NCBI RefSeq assembly: GCF_014217255.1
Contig: NZ_CP059404.1
Location: 2,170,001-2,234,000 of the forward strand
Length of the DNA stretch: 64,000 nt
From: Corynebacterium incognita
GTDB lineage: Bacteria; Actinomycetota; Actinomycetes; Mycobacteriales; Mycobacteriaceae
Direction: 5' to 3'
The notes below the pieces were generated by a model, which was given only the letters and a program-made list of their open reading frames with translations, did not search any database and was not told the DNA's origin. A program made the position numbers and the translations under genes. Numbering within the stretch: the stretch's first letter is position 1; every line of letters begins with the position of its first letter. Shown in pieces: positions 1 through 64,000 of the stretch.

Positions 1-366
1 GACATCGACCAGGAATTCTGGGAGGTCGAGGGTTTTGTCGGCGGCCTTCTTCGCGCCGTCGACAAGCGCGGCATCGCCGTAGCGGTCCGCGATGCGGACG
101 TGCTGCTCGCGCACCGCGCCCACGCAGGAGCCGGAGGCGGAGACGACGTAGTCGATGGAAGGGTCCGCGAACGCATCGGCGTAGGTGCGGATGATGGGGA
201 CGGTTTCTTCTTGGTAACCGGTATTGATGTGCATTTGGCCGCAGCAGGTCTGGCCTTCAGGGAAGACGACCTCGTGCCCCAGGCGTGAGAGCAACAAAGC
301 AGTGGCCTTGTGCGCGTCTGGGAACAATGCGTCACCAATGCATGTGGAAAAGAGTGCGATTTTCAT
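1..366 (-). CDS. lutA: LutA/LldE-type Fe-S lactate oxidation subunit (3' part cut off)
   Basis: The first 122 codons of a cysteine-rich iron-sulfur protein are visible; the rest lies beyond the window edge. The N-terminus carries FSTCIGD and the CCG-type motif QTCCGQMHINTGY (residues 40-52), the pattern of the CCG domain in LutA/LldE, one of three subunits of the LutABC L-lactate oxidase complex that converts lactate to pyruvate. A GGAG ribosome binding site lies 6 bases before the ATG. It follows the lactate permease by 65 bases on the same strand, so permease and oxidase form one operon; lutB and lutC are expected outside the window. Confidence 0.88.
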   Translation of the reverse strand, partial: MKIALFSTCIGDALFPDAHKATALLLSRLGHEVVFPEGQTCCGQMHINTGYQEETVPIIRTYADAFADPSIDYVVSASGSCVGAVREQHVRIADRYGDAALVDGAKKAADKTLDLPEFLVDV

Positions 367-431
367 GTGGTACTCCAATGCAATAGGGGGACTAGGACAA
401 GTTTAGTGGTGTTCACATCAGGGAGCCAGAG

Positions 432-2099
432 CTATACAGCCGGGACCAAGAATCCGAGGACGTTGGTCATGAGGAAGACGATGACGCAGACGGCAACCAA
501 GAACACGAAGGAGTAGCCGACGACCGCCTTGAGAATCTTGGACTCTTGGCCTTCCATCTGCACGGCGGTGGCGGCAATAGCCAGGGACTGCGGGGAAATC
601 ATCTTGCCCACGACACCGCCCGAGGTGTTGGATGCCAGCAGCAGATCCGGGCTGACACCCAGGTTGTTGGCGGCGGTGACCTGAAGGTTGGCGAACAGCG
701 CGTTGGCGGACGTGTCCGAGCCGGTAACCGCGGTGCCCACCCAGCCGAGAACGGGGGAGAACAGGGCGTAGAGCGCGCCGGCGCTGGCCACGAACTCACC
801 GATGGAGATGGTTTGGCCAGAGTAGTTCATCACGTAGGCCAGGGCGAGGACCAGAACGATGGTGAGGGCCGACCATTTCATGCGGTTGGCTACTTCGAGG
901 AATTTAGTCCAGGGCGCCGAAGGAGCCAGGGCGAACTTGCCGCCGTCGTTGAAGAAGTAGTAGACCACTGCCACGATAAGACCGGAGATGAGCAGCAGTG
1001 TTCCGGGGTTGCCGAAGACGGACAGGGAGTACGAGGTGTCCATCGGGGTGCCGTCGGCCGCGAGTACGGTGCCGTCCAGCAGCGGCCAGTCCAGCTTGAT
1101 CTTGACTGCATTGAGCAGCTTCGGGATGGCACCACCGACGTTGGCTAGGCCGAAGACCACGGTCACGATGGCGTAGGGCAGCAGGGCCATCCAGATGCGG
1201 CGGCCGTTGAGGTCCGAGCTTGTCGACGCCGCTTCGACGTCCAAGCGTTCGCGGAGCTCGGCGACGCCCTTGGGGTGCCACATTCGCATGAACAAAAATG
1301 CCGCGGCCAGCGAGACGATGCAGGCGATGACGTTGGTGAGCTGGTAGGCAAAGAAGTTGGCGGCCAGCCACTGCGTGATGGCGAACGAGAAGCCAATGAC
1401 CAACGCAGCTGGTGCGGCTTCTTTCATGCCGCGGACGCCGTCGATGATGAACAGGATGAACATCGGCACCAAGGCCGCGATGAGGAAGACTACCGACGCG
1501 GTGAGCGATGCAATGTCCGCGGTCTGCTCCGCGGTGCGGCCGCCTACCTCGCCGGCGGTGGTGATGGGAATGGCCACGGCGCCGAAAGCGACGGGGGCAG
1601 TGTTGGCGATGAGCACCACGGTGGCCGCCTTCAGTGGCTTGATGCCCAGCGCCATAATCATGGTCGCGGTGATGGCCACGGGAGCGCCGAAGCCGGCGAG
1701 CGCCTCAAGCATGCCGCCGAAGCAGAACGCGATGAGGATGGCCTGAACTCGAATGTCACCTTCGCCCAGCAGGTCGAAGGTCTTGCGCAGGTCATCGAAA
1801 CGCCCGGCCGCCACTGTGATCTCGTAGAACCAAATGGCCATGACGATGACCCAGACGATGGGCAATAAACCGAAGAGCCCGCCGCGACCGGCCGAGGACA
1901 GTGCCATGTCCCAGGGCATATCAAAGGCAAAGATTGCTACGAGCAGTGCCGCAGCGAGGGCGATCGCCCCCGAGGTATGCGCACGCATCTTGAGTAGAAG
2001 AAGGCACACGAAGAAGGTGACCAGGGGAACTGCAGAAACCACCGCAGAAAGCCCGGTGCTTCCTCCCACCGCGTCCGTTGTGATCTGGAAAATATCCAT
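432..2099 (-). CDS. lldP: L-lactate permease (LctP family)
   Basis: A protein of about 555 residues with some 12-14 hydrophobic segments throughout, of the lactate permease family (LldP/LctP), importing L-lactate (and glycolate in relatives) with protons across the cytoplasmic membrane. Family-like stretches include GGMLEALAGFGAPVAI and the C-terminal SGGVVGKMISPQSLAIA. I start it at the ATG at 2099 (MDIFQITTD): a GAGGA ribosome binding site sits 8 bases upstream, and the alternative GTG 15 bases earlier overlaps that site. It is the first gene of the operon with lutA. C. glutamicum controls its lactate genes with LldR; I did not identify an LldR site with confidence. Confidence 0.92.
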   Translation of the reverse strand: MDIFQITTDAVGGSTGLSAVVSAVPLVTFFVCLLLLKMRAHTSGAIALAAALLVAIFAFDMPWDMALSSAGRGGLFGLLPIVWVIVMAIWFYEITVAAGRFDDLRKTFDLLGEGDIRVQAILIAFCFGGMLEALAGFGAPVAITATMIMALGIKPLKAATVVLIANTAPVAFGAVAIPITTAGEVGGRTAEQTADIASLTASVVFLIAALVPMFILFIIDGVRGMKEAAPAALVIGFSFAITQWLAANFFAYQLTNVIACIVSLAAAFLFMRMWHPKGVAELRERLDVEAASTSSDLNGRRIWMALLPYAIVTVVFGLANVGGAIPKLLNAVKIKLDWPLLDGTVLAADGTPMDTSYSLSVFGNPGTLLLISGLIVAVVYYFFNDGGKFALAPSAPWTKFLEVANRMKWSALTIVLVLALAYVMNYSGQTISIGEFVASAGALYALFSPVLGWVGTAVTGSDTSANALFANLQVTAANNLGVSPDLLLASNTSGGVVGKMISPQSLAIAATAVQMEGQESKILKAVVGYSFVFLVAVCVIVFLMTNVLGFLVPAV

Positions 2100-2260
2100 A
2101 AGGACCGTCCTCACGGGGATTCGGGGATGAAATGCAAGGTAAAAAGCTAAAGGATTATCGATTCAGTTTTCAGATACTAATGCGTTCCATCCTAGTTGAC
2201 TTATAGGTACTGTGATACCTGAATACCGTAGAAAACGGCATTCCGATAAACTAAGGCGCC
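2100..2260. promoter_or_regulatory. Divergent promoter region lldP / argS
   Basis: A 161-base AT-richer spacer between divergent genes that must hold both promoters. On the plus strand TTGACT at 2196-2201 is a good -35 match; TACCGT (2224-2229) and GATACC (2214-2219) are possible -10 boxes, but neither is ideally spaced. The assignment is inference. Confidence 0.35.
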
Positions 2261-3913
2261 ATGACCCCAGCTGAACTTTCTTCGCTTGTTAAGTCTACGG
2301 CGACCACCGTCATGAACGACCGGCAGCTCGATGTCACGGTGCTTCCGGAGGCCGTCACAGTAGAGCGTCCTCGTAACCCAGAACACGGCGATTACGCCAC
2401 CAACCTCGCGCTTCAGGTGGCGAAGAAGGCCGGGGTAAACCCACGCGAATTCGCCGGATGGCTTGCCGACGCCCTGGGTGCCGACGCCGCGATCGACTCC
2501 TGCGAGGTTGCCGGCCCCGGCTTCATTAATATTCGCCTCGCCGCCGCCGCGCAGGGCGAAATGGTGACAAAGATCCTTGCAGCGGGGAAGGCTTTCGGGG
2601 CTAGCGAGCTCTATGCCGGGACCGCCATTAACTTGGAATTCGTCTCCGCCAACCCGACCGGGCCCATTCACCTGGGCGGCACCCGCTGGGCTGCTATGGG
2701 TGACTCGCTCGGCCGCGTCCTTGAGGCTGCCGGTGCGAAGGTGACCCGGGAGTATTACTTCAATGACCACGGCGGTCAGATTGATCGCTTCGCACGCTCC
2801 CTCGTGGCCTCCGCTAAGGGTGAGCCCACCCCGGAGGACGGCTACGGCGGCGAGTACATCGCGGAGATTGGCCAGGCGGTCGTCGCCAAGCGCCCGGATG
2901 CCCTTGAAGGTTCCGCGGAGGACGTTCAAGAAACCTTCCGCGCTCTGGGTGTGGACATGATGTTCGAGCGCATCAAGGCTTCCTTGCACGAGTTCGGCGT
3001 GGACTTTGATGTCTACTTCCATGAAAACTCCCTGTACGAGTCCGGCGCCGTGGACCGCGCACTCGATGCGCTCAAGGACAATGGCTACCTTTACGAAAGC
3101 GAGGGCGCCTGGTGGTTGAAGTCGTCCGAGTTCGGCGACTCCAAGGACCGCGTAGTCATCAAGTCTGACGGCGACGCAGCCTATATCGCCGGCGACATCG
3201 CGTACGTGGCCGACAAGATCGACCGCGGGCACGACCTCTGCATTTACATGCTGGGTGCGGACCATCACGGCTACATCGCCCGCCTGAAAGCCGCGGCGCA
3301 GGCGCTGGGCTACAACCCGGACCAGGTGGAGGTGCTCATCGGCCAAATGGTGAACCTGCTGCGCAACGGCCAGGCGGTGCGCATGTCCAAGCGCGCCGGC
3401 ACCGTGATTACCCTCGAGGATCTCGTGGAGGCCATCGGCGTGGACGCCGCGCGCTACTCGTTGGTGCGTTCCTCGGCAGATTCGTCGCTGGACATTGACC
3501 TGGAACTGTGGGCCTCGCAGTCGTCCGACAATCCGGTGTATTACGTGCAGTACGGGCATGCCCGCCTGTGTTCGATTGCGCGTAAGGCCGCGGAGCTTGG
3601 CGTCGGCGCGCAGGACGCCGACCTGTCGCTGCTGACACACGATCGCGAGGGTGACCTCATCCGCACCCTGGGTGAGTTCCCCGCCGTGGTGGAAGCGGCT
3701 GCCACCCTGCGTGAACCACACCGCGTGGCCCGCTACGCTGAGGAGCTGGCTGGTGTGTTCCACCGCTTCTACGACGCCTGCCAGATCCTGCCCAAGGCGG
3801 GCGCGGAAGCCGAGCCTATCCACGGCGCACGCTTAGCGCTGGCTGCGGCCTCCCGCCAGGTGCTGTCCAACGCCCTGACCATGGTGGGCGTGAGCGCGCC
3901 GGAGAGGATGTAG
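2261..3913 (+). CDS. argS: Arginyl-tRNA synthetase
   Basis: Class I aminoacyl-tRNA synthetase of 550 residues, normal length, charging tRNA-Arg with arginine. The N-terminal tRNA-binding domain (about 1-115) is followed by the HIGH-like motif [17 protein letters not shown] near residue 130, the catalytic Rossmann fold, the KMSKS-like motif VRMSKRAGT near residue 375, and a DALR anticodon-binding domain at the C-terminus ([11 protein letters not shown]). The ATG at 2261 is the first in frame. The stop is directly followed by the lysA start, so the two are cotranscribed, the classical corynebacterial argS-lysA operon in which arginine and lysine control the mRNA in C. glutamicum. Confidence 0.97.
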
Positions 3914-5290
3914 ATGTCGGCGAACGACACGAGCGCAGACTTCAACGATTTTCCCGCTCACGTCTGGCCCCGCCACACCCGTCGGGAGGAAGACGGCGTC
4001 ATCACCATCGCGGGCGTTCCGTTGCCGGAAGTGGCGGAGGAATTCTCCACCCCAGTGATGGTCTTTGACGAGGACGAGTTCCGGCTGCGCTGCCGCGAGA
4101 TGGCGGCGGCCTTCGGCGGCCCGGACCGCGTGCACTACGCCGCCAAGGCGTTCCTGTCCAAGGCGGTGGCCAGCTTCGTGGACGAAGAGGGCCTGAACCT
4201 CGACGTAGCGTCTATCAACGAGCTTAAAATCGCACTGGCAGCTCACTTCCCGGCTGCTCGCATTTCCGCACACGGCAACAACAAAGGCGCGGACTTCCTG
4301 CGCCTGTGCGTCGCCGAAGGTGTGGGGCGCGTCATCATTGACTCCGCAGCCGACATCGAGCTGCTGGACTATATTGCCGCGAAGGCGGGGCGCCGCCAAG
4401 ACGTGCTCATCCGGGTGACCCCCGGCGTGGATGCACACACGCATGAATTCATCGCGACGAGTCACGAGGACCAGAAATTTGGTGTGTCGTTGGCCACCGG
4501 CGAAGCCTTCGCCGCTGTTCAAGCCTGCCTGAACGCGGAAAATATCTCGCTCCAGGGATTGCATTGCCACGTCGGTTCGCAGGTTTTTGACGCCGATGGG
4601 TTCACGCTCGCGGCGGAACGTGTTCTAGAACTGTACTCACGCATCAACCGTGAGCTCGGCGTGAGTCTGGGGGAGCTGGACCTGGGCGGCGGCTACGGGA
4701 TTCCGTATACCGCACCGGAGCGTGCCCTCGACGTCGCGGCGGTGGCCAAGCAACTGCTGGCCGCGGTAGCGCGCACGGCGGAAGAGCTGGGGATCCAGCC
4801 CCCTAAGGTTTTGGTGGAGCCCGGTCGCGCGATCGTCGGCCCGGCCGCGGTGACCGTCTACGAGGTGGGCACCATCAAGGATGTTCACACTGGGAAGTCA
4901 GACGTTCCTGTACGTCGCTACGTGAGCGTAGACGGCGGCATGAGCGATAACATTCGCCCGGCGCTCTACGACGCCGACTATGACTTGCGCGTGGTGGGCC
5001 GTTACACCGAGGGCGAGCTTGTCGACGCCCGCGTGGTGGGATCGCACTGCGAGTCTGGCGATATCCTGGTGGACGAACTGTCGCTGCCGAACGACGTTGC
5101 ACCGGGTGACCTTGTCGCGCTGGCGGCGACGGGCGCCTACTGTTACTCGATGTCCTCGCGCTACAACGCTTTTGTGCGCCCGGCCGTTGTTGCCGTGCGC
5201 GCCGGGGTAGTGAAGCCCATGCTGCGCAGGGAAACCATCGATGATCTGCTCTCTCTTGAGGTCTCATTCTTAGAGAACTCCACCGACTAA
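3914..5290 (+). CDS. lysA: Diaminopimelate decarboxylase
   Basis: PLP enzyme (fold type III) of 458 residues that decarboxylates meso-diaminopimelate to L-lysine, the last step of lysine synthesis. Visible motifs are [11 protein letters not shown], which carries the PLP lysine, HCHVGSQ, the phosphate-binding [16 protein letters not shown], and HCESGD with the catalytic cysteine contributed across the dimer. The ATG directly abuts the argS stop codon with no spacer, which implies translational coupling. A GC-rich inverted repeat follows the stop. Confidence 0.97.
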
Positions 5291-5318
5291 CCCCGCGGTG
5301 AGGCCGACACGGCGGGGT
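5291..5318. terminator. GC-rich hairpin between convergent lysA and small secreted protein gene
   Basis: CCCCGC and GCGGGG arms around a 15-base loop lie just after the lysA stop and about 25 bases beyond the end of the opposing gene, so it may serve both. There is no U-tract, so intrinsic termination is only plausible. Confidence 0.45.
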
Positions 5319-5343
5319 GTGCTGTGAGGGGAGTCGATTCTGC

Positions 5344-5595
5344 TTAGAACTTAGGCAGGTGCTTCATGACATTCGGGACGTAGCCCTGGTCAGCCAGCAT
5401 GTTGTACAGGCCGAAGACGATGGCGATGGAAGCTGCGGTGTAGACCAGGGACAGAGCGGAGGAGCCGGTGCCGATGGCGGAGCCGGTCAGCTCAGCGGAG
5501 CCAGTGGAGGACTCGGCGTTGGCAACACCGGTGCCTGCGAAGACCAGGGCGGTGGAGGTAGCGATAGCTGCTGCAGAGCGGGAGAAGCGCTTCAT
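5344..5595 (-). CDS. Small secreted or membrane protein, 83 aa, unknown function
   Basis: An 83-residue protein with a clean Sec signal peptide: KR at residues 2-3, a hydrophobic core at 8-24 and a likely cleavage after ANA (residues 25-27). The mature part is about 55 residues: a Ser/Thr/Gly-rich linker, one hydrophobic segment (LVYTAASIAIVFGLYNML) and a short polar tail. The ribosome binding site TAGGAG lies 6 bases before the ATG. It points against its neighbours lysA and hom and has its own promoter region. I do not recognise a family. Possible roles are a small envelope or mycomembrane-associated peptide, but nothing in the sequence proves that. Confidence 0.72.
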   Translation of the reverse strand: MKRFSRSAAAIATSTALVFAGTGVANAESSTGSAELTGSAIGTGSSALSLVYTAASIAIVFGLYNMLADQGYVPNVMKHLPKF

Positions 5596-6069
5596 GGGTT
5601 ACTCCTAAACGTCGTAGGTAATGGTGGGTATTGTGAATAAAATGCGCATGCCCAGGGGAGTGGAAAGTTCCACGTCCCCGCGAACCAAACCAGACAAACT
5701 GTGTCCTTGGTTACAGTGCATGCACTAGCGCCCAAGTTAGCAGCCAGGCTGCGGTGGGTTCGCGTGAGCGCATGAAAGTTCACCTATATTTCACTTTCAT
5801 GGTGACGGGTGGTGCGAATGTGATGGAAGGTGACGCGTTTGTGACCATGTGAAATGGTGGGATGGTCGGGCCTGTCGGCATTACAGGGGCGGCGCCCTGG
5901 AGGGTATAGGCGGCTTCCGGATCTGGTCAGGCGTGGCGGGATGAAGCAAAGGGGGAGCGTGGCAGGCGGGGGACAATAATAGTTGCCGAAAAGCCTTAAA
6001 TAGACTACTAAGTCTGTATCATTGGCGTGGTAACTATTCATTTCCGGATCAGGTAGAGAGGGGAGCGCC
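5596..6069. promoter_or_regulatory. 474-base divergent spacer before hom
   Basis: No convincing gene. The left part must hold the promoter of the small secreted protein gene (minus strand). The right part holds the hom promoter and a McbR-like operator at 6001-6016. Short reading frames here lack ribosome binding sites and family resemblance. Confidence 0.6.
6001..6016. promoter_or_regulatory. McbR-type operator upstream of hom
   Basis: TAGAC-TACTAA-GTCTG, against the known McbR consensus TAGAC-N6-GTCTA, one mismatch at the last base, 54 bases before the hom start. In C. glutamicum McbR (a TetR repressor responding to S-adenosylhomocysteine) controls methionine and sulfur genes and hom. Site and position are seen; the regulator itself is not in the window. 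Confidence 0.7.
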
Positions 6070-7440
6070 ATGAACGCTACGACTCAAGCAGCAGCATCGA
6101 ACCAGAAACAGGATGCGACTATCTCTGGCGGCTCTTCCTCCGGGGCTCGCGCGGGAAGCGTTGGTGTGGCCCTGTTGGGTATGGGAACGGTGGGAGCCGA
6201 GGTCTTCCGCCTGCTGGAAGAAAACAGCAACGATTTCACGCACCGCATCGGCGGGGCCGTGGAGATCAAGGGCGTCGCCGTCTCCAATATGTCGAAGCCA
6301 CGTCCGGGAGTGCCCGATGAACTGCTTACTGATGATGCACATGCGCTCATCAATCGAGACGACGTGGACGTCGTGGTGGAAGTCATCGGTGGTATTGATT
6401 ATCCACGTGAACTCGTGCTGGCGGCGCTGAAGGCAGGAAAGTCCGTGGTGACCGCCAACAAAGCGCTCGTCGCCGCCCACGCGGACGAATTGGCGGCTGC
6501 CGCCGACGCCGCCGATGTCGACCTGTACTTCGAAGCGGCCGTGGCCGCCGCGATCCCCGTCGTCGGCATGCTGCGGCGCTCGCTGGCAGGCGACAAAATC
6601 CAGCGCATTTCCGGCATCGTCAACGGCACCACCAACTTCATCCTGGATGCCATGGCTTCCACAGGTGCTTCCTATGACGAAGCGCTGGCTGAGGCTACCC
6701 GGTTGGGCTACGCAGAGGCTGATCCGACCGCGGACGTCGAAGGGCACGATGCTGCTAGCAAGGCCGCCATCATGGCCTCGCTGGGCTTCCATACCCGCGT
6801 GAAGTTTGAGGACGTGCACTGCGAGGGTATTTCTGCAGTGACGGCGAAGGACATTGCCGCCGCCGACCAGGCTGGCTACGTGATCAAGCTCCTTGCGATC
6901 TGCGAGCGCCTCGTCGCGGAGGACGGCAGCGAATCGGTCAACGCGCGCGTCCACCCGACACTCGTGTCCAAGGAACACCCGCTGGCTAGCGTTAACGAGT
7001 CCTACAACGCCATTTTCGTGGAGGCCGAGGCCGCGGGCTCGCTGATGTTCTACGGCAACGGCGCGGGTGGCAACCCAACCGCGTCCGCCGTGCTCGGTGA
7101 CCTCGTGGGTGCCGCCCGGAACAAGGTGCACGGAGGCCGCGCGCCAGGTGAGAACACCTATGCCAACCTGCCGCTCGCAGACTTCGGCGAAGTGACCGCG
7201 CGCTATCACATCGATATGGAGGTCGATGACCGTGCTGGCATGCTCGCCGCCGTGGCTCAGGAATTCGCCAAATCGGGCGTGTCCATCCGTACCGTGCGAC
7301 AGCAGGACACAGGTCATACCGCGCGCCTCATCGTGGTTACCCACTCCGCACAAGAAAAAGTTCTAGACGCTACCGTCCATGCGCTGTCCAACGTCCCGGG
7401 CGTCAAGGCTGTGGATTCAGTGATCCGGCTGGGTGCATAG
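6070..7440 (+). CDS. hom: Homoserine dehydrogenase
   Basis: A 456-residue NAD(P)-dependent enzyme reducing aspartate semialdehyde to homoserine, the branch point to threonine, isoleucine and methionine. The Rossmann motif [14 protein letters not shown] (about residues 33-46) is followed by the catalytic domain ([34 protein letters not shown]) and a C-terminal ACT domain (about 375-455). The glycine in [13 protein letters not shown] matches the position whose mutation abolishes threonine inhibition in C. glutamicum, so feedback control is probably intact. The N-terminus has a roughly 30-residue Ser/Gly-rich extension. A purine-rich AGAGGGGAG precedes the ATG. thrB follows directly. Confidence 0.97.
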
Positions 7441-7441
7441 C

Positions 7442-8347
7442 GTGTCGAAGATTTCGTTTGTCCGGGTTTCGGTCCCGGCGACCTCGGCCAACTTAGGCCC
7501 GGGGTATGACACCCTCGGCATGGCCCTGAGCCTGTATGACGAGGTTACGGTGGAGGTCGTGGATTCCGGGATCGCCGTCGTCATCAACGGTGAGGGAGCA
7601 GAGACTCTCCCGCGCGATGAACGGCACCTGGTGGTCCGTGCGATCACTGCTGCGCTGCGTGCTGCCGGGATGGAAGTGCCAGGCCTCAAGGTGTCCTGCA
7701 CAAACAACATCCCGCAGTCGCGGGGGCTGGGGTCTTCGGCCGCCGCGGCGGTCGCAGGCGTAATGGCGGGCAACGCCCTGGCTGGGTTTTCCTTGAGCGA
7801 CGCGGACGTCGTCCAGCTGGCCTCTGAATTTGAGGGCCATCCCGATAATGCCGCGGCCGCGGTACTCGGTGGAGCTGTAGTGTCCTGGACCGGAAGCGAC
7901 ACCGCGACGTCTGGGGTGCAATACCAGGCACAATGCTTCGCGGTGCACGAGGACATTCGCGCGACGGCGTTCGTCCCGCAGTTCCACGCTTCCACGAATG
8001 AGGTGCGCGGGGTCCTGCCTGACACCGTTTCGCATGCCGACGCCGCGTTTAATGTCGCTCGCGGAGCACTTCAGGTTCTCGCTCTGCAACACAATCCGGA
8101 GCTACTTTTTGAGGCCACGAGAGACGTGTTGCATCAGCCGTATCGGGCGGGCGTGCTGGGTGTGTCGTTCGAGTGGGTGCGACGCCTGCGGGAGGCGGGC
8201 GTCGCGGCGTTCTTGTCTGGCGCGGGGCCCACGGTACTGGCCTTGCACACCGAACCCCTGGCTCCGGAGTTGCTCACCCGCGCCGAGGAGGAAGGTCTCG
8301 TGGTCTATTCGCTGCGGCCGGACCGCGGGGCTACTGCTTCTGTGTAG
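7442..8347 (+). CDS. thrB: Homoserine kinase
   Basis: GHMP-family kinase of about 301 residues phosphorylating homoserine with ATP for threonine synthesis. The N-terminal [15 protein letters not shown] and the ATP-binding loop [16 protein letters not shown] are typical, as is the C-terminal [13 protein letters not shown]. The GTG at 7442 lies one base after the hom stop; a second GTG at 7433 would overlap hom by 8 bases and cannot be excluded. No separate promoter is visible, so hom-thrB is one operon. Confidence 0.95.
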
Positions 8348-8376
8348 CCTGATACGACTCGAATTGACCCGAACTT

Positions 8377-9114
8377 TTAGGCGCTTGGCGTGGATGCGTC
8401 TCGTTCTTCACCCGCCGGTGCTAGGCGAACAGCGCAGGTGCCTGGGCCGGAACGAGGGATAAGCGTCAACGAGGTCTTGCCGTCGGTGTGAGAACGCATG
8501 GCCTCTTGGAGGAAGCCGTCGTGCACTGCACAGATGAAGGGCGAGGGCTGGGCAGACGCCGTGGTGAAAGGGCAGGCATTGAGGTCCACCTGGGACTCGC
8601 CCGAAGGTGTGTCGGGCTGGACTGTGGGGTCAAAGCCCATGTCGCGTAAGCGGCGGAAGACCGGTGCGAGCACGCTGCCCGAGTTCGCCAGGTCTTCTCC
8701 GTAGAGTTTCATTGTGCGTGCCCACTTTGTGCCGATCTCCCGGGCCATATTCAGGTCGGCGGAGCTGAGATCATCCCGCGACGCCACCATGCCGGCCAGG
8801 ACCTCGATGAGCGTGACGTATTCTTCTGCGATGGAGCGATTGTCCGGCACGCGCACTTGGAAAATCAGAGACGGGCGGCCGCGGCCCTTCGCTGGGGCGG
8901 TCACGACGCGCACGGCGTCGTGCGCTACAAGTTCGTCTAGGTGTCCGCGGGCGGTATTGACATGCATGCCTAGCTTGGCCGCAACGTCGGCGGCGCGGGC
9001 GCCTTCCGGGAACGTTTGTAGGGTATTGAGCACCTCTCGTTGCTTCGGTGAAAGCGTGAGGGATTCCGGGAAGAGTTCCGCTGCAGCGCGGGGCGCGGAA
9101 TGTTGAGTAGCCAT
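8377..9114 (-). CDS. arnR: ArnR-like winged-helix regulator with C-terminal cysteines
   Basis: A 245-residue DNA-binding protein with an N-terminal winged helix (residues 20-90; recognition region AAKLGMHVNTARGHLDELV, wing KGRGRPSLIFQ) and a C-terminal sensor region with Cys181 (NACPF), Cys195 (FICAVHDGFL) and Cys227 (GTCAVRL), a pattern suited to an Fe-S cluster. In C. glutamicum the regulator next to hom-thrB is ArnR, which represses narKGHJI and responds to nitric oxide; position and build match, so I assign it by synteny. It starts two bases before the end of modBC's neighbourhood (directly abutting the modBC stop), with AAGGAG seven bases upstream inside modBC, so it is the last gene of the molybdate operon. 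A SufR-like regulator is the alternative. Confidence 0.72.
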   Translation of the reverse strand: MATQHSAPRAAAELFPESLTLSPKQREVLNTLQTFPEGARAADVAAKLGMHVNTARGHLDELVAHDAVRVVTAPAKGRGRPSLIFQVRVPDNRSIAEEYVTLIEVLAGMVASRDDLSSADLNMAREIGTKWARTMKLYGEDLANSGSVLAPVFRRLRDMGFDPTVQPDTPSGESQVDLNACPFTTASAQPSPFICAVHDGFLQEAMRSHTDGKTSLTLIPRSGPGTCAVRLAPAGEERDASTPSA

Positions 9115-11076
9115 TCATTGGCTCCTTTCGACGCGCAGGTTATAAGGCATGAGCTGACAATCAATTGTAGTACCAAATAACTGGGAAAAATTGGAGAAAT
9201 CGTGTGGTGATAACAACACTGTGATGTCGTACTCACCACACTCGAGCGTTACTTTTGCCTGCGCGCCCAAGTCCTCGATGGCTACGACGGTGCCCCGGAT
9301 GAGGTTGTGCTCGCTGGTAGCGCTCAGCGCGGCGGTATCTACAGGGTGGACGGCGTGGGGCGTGAAGCTAGCCCACGCCACATCGCCGGCCTGAATCCCC
9401 GAATCGATGGTGTAGCCAGTGAGATTCAGGTTCGGTGCGGCGCCTCCGCGCAACCCCAGAGTGACGGCACGGCGTCGGCACGTTGCACCGTTAGCCGTGG
9501 TGGCTTCGGCGGCATCCTTCACCGCTAGCACCGCTCCGCTGATGACGTTGTGCCCGACGAGCCCGGCGGCAAAAGCGGTCGGAGGGGCATCGCGAAACTC
9601 AGCAGCCGGCACGATGGAGACGACGCGACCGTGTTCCATAGTGGCTACCTCGTCGGCAAGGGCGTGGATGTCTGTGGCGTCGTGCGTTACCAGCAGCGTG
9701 GTTCGCGTGTGGGCGCCCGCGCGGAGCAGGCGCCGCCATCGCGCGGCCGAAGAAGCATCAATGGCCGAGAGTGGCTCGTCCAGGATGAGCACGCGAGGGC
9801 GAGCTGCCAGTGCCCGCACCAGTGCGATCTGGGCAGCCTGGCCGCCGGACAGCGCAGGCACGCGCACATCTGCCAGTTCCTGCAGACCCGCCGCTTCAAG
9901 CAGCTCGTGAGTCCGCGCGGCGGAGCGAGTAACCATGGTGATCGCCTGCGCGGCGGAGGCGCGCGGCGGCAGGCCTGGGTTCTGTGTAAGCATGACTACC
10001 ATGCCAGGAGCCGGTACAGCGTCCACGGATGTCCCCGCGTCGCCGTAGCTGACCTCGGGTCCACGAATACGCCCGGCGATGGCTTTCATGAGCGTGGTTT
10101 TTCCGGACCCGTTTGGCCCCACGACGGTCGTGGTGTGACCGGAAGAAAAGCGTAAAGGCGCGCCGGCCGTCTGGACATCTATCGCCATCGCGGAGCCGCG
10201 GGGGGTGGTGAGCCGCTCCAAAGCCTCGGCATCCAGCGGGTGAATGGTCCGTGGGCGGGGCTCAGGGGAGCGCCGCAGCAGAGCAGGAATGCTGGCCACG
10301 GCGAGACAAGCGATTGCCAAACCAATTAGCAACGCAGACAGCGCGTAGGCGGCCTCTTGATCCACCTCGCGGATGAGGTAAATACCCAGCGGCATAGTGC
10401 GTGTGACTCCGGGCATGGAACCGGCGAACGTGAGGGTCGTACCGAATTCCCCTAAGGAGCGAGCGAAGGCTAACCCGGCGCCCGTGGCGAGTGCCGGCGC
10501 GATGGTCGGCAGCGTGATACGCCGGACGATCGTTTCGTCGCTCATACCGACGCTGCGCGCGGACGCGGATATTTCACCGTCTAGGTGGCGTAGCGCTGAG
10601 TCGACTGTGACCACCACGAAGGGCAGGCACACGAAGACATGGGAGGCGACGACGCCGGGGAAAGCGAAGGCCAGCTGAATACCGAATAGATCGAGGATAG
10701 GCTGCGCGAGCCCTTGGCGTCCTACCGCCGCGGTGAGTGCGAGGCCTGCTACGACCGGGGGCATGGCCAAGGGGAGCAAGACTAAGCCGCGGGCAATCAG
10801 TGCGCCGCGACGCAAGTACTGCAAGCACAGCGCCAGGGGGACACCGAGCAGCACCGTCATCGCTGTGGCTTCCACCGAGGACCACAGGCTCACCCGCAAC
10901 AGGGACGCGGTGTCAGCGGAAGACAGGGCGTCGCCAAGCCTGCCCCATGGCACCCGCGTCAACAGGGCCACCATGGGCCCGAGGATGTAACACACCGCGG
11001 CCACAGCAACGAGAATCAGCGGCCACGGCGCGCGGTGGGGGCGGGGTTGCAGTGTCGCCGCGGATGGCTTAGTCAT
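9115..11076 (-). CDS. modBC: Molybdate ABC transporter, permease-ATPase fusion
   Basis: A 653-residue fusion of two normally separate proteins. Residues about 1-265 are a ModB-type permease with five or six membrane segments and an EAA-loop motif (ASARSVGMSDETIVRRITLP, 171-190). Residues about 296-500 are the ModC ATPase: Walker A GPNGSGKTT (320-328), signature LSGGQ (409-413), Walker B VLILDEP (429-435). The tail from about 525 resembles a MOP/TOBE oxyanion-binding domain. It would import molybdate with ModA. It overlaps modA by 8 bases and abuts the ArnR-like gene. Sulfate or tungstate is possible as substrate, but the molybdenum cofactor genes nearby favour molybdate. Confidence 0.92.
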   Translation of the reverse strand: MTKPSAATLQPRPHRAPWPLILVAVAAVCYILGPMVALLTRVPWGRLGDALSSADTASLLRVSLWSSVEATAMTVLLGVPLALCLQYLRRGALIARGLVLLPLAMPPVVAGLALTAAVGRQGLAQPILDLFGIQLAFAFPGVVASHVFVCLPFVVVTVDSALRHLDGEISASARSVGMSDETIVRRITLPTIAPALATGAGLAFARSLGEFGTTLTFAGSMPGVTRTMPLGIYLIREVDQEAAYALSALLIGLAIACLAVASIPALLRRSPEPRPRTIHPLDAEALERLTTPRGSAMAIDVQTAGAPLRFSSGHTTTVVGPNGSGKTTLMKAIAGRIRGPEVSYGDAGTSVDAVPAPGMVVMLTQNPGLPPRASAAQAITMVTRSAARTHELLEAAGLQELADVRVPALSGGQAAQIALVRALAARPRVLILDEPLSAIDASSAARWRRLLRAGAHTRTTLLVTHDATDIHALADEVATMEHGRVVSIVPAAEFRDAPPTAFAAGLVGHNVISGAVLAVKDAAEATTANGATCRRRAVTLGLRGGAAPNLNLTGYTIDSGIQAGDVAWASFTPHAVHPVDTAALSATSEHNLIRGTVVAIEDLGAQAKVTLECGEYDITVLLSPHDFSNFSQLFGTTIDCQLMPYNLRVERSQ

Positions 11077-11884
11077 CGAAACCGTGGCGCTTCCATTCGG
11101 CGTTAAAGTCTGTGTCGATGAGGGTGAGCAGTGTCTGTGCCTCCTCGGGGTGGGCAGAGGAGGTCGTTACTGCACCCATGATTGCGTTAGAAAATTCGTG
11201 TGCGCCGGGGATATCAATGACCTCAACGCTCTCTCCAGCCGCGGCGGCATCGGTGGAATACACCCATCCGGCGTCGGCTTCGCCTGAGGCTACCTTGCCG
11301 AGTACATCGGCGACCTGGTGCTCCAAGGAATCTGCGTCCAGTGTCAGGTGGTTGCGTGCACTGAGCGTGGCAGTGGTGTCCCCGCACGGGACCTGGGGAT
11401 CGCACGCAACGAATGCGTGCTGTGTACTGAGATCGGCGACCGAAATAATCCCGGCCGGGTTGCCGCGGGGAACCACCATCACCATGTGGTTGGAGGCCAG
11501 TTCTACTGGTGCGGTCACGGTGCCGTCCTTGACTGCTTGGTCCATAGTCGCGCGCGAGGCAGTGAGGAGGACGTCAGCGGGGGCACCGTCGGCAAGCTGC
11601 TGGACCAAGGTGGAGGAACCGGCGTTGTTGAAATCCAGGTGTAGTGGCGGGGTCTGAGCGGCGGCGCGCTCGGACAGGGCGTCGTTCAGCACCCTGGTTG
11701 AGGAAGCCCCAGCGATGGTGAGGGGGACAGTCGCAGAGCCTTCCGACGCCCCGCGAGGGCTTCCGGATACATCCTCGCCTGGGGGGCCGGGCAGGCAACT
11801 GCACAAGGCGGCGCCTGCGAACACGGCGGCCCCGCATGCAGCCAAGGCTCGCGCGCGAGCTAGACGAGGGGGATGGATTTTCAC
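11069..11884 (-). CDS. modA: Molybdate-binding lipoprotein
   Basis: A 271-residue periplasmic-type binding protein. The N-terminus is a lipoprotein signal peptide ending in a lipobox (LCSC, lipidated cysteine at residue 29), so it is anchored to the outer face of the membrane. The mature part has the ModA pattern: TIAGASSTRVLNDAL for oxyanion binding, FNNAGSSTLVQQL, ADVLLTASRATMDQ, and GEADAGWVYSTDA near the end. It hands molybdate to the ModBC fusion encoded immediately downstream, with which it overlaps by 8 bases. Confidence 0.93.
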   Translation of the reverse strand: MKIHPPRLARARALAACGAAVFAGAALCSCLPGPPGEDVSGSPRGASEGSATVPLTIAGASSTRVLNDALSERAAAQTPPLHLDFNNAGSSTLVQQLADGAPADVLLTASRATMDQAVKDGTVTAPVELASNHMVMVVPRGNPAGIISVADLSTQHAFVACDPQVPCGDTTATLSARNHLTLDADSLEHQVADVLGKVASGEADAGWVYSTDAAAAGESVEVIDIPGAHEFSNAIMGAVTTSSAHPEEAQTLLTLIDTDFNAEWKRHGFDD

Positions 11885-12044
11885 AGGCTCCGCGACCGTC
11901 CTTTCTTCACCGTTTTCCAGCTCATGAGACTCCAGCGCATGAGACTGCGTTCATCCTACCCGTGGGGCGTCGGCGGCCTTCAAAGGGGAATTGTCACGTG
12001 GTGTGCCGGGGCTGGCGGGAGCAGTGAGGTAGTGGGTGTGAATT
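11885..12044. promoter_or_regulatory. Spacer upstream of modA
   Basis: 160 bases between the DUF2249 gene and modA, both on the minus strand. It probably holds the mod operon promoter. No clear terminator, riboswitch or molybdate-repressor site could be picked out by eye. Confidence 0.4.
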
Positions 12045-12404
12045 TTAAGCCGTGCGCGTGAACTTGATGTGGAAGTCTTGAGGATCCTCTTTGAGGTATT
12101 CGAGCTCGAAGGTTTCTTCGCGGTCTTCTACTTCCTTGAGGAGTGGGACTGGGTTGTGTGGGGCGATGAGGATCATGGATTCGCCGACGTTTCGGGTGTC
12201 CAGCGCGCCGTGGATGGCGCCGTGGCGGACCGCGTGCGGAATCTCCGAGGCGTTGAGGACGGGGATGTCGCCAGCAGAGTGGGCGTCAGAGATGGGAAGT
12301 TGCACGAGTTCTCCTTCAATCAACGGGACTAGACGAAAGCGGGTTGTAGCTCTTGTCACCGCTGGCGCTGCGGCGGGTGCCTGGGCGTCGGTGGCGACTT
12401 CCAC
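12045..12404 (-). CDS. DUF2249 domain protein
   Basis: A small cytoplasmic protein of 119 residues. After a short Ala/Pro-rich start it carries a DUF2249-like fold: LVPLIEGELVQLPISD, ASEIPHAVRHGAIHGALD, GESMILIAPHNPVPLLKEVEDR and DPQDFHIKFTR. DUF2249 proteins recur beside hemerythrins, NnrS and NO reductases, so a role in nitric oxide handling or metal delivery is inferred. I choose the GTG at 12404 because the frame upstream only runs antisense into the NnrS-like gene. It looks leaderless: an AT-rich TAATAAT lies about 9 bases before the GTG and there is no ribosome binding site. Confidence 0.75.
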   Translation of the reverse strand: MEVATDAQAPAAAPAVTRATTRFRLVPLIEGELVQLPISDAHSAGDIPVLNASEIPHAVRHGAIHGALDTRNVGESMILIAPHNPVPLLKEVEDREETFELEYLKEDPQDFHIKFTRTA

Positions 12405-12455
12405 CCTAGAACAATTATTAGTACGATGAAAGTCGTGGAAAACAATTCTAGGGTG
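12402..12455. promoter_or_regulatory. Inverted repeat in the divergent DUF2249 / nnrS promoter
   Basis: Perfect 10-base arms CACCCTAGAA (12402-12411) and TTCTAGGGTG (12446-12455) with a 34-base AT-rich centre. Each arm contains a GTG that can start the outward gene (minus-strand DUF2249 at 12404; plus-strand alternative start at 12453). The centre offers -10-like hexamers for both directions. It could be an operator, or a shared leaderless start signal. Confidence 0.6.
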
Positions 12456-13511
12456 CCCCGGTTCGCGTTCCTCGTCGCCGCCGGTGTGGGGTTGGTCGCA
12501 GGACTCGTCGCCGCGCTCGGCCTCCTGGACGTCGCCCCCGTACCAGCTCGGCTTGCTGCCGACCATGGTCCCCTCATGGTGTTCGGCTTCGTTGGCGGCG
12601 CCATTGGTCTTGAACGCACCGTGGCGGTGCGCGCTTCGTGGGCCTGGGCCGGCCCGGTGTTCCATGTCTTGGGGGTCCTGACGCTGCTGGCGGGCGCTCC
12701 CACCACCGCGCCTGCCTTCTTCTTTGCGCTGAGCTTTGTGGTGCTCGGTGCCATATACACCACCATCTATCGCAGACAAGCGACGTTGTCCATCTTGGTG
12801 CAGGCCACCGGCGTTGTTGGCGGGGTGAGCGCCGCGGTGCTCTGGGGTGTGGGCTTCAGCTTTGCCACCGCGATGCCGCTAGCAGTGTTGTACGTCGTGG
12901 CTACCATCATCGGCGAACGCATGGAACTCGCGCGCCTCACGGTGGCTGGGAGCAGCGCCGAGGTTCACATCACTGTTGCGGTGTATGCCCTGGCGTTGGC
13001 AGCACTTGTTTTCTTGGAGAGCCCGGCCATTGGATATGTCCTCATGGGCGTAGCGCTCTTGGCGGTCGCGGTCGTCACGGCACGGGTCGATGTCGCGCGT
13101 CGTCTCGTCCATAGTTCCGGCCTGCCGCGATACTCGGCGGCTTGTATGCTGGCAGGCTATCTGTGGCTGGTACTCGCCGGGGTGGTGTGGGTCGCCTTCG
13201 GCCATGCGGCGGGTGGCCTGACCTACGACGTCGCGGTCCACGCTGTATTTGTTGGCTTCGTCATGTCCATGATCTTCGCCCACGCACCCATCATTGTGAC
13301 CTCCGTCCTGCGAGTAAAGGTGCCGTATCACCCGGCGCTCTACGTGCCACTGGTGCTTCTGCAGGCAAGCCTCGTGGTGCGTTTTATCGGCGATGCCCGC
13401 GGCGCGATAATGGGGTGGCAAGCCGGAGGCATTGTCGGCGTTGTCGCCATCATCTGTTTCCTTGCCACTGCTAGCACCCTCGGTATTCGCCACGCCCGAA
13501 AGGAGGCCTGA
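12426..13511 (+). CDS. nnrS: NnrS-like membrane protein
   Basis: A polytopic protein of 361 residues with about ten to twelve membrane segments. DHGPLMVFGFVGGAIGLERTVA near residue 47 and HAVFVGFVMSMIFAHAPIIVTSVL near residue 277 are the conserved histidine-bearing segments of the NnrS family, heme- and copper-containing membrane proteins that relieve nitric oxide stress in denitrifiers. It heads an operon with a second membrane protein and a copper nitrite reductase. I list the ATG at 12426; a GTG at 12453 within the inverted repeat is an equally likely leaderless start (352 residues). No ribosome binding site precedes either. Confidence 0.82.
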   Translation: MKVVENNSRVPRFAFLVAAGVGLVAGLVAALGLLDVAPVPARLAADHGPLMVFGFVGGAIGLERTVAVRASWAWAGPVFHVLGVLTLLAGAPTTAPAFFFALSFVVLGAIYTTIYRRQATLSILVQATGVVGGVSAAVLWGVGFSFATAMPLAVLYVVATIIGERMELARLTVAGSSAEVHITVAVYALALAALVFLESPAIGYVLMGVALLAVAVVTARVDVARRLVHSSGLPRYSAACMLAGYLWLVLAGVVWVAFGHAAGGLTYDVAVHAVFVGFVMSMIFAHAPIIVTSVLRVKVPYHPALYVPLVLLQASLVVRFIGDARGAIMGWQAGGIVGVVAIICFLATASTLGIRHARKEA

Positions 13512-13517
13512 GCAGAC

Positions 13518-14756
13518 ATGCACAAACCTTCACCGCAGACATCCTCCTTGCAGGTCTCAGACGTCTCGTTGCGGGATCGCGGCCGGTGGCACAGCCTCGT
13601 TGCCGCGGTCGCCTGCGGTTGGATGCTGGTCACAGCAGGGCTTATCATTGCCGCTCGGGCCGGGGCTGCCGTGGTGTGGTGGGACATCATCCACTCGCTC
13701 ACCCTCGGCGCGGTGACGACAGCTATTTTTGCCTATTCCACGCACTTCACCGAGGCCCTGACCAGGACCAAGGCCGCACCCTACCGGTGGGTGGCCACGC
13801 GGATCGCGCTCGTGCACGGGGGACTCGTGCTTTTGTTGGCGGACCGTGCCGGGTTTGACTGGGGCGCGCTCGCTGATGCCGGCGCGGTGCTCGTTATAGT
13901 GGCGGCGCTATGGCAAGCGGTGGTCGTCGGGCGCGCGCTACGGGGCTCTTTGTCTGGAAGCTTCGCGGTCACCGTGCCGTTCTATATCGCGGCGGTGTGC
14001 TTCCTCATCGCGGCAATTGTTCTGGCCATCGTGGCCGGCCATGGCGTGGGGGAGTATTCCGCGCTGATTGCCGCGCATTCGCGGGCGACGGTGTGGGGCT
14101 TTGCCTGGTTGACCGTCGTGGGCACCGTCGTGACCTTGCTGCCGACACTCTCGGGCACTGCCATTTCTCCAGTAGCCCGGGCACGCTGTAGCCGAGCATT
14201 GATGGTGCACTGCCTCGGCCTCGCAATCGCTATCGCCGCTCTCGTTACCGAGTCCGCGGCTCTTGCCGGTTTAGGCCTCGCGTTCGTGGGCCTCGCCGCT
14301 GTCCTTGTGGCACAGCCCGTCATCGCTGGGGTTTTTACCCCCGGCGCCCGGCGCAGCACGGCGGCCGTGTCCGTGGTCGCGGGGCTCGTCTGGCTCATCG
14401 CTTTGTGCTGGGGCGATGCGGCGATGTTGGCTGCGGGCGTCTTCCCGCGGCGTGTCACGTTGGAGTTCGCTCCGGCCCTGCTCGGTGGTGGACTCGCCCA
14501 ACTTATCACCGGCGTGCTGTTGCACTTGCTGCCCACCTTGCGCGGCGGTGGGCCCGAGAAGGTCTGGGCCGGCCGACAGACCGCGGACTGTGGAGGCCCA
14601 GCACGCCTGCTTCTCATTAATGCCGGTGCACTACTGACCCTCCTTCCCACCGAACAGTTGGGGGTGGGGTTTATCCTCATTGTCATGGGCCTTTTCGGCC
14701 ACGTCGTCGCGCTCGCCGCGGCGGTCTACAAGCAGAAACGATTGGACACACCATGA
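13518..14756 (+). CDS. Polytopic membrane protein of the nirK operon
   Basis: A 412-residue protein with about 12 membrane segments, preceded by AAAGGAGG. Histidines sit in hydrophobic segments in patterns recalling NnrS or heme-copper oxidase subunit I: IIHSLTLGAVTTAIFAYSTHF (around residue 57), AAHSRATVWGFAWLTVVG (around 182) and LLHLLPTLRGGGPEKV (around 336). I do not know a named family for it. Its place between nnrS (6-base gap) and nirK (4-base ATGA overlap) suggests it passes electrons or copper to the nitrite reductase, or helps with NO. That role is inference. Confidence 0.72.
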   Translation: MHKPSPQTSSLQVSDVSLRDRGRWHSLVAAVACGWMLVTAGLIIAARAGAAVVWWDIIHSLTLGAVTTAIFAYSTHFTEALTRTKAAPYRWVATRIALVHGGLVLLLADRAGFDWGALADAGAVLVIVAALWQAVVVGRALRGSLSGSFAVTVPFYIAAVCFLIAAIVLAIVAGHGVGEYSALIAAHSRATVWGFAWLTVVGTVVTLLPTLSGTAISPVARARCSRALMVHCLGLAIAIAALVTESAALAGLGLAFVGLAAVLVAQPVIAGVFTPGARRSTAAVSVVAGLVWLIALCWGDAAMLAAGVFPRRVTLEFAPALLGGGLAQLITGVLLHLLPTLRGGGPEKVWAGRQTADCGGPARLLLINAGALLTLLPTEQLGVGFILIVMGLFGHVVALAAAVYKQKRLDTP

Positions 14757-16267
14757 GCATTCCTTTGTCACCCCAGGGCCCGTCGGGCGCGAACAAGGAT
14801 AACGGCGGCGCGCAGCAGTCAACGTCGCCTGGTGGGAAGACAGGGGCGCCCAGTAGCGCAGGAGCATCCCAGGCCGGTGGCTGGGCGGCGTGGTTGCTCA
14901 TCGGCATCGCGATCATGGCGGTGGTAATTTTGGCTGCCGTATCCACACTGGGAGGCGGCAACGGCAGCGGCAACGGCGGTTCAGGCGGTGCTGCGGGTGG
15001 GGCCGCCGGCGGTGCGCCTGGAAGTGGCGAGACCGTCACGAAAAAAATCGACGTGGAGGGCATGGCCTTCGTCCCTAACAGCCTTGAGGTCGCGCCAGGG
15101 ACCCATCTCATTCTGGAGGTGACCAATGGCGGCGACCAAACCCATGACCTCAAGATCAATGGTGCTGAAACCGGGCGAATCAAGGCAGGGGACACGGTCA
15201 CTCTCGATGCCGGGGTATTCAATGAAACCACGGTGGGGTGGTGCACCATTGCCGGGCACCGCACCCAGGGTATGGAGCTCACTGTGAACGTTGCAGGCAG
15301 CGCCACGGGCGGACACGACCACGCCATGGCTCCCGCCGCTAACCCGCACGTGGAGGTGCCAGATTCCGCGAAGCGCCTGCAGGACCCCGGGGAGGGCTTC
15401 CAGGCTTTCGATCCGAAGCTTAACCCCGCCCCGACCGGCAGGACCCACGAGTACACCTGGGTGGCCACCGAAGAAGTCCGCGAGGTGGCCCCTGGGGTCG
15501 AACAAGCCCAGTGGTTGTTCAACGGACAAGCGCCGGGGCCAACGTTGCGGGGAAAGGTCGGCGACAAGTTCAAGATAACCTTGCGCAACGACGGCACCAT
15601 GGGCCACTCCGTGGACTTTCACGCGGGCGAGGTCAGCCCCGACGCACCCATGGCCACCATCGAGCCGGGCGAGGAAGTAGTGTACGAATTCACCGCGAAG
15701 CGCTCGGGAATATGGATGTACCACTGTGCGACCGCGCCCATGAGTCTGCACATCGCCAACGGTATGGCTGGGGCCGTCATCATCGATCCCCCGAGTGATT
15801 CCGACCTGGAGCTTGCCGACGTCGATGCCGAATACGCGCTCGTCGCCAGTGACATGTTCCTGGGCCGCAAGGAAGAGGGTGCGGACCCCAACCGCGTGAC
15901 CAATGGCCAGTTCGACCTCATGGCGTTTAACTATTACCCGAACCAGTACGACCACCGTCCCATCAAGGCCCAGGTGGGCGACACGATTCGAATCTGGGTG
16001 ATGAACGTCGGCCCCGATCAGCCGTTGAGTTTCCACGTTGTCGGCGAAATCTTTGACACGGTGTTCACCGAGGGCGGTTTTACAGTCAAGGATGGTGGCG
16101 GCGGAAACGCCAAGGGCACCACCGGCGCCCAGGTGCTGCCGCTACTGCCTGCCCAGGGTGGCTACGTGGAGATGACCTTCGATGAGCCTGGCACGTACAC
16201 CTTCGTCAACCACATCATGACCAATGCCGAGAAGGGGCAGCACGGCAAGATCGTGGTCACGGAATAG
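14753..16267 (+). CDS. nirK: Copper nitrite reductase (NirK/AniA type) with N-terminal cupredoxin
   Basis: A 504-residue enzyme reducing nitrite to nitric oxide outside the membrane. Residues 44-65 are a membrane anchor, followed by a Gly-rich linker. Residues about 95-180 form an extra cupredoxin with a type 1 copper set (His131, Cys164, His169, Met174). Residues about 228-504 are the two-domain reductase, with all key residues: type 1 copper His285, Cys325, His333, Met338; type 2 copper His290, His324, His487; catalytic Asp288 and His428 (SFHVVGEIFD, as in Neisseria AniA). The tethered cupredoxin is probably a built-in electron donor, as in Hyphomicrobium NirK. The ATG overlaps the previous stop (ATGA), and the end overlaps convergent mobA by 11 bases. 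A multicopper oxidase of other function is less likely. Confidence 0.9.
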   Translation: MSIPLSPQGPSGANKDNGGAQQSTSPGGKTGAPSSAGASQAGGWAAWLLIGIAIMAVVILAAVSTLGGGNGSGNGGSGGAAGGAAGGAPGSGETVTKKIDVEGMAFVPNSLEVAPGTHLILEVTNGGDQTHDLKINGAETGRIKAGDTVTLDAGVFNETTVGWCTIAGHRTQGMELTVNVAGSATGGHDHAMAPAANPHVEVPDSAKRLQDPGEGFQAFDPKLNPAPTGRTHEYTWVATEEVREVAPGVEQAQWLFNGQAPGPTLRGKVGDKFKITLRNDGTMGHSVDFHAGEVSPDAPMATIEPGEEVVYEFTAKRSGIWMYHCATAPMSLHIANGMAGAVIIDPPSDSDLELADVDAEYALVASDMFLGRKEEGADPNRVTNGQFDLMAFNYYPNQYDHRPIKAQVGDTIRIWVMNVGPDQPLSFHVVGEIFDTVFTEGGFTVKDGGGGNAKGTTGAQVLPLLPAQGGYVEMTFDEPGTYTFVNHIMTNAEKGQHGKIVVTE

Positions 16268-17039
16268 CTGCGCCCGCCTGGCCCGCAAGGTCTTCAGGGG
16301 TATCAAAATCACGCACGTTCGTGGTGGCCGGTATCTCGGCTATGCGCCGTTCCCGCAGCAGCCAGCGGACGGAGCCGTTGACTAGTTCGTCGCGCTCGGC
16401 AAGCTTGTCGACGGCCGCGTGGAGCGCCTCAGCGCGCCATAGCGCGCACAGAGGGTTCCGGAAGCCTTCGCTATCCACAACCAACGCGACATCAACGGCG
16501 TCAGCCGGGGAATTGGAGGGGGCCTCGATTAGATCCCCAGACACTGCTGCGGTCAATCCCGGGAGCAACAGCGGGGAGGCGGGAGCGTCCACGGCGAACA
16601 CCGCGATGTAGTCGTGCTTCTCCGGTCGCGACAGCAAGGTCTGGGAACCCGCTGCGATCGCGGCCAGAGGGCCCGAGAAGGCGGGGATTTCGGCCACCAC
16701 GGCGTAACGAGTTGGCTCTCCTGTGCCTTCGTGCGCCGCGCCAGCACACTCCGTGCAGTCTGCGGGGATGTCGCGGGAACTCACCACCACCACATCACGG
16801 ATGATGTGGGATCCAGCTCCGGTACGGGCGCTCGTGCCGGCAGGAGGGGCGGGGGCAGCAGCCGAGAGGTAATTTAACAACACCCGGAGGAACGACTGTC
16901 CTCCCCACGACAGTGCCGCTTTGTTGGCTCCGCCCATCCGGGAGCCCCGGCCTCCGGCCACCACGATGACACCCAGCGAGGTCGACGGTGGTCCATGAGA
17001 TCCCCCAGCGGGGTTGTTGCGGCTGTCCAACGCTGGCAT
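16257..17039 (-). CDS. mobA: Molybdenum cofactor guanylyltransferase
   Basis: A 260-residue nucleotidyltransferase that attaches GMP to molybdopterin to form the guanine dinucleotide cofactor used by nitrate reductase and relatives. The signature VVAGGRGSRMGGANKAALSWGG (about residues 26-47) is the GTP-binding loop with its catalytic lysine; FAVDAPASPLLLP supplies the metal-binding aspartate. A Ser/Pro-rich start precedes the domain and an internal Gly/Ala loop (about 60-75) is longer than in E. coli MobA. It follows moaC by 23 bases in the moaA-moeA-moaC-mobA operon. Confidence 0.9.
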   Translation of the reverse strand: MPALDSRNNPAGGSHGPPSTSLGVIVVAGGRGSRMGGANKAALSWGGQSFLRVLLNYLSAAAPAPPAGTSARTGAGSHIIRDVVVVSSRDIPADCTECAGAAHEGTGEPTRYAVVAEIPAFSGPLAAIAAGSQTLLSRPEKHDYIAVFAVDAPASPLLLPGLTAAVSGDLIEAPSNSPADAVDVALVVDSEGFRNPLCALWRAEALHAAVDKLAERDELVNGSVRWLLRERRIAEIPATTNVRDFDTPEDLAGQAGAAIP

Positions 17040-17062
17040 GGTCTGTGCTCCTCGCGACTGTT

Positions 17063-17578
17063 CTACTTGGTCGAGTCTTCTGCGATGGCGTCGTCAGCGC
17101 GCAAGCGAGGAAGCTCGCGGGACCAGTCACCGGAACGGCCACCGGACTTGGCCACGATGCCGCAGCGCCGGATGTATGCTGCGCGGTCGACACCCTTGAC
17201 CATGTCAATGATTGCGAGGGCGGCGACGTTCACCGCCGTCAGCGCCTCCATCTCTACACCGGTGCGATCCGCGGTGCGCACAGTGGCCTCAATGAACACG
17301 TGGTCCTCACGAATCTCCAGGTCCACGGTTGCGCCATGAACGCCAATGGTATGGGCTAGCGGCAACAGCTCCGGTACTTTCTTCGCCGCCGCGATTCCCG
17401 CCACGCGCGCGACAGCTAGCACGTCGCCCTTGGGCACGGTGCCGTCAGTGAGGGCCTGCAGAACGTCAGGGGAGCAAAAGACCTCACCGTGGGCGGTGGC
17501 GGCGCGCACCGTGGGCTTCTTTTCCGTCACGTCCACCATGTAGGCAGAGCCAGCTTCGTTGAGATGCGTGAACTTCAC
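17063..17578 (-). CDS. moaC: Cyclic pyranopterin monophosphate synthase
   Basis: A protein of 171 residues, normal for MoaC, which with MoaA converts GTP to cyclic pyranopterin monophosphate, the first step of molybdenum cofactor synthesis. Family motifs are FTHLNEAGSAYMVDVTEK, AAKKVPELLPLAHTIGVHG, and VEMEALTAVNVAALAIIDMVKGVDR. The start is the GTG at 17578, which overlaps the moeA stop (GTGA); the frame stays open upstream but only antisense-like sequence lies there. Confidence 0.95.
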   Translation of the reverse strand: MKFTHLNEAGSAYMVDVTEKKPTVRAATAHGEVFCSPDVLQALTDGTVPKGDVLAVARVAGIAAAKKVPELLPLAHTIGVHGATVDLEIREDHVFIEATVRTADRTGVEMEALTAVNVAALAIIDMVKGVDRAAYIRRCGIVAKSGGRSGDWSRELPRLRADDAIAEDSTK

Positions 17579-18957
17579 TGCGGGAACCTCCAGGTATCGG
17601 GGATAGGTGACAAAAATGGGATCACTTCGACCAGTTCGCCGTGGGCAGGCGCGGTGGCCCCGGCTGGGACCCGGACGAGGCCGCGAGTGCCCAGCAAGGA
17701 GGCCACCAAGTGTGACCCCAAGTGAGGGCCATTGTAGGGGATAGCTTGGGCCTGCCCGGCAGCGTCGAGCCCCCACCTTACGGGCACAACCAAGTCACGG
17801 TTGCCCGGGCGGGGAACAGGGAAGTCAGCACCAGCGGGCATCCGTAGCAACGCGCGCTGTTCAACACTTCCCGTTGCCAGGTGGCGAAGTGCCGGGGAGA
17901 CGTAGAGGTGGAAGGCTACGAACGCCGCCACGGGATTTCCCGGCAGGCACATGAGGGGTGTGCTTCTTACCTGACCGAGACCCTGCGGCGCGCCGGGTTT
18001 TTGAGCCACCTCACCGAACCACGCGGTGGCCAGCTGGGCGGAGGCCAGTTCCCCGACCGCGGCACGAACGACATCAAAGGCGCCAGCCGAAACACCACCG
18101 GCGGTGATGATGAGATCAGTGTTGTCGGCGAGGTCCTGCAATAGGTTCGCAACCATGGTGGTGTCATCGGCGCAGTGGTATTGCGATACTGCAGCCGCAG
18201 GGCCGGCGACCTGCGCGACAAGAGCCGCGAGCATCGGGCGGTTGGAATCTGGAATGTGCCCCGGGGGCAGCTGTTCTGGCCGCGTGCCTAGCGTACCTGC
18301 CGTGGTCGTGGCCAGACCTTCGGCGTCGAAGGGGACGAGTTCATCGCCTGATGACACCACCGCGATCTTCAGTGGGGCTGCGAGGTCGACGTCGCGGATG
18401 CCCGCGGACAGGAGCGCCGCGATGGCGGCCGGATCCAACGTGTGCCCACGCTGAAGTAGTAAGGAACCATCGGCGAGATTCTCCCCGCGGTGGCGGATGT
18501 GTGGGCGGTCCTTCTTCACTGAGTTAAGGGTGACGTACTCGGGGAGCGGGTGCGGCCCCGGAGGAATGGAAGTATCTTCCACGGGGATAACCCTCAGTCC
18601 CGGATCGACGGGGTCGCCGACTGGAGCGCCAGTCATGATGCGCACGGCGGTGCCTGCGGGCACGGATTGTGGTGCGGCGCCCGCTGGAACATCGCCCGAG
18701 ATCGGTAGCGTTGCACCAGGCACGGCGTCGGCAGCATGCACGAGAAAGCCGTCCATAGCTGAGTGTGAGAAAGAGGGTACTGCCAGCTGGGAGTACACGT
18801 CTTGTGCCACGACACGACCCGCCAGCGCGGCGGAGACCGCGGCGCGCTCGGTAGAACGCGGCGTCCGCGACGTGGCGTCATGAAGCAACTCATGCACGGC
18901 AGTGAGGTGCTCGGCGATACTGCGGTGCTCACCGGGGTGAGCGGATGGAGAACTCAT
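17575..18957 (-). CDS. moeA: Molybdopterin molybdenumtransferase
   Basis: A 460-residue MoeA that inserts molybdate into molybdopterin-AMP. The N-terminal linker domain has QLAVPSFSHSAMDGFLV, the MoeA active-site strand; the central MPT-binding domain contains VVSSGDELVPF and DLIITAGGVSAGAFDVV; MCLPGNPVAAFVAFHLYVSPAL follows; the C-terminus is a beta-barrel domain. It overlaps moaC by 4 bases and follows moaA by 18, so the cofactor genes are translated as a coupled set. Confidence 0.95.
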   Translation of the reverse strand: MSSPSAHPGEHRSIAEHLTAVHELLHDATSRTPRSTERAAVSAALAGRVVAQDVYSQLAVPSFSHSAMDGFLVHAADAVPGATLPISGDVPAGAAPQSVPAGTAVRIMTGAPVGDPVDPGLRVIPVEDTSIPPGPHPLPEYVTLNSVKKDRPHIRHRGENLADGSLLLQRGHTLDPAAIAALLSAGIRDVDLAAPLKIAVVSSGDELVPFDAEGLATTTAGTLGTRPEQLPPGHIPDSNRPMLAALVAQVAGPAAAVSQYHCADDTTMVANLLQDLADNTDLIITAGGVSAGAFDVVRAAVGELASAQLATAWFGEVAQKPGAPQGLGQVRSTPLMCLPGNPVAAFVAFHLYVSPALRHLATGSVEQRALLRMPAGADFPVPRPGNRDLVVPVRWGLDAAGQAQAIPYNGPHLGSHLVASLLGTRGLVRVPAGATAPAHGELVEVIPFLSPIPDTWRFPQ

Positions 18958-18975
18958 AGGGGATAAGTTAGCGCC

Positions 18976-20124
18976 TTAGCCGCCAATGGCGGACATCGGC
19001 CGATCGGGCTGCAAGAATCCCTCGTCGTTCATGCCATGGCCCGGGAGCTTGCGCCACATTTCGCCTGCCCAGGCTTCCATGATCTGCTCGTCGGTGGCTC
19101 CGGCGCGCATCAGGTCCCGCAGCGACGTCTCGGAATTGCCAAACAGGCAGTTGCGGACCGCCCCGTCGGTGGTCAGGCGGGTACGGTCGCAGTCGCCGCA
19201 GAACGAATACGATACCGAAGCGATGATGCCGATCTTGCCGTGCGTGCCGTCCGCGGCTACCGCATCCCACAGGGCTGCCGGGGCGGAACCTCGAGGTTCG
19301 CGGGCGGGAGTCATCTCAAAGTGCTGTTGGAGGCGCATCAGGATATCGTCGGCGGTGATCATCTGATCGCGGCGCCACTGCTCCCGCGGGCCGAGCGGCA
19401 TCTGTTCGATAAAGCGCAGCTGCGCGCCCTTCGTGAGAGCGAAGTGGGCGAGAGGAGCGACGTCGTCCTCATTCACACCTGGCATGACGACGGCGTTGAT
19501 CTTCACGGGAGTGAGACCCGCAGCGGTGGCAGCGTCGATGGCGGCCAGGACGTCGTGAAGCCGGTCGCGGCGAGTTAGTCGCGCATAACGCTCGTGGTCG
19601 ATGGTGTCGAGCGAAATATTGACGCGGTCAAGCCCCGCCTGAGCTAACGCCCCGGCGCGCTTGTCCAAGCCCAGGCCGTTGGTGGTGAGAGCCGTAGATG
19701 GGGAGCATCCCTCATCCGTAGTGAGTTGCTTGGTGGCCGCGATGATCTCTTCCAAGGATTTGCGTAGGAGTGGCTCGCCGCCGGTGAAACGTACCTGGTG
19801 GATCCCGAGGCGCTCCACGGCGATGGTGATGAGTCGGATCATTTCCTCATCGGAGAGTGTCTGCTCCGTAGGCATCCAGTCCAAACCCTCCGCGGGCATG
19901 CAGTAAGTGCAACGGAGATTACAGCGGTCGGTCAAGGAGACACGGAGGTCGCGGGCCACGCGCCCGTACTTGTCCACGAGGCTGCGGGAACCATCGTCGT
20001 GGGCGGCCGGGAGATCCGGTGGGGTGGTGTCCAAGGACCCGCCATCCGCGAGCCCTTGCGGCCGTGGACCACCTACCGTAGGCAGAGGCAGATTCATCGG
20101 CCGAGAGTTGCGCGGAGAAGTCAT
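18976..20124 (-). CDS. moaA: GTP 3',8-cyclase
   Basis: A 382-residue radical SAM enzyme that cyclises GTP in the first step of molybdenum cofactor synthesis, using two 4Fe-4S clusters. The SAM cluster motif CNLRCTYC is at residues 68-75 and the C-terminal cluster cysteines are in FCGDCDRTRL and NCLFG (about 320-345). The protein ends in the Gly-Gly tail needed for activity (MSAIGG). The first 45 residues are a Pro/Gly-rich extension, so a later start is possible but no better candidate is seen. It is the first gene of the moaA-moeA-moaC-mobA operon. Confidence 0.95.
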   Translation of the reverse strand: MTSPRNSRPMNLPLPTVGGPRPQGLADGGSLDTTPPDLPAAHDDGSRSLVDKYGRVARDLRVSLTDRCNLRCTYCMPAEGLDWMPTEQTLSDEEMIRLITIAVERLGIHQVRFTGGEPLLRKSLEEIIAATKQLTTDEGCSPSTALTTNGLGLDKRAGALAQAGLDRVNISLDTIDHERYARLTRRDRLHDVLAAIDAATAAGLTPVKINAVVMPGVNEDDVAPLAHFALTKGAQLRFIEQMPLGPREQWRRDQMITADDILMRLQQHFEMTPAREPRGSAPAALWDAVAADGTHGKIGIIASVSYSFCGDCDRTRLTTDGAVRNCLFGNSETSLRDLMRAGATDEQIMEAWAGEMWRKLPGHGMNDEGFLQPDRPMSAIGG

Positions 20125-20153
20125 GCTCGCATTTTAACAACTAAATACTGGAA

Positions 20154-21911
20154 TTAATCATTCTGAGAGTTCGTTAGGCGTCGCCGCTCGCCAGGCCCCG
20201 CAAGACGGATGATGTTGAATTCCTCCGCGGCGAGGTGTTTGCGCAAGTCCTTCTTATCGAACTTGCCGACTGATGTTTTGTCGATGGACTTGACGAAGGT
20301 CCAGTACTCAGGCAGCATCCAGCTCGGGAGAGACTCGCGGAGGCGATCTCGGAGGGTCTCAGCGGTGGAGATGGAAGGATCGACACCAGAGTGCAGCACC
20401 GTGACCGCAAGCGGGCGTTCGCCCCACTTCTTATCAGGGAAGCCGATGACTGCGCATTCGACGACCTCCGGAGCCTCCATGACCAGGTTTTCGAGTTGAA
20501 CGGAATAGATCCACTCGCCGCCGGAACGGATGACATCACGCGCGCGGTCGGAGACGGTGAGGAACCCGTCCTCGGTCACGGAGCCGACGTCGCCGGTGCG
20601 TAACCAGCCGTCCTCCGTGAACTTGTGGCGGGCGGCTTCCACTCGTTCGCCGCGGAAGGTGGCCGCCGGGCCGTCGCCATCTGCGCGCTCGGTAGTGAAG
20701 TAGGAGCCTGCTACTAGATTGCCGCGGACCTGGATTTCACCTTGGTTGCGATCGCTGGAGCGGACCACTTTGCCGTCGTTGACCACGCGGTATTCCAGCG
20801 AAGTGGGGAAACGCCCTTGAGAAATGCGGTAGGCCCACCGCTCCTGGCCGCCTGCGCCGGAAGGCGAGCGGGCGACGGTCCCCACCGTGGAGGTCTCGGC
20901 CATTCCCCAGACGTGAATGACGTCCACACCGAACTTTTCTTCCCAGAGTTTGATGAGCGCGGGCGGCACGGGGGAGCCGCCGGCGTAGATCTCCTGCAGT
21001 GACATGCGCTCCGGCGGATTGTTGTTGTAGTGCACCATGAGCTGAATCCACAGCGTGGGCACGCCGTGCGCCACGCGAGGGTGGCACTCCGCGACGATGC
21101 GGGCCAGCGTTGGCGCCGAAACATCGGCGTCTGGGAGCACCAAGGGCGTACCGGTCATGAAGGCCGCGAAGGGAACGCCCCAGCTCAATACGTGATAAAT
21201 CGGGATGCAACACAAGAAAGTTTCGCCGTGAGTGATGGCCAGCCCGTCCGTGGCGCGCAGCAGCATAGCCTCCAAAAAAATGGAGCGGTGTGAATAGGCT
21301 ACGCCCTTCGGTGCGCCCGTGGTGCCGGTTGAGTAGCACAAGGCCGCTGCAGTATTCTCGTCCAGCTCCGGCCACTCATAGATTGTGGACTTACCATCGA
21401 GAAGGGCCTCATAGGAGTACACCGAGACGTTTTCGGGCAGTTCCTGCTCCAACGCCGCAACGTCGGCAAGCCCTACAAATGCCACCGCACGCACACATTC
21501 CGCGCCCTCGAGCACCGCGCCCAGCTGTGGTGCCAGGCGGGGATCCGCGACGATGACCTCGGTGCCGGAATGGTTGATGATGTGTCGGATTTGGTCATTC
21601 ATCAGTTGCTTATTGAGCGGGGTAAAGACCGCACCCTTGCAGGCTGTACCGAACATGACCTCGAGGTGTTCGGCGCAGTTATACATAAAGGACCCCACCC
21701 GTTGATCGGCGTCGATGCCCAGGTCCTCTTCTAATGCGTAGGCAAAGGCCGCAGCACGCGCGCCGATGTCTTCAAAGGTGACAACCTCGGCGTCGTCCCC
21801 AGACTCCGCGCTGCCATGATAAGTGGTGACCGCAGTAGAACCGTGGACGGAACGGCCGTAGTCGAGGATCCGAGCAACGCTGAGGGGGACGTTTTGCATA
21901 GTGGAACGCAT
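20154..21911 (-). CDS. Long-chain fatty acid-CoA ligase (FadD type)
   Basis: An AMP-forming adenylating enzyme of about 585 residues, activating a carboxylic acid to its CoA thioester. ATP-binding motif YSTGTTGAPKGVAYSH lies near residue 190, HVWGMAETST near 350, then WLRTGDVGSV and DRARDVIRSGGEWI, and a C-terminal lysine in SVGKFDKKDLRK. I choose the ATG at 21911 (MRSTMQN), preceded by GAGGAG, although the spacing is tight; the ATG at 21899 also fits. Upstream sequence in frame lacks family resemblance. The same gene lies between moaA and rho in C. glutamicum. The substrate is not evident. Confidence 0.88.
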   Translation of the reverse strand: MRSTMQNVPLSVARILDYGRSVHGSTAVTTYHGSAESGDDAEVVTFEDIGARAAAFAYALEEDLGIDADQRVGSFMYNCAEHLEVMFGTACKGAVFTPLNKQLMNDQIRHIINHSGTEVIVADPRLAPQLGAVLEGAECVRAVAFVGLADVAALEQELPENVSVYSYEALLDGKSTIYEWPELDENTAAALCYSTGTTGAPKGVAYSHRSIFLEAMLLRATDGLAITHGETFLCCIPIYHVLSWGVPFAAFMTGTPLVLPDADVSAPTLARIVAECHPRVAHGVPTLWIQLMVHYNNNPPERMSLQEIYAGGSPVPPALIKLWEEKFGVDVIHVWGMAETSTVGTVARSPSGAGGQERWAYRISQGRFPTSLEYRVVNDGKVVRSSDRNQGEIQVRGNLVAGSYFTTERADGDGPAATFRGERVEAARHKFTEDGWLRTGDVGSVTEDGFLTVSDRARDVIRSGGEWIYSVQLENLVMEAPEVVECAVIGFPDKKWGERPLAVTVLHSGVDPSISTAETLRDRLRESLPSWMLPEYWTFVKSIDKTSVGKFDKKDLRKHLAAEEFNIIRLAGPGERRRLTNSQND

Positions 21912-22393
21912 GCTCCTCACTTTAGCGCTCGCTAGGTAATGGGTGTCTAATGTGGCGCAGATGCGTGAATGCGTTATAGTTGTAGAAGCCTCAATCATCA
22001 CGGAACGGTACATCGACACAATCGACTACGTTGCCGGGGTGACAACCATGTGGAAGGGCACAGAACTCTGGGCCTATCCGCTTCGCCTGACGAGGGCAAG
22101 CGTGTTTTGAGGCTAGATTTTTACATCACTGCGCTTTTTCGCCGTACCTTGTGGCGCGAGTGTGCCGGCCGTAGGGCCTAGGTCGCTCAAGCTAGGGGGA
22201 GCCTCGTCTTCTTGATGAAGGGCGGCGCGGGCGGACTTGATGACAAACTTTCAATTAACTGCACATAAGGCTTTACCGCAGACAACTTCCGGACGCGAAC
22301 TCTTTCCTGACTGCGCCGCAACCAGGCGCCGGGGGAGACAACCACACGTGACACCCGCGTGCGGGAGACTGGTTAAGCAACGAAAGGATATCC
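21912..22393. promoter_or_regulatory. 482-base divergent spacer between fadD and rho
   Basis: No convincing gene. Near fadD there is a short palindrome TAGCG-CT-CGCTA (21923-21934). The rho side is a long leader; GAAAGGATAT lies just before the GTG start. In other bacteria rho is autoregulated in its leader, so a long untranslated region here is expected; I could not define its promoter with confidence. Confidence 0.5.
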
Positions 22394-24352
22394 GTGACCA
22401 CTACGGACAACAACGCAGGTGCACCGCAGGATCTCGCCGCGCTGAAGCTGGCGGACCTCCGTAAAATCGCCGCGGGCCAGGGCCTCAAGGGAATCTCTGG
22501 GCTCCGTAAGGGTGAACTCATCACCGCTATCCAGACTGGCACCGTGCCGGCGAAGGCGAAGAAGGCTGCGGCTGAAGCTGCCGCCGCCGAAGGTGCCACG
22601 AGCGACTCCGCATCGGGGAACACAGCGGAGCCACAGGGGGAGGACACGAAGAAGGCTTCCCGCCGCCGCGCCACGCGCCGCTCTGCCGACGACACCCAGA
22701 GCGGTGAACAGTCCGCCAACCAGGACCCTCAGGATGGCCAGCAGGAGTCTGCGCGCGAGAACGGGCAGGGCGATGATGGTCGCGCTGAGTCCCGTTCACA
22801 GGCGCGCCGTGCCCGCCGTAACCGTGCCCGTGCTCAAGCTCGCGACGAGCGCGAGAACCGCGACGATGAGGCGCAGGGTTCCGGGGACAACCGCCGCGGT
22901 GACCACCACGCTGACGGGGGCGACAACGGCCCAGGCCGTGACGGTGATTCCGACGACCGCTCCCGTGAGTCACAGCGCGACGGCGACGGAGAACAGCAGG
23001 GGAACCGCAACGATCGACATGACCGGAACGATCGCAACCGCGGCCGTGGGGACAACCGCGGGGACAATAACGAGCGTCGCGGGCGCCGCAACCGCCGCAA
23101 TCGCCGTAACCGCGGCAACAATGAAGGCGGCCGTAACAACGGCGGCAACAACAGTGAGCCGCAGGTGCGCGAGGGCGATGAGCTGCAGGCAGTCGGCGGC
23201 ATCCTGGACATCGTGGACCACAACGCCGCTTTCGTACGCACCACCGGCTACCGCGCTGGCGCGTCCGACGTCTTTGTGAACAACAACATGGTTCGCCGAC
23301 TGGGGCTGCGTGATGGCGACGCCATCACCGGCCAGGTCAAGATGAACGGCAACGCCCACACCCACGGCAACGGCCGCAATCGCCGGAAGTACAACCAGCT
23401 GGTGCAGGTGGATTCCGTCAACGGCCTTACTCCGGAGGAAGCGAAGCAGCGCCCCGAGTTTGCCAAGCTGACTCCGCTGTACCCGAACCAGCGCCTGCGT
23501 CTGGAGACCGAGCCGAAAATCCTGACCACCCGCGTGATCGACCTCATCATGCCCATCGGTAAGGGCCAACGCGCGCTCATCGTGTCCCCGCCGAAGGCCG
23601 GTAAGACCACGATCCTGCAGAACATCGCGAACGCTATCTCCACCAACAACCCGGAGTGCTACCTCATGGTGGTCCTGGTGGACGAGCGTCCGGAAGAAGT
23701 GACGGACATGCAGCGCTCGGTCAAGGGCGAGGTCATTGCCTCCACCTTCGACCGCCCGCCGTCAGAGCACACCGCTGTAGCCGAGCTGGCCATCGAGCGC
23801 GCAAAGCGCCTGGTGGAGCAGGGCAAGGACGTCGTGGTGCTGCTGGACTCCATCACCCGCCTGGGCCGCGCATACAACAACTCCTCCCCGGCATCCGGCC
23901 GCATCCTGTCCGGTGGCGTGGACTCGAACGCGCTCTACCCGCCGAAGCGTTTTCTTGGTGCCGCCCGCAACATCGAAAACGGTGGCTCGCTCACCATCAT
24001 CGCGACCGCGATGGTGGAGACCGGCTCTACTGGCGACACCGTCATCTTCGAGGAGTTCAAGGGCACCGGCAACGCCGAGCTCAAGCTGGATCGCTCGATT
24101 TCCGAGCGCCGCATCTTCCCGGCCGTGGACGTGTCTCCGTCCGGCACCCGTAAGGACGAGTTGTTGCTCGTTCCGGAGGAAGCAAAGATCATGCTTAAGC
24201 TGCGCCGGATCCTCTCGCGCCTGGATTCCCACCAGGCTATTGACCTGCTGATCAAGCAGCTCAAGAAGACCAAGTCCAACGGTGAATTCCTCATGCAGTT
24301 GGCTTCTAGCGCGCCGATGGCGGGTCTGGAAGACGAGGAGGAGTACTCCTAA
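22394..24352 (+). CDS. rho: Transcription termination factor Rho
   Basis: A 652-residue hexameric RNA helicase that ends transcription. The N-terminal Rho_N helix-extended-loop-helix spans about residues 10-50. A long Arg/Asn/Asp/Gly-rich, low-complexity insertion spans about 65-255, typical in kind of high-GC actinobacterial Rho. The cold-shock-like RNA-binding domain (about 258-335, VREGDELQAVGGILDIV) precedes the ATPase domain: Walker A SPPKAGKTTIL near residue 398, Walker B VVVLLDSITRL, Q-loop and R-loop regions. The start is GTG with GAAAGGA upstream. prfA begins at the next base after the stop. Confidence 0.97.
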   Translation: MTTTDNNAGAPQDLAALKLADLRKIAAGQGLKGISGLRKGELITAIQTGTVPAKAKKAAAEAAAAEGATSDSASGNTAEPQGEDTKKASRRRATRRSADDTQSGEQSANQDPQDGQQESARENGQGDDGRAESRSQARRARRNRARAQARDERENRDDEAQGSGDNRRGDHHADGGDNGPGRDGDSDDRSRESQRDGDGEQQGNRNDRHDRNDRNRGRGDNRGDNNERRGRRNRRNRRNRGNNEGGRNNGGNNSEPQVREGDELQAVGGILDIVDHNAAFVRTTGYRAGASDVFVNNNMVRRLGLRDGDAITGQVKMNGNAHTHGNGRNRRKYNQLVQVDSVNGLTPEEAKQRPEFAKLTPLYPNQRLRLETEPKILTTRVIDLIMPIGKGQRALIVSPPKAGKTTILQNIANAISTNNPECYLMVVLVDERPEEVTDMQRSVKGEVIASTFDRPPSEHTAVAELAIERAKRLVEQGKDVVVLLDSITRLGRAYNNSSPASGRILSGGVDSNALYPPKRFLGAARNIENGGSLTIIATAMVETGSTGDTVIFEEFKGTGNAELKLDRSISERRIFPAVDVSPSGTRKDELLLVPEEAKIMLKLRRILSRLDSHQAIDLLIKQLKKTKSNGEFLMQLASSAPMAGLEDEEEYS

Positions 24353-25429
24353 ATGGCAAAGCAAGTCTCACTCGTTGACGACATCGTCTCCGAATATCAA
24401 GGTATCGAGGCCCAGATGGGCGACCCTGAGGTCGCCGGCGATCAGAAGCTCTTCCGCAAGCTGTCCAAGCGCTACGCGGAGCTGCGCCCGATCATCGCGG
24501 TGAACAACCAGCTGGAGCAGGCCCGCGCAGACCTCGAGGACGCTAAGGAAATGGCCTACGAGGACCATGAGTTCCAGGCTGAGGCGAACCGGCTGACGAC
24601 CGAGGTGGACGAGCTGGAAGAAAAGCTCGCTGACCTCTTGGCGCCGCGCGACGAGCATGATGGCGACGACATCATCATGGAAATCAAGGCCGGTGCCGGC
24701 GGCGAGGAGGCCGCGCTATTCGCTGGCGATTTGGCGCGCATGTACGAGCGCTACGCCGACAAGGCCGGCTTTGCCTGGGAGGTTTTGGGCTTGACTGAGT
24801 CCGATCTCGGCGGCGTGAAGGACATGTCGATTTCGTTCAAGTCCAAGACTCCGTCGCGCGACGGTGCGTGGTCCGTGTTTAAGTTCGAGGGCGGCGTGCA
24901 CCGCGTCCAGCGCGTGCCGGTCACCGAGTCTCAGGGCCGCATCCAGACCTCCGCCGCGGGCGTGCTGGTGTACCCGGAGCCGGACGAGATCGAGGCCGTC
25001 AATATTGACGAAAAGGACCTGCGCATTGACGTGTACCGTTCCTCCGGTAAGGGCGGCCAGGGTGTCAACACCACGGACTCCGCGGTGCGCATCACCCACC
25101 TGCCCACCGGTCTGGTGGTGACGTGTCAGAAGGAGCGTTCCCAGATCCAGAACAAGGCGCGCGCGATGCAGGTGCTGCAGGCTCGCCTGGACCAGATGGA
25201 GCGGGAGAAGGCCGAGGCCGAGGCGGGCGAGCAGCGCGCCTCCCAGGTGCGCACCATGGACCGCTCGGAGCGCATCCGCACGTACAACTGGCCAGAGAAC
25301 CGCATCTCTGATCACCGCATTGGCTACAAGGCGAACAACCTAGACGCCGTACTCAACGGTGCGATGGATGACCTCATCAAGGCGCTGCAGGATCAGGAGC
25401 GCGCCGAGCGCCTTGAGGCCGAAGGCTAA
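24353..25429 (+). CDS. prfA: Peptide chain release factor 1
   Basis: A 358-residue class I release factor recognising UAA and UAG. The GGQ motif that triggers peptidyl-tRNA hydrolysis is in [17 protein letters not shown] (about residue 230). The N-terminal helical domain 1, anticodon-mimicking domain 2 and C-terminal helix follow the family layout; length is normal. Its ATG directly follows the rho stop. The PrmC methyltransferase that modifies the GGQ glutamine is encoded next. Confidence 0.97.
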
Positions 25430-25448
25430 GCAAAGGGAGTCACGCACC

Positions 25449-26408
25449 GTGCAGGTGAATATCTCACAGGCGCTTCGCGATGCCGCGGGGCGCCTGTCCC
25501 GATCCGGAGTCGACTCCGCAGCCGTTGAGGCCCGTATCATCGCGGGTTATCTGCTGGGCGTCAGCCACATGGACGTCGTGCGCGCGGGGGACCCGCCGGG
25601 GCTTCTCGACGGCCCTCAGGCGCAGCGGTTCCAGGAGCTGTTCGACGCCCTGGTGGACCGGCGCGCCACGCGCGAGCCGCTGCAACACATCCTGGGCGTC
25701 GCCCCGTTCGGCCCGCTAGAGCTTGAGGTGGGTCCAGGGGTGTTCATCCCGCGCCCGGAGACGGAGGTGTTGGCAGACTGGGCGGTGCGCTACCTGGCGC
25801 AGCGCTTCCCGGACGCCTCCCGCGGCGGTGCGATAGGTGGCGGTGCCCCACGCGGCGTCGAAAAGCAGGAAAACACTCCCGATCCGCGCTCTTACCGGCC
25901 CCTTGTCGTGGACCTGTGCACCGGTTCCGGCGCCCTGGCGCTGTATATCAAGCACGCGGTCCCGGGCGCCCAGGTGGTGGCCGTGGAGAAGTCGCCGGAG
26001 GCTATCGCCTATACCCGCCGCAATATCCGCGCGGTCACCGGCAGTGACGACGCAGTGGAACTCATCCGGGGCGACGTCACGGACCCGGGCCTGCTTGCCC
26101 AGCTTCATGGACAGGCTGACCTGGTGGTCAGCAACCCGCCGTATGTCCCGGAGACCCCCGACTTGGACGCGGAGGTGTACCACGACCCGCATGAGGCCGT
26201 CTTCGGCGGCGCCGACGGCATGACGGTCATCACCGCGATGGTGCCGCTGGTGCGTCACCTTCTAGCCCCCGGTGGGGCAGTGGGCATTGAGCATGACGAC
26301 GCCACGTCGGCCGCCGTCCAAGGCGCCCTCCAGGAGGGCTTTGTCGACGTTCGCCCATTGGAAGACCTCACTGGCACGCCGAGGTTTGTGCTGGGGCGCC
26401 GTCAATGA
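25449..26408 (+). CDS. prmC: Release factor glutamine methyltransferase
   Basis: A 319-residue SAM-dependent methyltransferase that methylates the GGQ glutamine of release factors. Signature motifs: [21 protein letters not shown], the SAM-binding [13 protein letters not shown] and the substrate-binding [16 protein letters not shown] 25-residue loop rich in Gly (about 125-150) extends the region before the SAM motif. The GTG at 25449 lies 19 bases after prfA, with AAAGGGAG upstream; reading frame before it belongs to prfA. Confidence 0.95.
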
Positions 26409-26517
26409 CGGACGCCCGCGGCGCTTTCAAATGGTGGAGGTGCCTCTGGTGGCGTTATGATGAGCCGATACGTTGAGTAAATGCGGATGCGTCAATACGA
26501 AAGTGTGAAAGATTTAA

Positions 26518-27210
26518 ATGCAGGGAAAGATTTACTCGTGCGCTGATCCAGAATCACGCGCAGCAGGCATGGATGCCGCCGCGCAGGCAGTACGTGGGGG
26601 GCGCTTGGTAGTTATCCCGACCGACACTCTCTACGGCATCGGCTGCGATGCCTTTGACAACGACGCGGTGGCCAACCTCCTGGCAACGAAGCACCGCGGC
26701 CCGGATATGCCGGTGCCCGTGCTCGTCGGTTCCTGGGAGACGGTGAAGGGCCTGGTGGCCACCTACCCGGAAAACACCGAACTACTGGTGAAGGCATTTT
26801 GGCCGGGCGGTTTGTCCATCGTGGTGCCGCAGGCGCCGTCGCTGCCCTGGAACCTTGGCGATACGCGCGGCACTGTCATGTTGCGGATGCCGCTGCACCC
26901 GATTGCTATCGAACTCCTGCGGGAGGTAGGGCCAATGGCTGTGTCCTCGGCGAATATCTCCGGCCATACCCCGCCGACCACGGCGATTGCCTCGAAACAG
27001 CAATTGGGTAAGGCTGTGAGCGTCTACCTCGACGGCGGCGAGACTCCGGTGGGCAAGCCGTCCACCATCATCGATCTGTCGGGTCGACGCCCCTACCTGC
27101 TGCGCGAAGGTGCCATTTCCGCGGAGCAGATCACCGACGTGATCGGCGGCGATCCGAATATCCTGTGCCTGCGCCCGGGTCAGGAAGGCTCACCGGAGGC
27201 CGGCGCTTAG
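26518..27210 (+). CDS. Threonylcarbamoyl-AMP synthase (Sua5/YwlC/TsaC family)
   Basis: A 230-residue protein that makes L-threonylcarbamoyladenylate from threonine, bicarbonate and ATP for the t6A37 modification of tRNAs reading ANN codons. Family motifs are VVIPTDTLYGIGCDAFD, KHRGPDMPVPVLV, FWPGGLSIVVPQ, MLRMPLHPIAIELL and SSANISGHTPPTT. It is a single-domain type without the C-terminal Sua5 domain. A 109-base gap separates it from prmC, so it may have its own promoter, and wecA begins one base after its stop. Confidence 0.93.
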   Translation: MQGKIYSCADPESRAAGMDAAAQAVRGGRLVVIPTDTLYGIGCDAFDNDAVANLLATKHRGPDMPVPVLVGSWETVKGLVATYPENTELLVKAFWPGGLSIVVPQAPSLPWNLGDTRGTVMLRMPLHPIAIELLREVGPMAVSSANISGHTPPTTAIASKQQLGKAVSVYLDGGETPVGKPSTIIDLSGRRPYLLREGAISAEQITDVIGGDPNILCLRPGQEGSPEAGA

Positions 27211-27211
27211 G

Positions 27212-28393
27212 ATGGGAGCGTCCGGAATTCCCCTGCGTGAACTGGGGCTGGTGTTGCTGGTGGCCGCGGCCATCACATATCTAGCCACCGGCGTCGTCCG
27301 CTCGCTGTTGGTGCGCAACGGCATAGTGGCGGAAATCCGGCAACGTGATTCGCATACCCAGCCCACGCCGCAGCTCGGCGGCGTGGCGATGTTTTGCGGC
27401 CTGGTGGCCGCGACGTTCTTGGCCTCGCAGTTGCCGGCACTGACCCGTGGCTTTGCCCCCGTGACCCCGGAGATGACCGCGGTGTTGTGGGGCGCGTGCG
27501 CCATCGTGGTGGTGGGCGTGCTCGATGATCTGTTTGAGCTCAGTGCATTGGTTAAGCTCGCGGGGCAGGTTGTCGCGGCTATCGTGATGTCGTCTTTGGG
27601 GCTGATGTGGAATCTCTTGTTCTTCCCGCTGGACGGCGGCACAACGGTCGTTCTCGACCAAGTCCAGTCAGTCATCTTGACTTCGTTCTTTACTGTGTTG
27701 CTTATTAACGCCGTCAACTTTGTCGATGGCCTCGATGGCCTGGCGGCGGGGTTGGGCATGATTGCAGGTGCTTCCATCCTGCTGTTTTCACTCACGGTGC
27801 TTCATGACCAAGGCGGCGCGGTCTCCGCATATCCGCCGGCTATCATCGCCGCGGCCCTGGTGGGAGTGTGCGCGGGCTTCTTGCCCCATAACTTCGAACC
27901 CTCGAGAATCTTTATGGGGGACTCGGGTGCCATGCTCATTGGCCTCTTGCTCGCGGCGGCGTCGACGTCCGCGTCCGGCAAGATCAACATGGCGTTGTAT
28001 GGCACCGCGGACGTGGTGGCGCTGATGTCGCCCATCATCGTGGTGGCCGCGGCGGTATTTGTACCGGTCCTCGACCTGACCTGGGCGGTCATTCGCCGCG
28101 TGAAGGCCGGCCGCTCGCCCTTTGCAGCGGATAGGTTGCATATCCATCACCGTCTCTTGAGCCTGGGGCATACTCACCGCCGTACGGTGTTGGTGTTGTA
28201 TCTGTGGGTGTCCGCCGTCGCCTTCGGCGCGGTGAGCTTCTCTATGGTCCCCACGCCGGTGGCGGCGGGCATCGCGGTGTTGTCCATCGTGGTGGCCATC
28301 GGCGTGACGATGATTCCGTTGCGGCAGGGCAAGATCGGCCGCATCGCGCCCGAACCGGGGACACGCATCGTCGCTTCTGAGGATCCGCGGTAG
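27212..28393 (+). CDS. wecA: Decaprenyl-phosphate N-acetylglucosaminephosphotransferase (WecA/Rfe)
   Basis: A 393-residue polyprenyl-phosphate sugar-1-phosphate transferase with about 11 membrane segments. It moves GlcNAc-1-P from UDP-GlcNAc to decaprenyl phosphate, in mycobacteria and corynebacteria the start of the linker unit joining arabinogalactan to peptidoglycan. Motifs: DDLFEL, NAVNFVDGLDGLAAGLG, PSRIFMGDSGAML and the HIHHRL sequence (about residues 309-314) typical of the WecA branch. It follows sua5 by one base and precedes the AtpI-like gene by 11. Confidence 0.93.
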   Translation: MGASGIPLRELGLVLLVAAAITYLATGVVRSLLVRNGIVAEIRQRDSHTQPTPQLGGVAMFCGLVAATFLASQLPALTRGFAPVTPEMTAVLWGACAIVVVGVLDDLFELSALVKLAGQVVAAIVMSSLGLMWNLLFFPLDGGTTVVLDQVQSVILTSFFTVLLINAVNFVDGLDGLAAGLGMIAGASILLFSLTVLHDQGGAVSAYPPAIIAAALVGVCAGFLPHNFEPSRIFMGDSGAMLIGLLLAAASTSASGKINMALYGTADVVALMSPIIVVAAAVFVPVLDLTWAVIRRVKAGRSPFAADRLHIHHRLLSLGHTHRRTVLVLYLWVSAVAFGAVSFSMVPTPVAAGIAVLSIVVAIGVTMIPLRQGKIGRIAPEPGTRIVASEDPR

Positions 28394-28404
28394 GATACCT
28401 AGCC

Positions 28405-28875
28405 ATGACTTCACATCCATCCGCTACTCACGGCGGCCGTCCTGACCATTCCGTTGTGGGCGATTCGCCGTCCGAATTCGACGATCCCCGCCGCCAGCTT
28501 GTCCGCGCGGTGCGCTTTGGCGCCATCGCGCTGGTCGGCATCACCATCGTGTCCCTTATCGCGTGGGGCGCGCTCCGTGGGCTGCCTGGGCTGTGGGGCG
28601 TTCTCATCGGCGCTGCGATCGGAGGGGGCTTTGTGCTGCTGACCGCGCTTTCGGTGCTGGTGACCTCGAATACGACGCCGGCTAACACCGCGGCCGTGGT
28701 GTTGGGAGGCTGGCTAGTCAAGATTGTGCTCTTGATTGGCGTGCTGGTCGTGATCCGTGACATGGAGTTTTATGACACCGCAGCGCTATTTGTCACCGTG
28801 GTCGCCGCCTTGCTCGTGGTGCTGGGGACCGAAGTCTGGGGCATTATCACCGCGCGCGTGACTTACGTGAGCTAA
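28405..28875 (+). CDS. AtpI-like membrane protein upstream of ATP synthase operon
   Basis: A 156-residue protein with a 30-residue polar N-terminus and four membrane segments. It occupies the place of the small hydrophobic protein found before atpB in actinobacteria (Rv1303 in M. tuberculosis). AtpI proteins help assemble the c-ring, but this lineage is divergent and the role here is inferred from position and topology. It may be transcribed with wecA; a 659-base spacer separates it from atpB. Confidence 0.78.
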   Translation: MTSHPSATHGGRPDHSVVGDSPSEFDDPRRQLVRAVRFGAIALVGITIVSLIAWGALRGLPGLWGVLIGAAIGGGFVLLTALSVLVTSNTTPANTAAVVLGGWLVKIVLLIGVLVVIRDMEFYDTAALFVTVVAALLVVLGTEVWGIITARVTYVS

Positions 28876-28966
28876 AGGCCTTCATCATTTCCGTGGGGGA
28901 TGGCTATAAGCGGTGCTGCCGGTTGGCGCGGGGCCTCGGTGCGGGAGCGTCTCACAGCGGGATGCA

Positions 28967-29033
28967 CGACGCGGTGTCGGCATAGCACAGCACACGCATG
29001 GCATAGCGATCGCGCGACGCGGCGTCGACATGC
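28967..29033. repeat. Tandem pair of palindromic repeats upstream of atpB
   Basis: GACGCGGTGTCGGCATAGC (28968-28986) and GACGCGGCGTCGACATGC (29016-29033) are near-identical and each centres on a 13-base palindrome. Pair and palindromes are seen directly. A dimeric regulator or decayed sequence could explain them. Confidence 0.5.
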
Positions 29034-29337
29034 TCTGTCGGGCATGGGGGATTTCCTGTTTTAAACAGTGGGTATGTGGTGTCCGCGCACTGGTATTTGC
29101 CGTGTCAACTACCCCCACAAAGATGGGTTTTGAAGTGGGTGTGACAAAGCTAACCTCGTGCCTGTGACCATGACAGATGCAATCTTCGTTGGGGAATTCC
29201 TGGGTTCTGCGCGGAATGTGGCCCTGGATGGGCGTAGAAAGACAGCCCTCGTTCGCGAAAAAACAGAAGCTAACTGATATTATTTCCTGCGGGTTACCGC
29301 GGAGGTCGGCCTTCGCTTACTGTGAACTGCAGTTTTT

Positions 29338-29372
29338 GGAAATATCGGCTGTGAAAACAGCGGTATTTCTCC
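29338..29372 (+). promoter_or_regulatory. Hairpin in atp leader
   Basis: Interrupted inverted repeat GGAAATA..GCTGT / ACAGC..TATTTCTCC with a GAAA tetraloop-like centre, about 165 bases before atpB. There is no U-tract after it, so it is more likely a leader RNA structure than a terminator. Confidence 0.5.
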
Positions 29373-29534
29373 GAGTGGTTGATGTCCGTAGCGGTGAATC
29401 CCTGCTGTAGCTTCGCTGATGTGCGACGGAGTCCGTAGCTGCAGTAGAGAGTTTGAGACGTCCATCGCACCGTAGACTGAAATGGTCTGCGGCCCGAAAC
29501 ACGGGAGAGAACGCTGAGCGTTACAACATTGGCC

Positions 29535-30332
29535 ATGAAGGGTGAATTTCACGCACCCGAATTGGACCCAGAATTTTTCCCGGGGCAATACTATGACCAG
29601 CTCCTCTTTGGCGATATTGCCGGAGGCTGGTTCGCATTGGATCGCATTATGCTTGTCCGCCTGTTCATGGCGGCGGTATTGGTGATCCTTTTTGTGCTTG
29701 CCTTCAAGAACCCTAAACTGGTTCCCAAGGGCATGCAGAACGTCGCTGAGCACGCGCTTGATTTCGTGCGGGTGAACATCGCGGAAGACATCCTGGGCAA
29801 GAAGGAGGGTCAGCGATTCCTGCCGGTTATCGCGACGATCTTCTTCACCGTCTTGTTCATGAACGTGTCCACGATTATCCCGTTCCTGAATATCTCGCCG
29901 AACGCTCGCATTGGTATGCCAATCGTCTTGGCCATCGTCGGCTACATCACCATGATTTACGCCGGTGCTAAGCGTTATGGCTTTGGCAAGTTTGTGAAGT
30001 CCTCTGTGGTGATTCCTAATCTGCCGCCGCTGCTGCACATCCTTGTTGTGCCGATCGAGTTCTTCTCGACGTTCATTCTGCGCCCGGTCACCCTGGCCCT
30101 TCGTCTGATGGCGAACTTCTTGGCTGGCCACATCATTTTGGTGCTGCTCTACTCCGCAACGAACTTCTTCTTCTTCCAGTTCAACGGATGGACGGCGCTG
30201 TCTGGTGTCACGATCCTTGCAGCCGTACTGTTCACGGTGTACGAAATCATCGTTATCTTCCTGCAGGCGTACATCTTCGCCCTGCTGGTAGCGGTGTACA
30301 TCGAGCTGTCGCTGCACGCAGATTCGCACTAG
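29535..30332 (+). CDS. atpB: ATP synthase Fo subunit a
   Basis: A 265-residue membrane protein with five or six transmembrane helices, forming the proton half-channels against the c-ring. The essential arginine is in the helix LALRLMANFLAGHIILVLL, and the last helix QAYIFALLVAVYIELSLHA is also typical. The start is uncertain: ATG at 29535 (MKGEFHAPELDPEFFPGQ) begins the region I know in corynebacteria, TTG at 29529 is in frame, and the purine-rich GGGAGAGA lies over 20 bases upstream, so a non-standard start further upstream is possible. It is the first gene of atpBEFHAGDC. Confidence 0.95.
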   Translation: MKGEFHAPELDPEFFPGQYYDQLLFGDIAGGWFALDRIMLVRLFMAAVLVILFVLAFKNPKLVPKGMQNVAEHALDFVRVNIAEDILGKKEGQRFLPVIATIFFTVLFMNVSTIIPFLNISPNARIGMPIVLAIVGYITMIYAGAKRYGFGKFVKSSVVIPNLPPLLHILVVPIEFFSTFILRPVTLALRLMANFLAGHIILVLLYSATNFFFFQFNGWTALSGVTILAAVLFTVYEIIVIFLQAYIFALLVAVYIELSLHADSH

Positions 30333-30338
30333 CACAAC

Positions 30339-30353
30339 CCGCGAACCTCGCGG
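30339..30353 (+). promoter_or_regulatory. Small hairpin in the atpB-atpE spacer
   Basis: CCGCGA-ACC-TCGCGG, a perfect 6-base stem with 3-base loop, 7 bases after the atpB stop in a 105-base spacer, the longest within the operon. It could stabilise or process the mRNA, helping the higher expression that the multi-copy c subunit needs. No U-tract follows. Confidence 0.5.
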
Positions 30354-30401
30354 TCAACTGAATACCCCACATCAAACCAACACCGCCTCCGTTGGCAATA
30401 A

Positions 30402-30677
<276 letters not shown>

Positions 30678-30724
30678 AAAGCGCGCGTACATCCCATACC
30701 CACCCTTTTTAAGACTGGAGACTC

Positions 30725-31297
30725 ATGAACAACGTCTTTTACTACCTTGCGGCAGAAGGAGCTGAGACCCTTCCCTTGGAAGGCGGCAACTCGATCCTTT
30801 TGCCCAAGTCGTATGACATCGTCTGGTCTCTTATTCCGTTCATCATCATCTTCCTCGTCTTTTGGAAGCTAGTGCTTCCGAAGTACCAGGAGATGCTGCA
30901 GGAGCGCGAAGACCGGATTGAGGGCGGCATCAAGCGCGCTGAAGCGCAGCAGGCCGAGGCCAAGGCTGCGTTGGAGAAGTACAACTCTCAGCTCGCCGAG
31001 GCACGCCAGGAGGCCGCAGAGATCCGTGAGCAGGCGCGCGAGCGCGGTAAGCAGATCGAGGCGGAGGCTAAGGCCAATGCTGAGGAAGAGTCCAAGCGCA
31101 TCGTTGCCGCTGGCAACCAGCAGCTGGAGGCTTCCCGCACCAAGGTCATCTCGGAGCTGCGCTCCGACATCGGCCAGAACTCCATCAACCTTGCTGAGAA
31201 GCTGCTCGGTGGCGAGCTTTCTGACTCCACCAAGCGTTCCGGCACGATTGATCAGTTCCTGTCCGAGCTTGACCACGTGGCAGTAGCCGGAAAGTAG
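30725..31297 (+). CDS. atpF: ATP synthase Fo subunit b
   Basis: A 190-residue stator stalk protein: one membrane segment at about residues 35-58 ([21 protein letters not shown]) followed by a long charged Ala/Glu/Arg-rich coiled coil to about residue 165 that reaches the F1 head. The first 30 residues form an extracytoplasmic extension usual in actinobacteria. A GGAGA ribosome binding site precedes the ATG; atpH begins 9 bases after the stop. Confidence 0.96.
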
Positions 31298-31306
31298 GCA
31301 ACGAAG

Positions 31307-32119
31307 ATGAAAGCAGCGAGCCGCGAAGCACTAGCGCAGGTTTCCCAGCGCCTGGATGAGATTCTGGGTGCTGCTGATGCCGACGCTTCTGCCAAGACCG
31401 GTCTGGACCTCTTCGAAGCAGTCAACGTCGTAGCAGGGGAGCGCGAAGTTCGCGTTGCCATGGCCGACGCTGCCGCTCCCGTCGAGGCTCGCAAGGCGCT
31501 GGTCAATGACCTGTTTGGCGCGAAGTTTACCGCTCCTGCCAAGGAGATTCTGGAAGCTGTCGTGTCCGCTCACTGGTCCGCACCGCGTGACCTGAAAGCC
31601 GGCCTGGTTGAGCTTGGTCGCCGCGCACTTCTGCGTGGCGCTGAGAAGCAGGGCCAGCTGGGTCAGGTTGAGGACGAGCTTTTCCGCTTGTCCCGCCTTT
31701 TGGACCGCGAAGCAGAGCTCACCCAGCTGCTTACTGATCGAAATGCCGAATCCGCTAACAAACGGCGACTGTTGGCCAACGTGCTTGCAGGCAAGGTCAC
31801 CATGGCTACCGAGGCGCTCGCGCTTCAGGCCATCGACCGCCCCGAGCACAACCCCATTGACGATATGGCTTCGCTGGCAGAGCTTGCAGCTTCGCTGCAG
31901 GGTCGTAAGGTGGCACATGTGGTCACTGCTGGGGAGCTTTCCGAAGGCCAGCAGGCGGCACTCGCTGAGAAGCTGGGAAATATTTACGGTCGTGCGATGT
32001 CCATCCACTCTGAGGTTGACACCAGCCTCCTCGGTGGCATGACCATCCGCGTTGGCGACGAGGTTATCGACGGCTCGACGGCAGGCAAGATTGCCCGCCT
32101 GCGCGCCCAGATGGCTTAA
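31307..32119 (+). CDS. atpH: ATP synthase F1 subunit delta
   Basis: A 270-residue delta subunit, longer than the E. coli protein (177) because actinobacterial delta carries an extra N-terminal region of about 90 residues. The conserved C-terminal part reads NIYGRAMSIHSEVDTSLLGGMTIRVGDEVIDGS. It links the b stalk to the top of the alpha3beta3 head. It lies between atpF and atpA in the operon. Confidence 0.96.
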   Translation: MKAASREALAQVSQRLDEILGAADADASAKTGLDLFEAVNVVAGEREVRVAMADAAAPVEARKALVNDLFGAKFTAPAKEILEAVVSAHWSAPRDLKAGLVELGRRALLRGAEKQGQLGQVEDELFRLSRLLDREAELTQLLTDRNAESANKRRLLANVLAGKVTMATEALALQAIDRPEHNPIDDMASLAELAASLQGRKVAHVVTAGELSEGQQAALAEKLGNIYGRAMSIHSEVDTSLLGGMTIRVGDEVIDGSTAGKIARLRAQMA

Positions 32120-32191
32120 GACGCTCAACATCGACACTGTTTGAAAACATTTAAGAAATTGCTGGACGAGACAACCGAGAGCAGGAACAAC

Positions 32192-33835
32192 ATGGCGGAG
32201 CTGACGATCTCCTCCGACGAGATCCGTAGCGCGATTGCGAACTACACCTCGAGCTACTCCGCGGAGGCCTCCCGTGAGGAGGTCGGCGTGGTTATTTCGG
32301 CGGCTGACGGTATTGCCCAGGTATCTGGCTTGCCTTCAGTTATGGCGAATGAGCTGCTCGAGTTCCCAGGCGGCGTGATTGGCGTCGCACAGAACCTTGA
32401 CACCAACTCCATCGGCGTCGTGGTCCTGGGTAACTTCGAGTCCCTCAAGGAGGGCGACGAGGTCAAGCGGACCGGAGAGGTCCTTTCTATCCCTGTGGGC
32501 GAGGATTTCCTCGGCCGCGTTATCAACCCCCTGGGCCAGCCTATCGACGGCCTGGGCCCGATCACGGCTGAAGAGGACCGCGTCCTCGAGCTGCAGGCAC
32601 CTTCCGTGCTGCAGCGCCAGCCGGTCGAAGAGCCGATGCAGACCGGCATCAAGGCTATCGACGCAATGACCCCGATCGGCCGTGGCCAGCGCCAGCTGAT
32701 CATTGGTGACCGTAAGACCGGTAAGACCGCGGTCTGCATCGACACCATCTTGAACCAGAAGGCCAACTGGGAGTCTGGTGACAAGACCAAGCAGGTGCGT
32801 TGTATCTACGTTGCTATTGGTCAGAAGGGCTCCACCATCGCCGGTGTTCGCCGCACCCTCGAGGAGCACGGCGCTATGGAATACACCACCATCGTGGCTG
32901 CTCCGGCTTCCGACTCCGCGGGCTTCAAGTGGCTTGCACCGTTCTCCGGTGCCGCACTGGGTCAGCACTGGATGTACCAGGGCAACCACGTCCTCATCAT
33001 TTACGATGATCTGACCAAGCAGGCTGAGGCCTACCGTGCGATCTCCCTGTTGCTGCGCCGCCCGCCGGGCCGCGAGGCTTACCCGGGCGACGTCTTCTAC
33101 CTGCACTCTCGTCTTCTGGAGCGCGCTGCGAAGCTCTCCGATGACATGGGCGCTGGTTCGATGACCGCTCTGCCGATCATCGAGACGAAGGCGAACGACG
33201 TCTCCGCCTTCATTCCGACCAACGTTATCTCCATTACCGATGGCCAGGTGTTCCTGGAGTCCGACCTGTTCAACCAGGGCGTTCGTCCGGCAATTAACGT
33301 CGGTGTGTCCGTCTCCCGTGTGGGTGGCGCTGCGCAGACCAAGGGCATGAAGAAGGTCGCGGGTAACCTGCGTCTGGATCTTGCCGCATACCGTGACCTG
33401 GAAGCATTCGCTACCTTCGCGTCCGACCTGGACTCCGCCTCCAAGGCTCAGCTGGAGCGTGGTCAGCGTCTGGTCGAGCTGCTGAAGCAGGCAGAGTCCT
33501 CTCCGCAGCCGGTCGAGTTCCAGATGGTCTCCATCTGGCTCGCAGGCGAGGGTGTCTTCGACGTCGTTCCCGTCGAAGACGTGCGCCGCTTCGAGTTCGA
33601 GCTGCAGGACTACCTCCAGCAGAACACCCCGCAGGTCTACGACCAGATTGCAGGCGGTAAGGCTCTGGATGACGATTCCAAGCAGGCACTGCTCGCCGCG
33701 TCTGAGGAGTTCTCCAAGTCCTTCCAGACCACCGAGGGCCACAACCTCGGCGCCGAAGAGCCAGTGGATCCACTGGACGCCGGCGAGGTTAAGAAGACCG
33801 AGCTCACTGTCTCCCGCAAGTCCCAGGCAAAGTAG
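32192..33835 (+). CDS. atpA: ATP synthase F1 subunit alpha
   Basis: A 547-residue non-catalytic nucleotide-binding subunit. Walker [11 protein letters not shown] lies near residue 173 and the ATP synthase signature [17 protein letters not shown] near 366. The ATG at 32192 ([11 protein letters not shown]) has AGGA upstream; the 17 codons before it lack family resemblance. The C-terminus has the roughly 30-residue charged extension ([19 protein letters not shown]) seen in mycobacteria and corynebacteria, where in mycobacteria it suppresses ATP hydrolysis. Confidence 0.97.
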
Positions 33836-33895
33836 GCACGACTAACGTGTCGTTCACATTGACCATTACAAAGACTGAAGGGAGGAGTGTGAACC

Positions 33896-34879
33896 ATGGC
33901 TAATCTTCGCGAATTGCGTGACCGTATTCGGTCCGTGAACTCGACCAAGAAGATCACCAAGGCTCAGGAGCTGATCGCTACCTCGCGCATCACCAAGGCG
34001 CAGGCACGCGTGGAAGCTTCTATGCCGTACGCCCACGAGTTGACCAATGTCATGAACCGGCTCGCGGCGGCAAGCTCCCTCGATCACCCCATGCTCCGTG
34101 AGCGTGAGGACGGCAAGGTCGCCGCAATCCTCGTGGTCTCCTCTGACCGCGGTATGTGTGGCGGCTACAACCACAACGTCTTCAAGAAGGCTGCTGAACT
34201 GCAGGCCATGCTTGAGGGCGCGGGATACGAGGTCGTCCGCTACGTCACCGGTTCCAAGGCTGTGGGCTACTATAAGTTCCGCGAGGAAGAGGTTGCTGGT
34301 GCGTGGACCGGTTTCTCCCAGGATCCGTCCTGGGATTCGACCCACGACGTCCGTCACCACCTTATTGATGGCTTCCTGGCTGGCTCGCAGGACGAAGCTA
34401 AGTACCGTGAGGGCCTCAACGTTGGTGAGGGCTACACCGTGCGCGGCTTCGACCAGGTACACGTGGTGTACACCGAGTTCGAGTCCATGCTGACCCAGAC
34501 CGCACGCGCGCACCAGCTGCTGCCCGTCGTTCCGGTGATTCAGGAAGAGGAGTTCGACACTGGTGAGTCCGCGCTGGATAGCAAGGACGCCGGTGAGGTA
34601 TCTCCGGACTACGAGTTTGAGCCCGATGCTGACACGCTGATGGGGGAGCTGCTTCCCAAGTACGTGTCGCGTCGCTTGTTCGCCATGATGCTGGAGGCTT
34701 CGGCTTCCGAGTCGGCGGCTCGTCGTACCGCAATGAAGTCTGCTACTGACAACGCAACCGAGCTGGTCAAGGACCTCTCCCGCGTGGCTAACCAGGCCCG
34801 TCAGGCGCAGATTACCCAGGAAATCACAGAAATCGTCGGTGGCGCTGGCGCGCTCGCCGAAAGCGCAGAAAGTGACTAG
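33896..34879 (+). CDS. atpG: ATP synthase F1 subunit gamma
   Basis: A 327-residue central rotor subunit. Both coiled-coil ends are clear: LRELRDRIRSVNSTKKITKAQELIA at the N-terminus and RRTAMKSATDNATELVKDLSRVANQARQ at the C-terminus. An acidic stretch (about residues 215-245) is longer than in E. coli, matching the extra gamma loop of actinobacteria. GGGAGGAG is a strong ribosome binding site. atpD follows after 3 bases. Confidence 0.97.
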   Translation: MANLRELRDRIRSVNSTKKITKAQELIATSRITKAQARVEASMPYAHELTNVMNRLAAASSLDHPMLREREDGKVAAILVVSSDRGMCGGYNHNVFKKAAELQAMLEGAGYEVVRYVTGSKAVGYYKFREEEVAGAWTGFSQDPSWDSTHDVRHHLIDGFLAGSQDEAKYREGLNVGEGYTVRGFDQVHVVYTEFESMLTQTARAHQLLPVVPVIQEEEFDTGESALDSKDAGEVSPDYEFEPDADTLMGELLPKYVSRRLFAMMLEASASESAARRTAMKSATDNATELVKDLSRVANQARQAQITQEITEIVGGAGALAESAESD

Positions 34880-36328
<1,449 letters not shown>

Positions 36329-36338
36329 GAGTAGGCAC

Positions 36339-36713
36339 ATGGCATCCATCACCGTTGAATTGGTCTCGGTTGATCGTCTCGTCTGGACCGGCGAGGCAAC
36401 CATGGTCACCGCTGAGACCACCGAGGGTGAGATCGGTGTGCTTCCCGGCCACGAGCCGATGCTCGGCCAACTGGTTGAGAACGGCGTCGTCACCATCACC
36501 CCAGCTGACGGCGAGCGTCGCGTCGCCGCCGTGCAGGGTGGCTTCCTCTCCGTGAACGCGGAGAAGGTTACGGTTCTCGCCGATTGGGCCATCTGGTCCA
36601 ACGAAATCGACGAGTCCCAGGCTTCCACCGACGTCGATTCCGACGACGAGATTCGTAAGTCCCGTGGTGACGCTGCGCTGCGCGCCCTGCGCCGCGCTAA
36701 GATGACCGTCTAA
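36339..36713 (+). CDS. atpC: ATP synthase F1 subunit epsilon
   Basis: A 124-residue epsilon subunit with the N-terminal beta-sandwich ([21 protein letters not shown]) and a short C-terminal helix ([12 protein letters not shown]). It couples rotor and c-ring and modulates ATPase activity; the C-terminal domain is shorter than in E. coli, as in other actinobacteria. It is the last gene of the operon and is followed by a terminator. Confidence 0.96.
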
Positions 36714-36767
36714 CTCGGCTGTCGTGGATGGGGCAGTACCTGCCCTTCCTCTCCTTCATACAGCGTT

Positions 36768-36811
36768 AATCCCACCCCGCCCCGGATATCCGGGACGGTG
36801 GTGGGATTTTT
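36768..36811 (+). terminator. Rho-independent terminator of the atp operon
   Basis: A long inverted repeat, AATCCCACC and CCCGG against CCGGG and GGTGGGATT, followed by a T run, 55 bases after atpC. A textbook intrinsic terminator. Confidence 0.9.
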
Positions 36812-36914
36812 GCGCTTTGTAGTAAGCTACATGGATAAAACCATCGTCCCCAAAGACTAAGCGCTCGGTGCTTTGTCCAGTCGTTCATACGGTCGTACAA
36901 GGAGGTTGGAAACG

Positions 36915-37370
36915 GTGCTCGACGCCCTGATGTGGCTCCTGTTTGCCCTGCTGTGCATCGCGGTCCTCCTCGCGGCGTGGCGATTTATGACATTGCGTTC
37001 GCGCGGTACGTCAGCCATTATGCGTCGCGTCCCGAACCCGGGAACGCGCGGGTGGCGGCACGGCGTCATTAAATACGGTGGCTACGAGTTGCAGTTCTTC
37101 AAGTTGCGTTCAGTCTCCCCACAGGCGGACGTCGAGCTTTCTCGCAGCTCCCTCGACTTTGTGGAGACCCGCGAGCTCACTGCAGGCGAAGCTGGTTTCA
37201 TGGATGCGCACCACGTGGTGTGTGTCCTTGAATCACCTTCCGGCACATATGAGCTAGCCCTTGCTCCCCGTAGCGCTATGGCGCTGCGGGCCTGGGTCGA
37301 GTCTGCTCCCCATCAGCGCCAAGAACGCATTGATGTGCAGAGGCTGCGCCGAAAGTTCGACAAGGACTAA
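36915..37370 (+). CDS. DUF2550 membrane protein
   Basis: A 151-residue protein with one N-terminal membrane helix ([19 protein letters not shown]) and a cytoplasmic domain with the DUF2550 pattern: [25 protein letters not shown] and a [24 protein letters not shown] end. Members sit directly after atpC in corynebacteria and mycobacteria (Rv1312). Function is unknown. The GTG start at 36915 has AAGGAGG 9 bases upstream. Confidence 0.85.
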
Positions 37371-37429
37371 GAGGTGCGTCGCCAAGCCCTAGCCGTGATT
37401 CATCTTGGGCGCGCGATAGAGTAGAGCGC

Positions 37430-38122
37430 ATGCGTTTAGTCATCGCCCAATGTTCAGTAGATTACGTCGGCCGCCTTGATGCTCACCTGCCCAAGGCGGA
37501 CCGGCTCATCCTTATCAAGGCGGATGGATCCGTGTCCGTGCACGCGGATGACCGCGCGTACAAGCCGCTGAACTGGATGACGCCGCCGTGCACCCTCACC
37601 GAGTCGGATATCGAGGACCTGGATGGTGAACCTACCGGCGACAAGCTCTGGACCGTGGAGAACTCCAAGGGCGAGCAGCTGCGCATCACCATCTCAGAGA
37701 TCCACCACGACACCTCCATAGAGCTCGGTGAGGATCCGGGTTTGGTGAAAGACGGCGTGGAGTCGCACCTGCAGGAACTACTCGCGGAGCACATCACCAC
37801 CCTGGGCGAGGGCTACACCTTGGTGCGCCGCGAATATCCCACGGCAATTGGCCCCGTGGATCTCATGGCGCGCGACGCCGATAACAAGCACGTCGCAGTA
37901 GAGGTTAAACGCCGTGGAGGAGTCGACGGCGTGGAGCAGCTGACCCGCTACTTGGATCTGCTCAACCGCGATGACCTGCTTGCTCCCGTGACCGGTGTGT
38001 TCGCCGCGCAGGAGATTAAGCCGCAGGCCCGCACTTTGGCAGAAGACCGGGGGATCCGCTGCGTTGTGCTCGACTATGACGAGCTGCGCGGGATCGAGTC
38101 CAACGAGCTGCGCTTGTTCTAG
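37430..38122 (+). CDS. nucS: Mismatch-specific endonuclease NucS/EndoMS
   Basis: A 230-residue nuclease that starts the non-canonical mismatch repair of actinobacteria, which lack MutS and MutL, by cutting both strands at a mismatch. The C-terminal PD-(D/E)XK-like core is visible in [24 protein letters not shown], with [11 protein letters not shown] after it. The protein ends in a LRLF tail, the type of motif that binds the DNA polymerase beta clamp. The ATG at 37430 fits the family N-terminus [12 protein letters not shown]. Confidence 0.96.
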
Positions 38123-38433
38123 TGCCGCGGAAGAATAGGCGCCCGAAAGGCGCGACGAACAAGCGGGGCGAGCCGCTGCCGCAGCGTTCCTTGCCTCGCG
38201 ACGGCGCGGTGTTTCTCGGAGCACAGCGCGTGGACGGTCCCTCGTGGGACTTCGGACGGCCTTATCAGATGCGGCATGTTGGCCCGGCCGGCGCGACGAA
38301 GTACTACGTGTGCCCGGGGTGCAACCACAATATCCCGCCCGGCATGAGTCACATCGTGGCCTGGCCTGTGGAGTCTGGGCGCGGTGTGGACGATAGGCGG
38401 CACTGGCACAAACGCTGCTGGGAATCCAGGTAG
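38122..38433 (+). CDS. Small basic protein with a zinc-binding-like motif
   Basis: A 103-residue protein starting at a GTG that shares its first G with the nucS stop (TAGTG), so translation is coupled. A Lys/Arg-rich N-terminus (residues 1-25) is followed by a domain with YYVCPGCNHNIPPGMSHIVAW and RRHWHKRCW, giving three cysteines and several histidines able to hold zinc in an HNH- or treble-clef-like fold. I do not recognise a named family; its coupling to nucS suggests, without proof, a nucleic acid role. Confidence 0.75.
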   Translation: MPRKNRRPKGATNKRGEPLPQRSLPRDGAVFLGAQRVDGPSWDFGRPYQMRHVGPAGATKYYVCPGCNHNIPPGMSHIVAWPVESGRGVDDRRHWHKRCWESR

Positions 38434-38443
38434 GATCGAGGCC

Positions 38444-38758
38444 ATGATTGTCGCTTTTTCGGTCGCGCCGACGGAGGTGCCCAACGCGAAGGCAGAAATG
38501 TCGGAGGCCGTCGCCGCCGCGATTCGCGTGGTGCGCGAATCCGGACTACCCAATGAAACTAACGCCATGTTCACCCTCATCGAGGGCGAGTGGGACGAGG
38601 TCTTCGCCGTGATCAAAGCGGCCACGGCCGCGGTAGAGCGAGTATCTCCGCGAGTCAGCCTCGTCATTAAGGCCGATATTCGGCCGGGTTACAGTGGACA
38701 GTTGCGCGCCAAAGTAGACGCGGTGGAGCGGCATTTGGCTCAGGATATACACGACTAA
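38444..38758 (+). CDS. Thiamine-binding protein (MTH1187/YkoF, former DUF77)
   Basis: A 104-residue protein of the small ferredoxin-like fold family MTH1187/DUF77. Characteristic parts are MIVAFSVAPTE at the N-terminus, NAMFTLIEGEWDEVFAVI in the middle and RVSLVIKADIRPG toward the end. Relatives bind thiamine or related ligands and form tetramers; the cellular role is unclear. The ATG at 38444 is chosen because the family starts there. Confidence 0.82.
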   Translation: MIVAFSVAPTEVPNAKAEMSEAVAAAIRVVRESGLPNETNAMFTLIEGEWDEVFAVIKAATAAVERVSPRVSLVIKADIRPGYSGQLRAKVDAVERHLAQDIHD

Positions 38759-38778
38759 GCACATAAGGCAGGTATGCG

Positions 38779-39771
38779 ATGACTAATCCACAAGGGGGCT
38801 TCGTTGGCGGGGCCATTGATCTAGCGCAGGTGAAGGCGCGCGCGGAAGCCCGTGCCAAGGCAGAAGAGGCGCGCGCCAAGGCCGAACGCGAGGACGGCGT
38901 TGATCAAGCGAATGCAGCCGCAACAGGCGGCGTGGCACCTTTCTTTACTGCGACGGAGGGGAATTTCGAGTCTGATGTCGTGCGCCGTTCGGCGCAGGTG
39001 CCGGTGGTGGTGCTGGTCGGCACAGCACGCTCAGACGCTTCTGAACAGCTGAAGGCCGACTTCGAGAGCCTGGCCTTGGAAGGTGGGAAGAAATTCGTCG
39101 TCGCTTACGTCGACGCCGACGTCACCCCGCAGCTGGCGCAGGTATTCGGTGTCCGTGCGCTTCCCACTGTCATCGCTCTCGGCGCAGGGCAGCCGCTCAC
39201 CAACTTCGAGGGGGCCCAGCCACGTGCAGCCCTGGAGCAGTGGGTCACTGCCCTCGTGGAGCAGGTTGGTCCGCAGCTCTCGGGGCTTGCCGAGAATCCT
39301 GACTCCGCCAGCGGGACAGCGGGGCAGGGCGGAGCAGACGATGCGCCGGACACCCCCGCGGACCCACGCCTGGACGCCGCGATGGAACTGCTCAACAAGG
39401 GTGACTTTGACGGCGCCATCGCGATGTACGAAGGCATCCTGAGCGAGGAGCCGAACAACTCCGAGATAAAGCAGGCTTTGGACACTACAAAACTCTTGCA
39501 GCGGCTCAACCCCGCCGAGCGCGACGGCGACCCGGTGGACGATGCGGACGCGGCGCCGGGAGACGTCGACAAGCAGATGGTTGCCGCCGACGCCGAGATT
39601 GTCGCCGGAGCGCCGGAGAAGGCCTTTGCCCGTTTGATTGCCTGCATGCGCGAGGTGCCGGGGGAGAAGGACCGCATCCGGGAACGCCTGTTGGAGTTGT
39701 TCGGGATGTTCGACGCGGCCGATCCGCGGGTACTGGATGCGCGACGGGCGCTGGCGAGCGCTCTGTACTAG
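38779..39771 (+). CDS. YbbN-like thioredoxin-fold/TPR co-chaperone
   Basis: A 330-residue cytoplasmic protein. Residues about 15-40 are an Ala/Arg/Glu-rich helix, about 55-165 a thioredoxin fold (VPVVVLVGTARSDASEQLKADF, VRALPTVIAL) without the CXXC pair, so it cannot work as a redox enzyme, and about 195-330 hold TPR-like repeats (LLNKGDFDGAIAMYEGILSEEPNNSE). This matches YbbN/CnoX proteins, which hold clients for chaperones. It stands alone with GGCAGGTATGCG before the ATG. Confidence 0.87.
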   Translation: MTNPQGGFVGGAIDLAQVKARAEARAKAEEARAKAEREDGVDQANAAATGGVAPFFTATEGNFESDVVRRSAQVPVVVLVGTARSDASEQLKADFESLALEGGKKFVVAYVDADVTPQLAQVFGVRALPTVIALGAGQPLTNFEGAQPRAALEQWVTALVEQVGPQLSGLAENPDSASGTAGQGGADDAPDTPADPRLDAAMELLNKGDFDGAIAMYEGILSEEPNNSEIKQALDTTKLLQRLNPAERDGDPVDDADAAPGDVDKQMVAADAEIVAGAPEKAFARLIACMREVPGEKDRIRERLLELFGMFDAADPRVLDARRALASALY

Positions 39772-40133
39772 ACGGCATCTCCCCAGCTCAAACAGCTTCA
39801 TACCGTGGCCAAAACCTGGTGTGGCCAACTTAACAAAAAGAAATAGGCCACAATTTCGCGGATCACAACAGGGGGTAGGAATAGGGGGAGTCGAGGCCGT
39901 GTTGTGGGGCGGCTCTCCCATTGTTCTTCCGGTTTAGGTTTGAATTGGGGCTCTGTGACCGCCGTTCCGGAGTAATGTTTCTGCCCCGTTACTTGTTGAC
40001 TGAGTCACGATTGGCGGGATCTTCGGTTTATAAATCTCGCCTTCCTTGGGTTTACGATTCAACAGTCATACACCACCCCCTTTTTGGGGGAGGCGGCACC
40101 GCACGATGTGCTCCCAGAAGAAGGAGACTTTCC
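39772..40133. promoter_or_regulatory. 362-base region before the dicarboxylate symporter remnant
   Basis: No gene seen. It is AT-richer than its surroundings and presumably holds the promoter of the following gene. A hairpin with CCCCC and GGGGG arms around TTTTT is at 40076-40090, and AAGGAG lies at 40121-40126. Confidence 0.45.
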
Positions 40134-40997
40134 GTGGCCACACTAAATACCTCTGGCCCGCACATCGCTGAACCCAAAGGTCCGCGCAAAGACCGCACCC
40201 ACTGGTTGTACATCGGCGTTATTATCGCCGTCGTGGGCGGTATCGCCCTGGGGCTTATCGCGCCGGAGGTCGCCGCACCAATATCGGTCGTGGGCAAGAT
40301 GTTCGTCAAACTCATCAGGATGATCATCGCTCCGGTGATCTTCTGCACCATCGTGCTGGGTATCGGATCCGTCCGCGCCGCGGCGTCGGTGGGTAAGACT
40401 GGCGGCATCGCGCTGAGCTACTTTATTTTCATGTCCACCCTCGCGCTGGCTACTGGCCTGCTCGTGGGTAACATCATCGAGCCGGGGTCCGGCCTGAACA
40501 TTGCCGCTACCGCGGACAAAGGTGCGGAATACGCCGCCAAGGCTGACGAGGCGAGCCAGGCCGGCTTGACTGACTTTATCTCCGACATTATTCCGGACAC
40601 GGTATTCTCCGCGTTTACCTCGGGCTCGGTGCTCCAGGTGCTGTTTATCGCGCTGCTCACTGGTTTTGCGGTCCAGTCCATGGGTACCCGCGGTGAGCCA
40701 ATCCTCGCCGGTATCGCGCACCTGCAGCGCCTGACGTTCAAGGTCCTCACCATGATCCTGTGGATCGCTCCCATCGGCGCGTTCGGCGCTATCGCGGGCG
40801 TAGTGGGCAAGACCGGTACCTTCGATGCCACCCGCGCCCGCAAGGTGCTGTCCGGTGAGCTTCCATACGTGGACACCGGCGGCGACCACAACGTGGATCT
40901 GAAGAAGCCTGAGGTGGTTAACCCGGCCACCGAGTCGCTGCAGCCGACCCCGCAGGTGGACCTGTCCGCCTACGAGGGTGACGCCGCGGCGAAGTAG
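40134..40997 (+). pseudogene. dctA: Dicarboxylate symporter (DctA/DAACS family) with internal deletion
   Basis: 288 residues where the family needs 430-460. Residues 1-215 follow a normal DctA N-terminal half (about six helices, from VKLIRMIIAPVIFCTIVLGIGSVRAA to ILWIAPIGAFGAIAGVVGKTG). The sequence then jumps straight to the cytoplasmic tail (TFDATRARKVLSGELPYVD). The re-entrant loops and helices that bind substrate and sodium (SSSET, NLDGT and GIDRFMSEARA regions) are missing, about 150 residues. The frame is kept, the ribosome binding site (AAGGAG) and GTG start look intact, so it may still be made, but transport is not expected. Confidence 0.82.
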
Positions 40998-40998
40998 T

Positions 40999-41388
40999 TT
41001 AATCCATCTGCAGGATGGTACGCAGCTCTGCGAAGTGTTCCGGAAGGACCCTGTAGAGCTGCGTTTTGCCGTGTCGTACCGGTTCTAGTAGACCGGCTTC
41101 CACCAGCCGCGCAATGTGATGGGACACGGTGGGTTGGGTAATGCCGAGCTCGCCGACGAGGTCTCCGGCAGTCACGCTGCGGCAGCCGTCGGCGGCGATG
41201 AGGGAGAGCAGGCGCAGCCGAGTAGGGTCGGCGAGAACCTTGAGTCGGGCTGCGTAGGAGGCGGATTCTTCGGGCGTCAGCGCCCGGGTAGTCATGGCGC
41301 AGCACTCGGTGGTGGGGGAGCAGCTGGGAGTCGGTGGCACGGCGGGTCCTGTCTTGCGGTGGGTAGTGATGTGTTCTACTGTACACAT
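40999..41388 (-). CDS. arsR: Arsenic-responsive ArsR repressor
   Basis: A 129-residue SmtB/ArsR winged-helix repressor of arsenic genes. The helix-turn-helix reads DLVGELGITQPTVSHHIARLVEAGLL. The As(III) ligands match C. glutamicum ArsR: a Cys pair in TTECC (30-31... of the long form) and a third cysteine in ADGC exactly 39 residues after the second, the spacing of Cys16 and Cys55 there. This supports the long form starting at the ATG at 41388. No ribosome binding site lies before it, and an operator-like palindrome begins at the next base, so the mRNA is probably leaderless and autoregulated. Confidence 0.93.
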   Translation of the reverse strand: MCTVEHITTHRKTGPAVPPTPSCSPTTECCAMTTRALTPEESASYAARLKVLADPTRLRLLSLIAADGCRSVTAGDLVGELGITQPTVSHHIARLVEAGLLEPVRHGKTQLYRVLPEHFAELRTILQMD

Positions 41389-41406
41389 TGATACTCATCT
41401 ATATCA
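41389..41406. promoter_or_regulatory. Putative ArsR operator between arsR and acr3
   Basis: TGATA-N8-TATCA inverted repeat directly adjoining the arsR start codon and ending 9 bases before the acr3 GTG. Known ArsR sites are AT-rich palindromes of this kind. Binding here would cover both divergent start regions. Confidence 0.6.
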
Positions 41407-41415
41407 GGAGGCGAC

Positions 41416-42486
41416 GTGTCCGAAAAACTTTCACTCCTTGATCGGCTCTTGCCGGTCTGGATCGGCCTGGCAATGGTGCTCGGGCTGCTGCTCGGTCGCT
41501 TCGTGCCAGCCGTTGGCGACGTGCTGGCGTCCTGGGAGGTAGCTGGAAACTCAGTCCCCATCGCCATCGGTCTACTCGTCATGATGTATCCGCCACTGGC
41601 CAAAGTGCGCTATGACAAAACGGCCGAGGTCGCCGCGGACAAGAAGCTGCTGGTGGTCTCGGTCCTGCTGAACTGGGTTCTCGGACCGGTGCTCATGTTT
41701 GCACTGGCATGGGCGTTCCTTCCTGACGAGCCCGAGCTGCGCACCGGCCTCATCATCGTCGGCCTTGCGCGCTGCATCGCCATGGTCTTGGTGTGGAACG
41801 ACCTCGCGTGCGGCGACACCGAAGCCGCCGCAGTTTTGGTGGCCATCAACTCTGTGTTCCAGATTCTCATGTTCGGTGTGCTGGGCTGGTTCTACCTGCA
41901 GGTGCTCCCGAGTTGGTTCGGCCTCCAGACGACTTCGGTGGAGTTTTCCTTCTGGGCGATCGTGGCCTCGGTAGTGGTCTACCTTGGCATCCCGCTTCTC
42001 GCGGGTGCGCTGTCCCGCATCATCGGTGAAAAGACGCGCGGGCGTCAGTGGTACGAGGAAACTTTCCTCCCGGCGGTGTCTCCGTTGGCGCTTATCGGAT
42101 TGTTGTTTACCATCGTCGCCCTCTTCGCGCTGCAAGGCGAGCAGGTCCTTGCTAACCCGGGCACCGTGGCTAAGGTGGCGGTGCCGTTGCTGGGCTACTT
42201 CGTCATCATGTTTTTCTTGGCGTTCTTTATCGCTCGGACGGCAGGGATGGATTACGCGCACACCGCGACGGTGGCCTTTACAGCCGCAGGCAACAACTTT
42301 GAGCTGGCCATCGCCGTGGCCATCGGTACCTTCGGGATGACTAGTGCGCAGGCACTAGCGGGCACCATTGGTCCTTTAGTTGAAGTACCCGTCCTCGTGG
42401 GACTAGTGTACGTATCCTTGTGGCTGGCACCGCGCTTGTTCGCCGGCGACGCCACCGTTCCGCGTAATCAGAAAGTGAGCAACTGA
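41416..42486 (+). CDS. acr3: Arsenite efflux pump Acr3
   Basis: A 356-residue antiporter with ten membrane helices, exporting As(OH)3. The essential cysteine is in [27 protein letters not shown] (around residue 130) and [17 protein letters not shown] is the second conserved segment (around 295). GTG start with CAGGAGG 5 bases upstream. The stop overlaps the arsC start (TGATG arrangement), so the two genes are coupled and controlled by the divergent ArsR. Confidence 0.95.
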
Positions 42487-42899
42487 TGACCAAGAAGGTC
42501 TTGTTCTTGTGCAATTCCAACAAGGGTAAGTCACAGATGGCAGCCGGTTTGGCCGCCAAACATGCGCCGGAGTGGGATATCTACTCCGCCGGTGTGCAGG
42601 TGTCTGAGGTAGGCACCAAGGGTAACGTGAACCTCGAGTCCGCGGAATCACTCAAGGAAGTGGGTGCGGACATGTCCGATGACACCCCCAAGCCCGTAGA
42701 TCCGGAGCTGCTGCGCACCGCCGACGCCGTGGTCGTCGTGGGCACCGCGGACCTCGAGTGGCCTGCCGACGCCCGCGGACAACTCATCCGCTGGGACACC
42801 CCCGAGCCCTCCGAACAGGGACTCGAGGGCATGGAGCGCATGCGGGTGCTGCGCGACGACATTGATGCCCGCGTCCGCCAGCTCGTCGAAGAGCTGTAG
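42486..42899 (+). CDS. arsC: Arsenate reductase, low-molecular-weight phosphatase type
   Basis: A 137-residue protein with the P-loop [17 protein letters not shown] at the N-terminus. It has a single active-site cysteine (Cys10) and lacks the C-terminal cysteine pair of thioredoxin-coupled ArsC, as in the monothiol ArsC1 enzymes of C. glutamicum that use mycothiol and mycoredoxin. Lys replaces the usual Arg in the loop, also known from that group. It reduces arsenate or transfers it to mycothiol, giving arsenite for Acr3. It overlaps acr3 by 1 base. Confidence 0.92.
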
Positions 42900-42927
42900 C
42901 TCACGCCATCCAGCTCACGTCATTTTG

Positions 42928-45159
<2,232 letters not shown>

Positions 45160-45187
45160 AGGTTTAAGGCTACCGAAAAACAGTGCC

Positions 45188-46258
45188 CTAAGAGCGGTTC
45201 ATCTCCTCAAGCGCCTTCCAATGATCGTCGGTCATCTTCGACAACGGCGTGACTAATACGCGCGAGGCCCCGTCGCTGTGCTCGGCTGACGTCTTGAGAT
45301 CGGCGGGGTTCAGCGGGGCGTCTCCGCGTGCCCACAGGCCCACAGACATGGTGATGTTGTCCAGCGCCTGTGCGCCCAATCGTTTCTTGAGCCCTTTAAC
45401 GACCTTTGCGGTGGTCTCTGGGCGTTGGCCATCGATATCCGTGTACGCCCACAGTGTGAGGTGGTGCTGCGCGTTGAGAAACTTCTCGTAGTCGTGGCCG
45501 GAGTCGTCGCGGTTAGCGCCGGGGTTGTCCCAGTTGACACGGGCGTCCATTTCTACGGGTACGCCGGCTGCCTGGTGGCAGCGGTCCAGAAGACCAGTAA
45601 TGATGTCGGACTGCCACGCCGTGAGCTGGGGATCTGCGGTATTGATAGAACCATCCGGCTGCCGTGGGAAGCCAGGGGCACCTGTCATTGCAGAATAGAG
45701 CTCTTCGTCGCCTTCGGAAAAGAAGGCGTCACCCATCAATTCGGTAAGTGCGATTCGGTCGGGAGAATAGCGTTGGGAGATTTCACTGCAGAGCTTCTCG
45801 ACGTCCTCGCCCACGCTGCCCTCAGCGAGCGCCACGGCGTTAGGGAAGGCACTGGCTTCCTCCCCGTTAGCAAAGCGGCCCATATACTCTGGGTTCTCCT
45901 CATTGGTGGACGGGGTGAGGATATCCACGGTGAGTGTGGCCTCTCGCTCTCGGCCGAGAACGTCCATCGCGGACTTCACCGGATCAGTGTTTTCTTCGGC
46001 GGCGCGTTCCGCGATGCCAGACAATTTATCTTCGTGGTCCTTCCACGGAAAAGCCACCCATTCGATGCGGCCGACCGCCAGGGAGTAGCCGGTGGCGTTC
46101 GCGTCATCGAAGCGTTGCGCCACCTGCGCGAAATCGGTGCCGTCCTGGAGGGATTCCATACCGATGCCAATGGCTAGCGGTGGGGCCTTTTTCGACAATA
46201 GTCCAAACATTGCGACACCTAAGACGATGAGAACGAGGGGGAGGACGCCGAGCGCCAC
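45188..46258 (-). CDS. Membrane-anchored protein with TIM-barrel-like pattern, putative glycosidase
   Basis: A protein of about 356 residues. A single membrane helix (LGVLPLVLIVLGVAMFGLL) sits at the start; the rest should lie outside the membrane. Eight beta-strand-like segments recur in order (PLAIGIGME, GYSLAVGRIEW, ATLTVDILTP, DRIALTELMGD, VPVEMDARVNW, LTLWAYTD, NITMSVGLW, RVLVTPLS), the layout of a TIM barrel, with Glu at the end of strand 4 as in many glycosidases. I recognise no family. It is the last gene of an operon with a polysaccharide synthase. The GTG at 46258 lies 4 bases after the synthase stop; an in-frame ATG about 145 bases earlier, inside the synthase gene, has AGGAG upstream and is an alternative. 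Confidence 0.7.
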   Translation of the reverse strand: MALGVLPLVLIVLGVAMFGLLSKKAPPLAIGIGMESLQDGTDFAQVAQRFDDANATGYSLAVGRIEWVAFPWKDHEDKLSGIAERAAEENTDPVKSAMDVLGREREATLTVDILTPSTNEENPEYMGRFANGEEASAFPNAVALAEGSVGEDVEKLCSEISQRYSPDRIALTELMGDAFFSEGDEELYSAMTGAPGFPRQPDGSINTADPQLTAWQSDIITGLLDRCHQAAGVPVEMDARVNWDNPGANRDDSGHDYEKFLNAQHHLTLWAYTDIDGQRPETTAKVVKGLKKRLGAQALDNITMSVGLWARGDAPLNPADLKTSAEHSDGASRVLVTPLSKMTDDHWKALEEMNRS

Positions 46259-46262
46259 GCGG

Positions 46263-47759
46263 TTACGGCGCCGGCTGAGAATCCCCGGCCATGCTGACGT
46301 TGCCCGTGCCTGGGCGTGCGGTCGATCCTGGCTTCGTAGCCGGCTTTGAGGCTGCGGCGATTGCTGGTTGTGGTGCGTTGGTTTTCGGGGTGAGCGCGGT
46401 TGCATCACGGTGTGAGATGACTCCTGTTCTTTCGGGCTTGTTCCACACTTGAGGTTTCTTGGCAATTTCGAGGTACCAGGCGCGAATCATGGTCAGTGAC
46501 ATGGCAGTGGAGTAGAAGGGCCAGATGGGTATGGTCCAGATGAAGCGGAGATCGCGCAGCGAATTGGCCATGGCCATGGCAATGACCAGAAGTACGAGGG
46601 AGACCACGAGGCCGGAACCGAAGAGAATAATCCAGGCCACCTCCCACGAAAGAATCTCGTCGAGCCAGCGCGATGGGCCGTCCCCCGCGTTGCCGGGTGC
46701 CCCACCGTTGCGGGTTTCTTGGTAGCGCTGCCACGCGGACCACACACCCCAGCCGACGACGATGAGTAGGGAGAGAATTTGCACTGGCGGCAGAATCGCC
46801 ATGGCAAAAATGGTGAAGATGAGAAACGGCATGAAGGCGCCGTAACGGGGTGACAGGGCGCAGCGCCAGTGATAGCCCAGCGATTGGAGGAGCCCGCGAG
46901 CCCAGCGCACACGCTGCTTCCACAGGGCTTTGAAGGTGGACGGCGACTCGGCGTAGACGATGGCGCGTGGGGCGAACGCGACGTCCCACTCGTGGCGGTG
47001 GAAGCGCCAGGTCATTTCCAAGTCCTCGCCAATGGTGTCTTCTCGCAACGGGCCAGGACCACTTCCAGTGAGCTCATCTAAAGCCTCCCTGCGGAAAGTG
47101 CCGCAGTTACCGGAGACCACAGGCACGCAGCCCAAGACGTCGAAAGCGCGGCGGACCAAGGCCGTGCCTACGTAGGTAATGAGCGCCAGGAACCGGGTCA
47201 AGACGCGGTTGAGGTTGACTGGGCGGTCGTCACCACACACCGCGCCCACGTTTTCATGGCGGAAGCCACGGAGCATCTCGGGAATGGTGTCATTGGTGAA
47301 GACGGAATCCGCATCAATAAACATAAGAAACTCGCCCGTAGATTCGCGGTAGCCGTGATTGAGCGCCGAACCTTTCCCGCCGTTGACCTGGCGAATATAC
47401 CGCACCCGAGGGTCATCGGCGTCGAGGGCGCGACCGATTTCTTCCGTGCGATCTTTGGAGCCGTCATCGACAATGAGGATTTCGATGTTGGGGTAATCCG
47501 TGGAGGCGATGGAACGCACGCATGACTCCAGCGTGGCCTCTTCGTTGTACGCCGGGATCACCACCGAGATACTCGGAGTATCAGCCAGCGCACCGGTGTC
47601 GCCTTCTTCGCGTCTGCGCAGGTCAATGCGTTGATGCACGAAGGCCAAGGGGACGAAAAAGATACGGAACAAGAACACGCCCGTGGTGATAGTGAACAGC
47701 ACAAAGGCGGCGAGCGCCACGGCGTCCACTAAGGGCTCGAGAACGTACACAGATTTCAC
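46263..47759 (-). CDS. Processive family 2 glycosyltransferase (polysaccharide synthase)
   Basis: A 498-residue membrane enzyme of the PgaC/IcaA/hyaluronan synthase type. One or two N-terminal helices (10-40), a GT2 domain with D,D,D,QxxRW motifs (VDDG at 97-100, DAD at 149-151, GEDLEMT at 244-250, QRVRW at 282-286) and three or four C-terminal helices (310-440), then a basic Pro/Ala-rich tail. It should polymerise a UDP-sugar, likely UDP-GlcNAc or a related hexosamine, while moving the chain across the membrane. The GTG at 47759 is listed; the GTG three codons later has better spacing from GAGG. Deacetylase and ATP-grasp genes lie upstream, a putative hydrolase downstream. Confidence 0.87.
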   Translation of the reverse strand: MKSVYVLEPLVDAVALAAFVLFTITTGVFLFRIFFVPLAFVHQRIDLRRREEGDTGALADTPSISVVIPAYNEEATLESCVRSIASTDYPNIEILIVDDGSKDRTEEIGRALDADDPRVRYIRQVNGGKGSALNHGYRESTGEFLMFIDADSVFTNDTIPEMLRGFRHENVGAVCGDDRPVNLNRVLTRFLALITYVGTALVRRAFDVLGCVPVVSGNCGTFRREALDELTGSGPGPLREDTIGEDLEMTWRFHRHEWDVAFAPRAIVYAESPSTFKALWKQRVRWARGLLQSLGYHWRCALSPRYGAFMPFLIFTIFAMAILPPVQILSLLIVVGWGVWSAWQRYQETRNGGAPGNAGDGPSRWLDEILSWEVAWIILFGSGLVVSLVLLVIAMAMANSLRDLRFIWTIPIWPFYSTAMSLTMIRAWYLEIAKKPQVWNKPERTGVISHRDATALTPKTNAPQPAIAAASKPATKPGSTARPGTGNVSMAGDSQPAP

Positions 47760-47766
47760 CCTCTTC

Positions 47767-48663
47767 TTAAGAATGGGGGCGAGCGAAGGCCCCTGCTTCC
47801 AGATCGGCCAGCAGCAGCGTTAGCATCTCCGGAGTGTGCGCAGAGTTGGCACCAAAGCGGGCGTTAATCTCCAAAATCACCGGCTGGCCCGCTGCGGTGC
47901 GGCGGATATCCATGTCCACCGCCCCGACGAGATCAAGCTTCTCCACGGCCGCGGTCGCCAGCGCCTCAATATCCGCGACAGCGTCCCCCTCGGCGAGCTC
48001 CACGGCGTCGGCGTTGCCCACGTTGCCGTCTCGGAGTTTAGTTTTTTCCAACACGCGGACAGTGACCTCTCCGGTGAGCGGCGAACGGTAGACCTGCGGG
48101 CAATACTCGACGCCAGTGGCAAAGGACTGGAACACCAATGTGGCGTCCGGGTGGGGCAATTCAGATTCTCCGGTCACGACGGTGACGCCGCGGCCACCAC
48201 GCGACACACGGGGTTTTGCGATGAACGGGAAATCCAGCGGTTCTTCGTTCCCCGCCACGGTCGTGGGCACCGCGACCCCGTAAGCATCCAGGGCGCGGCA
48301 CGTCAGCCACTTATCCTGACAGAGTGCGGCAGCGCCGGCGTTGGACACCACCGTCGCGGCGTCGAAAAGCGGGGCGCCGACGGCCACGGCCGGAAGCTCA
48401 TCTTGGACTGTGGGGATGAAGGTGTCAATGCCCAGAACGGGGTCGGAGAGAACGCGGGTGAGGAAGGGAACGAGTGCCAAGTCATCGGCGCGCGGTCCTT
48501 GGATGAATCGTGAGACGGGGGTATCCGTCGGCTTGATATCTGTGCCGATGACGGTGTGGCCGCGATCCTGAAGCTGCCGAGCTAGAGACTTTCCGGCAGG
48601 TCCACCCACGCCGGTCAGCAAAACCGTGCGCGAGCGTGCAGAGTCGATTGAGGGGGAGTTCAT
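47767..48663 (-). CDS. ATP-grasp enzyme of the polysaccharide operon
   Basis: A 298-residue protein. The N-terminus is a Rossmann-like pre-ATP-grasp domain (VLLTGVGGPAGKSLARQL, GTDIKPTD), the middle binds ATP (FIAKPRVSRGGRGVTVV), and the C-terminus has the metal-binding VDMDIRRTA and VILEINARFGANSAHTPEM. ATP-grasp ligases join a carboxylate to an amine or thiol through an acyl phosphate. Closest in pattern are CarB-like/PylC-like proteins. In this operon it could acylate free amino groups of a hexosamine with an amino acid or other acid, which is inference. It ends 7 bases before the glycosyltransferase start. Confidence 0.85.
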   Translation of the reverse strand: MNSPSIDSARSRTVLLTGVGGPAGKSLARQLQDRGHTVIGTDIKPTDTPVSRFIQGPRADDLALVPFLTRVLSDPVLGIDTFIPTVQDELPAVAVGAPLFDAATVVSNAGAAALCQDKWLTCRALDAYGVAVPTTVAGNEEPLDFPFIAKPRVSRGGRGVTVVTGESELPHPDATLVFQSFATGVEYCPQVYRSPLTGEVTVRVLEKTKLRDGNVGNADAVELAEGDAVADIEALATAAVEKLDLVGAVDMDIRRTAAGQPVILEINARFGANSAHTPEMLTLLLADLEAGAFARPHS

Positions 48664-48741
48664 TGTGTGGCGTGTTCCTTGACTGGTTCTGTGGTGTACG
48701 TCGTGGTGGTGTGAGGCGCTGATCGCTGCGCCTGCGGCACA

Positions 48742-49464
48742 CTAGAGGTTCAGCGGATCGTCGAGGCGGAGGCGGACTGGCTCGAATCCTTCGGCGCGGT
48801 TGATGCGGGCCTGGCGACCGCGGAAAGAGGTAATGCCATCGATGATGTCGCGGGTCATGTAGGGCTTGCTCATTTGGTTGGCGTGAGCGTTCACTGCGGT
48901 GTTCTTCACGTCTGCGTACTCGCTGACGTCGATGAAGACAGAAGGGGTGAAGTCCTTGGTCACAGAAGGAGACTCGAAGCACAAGATGGAGTGGTGGTTG
49001 CGTGCCGCGCGCAGAACCGCCTGGTGTACTGCGTAGTGGTCCTGGTGAATATCGTGCTCGGAGTGGGTGAGAATCAAATCGGGGTCGCGCTGCTTAATGT
49101 GGCGCTCGATGACGCCAATCATGTCGTTGGTGACGCTGGCCAGGTTGAGATCCGGGAAGTCGTTCACGTCGACGCTGTCCATACCCAAGAAGCGTCCGGC
49201 CCGCTTTGCTTCGCCGGGGCGCACCGAGGCGTCGCCGCCCTTGGCGCCGTTGGACATGATGACCGCGTGGACGGCGTGGCCGCGATCGATGAGGGTAGCG
49301 ATGGTGCCGCCGCAGGCGATTTCTAGGTCATCAGGGTGGGCGGCAAGGATGAGGACGGACGCCTTCCGCTTTTGCTCCTGCATCTTGATGCGCTGGGTGA
49401 GCAGGAGGCCGGAAAAGAGGAAGGTGCACACTAAGATCGCCATGATGGCGGCGTAGTCCCACAT
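48742..49464 (-). CDS. PIG-L family deacetylase, membrane-anchored
   Basis: A 240-residue zinc deacetylase of the LmbE/PIG-L family. Motifs: AAHPDDLEIACGG (41-53, zinc His and catalytic Asp) and HSEHDIHQDHYAVHQA (around 145, second zinc His). Relatives remove acetyl from GlcNAc-containing compounds (MshB, PIG-L, BshB). One membrane helix at 5-23 precedes the domain. The ATG at 49464 is the only standard start but has no ribosome binding site; the frame upstream (to about 49590) encodes a plausible further hydrophobic segment without ATG, GTG or TTG, hinting at a frameshift with the small ORF upstream. Confidence 0.87.
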   Translation of the reverse strand: MWDYAAIMAILVCTFLFSGLLLTQRIKMQEQKRKASVLILAAHPDDLEIACGGTIATLIDRGHAVHAVIMSNGAKGGDASVRPGEAKRAGRFLGMDSVDVNDFPDLNLASVTNDMIGVIERHIKQRDPDLILTHSEHDIHQDHYAVHQAVLRAARNHHSILCFESPSVTKDFTPSVFIDVSEYADVKNTAVNAHANQMSKPYMTRDIIDGITSFRGRQARINRAEGFEPVRLRLDDPLNL

Positions 49465-49538
49465 TCCGTACTGTGTGACCGCGCCGATGAGCCCGAATCT
49501 GGCGGCGAGAGCAAGACCAATGCGGGCCGTGCGGACGA

Positions 49539-49664
49539 TCAGAGTGGAACGGTGATAGCCGCGGTAATTCGTTTGACGACTGGGTGACTATTAACGATAA
49601 AGAATAAGACTACGGCAACGCCGTAGATGGTCATACTTAAATACTGATAAGTTTCTGCTAACAT
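49539..49664 (-). CDS. 41-residue membrane peptide upstream of PIG-L gene, or its displaced N-terminus
   Basis: A 41-codon frame: ATG at 49664 with GAGG 8 bases upstream, one clear membrane helix (MTIYGVAVVLFFIV) and a basic tail (VVKRITAAITVPL), stop TGA at 49539. The following gene's frame is open across the last third of this ORF. It is either a separate small membrane protein opening the operon or the true N-terminus of the PIG-L protein separated by a single-base shift. Both readings explain the missing ribosome binding site of the PIG-L ATG. Confidence 0.55.
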   Translation of the reverse strand: MLAETYQYLSMTIYGVAVVLFFIVNSHPVVKRITAAITVPL

Positions 49665-49866
49665 TCTTGACGCCTCGCATCTTCAATCCTAAGGGAGTGG
49701 TGTTCCGGATTTAAACGGATATTCCCTTTTTGGCTACAGTTTTTGGTTTCTGAATCCTCGGCCGTTTCTATCAGTCGAACCTATATTGTCGATCTGAGGA
49801 TTAAAATTTTCAATGCTAGATGAGTAAACTCACGATGAACTCTAAGGATTTAGTTGGCTAGACAAA
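49665..49866. promoter_or_regulatory. AT-rich promoter region of the polysaccharide operon
   Basis: About 200 bases, clearly AT-richer than the genes around it, between the glgE terminator and the first ORF of the operon (minus strand). It must hold the operon promoter. I see no gene and could not fix a -35/-10 pair. Confidence 0.55.
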
Positions 49867-49867
49867 G

Positions 49868-49897
49868 AAACCCCATGCCAGTGATGGCGTGGGGTTT
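49868..49897 (-). terminator. Terminator after glgE
   Basis: AAACCCCATGCC and GGCGTGGGGTTT form a 12-base stem with one mismatch and a 6-base loop, 54 bases beyond the glgE stop. It separates glgE from the polysaccharide operon downstream on the same strand. Confidence 0.82.
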
Positions 49898-49950
49898 GAA
49901 TATTATTGGGTGCGAAACTGAGTGGCGCCTGTCTGAGAGCTGGCTCCTAG

Positions 49951-51987
49951 CTATGCGCGGTAATCGGTTACCTTACGCCACGCAAGGCGCTCACGGCGCT
50001 CCTGGTCTACCGCGGGCAGAATGAAGACGTGGGCGACGTCGCGCAGTGGTTCCAAGCGGACGAAGTTGCGGTCCGACCACGTATAGGCCGCGCCGGTGAT
50101 GGCGTCTTGGACACCAAAGATGTCGCCGGGGCGCAGGCCGATTTCTTCCATGTCGACGGAGACGGAAGCCTCCTGGGCATTGCGCGGATCCAGATTCACG
50201 ACTACCAAGACCACGTTTCCGGTGGCGGGGTCGGCCTTGGAATAGGCGATGATGTTGTCGTTGTCCACCGGGTGGAAGTGGAGGTTGCGCAATTGCTGCA
50301 ACGCCGGGTTTTCCTTGCGGACGTGGTTGAGCAAGCGTAGGTAGGACTCGAGCGAGTTGCCCGCGTTAGCCGCGGCCTGGAAATCGCGCGGCCGCAGCTG
50401 GTACTTCTCGGAATCAAGGTATTCTTCGCTACCGGGTGCTAAGGGCACGTGCTCGTAGAGCTCGTAGCCCGAGTACACGCCCCACAGCGGGGACAGCGTG
50501 GCGGCCAAGACCGCCCGAATAGCGAACATGGCGCGTCCCCCTGTCTGCAGCGACTCGTGCAGGATGTCCGGGGTATTAACAAAGAGGTTGGGGCGGCAAA
50601 TGTCGGCGTGGCCCACGTGTTCCTGGGCGAACTCCATGAGCTCAGACTTGGTGGTCTTCCACGTGAAGTAGGTATAGGACTGCGTGAACCCCAGTTTAGC
50701 GAGGCCCAGTAGGCGCGCCTGGCGGGTAAAGGCCTCAGACAAGAAGATGACCTCCGGGTGGGTAGCGTGCACCTTAGCGATGAGCCACGCCCAGAAGTTC
50801 GCCGGCTTAGTGTGCGGGTTATCCACGCGGAAGGTGGTCACTCCGGCCTCAACCCACACCATCACCACGCGGTAGATTTCCGCGTAGATCTCGTCTGGAG
50901 CGTTGTCGAAGTTCAGTGGATAGATGTCTTGGTACTTCTTCGGCGGATTTTCTGCATAGGCAATGGTTCCGTCCGGCAGCACGGTGAAGAACTCGGGGTT
51001 CTCCTTGGCCCACGGGTGGTCGGGCGCAGCCTGCAGCGCGAGGTCTAGAGCGATTTCCAACCCCAATTCCTCCGCACGCTCTACTAGGGCCTTAAAGTCC
51101 TCCATGGTTCCTAGCTCGGGGTGGACTGCGTCGTGGCCACCGTCGCGGGAACCAATAGCCCAGGGCGAACCGACGTCACCGTCCTCGGTAGTTAGCGTGT
51201 TGTTCTTACCCTTACGATTGATGTGGCCGATGGGGTGAATCGGCGGGAAGTAGACGGTGTCGAAGCCCATGCGAGCCACGCGCTCCAAAGCCTTGGCGGT
51301 GGTGGCGAAAGTGCCGTGGACCGGCTGGCCGTTCTCATCGACGCCTCCGGTGGATCGCGGGAAGAGCTCATACCACGAACTGAACAACGCCTTGGGGCGC
51401 TCGACAAGGACCTCGCACACGGGACCGTCGATAAGCATGTCGCGCACCGGGTAGGTGCGCAGTAATTCCCGGACCTCCTCGGACAGTGCCTTCGCCACGC
51501 GCTCTTCCAGGGGGAGGGTGGCGTCGCCCAGGGCCTTGGCGGCCTTCGTTACAGGCTTTCCCTCTTTGCCCGGCATGTCCTGGGCCGCACGGCGCAAGAG
51601 TTCGATTCCCTGGGCGATATCGTTGCTCAGTGCCGCGATATCCTGTCCCGCGGCCAGCTTTTTGTCCATCGCGTTGTACCACGTGGATACCGTGTCGGAC
51701 CATACTGACACCTGGAAGTGCCACGTGCCCTCCGTGCCGGGAGTAAAGACGCCATGCACGCGATCGGGGTTGTAGGGATCCTGGGTCATCGTGATGGAGG
51801 AGCGCACCTCGCTCGAACCGGACGCGGGCCATGCGGTCAACGTCGCTGCGATGGCATCGTGGCCTTCACGCCACGCCAAGGCAGTCACGGGGATAACCTC
51901 CCCAACCACGGCCTTTGCGGGCAAGGAACCATCGGAAATACGGGGGCGGATATCGTCCAGATTCAGGCGCTGTAGGGAGGCATGCAT
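49951..51987 (-). CDS. glgE: Alpha-1,4-glucan:maltose-1-phosphate maltosyltransferase
   Basis: A 678-residue GH13_3 enzyme that extends alpha-glucan using maltose-1-phosphate. The N-terminal domains (about 1-200) are followed by the barrel: PIHPIGHINRKGKNNTL, IALDLALQAAPDHPWAKENPEFF, VTTFRVDNPHTKPANFW with the nucleophile Asp, and VIFLSEAFTRQARL with the acid/base Glu, then the C-terminal beta domain. Length is normal. It works with GlgB; in C. glutamicum the two genes are neighbours, while here a polysaccharide operon lies between them. Confidence 0.97.
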   Translation of the reverse strand: MHASLQRLNLDDIRPRISDGSLPAKAVVGEVIPVTALAWREGHDAIAATLTAWPASGSSEVRSSITMTQDPYNPDRVHGVFTPGTEGTWHFQVSVWSDTVSTWYNAMDKKLAAGQDIAALSNDIAQGIELLRRAAQDMPGKEGKPVTKAAKALGDATLPLEERVAKALSEEVRELLRTYPVRDMLIDGPVCEVLVERPKALFSSWYELFPRSTGGVDENGQPVHGTFATTAKALERVARMGFDTVYFPPIHPIGHINRKGKNNTLTTEDGDVGSPWAIGSRDGGHDAVHPELGTMEDFKALVERAEELGLEIALDLALQAAPDHPWAKENPEFFTVLPDGTIAYAENPPKKYQDIYPLNFDNAPDEIYAEIYRVVMVWVEAGVTTFRVDNPHTKPANFWAWLIAKVHATHPEVIFLSEAFTRQARLLGLAKLGFTQSYTYFTWKTTKSELMEFAQEHVGHADICRPNLFVNTPDILHESLQTGGRAMFAIRAVLAATLSPLWGVYSGYELYEHVPLAPGSEEYLDSEKYQLRPRDFQAAANAGNSLESYLRLLNHVRKENPALQQLRNLHFHPVDNDNIIAYSKADPATGNVVLVVVNLDPRNAQEASVSVDMEEIGLRPGDIFGVQDAITGAAYTWSDRNFVRLEPLRDVAHVFILPAVDQERRERLAWRKVTDYRA

Positions 51988-52045
51988 GCCATCCAGACTA
52001 GTGCAGCTGTGTCAGTTTCACCGGGCAACCAACAAATCGGCCACA

Positions 52046-52915
52046 ATGGGGGATGTGACTTACCCAGAACACGGCTCAGAGCTTGGAACGAACCACGCAG
52101 GCGCGCTTTCCGACGCCCCGCTCAACCCGGACGCCCTCATTGATTTTCGCGAGGTAGCCCTACGGCGCGGCGGCCGCACCCTGGTCGGCCCGGTGACCTG
52201 GCAGGTAGAACTCGACGAGCGATGGGTCATCATTGGCCCGAACGGCGCGGGCAAGACCTCGCTCGTGCGCATGGCCTCCGCGGAGGAGTTCCCCTCCGGG
52301 GGACAGGCGTACATCATGGGGGAGAAGGTGGGCGCGACCGATATGCGCGACCTGCGCGCCGCCATCGGCATCTCCTCCTCGGCGTTGGTGCAACGCATCC
52401 CCAACGGTGAGATTGTCAAAGACCTCGTGGTCTCCGCCGGTTACGCCGTCCTGGGCCGATGGCGCGAGGAATATGACGAGCTGGATTTCTCCCGCGCTGA
52501 CGAGCTGTTGGAGATGGTGGGCGCAACCCACCTCAAGGAGCGCACGTGGGGAACGCTGTCCGAGGGGGAAAAGAAACGTGTCATCCTGGCACGCGCCCTC
52601 ATGATTAACCCGGAGCTGCTCATCCTGGACGAGCCCACCGCTGGTATGGATTTGGGTGGCCGTGAAGACCTCGTGGGCTACCTCGGTCAGCTGGCGCTCG
52701 ACGCTGACGCCCCGGCCATCGTGATGATTACTCACCACGTTGAGGAGATTCCCTACGGCTTTACGCACGCGATGCTCCTCGATGAAGGCGAGGTTGTCGC
52801 ACAAGGCCTTATCAACTCCGTGCTCACCAGCGAAAACCTGTCGAAGGCATTCCACCAACCCATTCAAGTGGATCGCATCGGGGAACGCTACTTCGCTCGC
52901 CGCACCGCCCGCTAG
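52046..52915 (+). CDS. ABC-type ATP-binding protein
   Basis: A stand-alone ATPase of about 289 residues: Walker A GPNGAGKTSL near residue 70, signature LSEGEKKRVILARAL near 172, Walker B LLILDEPTAGMDLGG near 195, and the H-loop in IVMITHHVEE. No permease is adjacent. A related gene lies between glgE and a Nudix gene in C. glutamicum. It resembles the YlmA/ModF-like group of soluble ABC proteins; its partner is unknown. The start is uncertain: ATG at 52046 or GTG at 52055; a CACAAT -10-like box 7 bases before the GTG suggests a leaderless start. Confidence 0.85.
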   Translation: MGDVTYPEHGSELGTNHAGALSDAPLNPDALIDFREVALRRGGRTLVGPVTWQVELDERWVIIGPNGAGKTSLVRMASAEEFPSGGQAYIMGEKVGATDMRDLRAAIGISSSALVQRIPNGEIVKDLVVSAGYAVLGRWREEYDELDFSRADELLEMVGATHLKERTWGTLSEGEKKRVILARALMINPELLILDEPTAGMDLGGREDLVGYLGQLALDADAPAIVMITHHVEEIPYGFTHAMLLDEGEVVAQGLINSVLTSENLSKAFHQPIQVDRIGERYFARRTAR

Positions 52916-52937
52916 ATTTCCACTATCCTGGGAAGGC

Positions 52938-53894
52938 ATGAGCACCTCCCGCGACGAGCCGACCCTGAGATCAGGGCCTCATGGTGCGCACAACCCCGAT
53001 GCCGTGACGAGTGCGATTCATCGGGACCTCGATGCGATCGACCCGAATGACTCGCGCGGCTTCAATGGAGCGCGGCTATCTGCCACGGTGATTTTGGTGC
53101 GCGACGACCGCGGGAAGCTAGAGGTGTGGGCCCAAGAACGCGTGGTAACCATGCGCAACTACCCAGGCATGACGGTGTTTCCCGGCGGCGGAGTGGACCC
53201 CCGTGATTTCCCACCCCGTTCTTGGGACTCGGGCAACCTCTGGACTGGACCTTCGGTTGTGTCCGTGGCTCGGCGCATGGGCGTGACCAAATACAAAGCG
53301 CATGCCCTCGTATTCGCGGCCTTGCGGGAGGTATTTGAAGAATCCGGCACCCTGCTCGTGGTCAATGACGAGGGCGATCTCATCCGCGACGCCCACATGT
53401 TTCACGACTACCGCGAACAGTTAGAAACCCACGCCGCGGCGTTTTCGGACCTGCTCCATGACAACGCGCTCCGCGTGAACGCCGACCTTATTCGCCCCTG
53501 GAGCCGGTGGGTAGGCACGTCGTCGGCAGGCAACCGGTTTGATACGTTCTTCTTCATCGCCTACGCCCCTCCGGGCCAGGAACCCGATGGCGATTCCGGG
53601 GAGACAGATGACGCCGGGTGGTTCCCACCGGGATTGTTGCTTGACGGGTGGCGGGCCGGGCTGGTTCGACTCGCGGCCCCGACGTATGCCCAGCTTAAGA
53701 GGCTGGCACGGCATAACAGCGTAGCCGGGGTGATGGCGGACGCAGACTACTCCGATATGCGGCCGGTGATTGGAGACCCAGTGGACGATGAACGTTACCG
53801 CGAGTACTTCACCACCACGCCCACCAACCGTATTGGGCCAAAATATGACATCGGGGAGCCACTTAGACCTGACACCCCTGACACCCTGAGCTAA
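52938..53894 (+). CDS. Nudix hydrolase, NUDT19-like long form
   Basis: A 318-residue protein. The Nudix box is split by a long insertion: MTVFPGGGVDP (around residue 78) and AALREVFEESGTLL (around 130), the layout of the NUDT7/NUDT19-like group that acts on CoA derivatives or related diphosphates. An N-terminal 40-residue polar region and a helical C-terminus (TYAQLKRLARHNSVAGVM) complete it. The ATG at 52938 has GGAAGG upstream. Substrate is not evident. Confidence 0.85.
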   Translation: MSTSRDEPTLRSGPHGAHNPDAVTSAIHRDLDAIDPNDSRGFNGARLSATVILVRDDRGKLEVWAQERVVTMRNYPGMTVFPGGGVDPRDFPPRSWDSGNLWTGPSVVSVARRMGVTKYKAHALVFAALREVFEESGTLLVVNDEGDLIRDAHMFHDYREQLETHAAAFSDLLHDNALRVNADLIRPWSRWVGTSSAGNRFDTFFFIAYAPPGQEPDGDSGETDDAGWFPPGLLLDGWRAGLVRLAAPTYAQLKRLARHNSVAGVMADADYSDMRPVIGDPVDDERYREYFTTTPTNRIGPKYDIGEPLRPDTPDTLS

Positions 53895-53900
53895 GGCAGC

Positions 53901-55061
53901 ATGAGTTTCACCATCGACGACATCGCGTACTTCCAAGAGCAACGCGGCGTTATTACCGCCGCAGGCACGGACCTGGCGCTGACCAAGGCGACGATGCTTA
54001 ACGACGTCGCGGCGCTGCGGTCTAGCTTCGGCGACCGCGGACGAGCGGTGGCGGAGTTGCTCCTTGCGCGTCGGGCAGGAGTGGGTAAAATCCCCGCACA
54101 CTGGATTGCGGATTCCGATTCCGCGCAGCAGGCGACCCCGGAACCGGTAGCCCGCTACCGCGCGGAAAAGCTGCGTGCCGCGGGAGTGACCCGGGCCTTC
54201 GACGTCACGTGCTCCATCGGCACGGAGGGACATGCCCTCGGCGCCGCCGGGTTGCACTACGTTGGCTCGGACCTCGATGCCGTCCGAGTGCGAATGGCAC
54301 GCGCCAACCTCGGGGCCGACGCACTTCTGCTGCGTGCCGACGCCCTGGTACCCGCGGTGCGAGGCCTCGGCGACGGCGACGTCGTGGTGGCGGACCCGGC
54401 GCGCCGAGCGGGAGGCAAGCGCATCACCGATCCGGCGCAGCTGCTCCCGCCGCTCCCGGCTCTTCTGGAAGCTTGGGAGGGCAGCGAGTGCGCAATCAAG
54501 TGCGCGCCGGGCATCGACTACTCCGAGTGGGGCGGCCTCGTCAGCGTGGTCAGTGTCGCGGGCGGGGTCAAGGAGACCTGTTTGTATAGCCCCGGCTTGG
54601 GCGGGGCGGGGCGTCGAGAAGCCGTGGTGTTGGGCGCAGGCGACCCCTACGTGATCAGTGACCGTGACCCAGAAATCACCGAGGCGGACTCGGACCGTCC
54701 GTTGGGCACATACCTCATCGACCCAGACGGCGCCATCGTGCGCGCCGGGTTGGTGCGGCACTACGCGGCGCGGGAGGGGCTGTGGCAGTTGGACCCTCGC
54801 ATTGCTTACCTCACCGGTGATCGGATCCCCGAGGGGACGACCGGTTTTAGGATCCTCGACGTGGTGCCGATGAAGAAACTGCGTGCGGCCGTGTCCGCGT
54901 GGGATGCTGGGTCCCTGGAAATCTTGGTCCGCGGCATTGATGCCGATCCGGATACCGTGCGGAAGAAGCTCAAGCTGAAGGGGGCGACGCCACGGGCGCT
55001 CGTGCTGACCCGGATCGGACGCGATGGTGTCGGAATAATATGCGAGGCGAGAAGCAGCTAA
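53901..55061 (+). CDS. THUMP-like class I SAM-dependent methyltransferase
   Basis: A 386-residue protein with a Rossmann methyltransferase core: AFDVTCSIGTEGHALGAAG (SAM loop), YVGSDLDAVRVRMARANL, and DVVVADPARRAGGKRI, the DPPR/NPPY-like active-site motif. The C-terminal 70 residues (LEILVRGIDADPDTVRKKLKLKGATPRALVLTR) are a THUMP-like domain. Target is probably RNA, by analogy with THUMP proteins; this is inference. It begins 6 bases after the Nudix gene. Confidence 0.86.
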   Translation: MSFTIDDIAYFQEQRGVITAAGTDLALTKATMLNDVAALRSSFGDRGRAVAELLLARRAGVGKIPAHWIADSDSAQQATPEPVARYRAEKLRAAGVTRAFDVTCSIGTEGHALGAAGLHYVGSDLDAVRVRMARANLGADALLLRADALVPAVRGLGDGDVVVADPARRAGGKRITDPAQLLPPLPALLEAWEGSECAIKCAPGIDYSEWGGLVSVVSVAGGVKETCLYSPGLGGAGRREAVVLGAGDPYVISDRDPEITEADSDRPLGTYLIDPDGAIVRAGLVRHYAAREGLWQLDPRIAYLTGDRIPEGTTGFRILDVVPMKKLRAAVSAWDAGSLEILVRGIDADPDTVRKKLKLKGATPRALVLTRIGRDGVGIICEARSS

Positions 55062-55161
55062 GCCTACGGGAGTGTGTGCTCGTAGCCCGCGCCGCGCTAC
55101 GATGGCGGGGAGCGATAATTACACAACATTGAAGTTTCGGAATATGTGAAAGAGGTTGCCG

Positions 55162-55959
55162 ATGCCCGCTATTGTGGCGCTGGTTAAGCACGTTCCTGAT
55201 ACGTGGAGTGAGAAAGCCCTGGAGGCCGACCACACCCTCGACCGGGAGTCCGTGGACAACGTAATCGATGAGATCAACGAGTACTCGGTGGAGCAGGCGC
55301 TGCGCCTGCGCGACGACAACCCGGACGCAGGGTACACCGTGGTTGCACTGACCATGGGGCCGGAGAAGTCCGATGAGGCGCTCCGTAAGGCGCTGGCCAT
55401 GGGTGCGGACGCAGCGGTACAGGTCACCGACCCGGCGCTTGCTGGCTCAGATGCCCTGGGTACTGCCTGGGCGCTCAACAACGCGTTGAACACCATCGAC
55501 GACGTGCAGATCGTCATCATGGGCAACCAGTCCTCCGACGGTTCGACCGGCGCCGTGGCTGGCTTGCTGGCTGAGTACCGCCAGCTGCCTGCGGTGACCA
55601 ACGTGCGCACTGTGGCGTTGGACGGGGGAGCGCTGACCGCGACCCGCGAGGATTCTCGTGGCACCTGGGAGCTCAAGGCTAACCTTCCGACCATCGTCTC
55701 CGTGACCGACAAAGCGGACAAGCCGCGCTTCCCCAACTTCAAGGGCCTCATGGCTGCGAAGAAGGCTGAGATTACCGTTCTGGATCTGGCTGGCATTGGG
55801 GTCGACCCGGCGAACGTGGGCCTGGCCGCCGCGACGACGTCGGTGACGGCCGCTACCGCGCGCCCGGAACGCACCGCAGGCGAGCGCATCGAGGGCGTAA
55901 GCCCTGACGAAGCGGCACAGCAGATCGCAGATTACCTGGCAGCGAAGAACCTCATCTAA
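55162..55959 (+). CDS. etfB: Electron transfer flavoprotein beta subunit
   Basis: A 265-residue ETF beta (FixA) with IVALVKHVPDTW at the start, INEYSVEQALRLRDD and VVALTMGPEKSDEALRKALAMGAD, and the AMP-binding and docking region QIVIMGNQSSDGSTGAVAGLLAEYRQLPAVT. It pairs with EtfA to carry electrons from acyl-CoA or similar dehydrogenases to the membrane quinone pool. The ATG at 55162 has AAAGAGG upstream. etfA follows after 15 bases. Confidence 0.96.
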   Translation: MPAIVALVKHVPDTWSEKALEADHTLDRESVDNVIDEINEYSVEQALRLRDDNPDAGYTVVALTMGPEKSDEALRKALAMGADAAVQVTDPALAGSDALGTAWALNNALNTIDDVQIVIMGNQSSDGSTGAVAGLLAEYRQLPAVTNVRTVALDGGALTATREDSRGTWELKANLPTIVSVTDKADKPRFPNFKGLMAAKKAEITVLDLAGIGVDPANVGLAAATTSVTAATARPERTAGERIEGVSPDEAAQQIADYLAAKNLI

Positions 55960-55974
55960 GGGAGAAACACAATT

Positions 55975-56934
55975 ATGTCTCACGCATACGTACTTGTTGA
56001 GCATGCCGCCGGCCAGCTGTCGGACACCACCGCTGAGCTCATCACCGCCGCCCGCCCGCTGGGTGCGGTCTCCGCCGTGGTGGTCGGCGCCCCCGGTGTT
56101 GCTGAGAAGCTTGCTCCGGAACTGGCGCAGCTGGGGGCGGCGCAGGTAGTGGACGCCTCCGCCGCGGACTACGACCAGCGCCTCATCCTGCCCGAGGTCG
56201 ACGCCCTGCACGGTCTCGGTGCCGCCAACCCGGCCCCGATGGTCATTGCGGCGTCCGCGGCGGGCAACGAGATCGCCGGCCGTCTGGCAGCGCGCCTCGC
56301 CTCCGGAGCGTTGTACGACGTCACCGCCATTAACGCCGACCGCACCGCGGAGCACTCGATTTTCGGCGGCAAGATGACCACAACTGCGCAGGCTGCGGGA
56401 ACCTGCCCAATCTTCACGGTGCGCCCGGGTGCTGTGGTGGCTGAGCCCGTGGCGGCCGCCGGCGCGGTAGCAGCGATGCCGCTGCCCGCAGCCACGGCAA
56501 AGGACGTCCAGGTCATTGGCTTTACCCCAGCCGAGGTCTCCGACCGCCCCGACCTGGTGTCTGCCAAGACCGTCGTGGCCGGTGGCCGCGGCGTGGGCGA
56601 TGCTGAGGGCTTCGCCAACGTTGTGGAGCCACTCGCCGATGTGCTGGGCGCCGCGGTGGGTATCACCCGCGACGTGGCGGACGAGGGGCACTACGACGCC
56701 GCGCATCAGATCGGCCAAACCGGCGTTACTGTGTCCCCAGATCTGTACATCGGCCTGGGTATCTCTGGTGCCATCCAGCACACCGCAGGCATGCAGACCG
56801 CGGGCACCATTGTGGTAGTCAACCAGGACCAGGACGAGCCTTTCTTCAAGATCGCTGACCTCGGCGTCGTAGGCGACCTGCATGAGATCGCCCCAGCACT
56901 GACGCGGGAGATCCAGGCTCGCCGCGGCCAGTAG
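55975..56934 (+). CDS. etfA: Electron transfer flavoprotein alpha subunit
   Basis: A 319-residue ETF alpha (FixB). The FAD-binding C-terminal domain contains VAGGRGVGDAEGFANVVEPLADVLGAAVGITRDVADEGHYDAAHQIGQTG and VSPDLYIGLGISGAIQHTAGMQTAG, with VVNQDQDEPFFKIADLGVVGD near the end, all standard. It sits between etfB and a cysteine desulfurase gene (15-base gap), the order known from C. glutamicum. Confidence 0.96.
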   Translation: MSHAYVLVEHAAGQLSDTTAELITAARPLGAVSAVVVGAPGVAEKLAPELAQLGAAQVVDASAADYDQRLILPEVDALHGLGAANPAPMVIAASAAGNEIAGRLAARLASGALYDVTAINADRTAEHSIFGGKMTTTAQAAGTCPIFTVRPGAVVAEPVAAAGAVAAMPLPAATAKDVQVIGFTPAEVSDRPDLVSAKTVVAGGRGVGDAEGFANVVEPLADVLGAAVGITRDVADEGHYDAAHQIGQTGVTVSPDLYIGLGISGAIQHTAGMQTAGTIVVVNQDQDEPFFKIADLGVVGDLHEIAPALTREIQARRGQ

Positions 56935-56949
56935 GAGCAAAGCCCGCCG

Positions 56950-58086
56950 ATGGCCTATTTCGATCATGCCGCTACTCAGCCCATGCGCCGCAGCGCCGTG
57001 GAGGCGTGGGTGGCGGCGTCGGGCGCGCTCAATTCCGGCGCGCAATATGCGTCGGGGCGCCACGCCCGCAGCCTGCTTGACGACGCCCGCGAGACCGTCG
57101 CGGAGCTCTTGGGGTGCGAACCCATCGAAGTCATCTTCACGTCGTCGGGCACGGAAGCCGACAACATCGCCGTTCAAGGCTTGTACGCTGCGGCCGCCGT
57201 GGCCGAGGCGCCGGGCGCAGGACGAGTAGTGACCACCCGTATTGAGCACTCGGCGGTCAAGGAGCCTGTTGCTGCACTCCATGCCGCGGGGGCCCACGTG
57301 GACTTTCTCGACGTGGGACGCTCCGGACACGTGGAACGGTTCGACGCGTTAGATGCCCCGGCGGCGCTGGCCACGTGCATGTGGGCGAACAACGAGACCG
57401 GCGCCATCCAACCCATCACGGAGATCGTTGAACGGGCCCAGGCCACGGGCACCCCGGTGCACACAGACGCGGTGCAGGTGGTGGGGAAGCAGCCGGTGAA
57501 CTTCGCTGAGCTGGGTGTGACGACACTGGCGGCGAGCGCGCATAAATTTGGTGGTCCGCGCGGTGCCGGGCTCTTGCTGGCACAGCGCACTCCGGCGCCG
57601 CAACCCATCATGCGCGGGGGCGGACAGGAACGGGGGATCCGCCCGGGCACGGTGGACGTGGCGAGCGCCAGCGCGTTGGCGGCCGCGCTGCGGGAATCCC
57701 TGGCGGAATCCGCGGAGGAAGCCGCCCGAGTAGGTGTATTTCGGGACCAGATTCGCGAATACATGAGGAACAACATTCCGGGCGCGGTGATTAATACGGC
57801 GGAGCCGGCGCTGCCGGGGCACCTCCACGTGTCGTTCGAGCGCACCGACGGGGACAGTTTGATCCTGCTTCTGGACCAGTTGGGGATCGAGGCGGCGACG
57901 GGTTCGGCGTGCAACGCTGGGGTCAATCGGTTGTCACACGTACTCGAGGCGATGGGTGTGGAGGAGAGCCTGGCCCTGGGGTCGCTGCGTTTTACCCTCG
58001 GGCCTTCGACGACCCAGGGGGACGTCGACAAGCTCCTGACGCACCTCCCGGAGGTTATTGAGCGAGCGCGCTTGGTGCATGGCTAA
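56950..58086 (+). CDS. Cysteine desulfurase (NifS/IscS family)
   Basis: A 378-residue PLP enzyme that takes sulfur from cysteine for Fe-S clusters or thiolated tRNA. Motifs: YFDHAATQPMRRSA at the start, the PLP lysine in TLAASAHKFGGPRGAGLL, QERGIRPGTVDVASA, and the active-site cysteine loop ATGSACNAGVNRLSHVL near residue 323. Together with MnmA encoded about 2.5 kb on, it could supply sulfur for 2-thiouridine. ATG at 56950, GGAGCAAAG upstream. Confidence 0.94.
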   Translation: MAYFDHAATQPMRRSAVEAWVAASGALNSGAQYASGRHARSLLDDARETVAELLGCEPIEVIFTSSGTEADNIAVQGLYAAAAVAEAPGAGRVVTTRIEHSAVKEPVAALHAAGAHVDFLDVGRSGHVERFDALDAPAALATCMWANNETGAIQPITEIVERAQATGTPVHTDAVQVVGKQPVNFAELGVTTLAASAHKFGGPRGAGLLLAQRTPAPQPIMRGGGQERGIRPGTVDVASASALAAALRESLAESAEEAARVGVFRDQIREYMRNNIPGAVINTAEPALPGHLHVSFERTDGDSLILLLDQLGIEAATGSACNAGVNRLSHVLEAMGVEESLALGSLRFTLGPSTTQGDVDKLLTHLPEVIERARLVHG

Positions 58087-58126
58087 ATCTCCCACTGAGA
58101 CTGATGTTACTAATGTGACTAAAGTT

Positions 58127-58172
58127 TTTAGAGTGATTTTAGTGGTTTAGAGTGACAGATGTTGATGTCTGT
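58127..58172 (+). repeat. Direct and inverted repeats before the lysozyme gene
   Basis: TTTAGAGTGA occurs twice (58127-58136, 58146-58155), 19 bases start to start, followed by ACAGA-N8-TCTGT (58155-58172), all within 62 bases of the lysozyme ATG. Two-turn spacing suggests a regulator bound on one DNA face. Confidence 0.5.
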
Positions 58173-58187
58173 TATAAGGTGTTCGTC

Positions 58188-59405
58188 ATGACTTCGACCC
58201 GAGGCCTTGTAGCAGTACTTTCCGCACTCGCCATCAGTGCCACCGCCACCCTCGGCGGTGGCGTCGCGCACGCCATCCCCGGAACCGCCGCCCCATCGGG
58301 CGTCGACGTTGCGGCGCACCAGCACCCCGGTGGTCAGGCAATCAACTGGAACAAGGTGCGCGGAGACGGTCAGTCCTTCGCCTTTATCAAGGCCACTGAG
58401 GGCTCCGACTTCACCAACGATCACTTCTCTGACGACGTCCGCCAGGCCCAGGCTGCCGGCATGAAGGTCGGTGCCTACCACTACGCCCTGCCTTCCGACG
58501 ACCCCGCGCGCCAGGCACAGCACTTCGCCTCCAAGGTGGAGCAGCTGCCCGCGGGCTCTCTGCCACCCGTCTTGGACATCGAGGTTTCCGAAGGGAAGTC
58601 CCCGCAGCAGCTCATCAACTGGACCCGCGTTTTCTTGTCCGAAACTGAGCGGCTGACGGGACAGAAGCCGATGGTCTACACCTACCGTTACTTCTGGACC
58701 GACCACATGGGCAACACGACTCAGTTCTCCGAGTACCCGCTGTGGCTCGCGGCGTACCAGGCCAAGGCGCCGAAGCCCATGGGCGGTTGGGATGAGATGG
58801 CGTTCTGGCAGCGCTCGGACTCTGGTCGCGTCAAGGGCATCGCCGCCCCAGTGGACATGAACCTGTTCAACGGCAATGCCGGTCAGCTGGCGTCCTTTAG
58901 CTCCGGAAACCTCAACAACTTCGGCGGCGTCATCGATGACCTGGTCCTCCCCGGTGGGGCTCTCGACGCCCTCGGGGCCGACAACACCGCACTCATCGGC
59001 GCGATCCTCGCTCTGGCAGCCACCGGCGCCGCGGCGCCAGCGGTGATCGACGCTGCTGAGAAGGCAGGCCTGTCTGGCTCCGGTGCGCAGGAAATTCTGG
59101 GCCAGGTTAAGGCGCTCGACAAAGCCGGAAAGCTGCCGAAGGCAGATCTGAAGAAGATGGCGGTCGGGGATTACAACATCGGCGATCTGCTGATTTTGCT
59201 CGACAACGCCCAGCATCTCGACGCCGCACAGAAGGAGCGGGCGGTCGGCCGCGGTGGCGGTGCTCCCCAGAAGGCTGACGCGTCCCAGGTCAAGGCCGCC
59301 GCCGGGGCTGCGCGGGGCGCCGGCGTGAGCGTCCCGGACTTTGATGCCCACCAGGTGGCGCGTGATGTTAACGCCCTCGCCGCCACCATGCGTCGTTTCG
59401 GCTAA
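58188..59405 (+). CDS. Secreted GH25 lysozyme
   Basis: A 405-residue protein with a Sec signal peptide (residues 1-28, cleavage near AHA) and a GH25 muramidase domain (about 35-235). Catalytic carboxylates are seen in GVDVAAHQHPGG, FAFIKATEGSDF and PPVLDIEVSEG (DxE). The C-terminal 165 residues are Ala/Leu/Lys-rich, probably helical, with no domain I recognise. It should cleave peptidoglycan glycan strands in cell wall remodelling or against competitors. The ATG at 58188 gives the signal peptide. Its end converges with the next gene, 3 bases apart. Confidence 0.9.
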   Translation: MTSTRGLVAVLSALAISATATLGGGVAHAIPGTAAPSGVDVAAHQHPGGQAINWNKVRGDGQSFAFIKATEGSDFTNDHFSDDVRQAQAAGMKVGAYHYALPSDDPARQAQHFASKVEQLPAGSLPPVLDIEVSEGKSPQQLINWTRVFLSETERLTGQKPMVYTYRYFWTDHMGNTTQFSEYPLWLAAYQAKAPKPMGGWDEMAFWQRSDSGRVKGIAAPVDMNLFNGNAGQLASFSSGNLNNFGGVIDDLVLPGGALDALGADNTALIGAILALAATGAAAPAVIDAAEKAGLSGSGAQEILGQVKALDKAGKLPKADLKKMAVGDYNIGDLLILLDNAQHLDAAQKERAVGRGGGAPQKADASQVKAAAGAARGAGVSVPDFDAHQVARDVNALAATMRRFG

Positions 59406-59408
59406 GCG

Positions 59409-60296
59409 CTACTCCGCCGTGGGTGCGGGCGTGTCGTGGCGCGGGGAAGCGCCGCCTGACAACCGCGCTGTCCATGACTCGTCTTTGAAATGTGCCGGCA
59501 CAGCACCGCCGAGTAGGTCTTTGCCCAGGCCTGCCAGGGCAGCAGATCCTTCCTCGACAAGGGGTGCGTCTGAACCGATGAGGATGATGTTGCCGTAGCG
59601 ACGGCCCTTGAGCATGGGCGGGTCAGCGATGCAAGAGACATGGGCAAAGACTTCTCGCATTCCCGCGATCTCCGCCTTGGCGCCCGCGAGGTCCGAGTGG
59701 TCGCCACAGTTCGCGATGTAGATGCCGCCCGCCGCTAGGGAGCGATGGGCTGCCTGGAAGAACTCCACGGTGGTGAGCGGTTGTGGCGTAGTGGCGCCGG
59801 CGAAGACGTCGCGGATGATGATGTCCCGGCTAGCGGGCAGGAACTTTTCCGTTTCCGCGCGCGCTTCTCCGGCGCGAATCTTGACGATGGGGCTGCGGGG
59901 GATATCGAAGAGGCGGCGTGCTAAGTCGCCGAGCTTGGCGTCCAACTCCACTACCGTGTGGCGCGAACCGTGCCAGACAGCGGCTAGATAACGCGCCATG
60001 GTGCAGGCGCCGCCACCAAGATGCGTGACGCGCAAGGCTGCCGCGTCCCACTCCGGCCGCGCGGTGATGCCACGTTCGAGGGCCGCGGCCATCCACCGCA
60101 TGTATTCAAATTCTAAGGCCCGCGGCTCCCCGGGGACGATGTGGGAGCTCGGCACACCGTTGACATGCACCACGTAGGCGCCCGGGCGGTAGTCGTCAGC
60201 CACAACCTCGGCGGTGCCGGTGGAGATGCCGTAGGTCCCCACGATGTCCCTGGTCGCGTCTGATTGCGCGCCGCGACTTTTTCGCTGCCGTCCCAC
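59409..60296 (-). CDS. Spermidine synthase-like protein
   Basis: A 295-residue protein of the spermine/spermidine synthase fold. The core reads RVTHLGGGACTMARYLAAVWHGSRHTVVELDAKLGDLARRLFDI and RDIIIRDVFAGATTPQPLTTVEFFQAAHRSLAAGGIYIANC. The usual catalytic DSSDP/DAYDP segment is replaced by IRDVFAG, so it may not be a true aminopropyltransferase; such homologues are common in actinobacteria. The GTG at 60296 has AAGGAG 11 bases upstream; the open frame beyond it overlaps the mnmA promoter and is not coding. Confidence 0.82.
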   Translation of the reverse strand: MGRQRKSRGAQSDATRDIVGTYGISTGTAEVVADDYRPGAYVVHVNGVPSSHIVPGEPRALEFEYMRWMAAALERGITARPEWDAAALRVTHLGGGACTMARYLAAVWHGSRHTVVELDAKLGDLARRLFDIPRSPIVKIRAGEARAETEKFLPASRDIIIRDVFAGATTPQPLTTVEFFQAAHRSLAAGGIYIANCGDHSDLAGAKAEIAGMREVFAHVSCIADPPMLKGRRYGNIILIGSDAPLVEEGSAALAGLGKDLLGGAVPAHFKDESWTARLSGGASPRHDTPAPTAE

Positions 60297-60382
60297 TGTG
60301 TGTTTGGCTCCTTGTTGCCCTATCTGGTGCTTGTCCCCCTCACTTTCGCACACGCTACGAAAATCACCAAAGGTCGTTTCGT

Positions 60383-60400
60383 CTCGCGCGCCAACGCGAG
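60383..60400. promoter_or_regulatory. Inverted repeat next to mnmA promoter
   Basis: CTCGCG-N6-CGCGAG, perfect 6-base arms, immediately followed by TAGATT, a good -10 box. The repeat lies in the -35/spacer position between divergent genes and could be an operator. Confidence 0.5.
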
Positions 60401-60521
60401 TAGATTGTGCCAGTAGGCTACCGCTGGCTCGGAGGTGCGGAATACCGCCGAGGGGCGGCGATGTTGAAAGAAAGTGACATGCGGCTGACAATGCACGACG
60501 TAGGAATGAAAAGGGGAGACG

Positions 60522-61607
60522 ATGCGCGTTCTAGTGGCGATGTCCGGTGGCGTTGACTCGTCCGTGGCAGCGGCGCGGGCGGTAGAAGCCGGCCATGACG
60601 TGGTGGGTGTGCACTTGGCGCTGCACCAAGACGCGCAGCAGACCCGCGAAAAGGCGCGTGGGTGCTGCTCGCTGGAGGACTCCGCGGACGCCCGCCGCAT
60701 TTGCGACAAATTGGGCATCCCCTTCTACGTGTGGGACTTCTCCGACCGCTTTAAGGAAGAGGTCATCGGAGACTTCGTGGACTCCTACGCCCGGGGTGAG
60801 ACCCCTAACCCGTGCTTGCGCTGCAACGAGAAGATCAAGTTCCGGGCGCTGTTGCAAAAGGGCATGGCCTTGGGCTTTGACGCGGTGGCCACCGGGCACT
60901 ACGCCACCCTCGATGACGAGGGCTACATGCGCCGCAGCAAGGACGAGAATAAGGACCAGTCCTACGTGCTGGGTGTGATTTCGGCTTCAGAGCTGCGCCA
61001 CTGTTATTTCCCTATCGGGGATACCCCGAAGCCGCAGATTCGCGAGGAGGCGAAAGCCCACGGCTTTTCCACGGCCAGCAAGCCGGATTCCTACGACATC
61101 TGCTTCATCCCAGACGGCAACACACAAGCTTTTCTGGGCAAGCGCATTGGGTTGCGCCCGGGAATGATCGTTGACCAGGAGGGCACAGCACTCAAAGAAC
61201 ACGACGGCGCGTGGAACTACACCATTGGTCAGCGCAAGGGCTTGGACATTAAGACCCCGACCGTGGACGGCCGCCCCCGGTACGTTACCGACATCAATGC
61301 GGAAACCGGAACCGTCACGGTGGGGGCGCGCGAGGACCTGGCGGTCGATACCATCGTGGCCGACCGGCTCAAGTACCTACACCCAGCAATGGACGGTGAG
61401 TTTGACTGTGAGGTTCAGGTGCGCGCCCATGGCTCCGTGGTCCAGTGCACCGCGCGCGTGGATCGGGACAATGACCGCATGGAGCTGCGTCTGCATGAGC
61501 CGCTGAGCGGCGTGGCCCGCGGGCAGGCGGCGGTGCTGTACCTGCCGAGCCCTGATGATCTCGGCGACATCGTGCTGGGCTCCGGCACCATCTGCGGGAC
61601 GGCATAG
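60522..61607 (+). CDS. mnmA: tRNA-uridine 2-sulfurtransferase
   Basis: A 361-residue MnmA/TrmU that makes 2-thiouridine at position 34 of Lys, Glu and Gln tRNAs. The PP-loop [16 protein letters not shown] (residues 4-19) binds ATP; the first catalytic cysteine is in [16 protein letters not shown] (around 100) and the second in [11 protein letters not shown] (around 195); [13 protein letters not shown] [10 protein letters not shown] is present. Length is normal. The ATG at 60522 has AAAAGGGGAG upstream. The next gene starts one base after its stop. Confidence 0.96.
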
Positions 61608-61608
61608 G

Positions 61609-62658
61609 ATGCCCCGCGCCATCGGGCTTAGCCCGCTTCCGGGAACCGACATTGCCCAGGCCGCCGACGTGGTGCGCGGTGAGCTCGGCGACCTCCCGCA
61701 CCTCCCGGACCTGCCCCAGCGCGGGCTAGGCCACGACCACATTGCGCGGACCGCCGTGTTGTTGCCGAGCATTGATGTGGAGCGGGGACCGCGGGGATGG
61801 GCGCTCACGGCGCGCCCGCAGTTGCTCACCCGGCACATGCGGGATGACGTCGCGCGGGACACGGACGTGATCCAGGAGGTCTGGGGCGAGACAGTCGAGC
61901 ACCTGAAGATGCAGGTGGTGGGTCCGTGGTCGCTGGCCGCGGCGCTCGAGCTGCCTTCCGGTCACCGTGCCATCACGGACCCGGGTGCGTTGCGGGATCT
62001 GAGCTTGACGCTGGCAGAAGGTATAAAACTTCGCGCCGCAGACTTGGCGCGGCGCTTCCATGGGACGGTCACCGTGCAGGTGGACGAACCTTTGCTTTCC
62101 GACGTCACGGGCGGGCGGCTGCGCGGCACCACCGACTTCGATGGTATTCCCGCCGTTCCTGGTGACATTGCGGCCGGCCGGATAGCGGAGCTCGCCGCAG
62201 TACTGCGTGTCGATGACACCGTGGATGAGGTCTGGCTCAACCTGACACACGAGCACCGCACCGTGGACTGGGAGGTGGCGCACGAGCTCTCGAGGCGAGA
62301 CGGCGTAGACAGCGCCGCCGTGGCAGCGGTACTACTCGACGCTGCCCAAGCCACACGCAACAACCGCGACCTCGACGGGCTTGCCCAATTGGTCGAGCTG
62401 GGGCCACGCGTCGGTCTCGGAGTGGTGCGCGCCCAGGACACCGTGGACGAGGACCTCGCCGCCCCGCGCGCCGCGGCGACGAAAGTAGCGCGCTTGTTCG
62501 ACCGATTGGGTCTTGACCGGGACCGCCTCACCCGCCAGGTCATTATTCACGAGGCCGGAGGCCAGGCGCAGGATGGCGAGCTACTCGACGCCGCACGCCG
62601 CTACCGCTTCGCACGCGTCACCGGTGAAATGCTCGCGCGAGATGCGGGTGACCTTTGA
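61609..62658 (+). CDS. MetE C-terminal-like protein
   Basis: A 349-residue protein resembling the C-terminal barrel of cobalamin-independent methionine synthase, about half the length of MetE. Parts that fit are IGLSPLPGTD, MQVVGPWSLAAAL and VTVQVDEPLLSDV. The zinc-binding His/Cys/Cys set of MetE is not evident, so methionine synthesis is doubtful. Homologues follow mnmA in corynebacteria and mycobacteria, which points to a conserved but unknown role. It begins one base after mnmA and ends inside the convergent small membrane gene. Confidence 0.8.
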   Translation: MPRAIGLSPLPGTDIAQAADVVRGELGDLPHLPDLPQRGLGHDHIARTAVLLPSIDVERGPRGWALTARPQLLTRHMRDDVARDTDVIQEVWGETVEHLKMQVVGPWSLAAALELPSGHRAITDPGALRDLSLTLAEGIKLRAADLARRFHGTVTVQVDEPLLSDVTGGRLRGTTDFDGIPAVPGDIAAGRIAELAAVLRVDDTVDEVWLNLTHEHRTVDWEVAHELSRRDGVDSAAVAAVLLDAAQATRNNRDLDGLAQLVELGPRVGLGVVRAQDTVDEDLAAPRAAATKVARLFDRLGLDRDRLTRQVIIHEAGGQAQDGELLDAARRYRFARVTGEMLARDAGDL

Positions 62659-62927
62659 ACATTCGGCGTCAGTGCCAGCGAAAGGTGGCGGGTTGTGCGG
62701 GAAACTACACCGGCGCAATAGAAGAGTGTAGTACCGGCAAGTGCGTACCAGAGCGGGTAGGGAATATCCTGACCCCAGGGGATTAGCTGTGCCAAGAGGA
62801 GGACGATAACGACGGTTAGTATCGCCTCTGAACAAAGGTAAGAATTAGTTTTTCGGCCGCGGATCAGGTTGTAGGCACTGCTAGCGACTATCACGAAGGC
62901 GAGTACCAAAAGGACAAGGCCACTCAC
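62601..62927 (-). CDS. Small membrane protein, partner of serine hydrolase
   Basis: A 108-residue protein with three or four membrane segments in its first 80 residues (GLVLLVLAFVIVASSAYNLI, AILTVVIVLLLAQLI, PLWYALAGTTLFYCAGVV) and a polar tail. Its ATG overlaps the stop of the upstream serine hydrolase (ATGA), so the two are translationally coupled. The last 58 bases overlap the convergent MetE-like gene. I do not recognise a family. Confidence 0.7.
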   Translation of the reverse strand: MSGLVLLVLAFVIVASSAYNLIRGRKTNSYLCSEAILTVVIVLLLAQLIPWGQDIPYPLWYALAGTTLFYCAGVVSRTTRHLSLALTPNVQRSPASRASISPVTRAKR

Positions 62928-63922
62928 TGTTCCTTCACCTCCAAGAGTTGTTTTGCGAGGTATTCCGTGTCTTGCGGCGTATCACCGGCAACAAACGCTG
63001 CGCGCTGCTGTGCAACGTCAATCAACAACATTGTGGAGTAGCCTCCGGTGCCACCGTTATGCCAAAAGATACCGTCTTCTTCAGCGATCCAGGTGTATTC
63101 CGGCGGAGTTATTTCGAGCATATGCTTTGCGAACTTGACCATGTCCCGGGGAGTTGAACGAATAGCACCCGCCGCGGCACAGCCTTCCATTTCCCAGGGA
63201 TCTGCTGATTTGCCATTGAACGACAAGCCTCGCGGTGCGGTTTCAGGAACCGTGCCGGGCTCCATAACGTAAGTATCGTTCATGTTGAGCGGTTGAAAAA
63301 TTTGTCGTTGTACCAATTCCGGGTAAGTAACTTTGGCGTTTTCGGCGAGAACAGCCCCCAAGAGGCCGAAGCCGAGGTTGGAGTAGTTAGATTCGCCACG
63401 CTTAGAGAGTTTGGAGTTGCTGGCCTTATGAATTATGTCGTGCGTTGTTTCGCCCGCGTAAGGATTTACATTGCTGAAACCGGCAGTGAGGCTTCGCAGA
63501 GTTACTCTTACTCTAGGCAATCCTGAGGTGTGCGTGGCGAGTTCTTTCATAGTGACATCCGCAATTGCGGTGTCGCCTACGTCAAGGATCTCGCCCACGC
63601 GGGTATCTAGGGATATGTCGCCGGCTTCAATCTGCTGGCGCAGTAATTCCGCGGTGAACGTTTTAGTTATAGAGCCAATTTCAATTTCGGTATCGGCGTC
63701 CGCTCCTAGCCCACCAAAAACAACGTCATCGCCGAAAAGGGCGAAGCTGCTGATCTGGTGATGGCCCGGTTTGGCGTTGTTAAGGATCGTGTTCGAAAGT
63801 GTTTTATCTCCAGTCTGGTTTTCAGCCATCGAAATGGGCCGGGGGCCGAGAGCGAAAAGAATTCCCGCGACGGACAAGGTGGTCACGACTATCGCGAGTA
63901 GCCGAGTTGGTGTCGTATTCAT
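62924..63922 (-). CDS. Secreted serine hydrolase of the beta-lactamase/class C-PBP family
   Basis: A 332-residue protein. Residues 1-32 form a signal peptide or membrane anchor. The active-site SxxK is in IGSITKTFTAELL (around residue 84), the YxN motif in SNYSNLGFGLLGAV (around 180), and HNGGTGGYST (around 290) replaces the KTG triad, as in AmpC-like esterases and peptidases. The substrate is unknown: peptidase, esterase or beta-lactamase activity are all possible. Base composition is nearer 50% GC than the flanking genes. It starts 3 bases after the partial gene at the window end, with AAGGA upstream. Confidence 0.87.
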   Translation of the reverse strand: MNTTPTRLLAIVVTTLSVAGILFALGPRPISMAENQTGDKTLSNTILNNAKPGHHQISSFALFGDDVVFGGLGADADTEIEIGSITKTFTAELLRQQIEAGDISLDTRVGEILDVGDTAIADVTMKELATHTSGLPRVRVTLRSLTAGFSNVNPYAGETTHDIIHKASNSKLSKRGESNYSNLGFGLLGAVLAENAKVTYPELVQRQIFQPLNMNDTYVMEPGTVPETAPRGLSFNGKSADPWEMEGCAAAGAIRSTPRDMVKFAKHMLEITPPEYTWIAEEDGIFWHNGGTGGYSTMLLIDVAQQRAAFVAGDTPQDTEYLAKQLLEVKEQ

Positions 63923-63925
63923 GGA

Positions 63926-64000
63926 TTAATGTCCTTCTGTAGCAGCGATGATGGTGAGAAGCGGGATGATTCGCGCAGGAGCGAGGCGGTAGATTCCTTT
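63926..64000 (-). CDS. C-terminus of an unidentified protein (5' part beyond window)
   Basis: The last 24 codons and TAA stop of a reading frame that enters from the window edge: a basic then hydrophobic end (RLAPARIIPLLTIIAATEGH). It lies 3 bases before the serine hydrolase ATG and contains that gene's ribosome binding site, so it is very likely a real upstream gene of the same operon, perhaps a membrane protein. Too little is visible to name it. Confidence 0.5.
   Translation of the reverse strand, partial: KGIYRLAPARIIPLLTIIAATEGH

Follow-up and report, generated by a model that had tools for sequence, protein, structure and literature searches.

The 64,000-nucleotide stretch of the Corynebacterium incognita genome analysed here (the window; the genome is a single contig of 2,348,605 bases) contains, on the minus strand between glgE and glgB, a four-gene operon encoding a PIG-L/LmbE-type N-deacetylase, an ATP-grasp enzyme, a GT2 synthase and a membrane-anchored TIM-barrel protein (the end gene), in order of transcription. 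The parts of this conserved and mobile module are known ones, but their combination is new. With a probability only slightly better than even (about 0.55), it makes a PNAG-like hexosamine exopolymer by the synthase-dependent route, with the N-acyl chemistry moved to the cytosol, the operon being accessory and probably horizontally moving. In favour of this reading are the co-occurrence of the four genes, PgaC_IcaA as the best curated family of the synthase, the PgaB-like fold of the end protein, the predicted cytosolic position of the PIG-L domain and its likeness to diacetylchitobiose deacetylase, the N-acyl-glucosamine substrates of LmbE-like enzymes, the resemblance of the ATP-grasp model to amino acid ligases, the closeness of PIG-L and ATP-grasp genes in distant genomes, and the absence of PF01522 matches from the genome. 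In the route that we infer, with its substrates, order of steps, acyl group and polymer, the membrane-tethered PIG-L enzyme, working from the cytosolic side, would deacetylate a GlcNAc-type substrate, in the simplest cases UDP-GlcNAc or the end of the chain next to the synthase; a carboxylate, from an amino acid or some other small acid, would be activated by the ATP-grasp enzyme to an acyl phosphate and joined to the freed amine as an amide; the GT2 synthase would polymerise and extrude the chain; and the TIM-barrel protein at the surface might bind the chain or, as a putative hydrolase, trim it, like the C-terminal domain of PgaB. The PIG-L and ATP-grasp enzymes would face the cytosol, the synthase would span the membrane, and the TIM barrel would lie outside. 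The initial annotation had proposed a hexosamine polymer of this general kind, and neither of the two results that it named as refuting, genes that do not co-occur and a synthase that groups with non-polymerising lipid glycosyltransferases, appeared.

The insertion is flanked upstream by glgE (49951..51987, minus strand; Pfam GlgE_dom_N_S, 163.7 bits) and downstream by glgB (42928..45159, minus strand; Pfam GlgB_N and CBM_48). These were said to be neighbours in C. glutamicum, and they are adjacent at every one of the 14 other same-genus loci whose glgE spans its full length or nearly so (L071-L084; the draw comprised 18 same-genus genomes, the remaining 4 having no such glgE match). The intergenic gaps of the operon are 78 bases (PIG-L/ATP-grasp), 7 bases (ATP-grasp/GT2) and 4 bases (GT2/end gene), as the initial annotation had it in describing genes 4 to 78 bases apart on one strand; the small membrane ORF that it listed with them is probably no separate gene but the N-terminus of the PIG-L protein, as discussed below. 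Behind glgE, where a terminator had been noted, there is a terminator-like inverted repeat (49868..49897; 13 pairs, 7 of them G-C, loop of 4), one of 6 sites of comparable sort found in the region against 4.5 expected (standard deviation 2.5). Of the AT-rich promoter region attributed to the operon, the A+T-richness stands (GC 0.55 in the region upstream versus 0.60-0.63 in the operon), but the promoter does not, the upstream consensus matches numbering 1 against 1.3 expected by chance, with no signal above chance. A foreign base composition of the operon was considered and rejected, its GC content resembling that of the flanks.

The synthase (46263..47759, minus strand) is a processive-type GT2 (PF00535, 133.3 bits), in which the motifs D, DxD, ED and QxxRW reported from the first reading are invariant in all seven aligned sequences, window included. 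The best curated family is PgaC_IcaA in all eight sequences scanned (the window and seven others), always below the cut-off: against TIGR03937 (NCBIfam, cut-off 422.3 bits) the window synthase scores 185.4 bits, those of three other operons 182.5, 212.9 and 196.6 bits, and those of four triads 129-146 bits; a grouping with non-polymerising lipid glycosyltransferases was not found. Comparison with E. coli PgaC by hhalign gives 99.96% over 232 columns at 35% identity. Were the GT2 non-processive, the product could be a glycolipid, or else a small conjugate built on glucosamine, deacetylated and then ligated as in mycothiol synthesis, and the presence of a PIG-L enzyme with a ligase, as in the mycothiol and bacillithiol pathways, would suit such a product, as would the score of 89.7 bits for MftF, a non-polymerising GT2. 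This alternative is judged improbable, since the synthase is nearer to PgaC (185 bits) and has QxxRW, and a surface TIM-barrel protein would lack an explanation.

The end gene (45188..46258, minus strand) encodes a protein with one membrane span, whose structure model is a (beta/alpha)8 barrel, bearing out the membrane anchor and TIM barrel forecast for this position. The five best VIA matches of the model are the hydrolase domains of PgaB and BpsB, and an invariant glutamate (E173) directly follows strand 168-172, which makes it a candidate counterpart of the catalytic acid D474 of BpsB, located at the end of strand beta-4. Identification goes no further than the fold, since searches for a sequence family gave none: there is no family for the end gene in Pfam or NCBIfam, and none of the seven members scanned has a Pfam match below E 0.2; the profile has no significant relative in the PDB (sequence search, best E 0.59); against full-length E. 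coli PgaB, it aligns with an N-terminal stretch only, without significance; and hhalign against five PgaB hydrolase domains is likewise not significant (P 0.38 over 296 columns, 10 versus 5 sequences). A likely fold is now available, nonetheless, for a protein family without a Pfam match. For one member of the family, a TAT signal model came up with E 0.21.

The catalytic domain of the PIG-L protein (48742..49464, minus strand; PF02585, 93.5 bits) has the pattern H43xxD46 with D45 and H143, all four residues being invariant in the 12 aligned sequences, window included. Its best solved relative in a profile search is diacetylchitobiose deacetylase (72.4 bits). The zinc site of PIG-L/LmbE proteins is given in passages of PMC4101496 as HxxD and, after a spacer of 97-148 residues, a histidine; HxxD and the distal histidine are both present in the window protein, with a spacer of 96 residues, one below that range. 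According to the same passages, the LmbE-like enzymes known in 2014 have substrates with an N-acyl-glucosamine core (PMC4101496).

The small membrane ORF of 41 amino acids (49539..49664, minus strand), initially annotated as a separate gene, probably encodes the beginning of the PIG-L protein, mainly on grounds of architecture. In all seven relatives (six of the same genus and one Arthrobacter), the PIG-L protein has three N-terminal spans, and a K/R-rich loop joins the first two. The window has the same elements split across two frames: the ORF would supply span 1 and the K/R loop, span 2 lies in the PIG-L frame upstream of the ATG at 49464, and span 3 is downstream of this ATG. Alignments with four of the seven relatives (L029, L031, L032, L033) extend 33-41 residues upstream of the ATG, which is not reached in alignments with the other three (L030, L034, L064). 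Aligned alone, the upstream stretch gives weak matches: of 500 shuffles, 14, 19, 30 and 45 do as well with four of the relatives, and 212-420 with the other three. The small ORF alone has no significant match to any of the seven (best case equalled by 77 of 500 shuffles). The frame break may be due to sequencing error, mutation or regulation; a programmed frameshift was rejected, no canonical slippery site being seen by eye. If the break is a true loss, the window copy of the operon is decaying, a view favoured by the unbroken three-span N-terminus in L029-L034 and L064 and by the lack in the window end protein of a lipobox, which can be read by eye in the other seven of eight operons. Decay is nevertheless rather unlikely: neither the catalytic domain nor any of the other three genes is interrupted, their invariant residues are kept, and sequencing error may also account for the break.

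By the positive-inside pattern of its loops, the PIG-L catalytic domain is predicted to be cytosolic in all seven relatives: the loop after span 1 contains 3-8 K/R and 0-1 D/E, and the loop after span 2 contains 0-1 K/R (the Arthrobacter protein, of uncertain start, additionally has 2 K/R ahead of span 1). This placement bears on the possibility of a plain PNAG-like polymer, in which PIG-L replaces NodB in partially deacetylating the chain and the ATP-grasp enzyme has another purpose, such as chain priming or attachment. The PgaC-like synthase, the PgaB-like fold of the end protein, and diacetylchitobiose deacetylase as nearest PIG-L structure would all be expected of such a polymer; so would the outcome of the check suggested initially for NodB-type deacetylases elsewhere in the genome, in which PF01522 (Polysacc_deac_1) had 0 matches, the control having matched in 11 of 14 genomes. 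A cytosolic PIG-L would not, PgaB being periplasmic (PMC5933820), and the plain polymer is considered unlikely.

The ATP-grasp enzyme (47767..48663, minus strand) is soluble and PRK12767-like, with a PF02655 domain scoring 52.0 bits, above the Pfam cut-off of 23.2. Its structure model resembles PylC, D-Ala-D-Ala ligases and L-amino acid ligases. The likeness to PRK12767/PylC-type enzymes consists of the fold and the ATP-grasp_3 domain; the window enzyme differs from them in its location within a polysaccharide-type operon.

Among 151 genomes of the same genus, window included, the GT2, ATP-grasp and end genes are all present in the same seven, and all four genes occur together in the six carriers besides the window. 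GT2 orthologs score at least 732 bits in the seven (four further matches of 106-111 bits, in G035, G079, G090 and G114, were left out of the carrier count), and the end-gene profile scores at least 533 bits in the same seven, with one lone homolog elsewhere (G023, 328 bits). The ATP-grasp query at E 0.001 matches 18 of the 151 genomes, of which the seven carriers have E 1.7e-45 or better and 11 are weaker; the regions of three of these weaker matches (G019, G139, G138), searched with all operon genes, contain the ATP-grasp gene only. Fisher p values for the co-occurrence are 3e-11 and 3e-12, overstated by the relatedness of the genomes. The gene contexts differ: between glgE and glgB in the window; beside a GH25 gene and a cysteine desulfurase-like gene in L029, L031 and L032 (the GH25 gene in L029 and L032, and the desulfurase-like gene, assigned by reading); beside an mshA-like glycosyltransferase gene and an acyl-CoA ligase-like gene, both by reading, in L030, where the end gene is placed first in the operon; and downstream of tRNA-Leu in L033 and L034. 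A plasmid of 1.0 Mb in the soil actinobacterium Arthrobacter sp. StoSoilB13 also carries the complete operon, in the same order and with 31-47% identity. The operon is accessory and probably horizontally moving, and the genes do travel as a unit, a point that the initial annotation proposed to check. The end gene is rare, being found in 1 of 396 genomes of a phylum draw (the window) and in 4 of 251 of a family draw (the window and three of genus g239); the stretches examined around the three g239 end genes, two of them short contigs, lack the other operon genes, and the ATP-grasp profile has just one weak partial match there. In G141 and G088, GT2-profile matches cross a stop upstream of the ORF start, the ORFs themselves being open.

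The combination of deacetylase, ligase and polymerase appears to be a mix not present in classical biofilm-polymer systems. PgaABCD of E. coli and IcaADBC of staphylococci share with the window operon a PgaC/IcaA-like GT2, an extracellular TIM barrel that folds like PgaB, and a deacetylase encoded in the operon; however, their deacetylase is an extracellular NodB enzyme, whereas that of the window is a PIG-L enzyme predicted to be cytosolic, an ATP-grasp enzyme has been added, no PgaD/IcaD-type gene is among the ORFs of the window operon, and the end protein lacks significant sequence similarity to PgaB. In the mycothiol (MshB/MshC) and bacillithiol (BshB/BshC) pathways, a PIG-L enzyme frees the amine of glucosamine in the cytosol and a second enzyme adds an amino acid. 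The first two proposed steps resemble this logic and the last two that of PNAG, but the second enzyme of the thiol pathways has a fold other than ATP-grasp, and only in the window operon does a polymerase follow. MatAB of Streptomyces, which makes an actinobacterial PNAG-type polymer like that proposed for the window system, also has a GT2 synthase; MatB has an extracellular CE4 domain, and neither PIG-L nor ATP-grasp figures in the description of MatAB in the passages concerned (PMC5972031). The open literature yielded no paper joining PIG-L with ATP-grasp in a polysaccharide or exopolysaccharide context, nor PIG-L and a glycosyltransferase with PNAG or a corynebacterial exopolysaccharide. 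Next to MatAB, the operon offers actinobacteria a candidate second way of making a PNAG-like polymer, and the non-acetyl amide groups predicted for its product might not be recognised by PNAG antibodies, dispersin B or PgaB-type enzymes.

Beyond the genus, the phylum draw of 396 genomes contains 8, window included, with a match to the ATP-grasp profile at E 1e-20. A PIG-L gene is situated within about 6 kb of the ATP-grasp homolog in six of the seven distant genomes, versus 0.09 of 7 expected by chance (an estimate in which the L058 contig is cut at one side), and four of the seven (L055-L058) have a related GT2 gene within about 6 kb as well; L059 has neither within that distance. PIG-L and ATP-grasp stay close in L054 and L060 with no GT2 of this type within about 6 kb, which suggests a linked two-step reaction and tells further against a plain PNAG-like polymer with a separate role for the ATP-grasp enzyme. 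At the one distant locus found by a PIG-L search of genome contigs (L028, Symbiobacteriaceae), PIG-L adjoins ATP-grasp, and no GT2 of this type is present in the 12.6 kb examined. A fuller version of the cytosolic-acylation reading, in which a cytosolic exchange before polymerisation would put amides, amino-acyl or other, in place of the N-acetyl groups of a poly-hexosamine, the operon would be a mobile actinobacterial cassette, and the PIG-L/ATP-grasp/GT2 triad would be a general module, is tentative, at somewhat less than even odds. As the deacetylase-ligase pair recurs in distant genomes, working out its biochemistry once would allow many loci to be annotated. No membrane span is seen by eye at the N-terminus of PIG-L in L055, L057 and L058, consistent with a soluble substrate in these genomes. 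The PIG-L domain of L057 is fused with a response-regulator receiver domain.

The operon of PIG-L deacetylase, ATP-grasp enzyme, GT2 synthase and TIM-barrel end gene starts approximately 300 bases downstream of a tRNA-Leu gene (L033:8538-8623) in L033, one of the same-genus loci that possess all four genes. The same locus encodes a Cas9 protein (L033:14942-18205) with five Cas9-type Pfam domains and an HNH domain, approximately 2 kb from the end gene of the operon. Another four-gene locus, L034, has a CRISPR array approximately 2.4 kb from the end gene, of which 30 copies at 61-base spacing lie in the 2 kb searched (L034:2500-4500) and which may extend further; one of its spacers is present twice (unit 99% identical).

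In the window, genes resembling etfB and etfA, assigned by reading (55156-56934), are separated from the operon by approximately 5.5 kb. In the same-genus locus L029, an etfA-like gene, likewise assigned by reading (L029:2786-3736), is approximately 2 kb from the operon, so the operons of the window and L029 may have been inserted in one shared chromosomal neighbourhood. Beside glgB in the window are genes of an ArsR-family regulator, an SBF-family transporter and a low-molecular-weight phosphatase family (40999-42899), which we infer are probably an arsenic resistance cluster. The glgE and glgB matches in genome G009 (L080) are each in two pieces, so that both genes appear to be broken or divergent.

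An end-gene homolog (L121:6582-7703), with a lipobox read by eye, stands alone; a gene for an ABC transporter ATPase is located approximately 1.3 kb away. Among distant loci with PIG-L, ATP-grasp and a related GT2, L057 (4719-9483) encodes a PIG-L domain fused to a response-regulator receiver domain, followed by ATP-grasp, a PHP-like ORF (assigned by reading) and GT2. Another distant locus, L028 from the Symbiobacteriaceae, where PIG-L and ATP-grasp are adjacent, likewise has a PHP gene after this pair. In L055, which also has the three genes, the next gene after ATP-grasp encodes a UDP-GlcNAc 2-epimerase (L055:4606-5727), a hint that a ManNAc-type sugar is involved at this locus.
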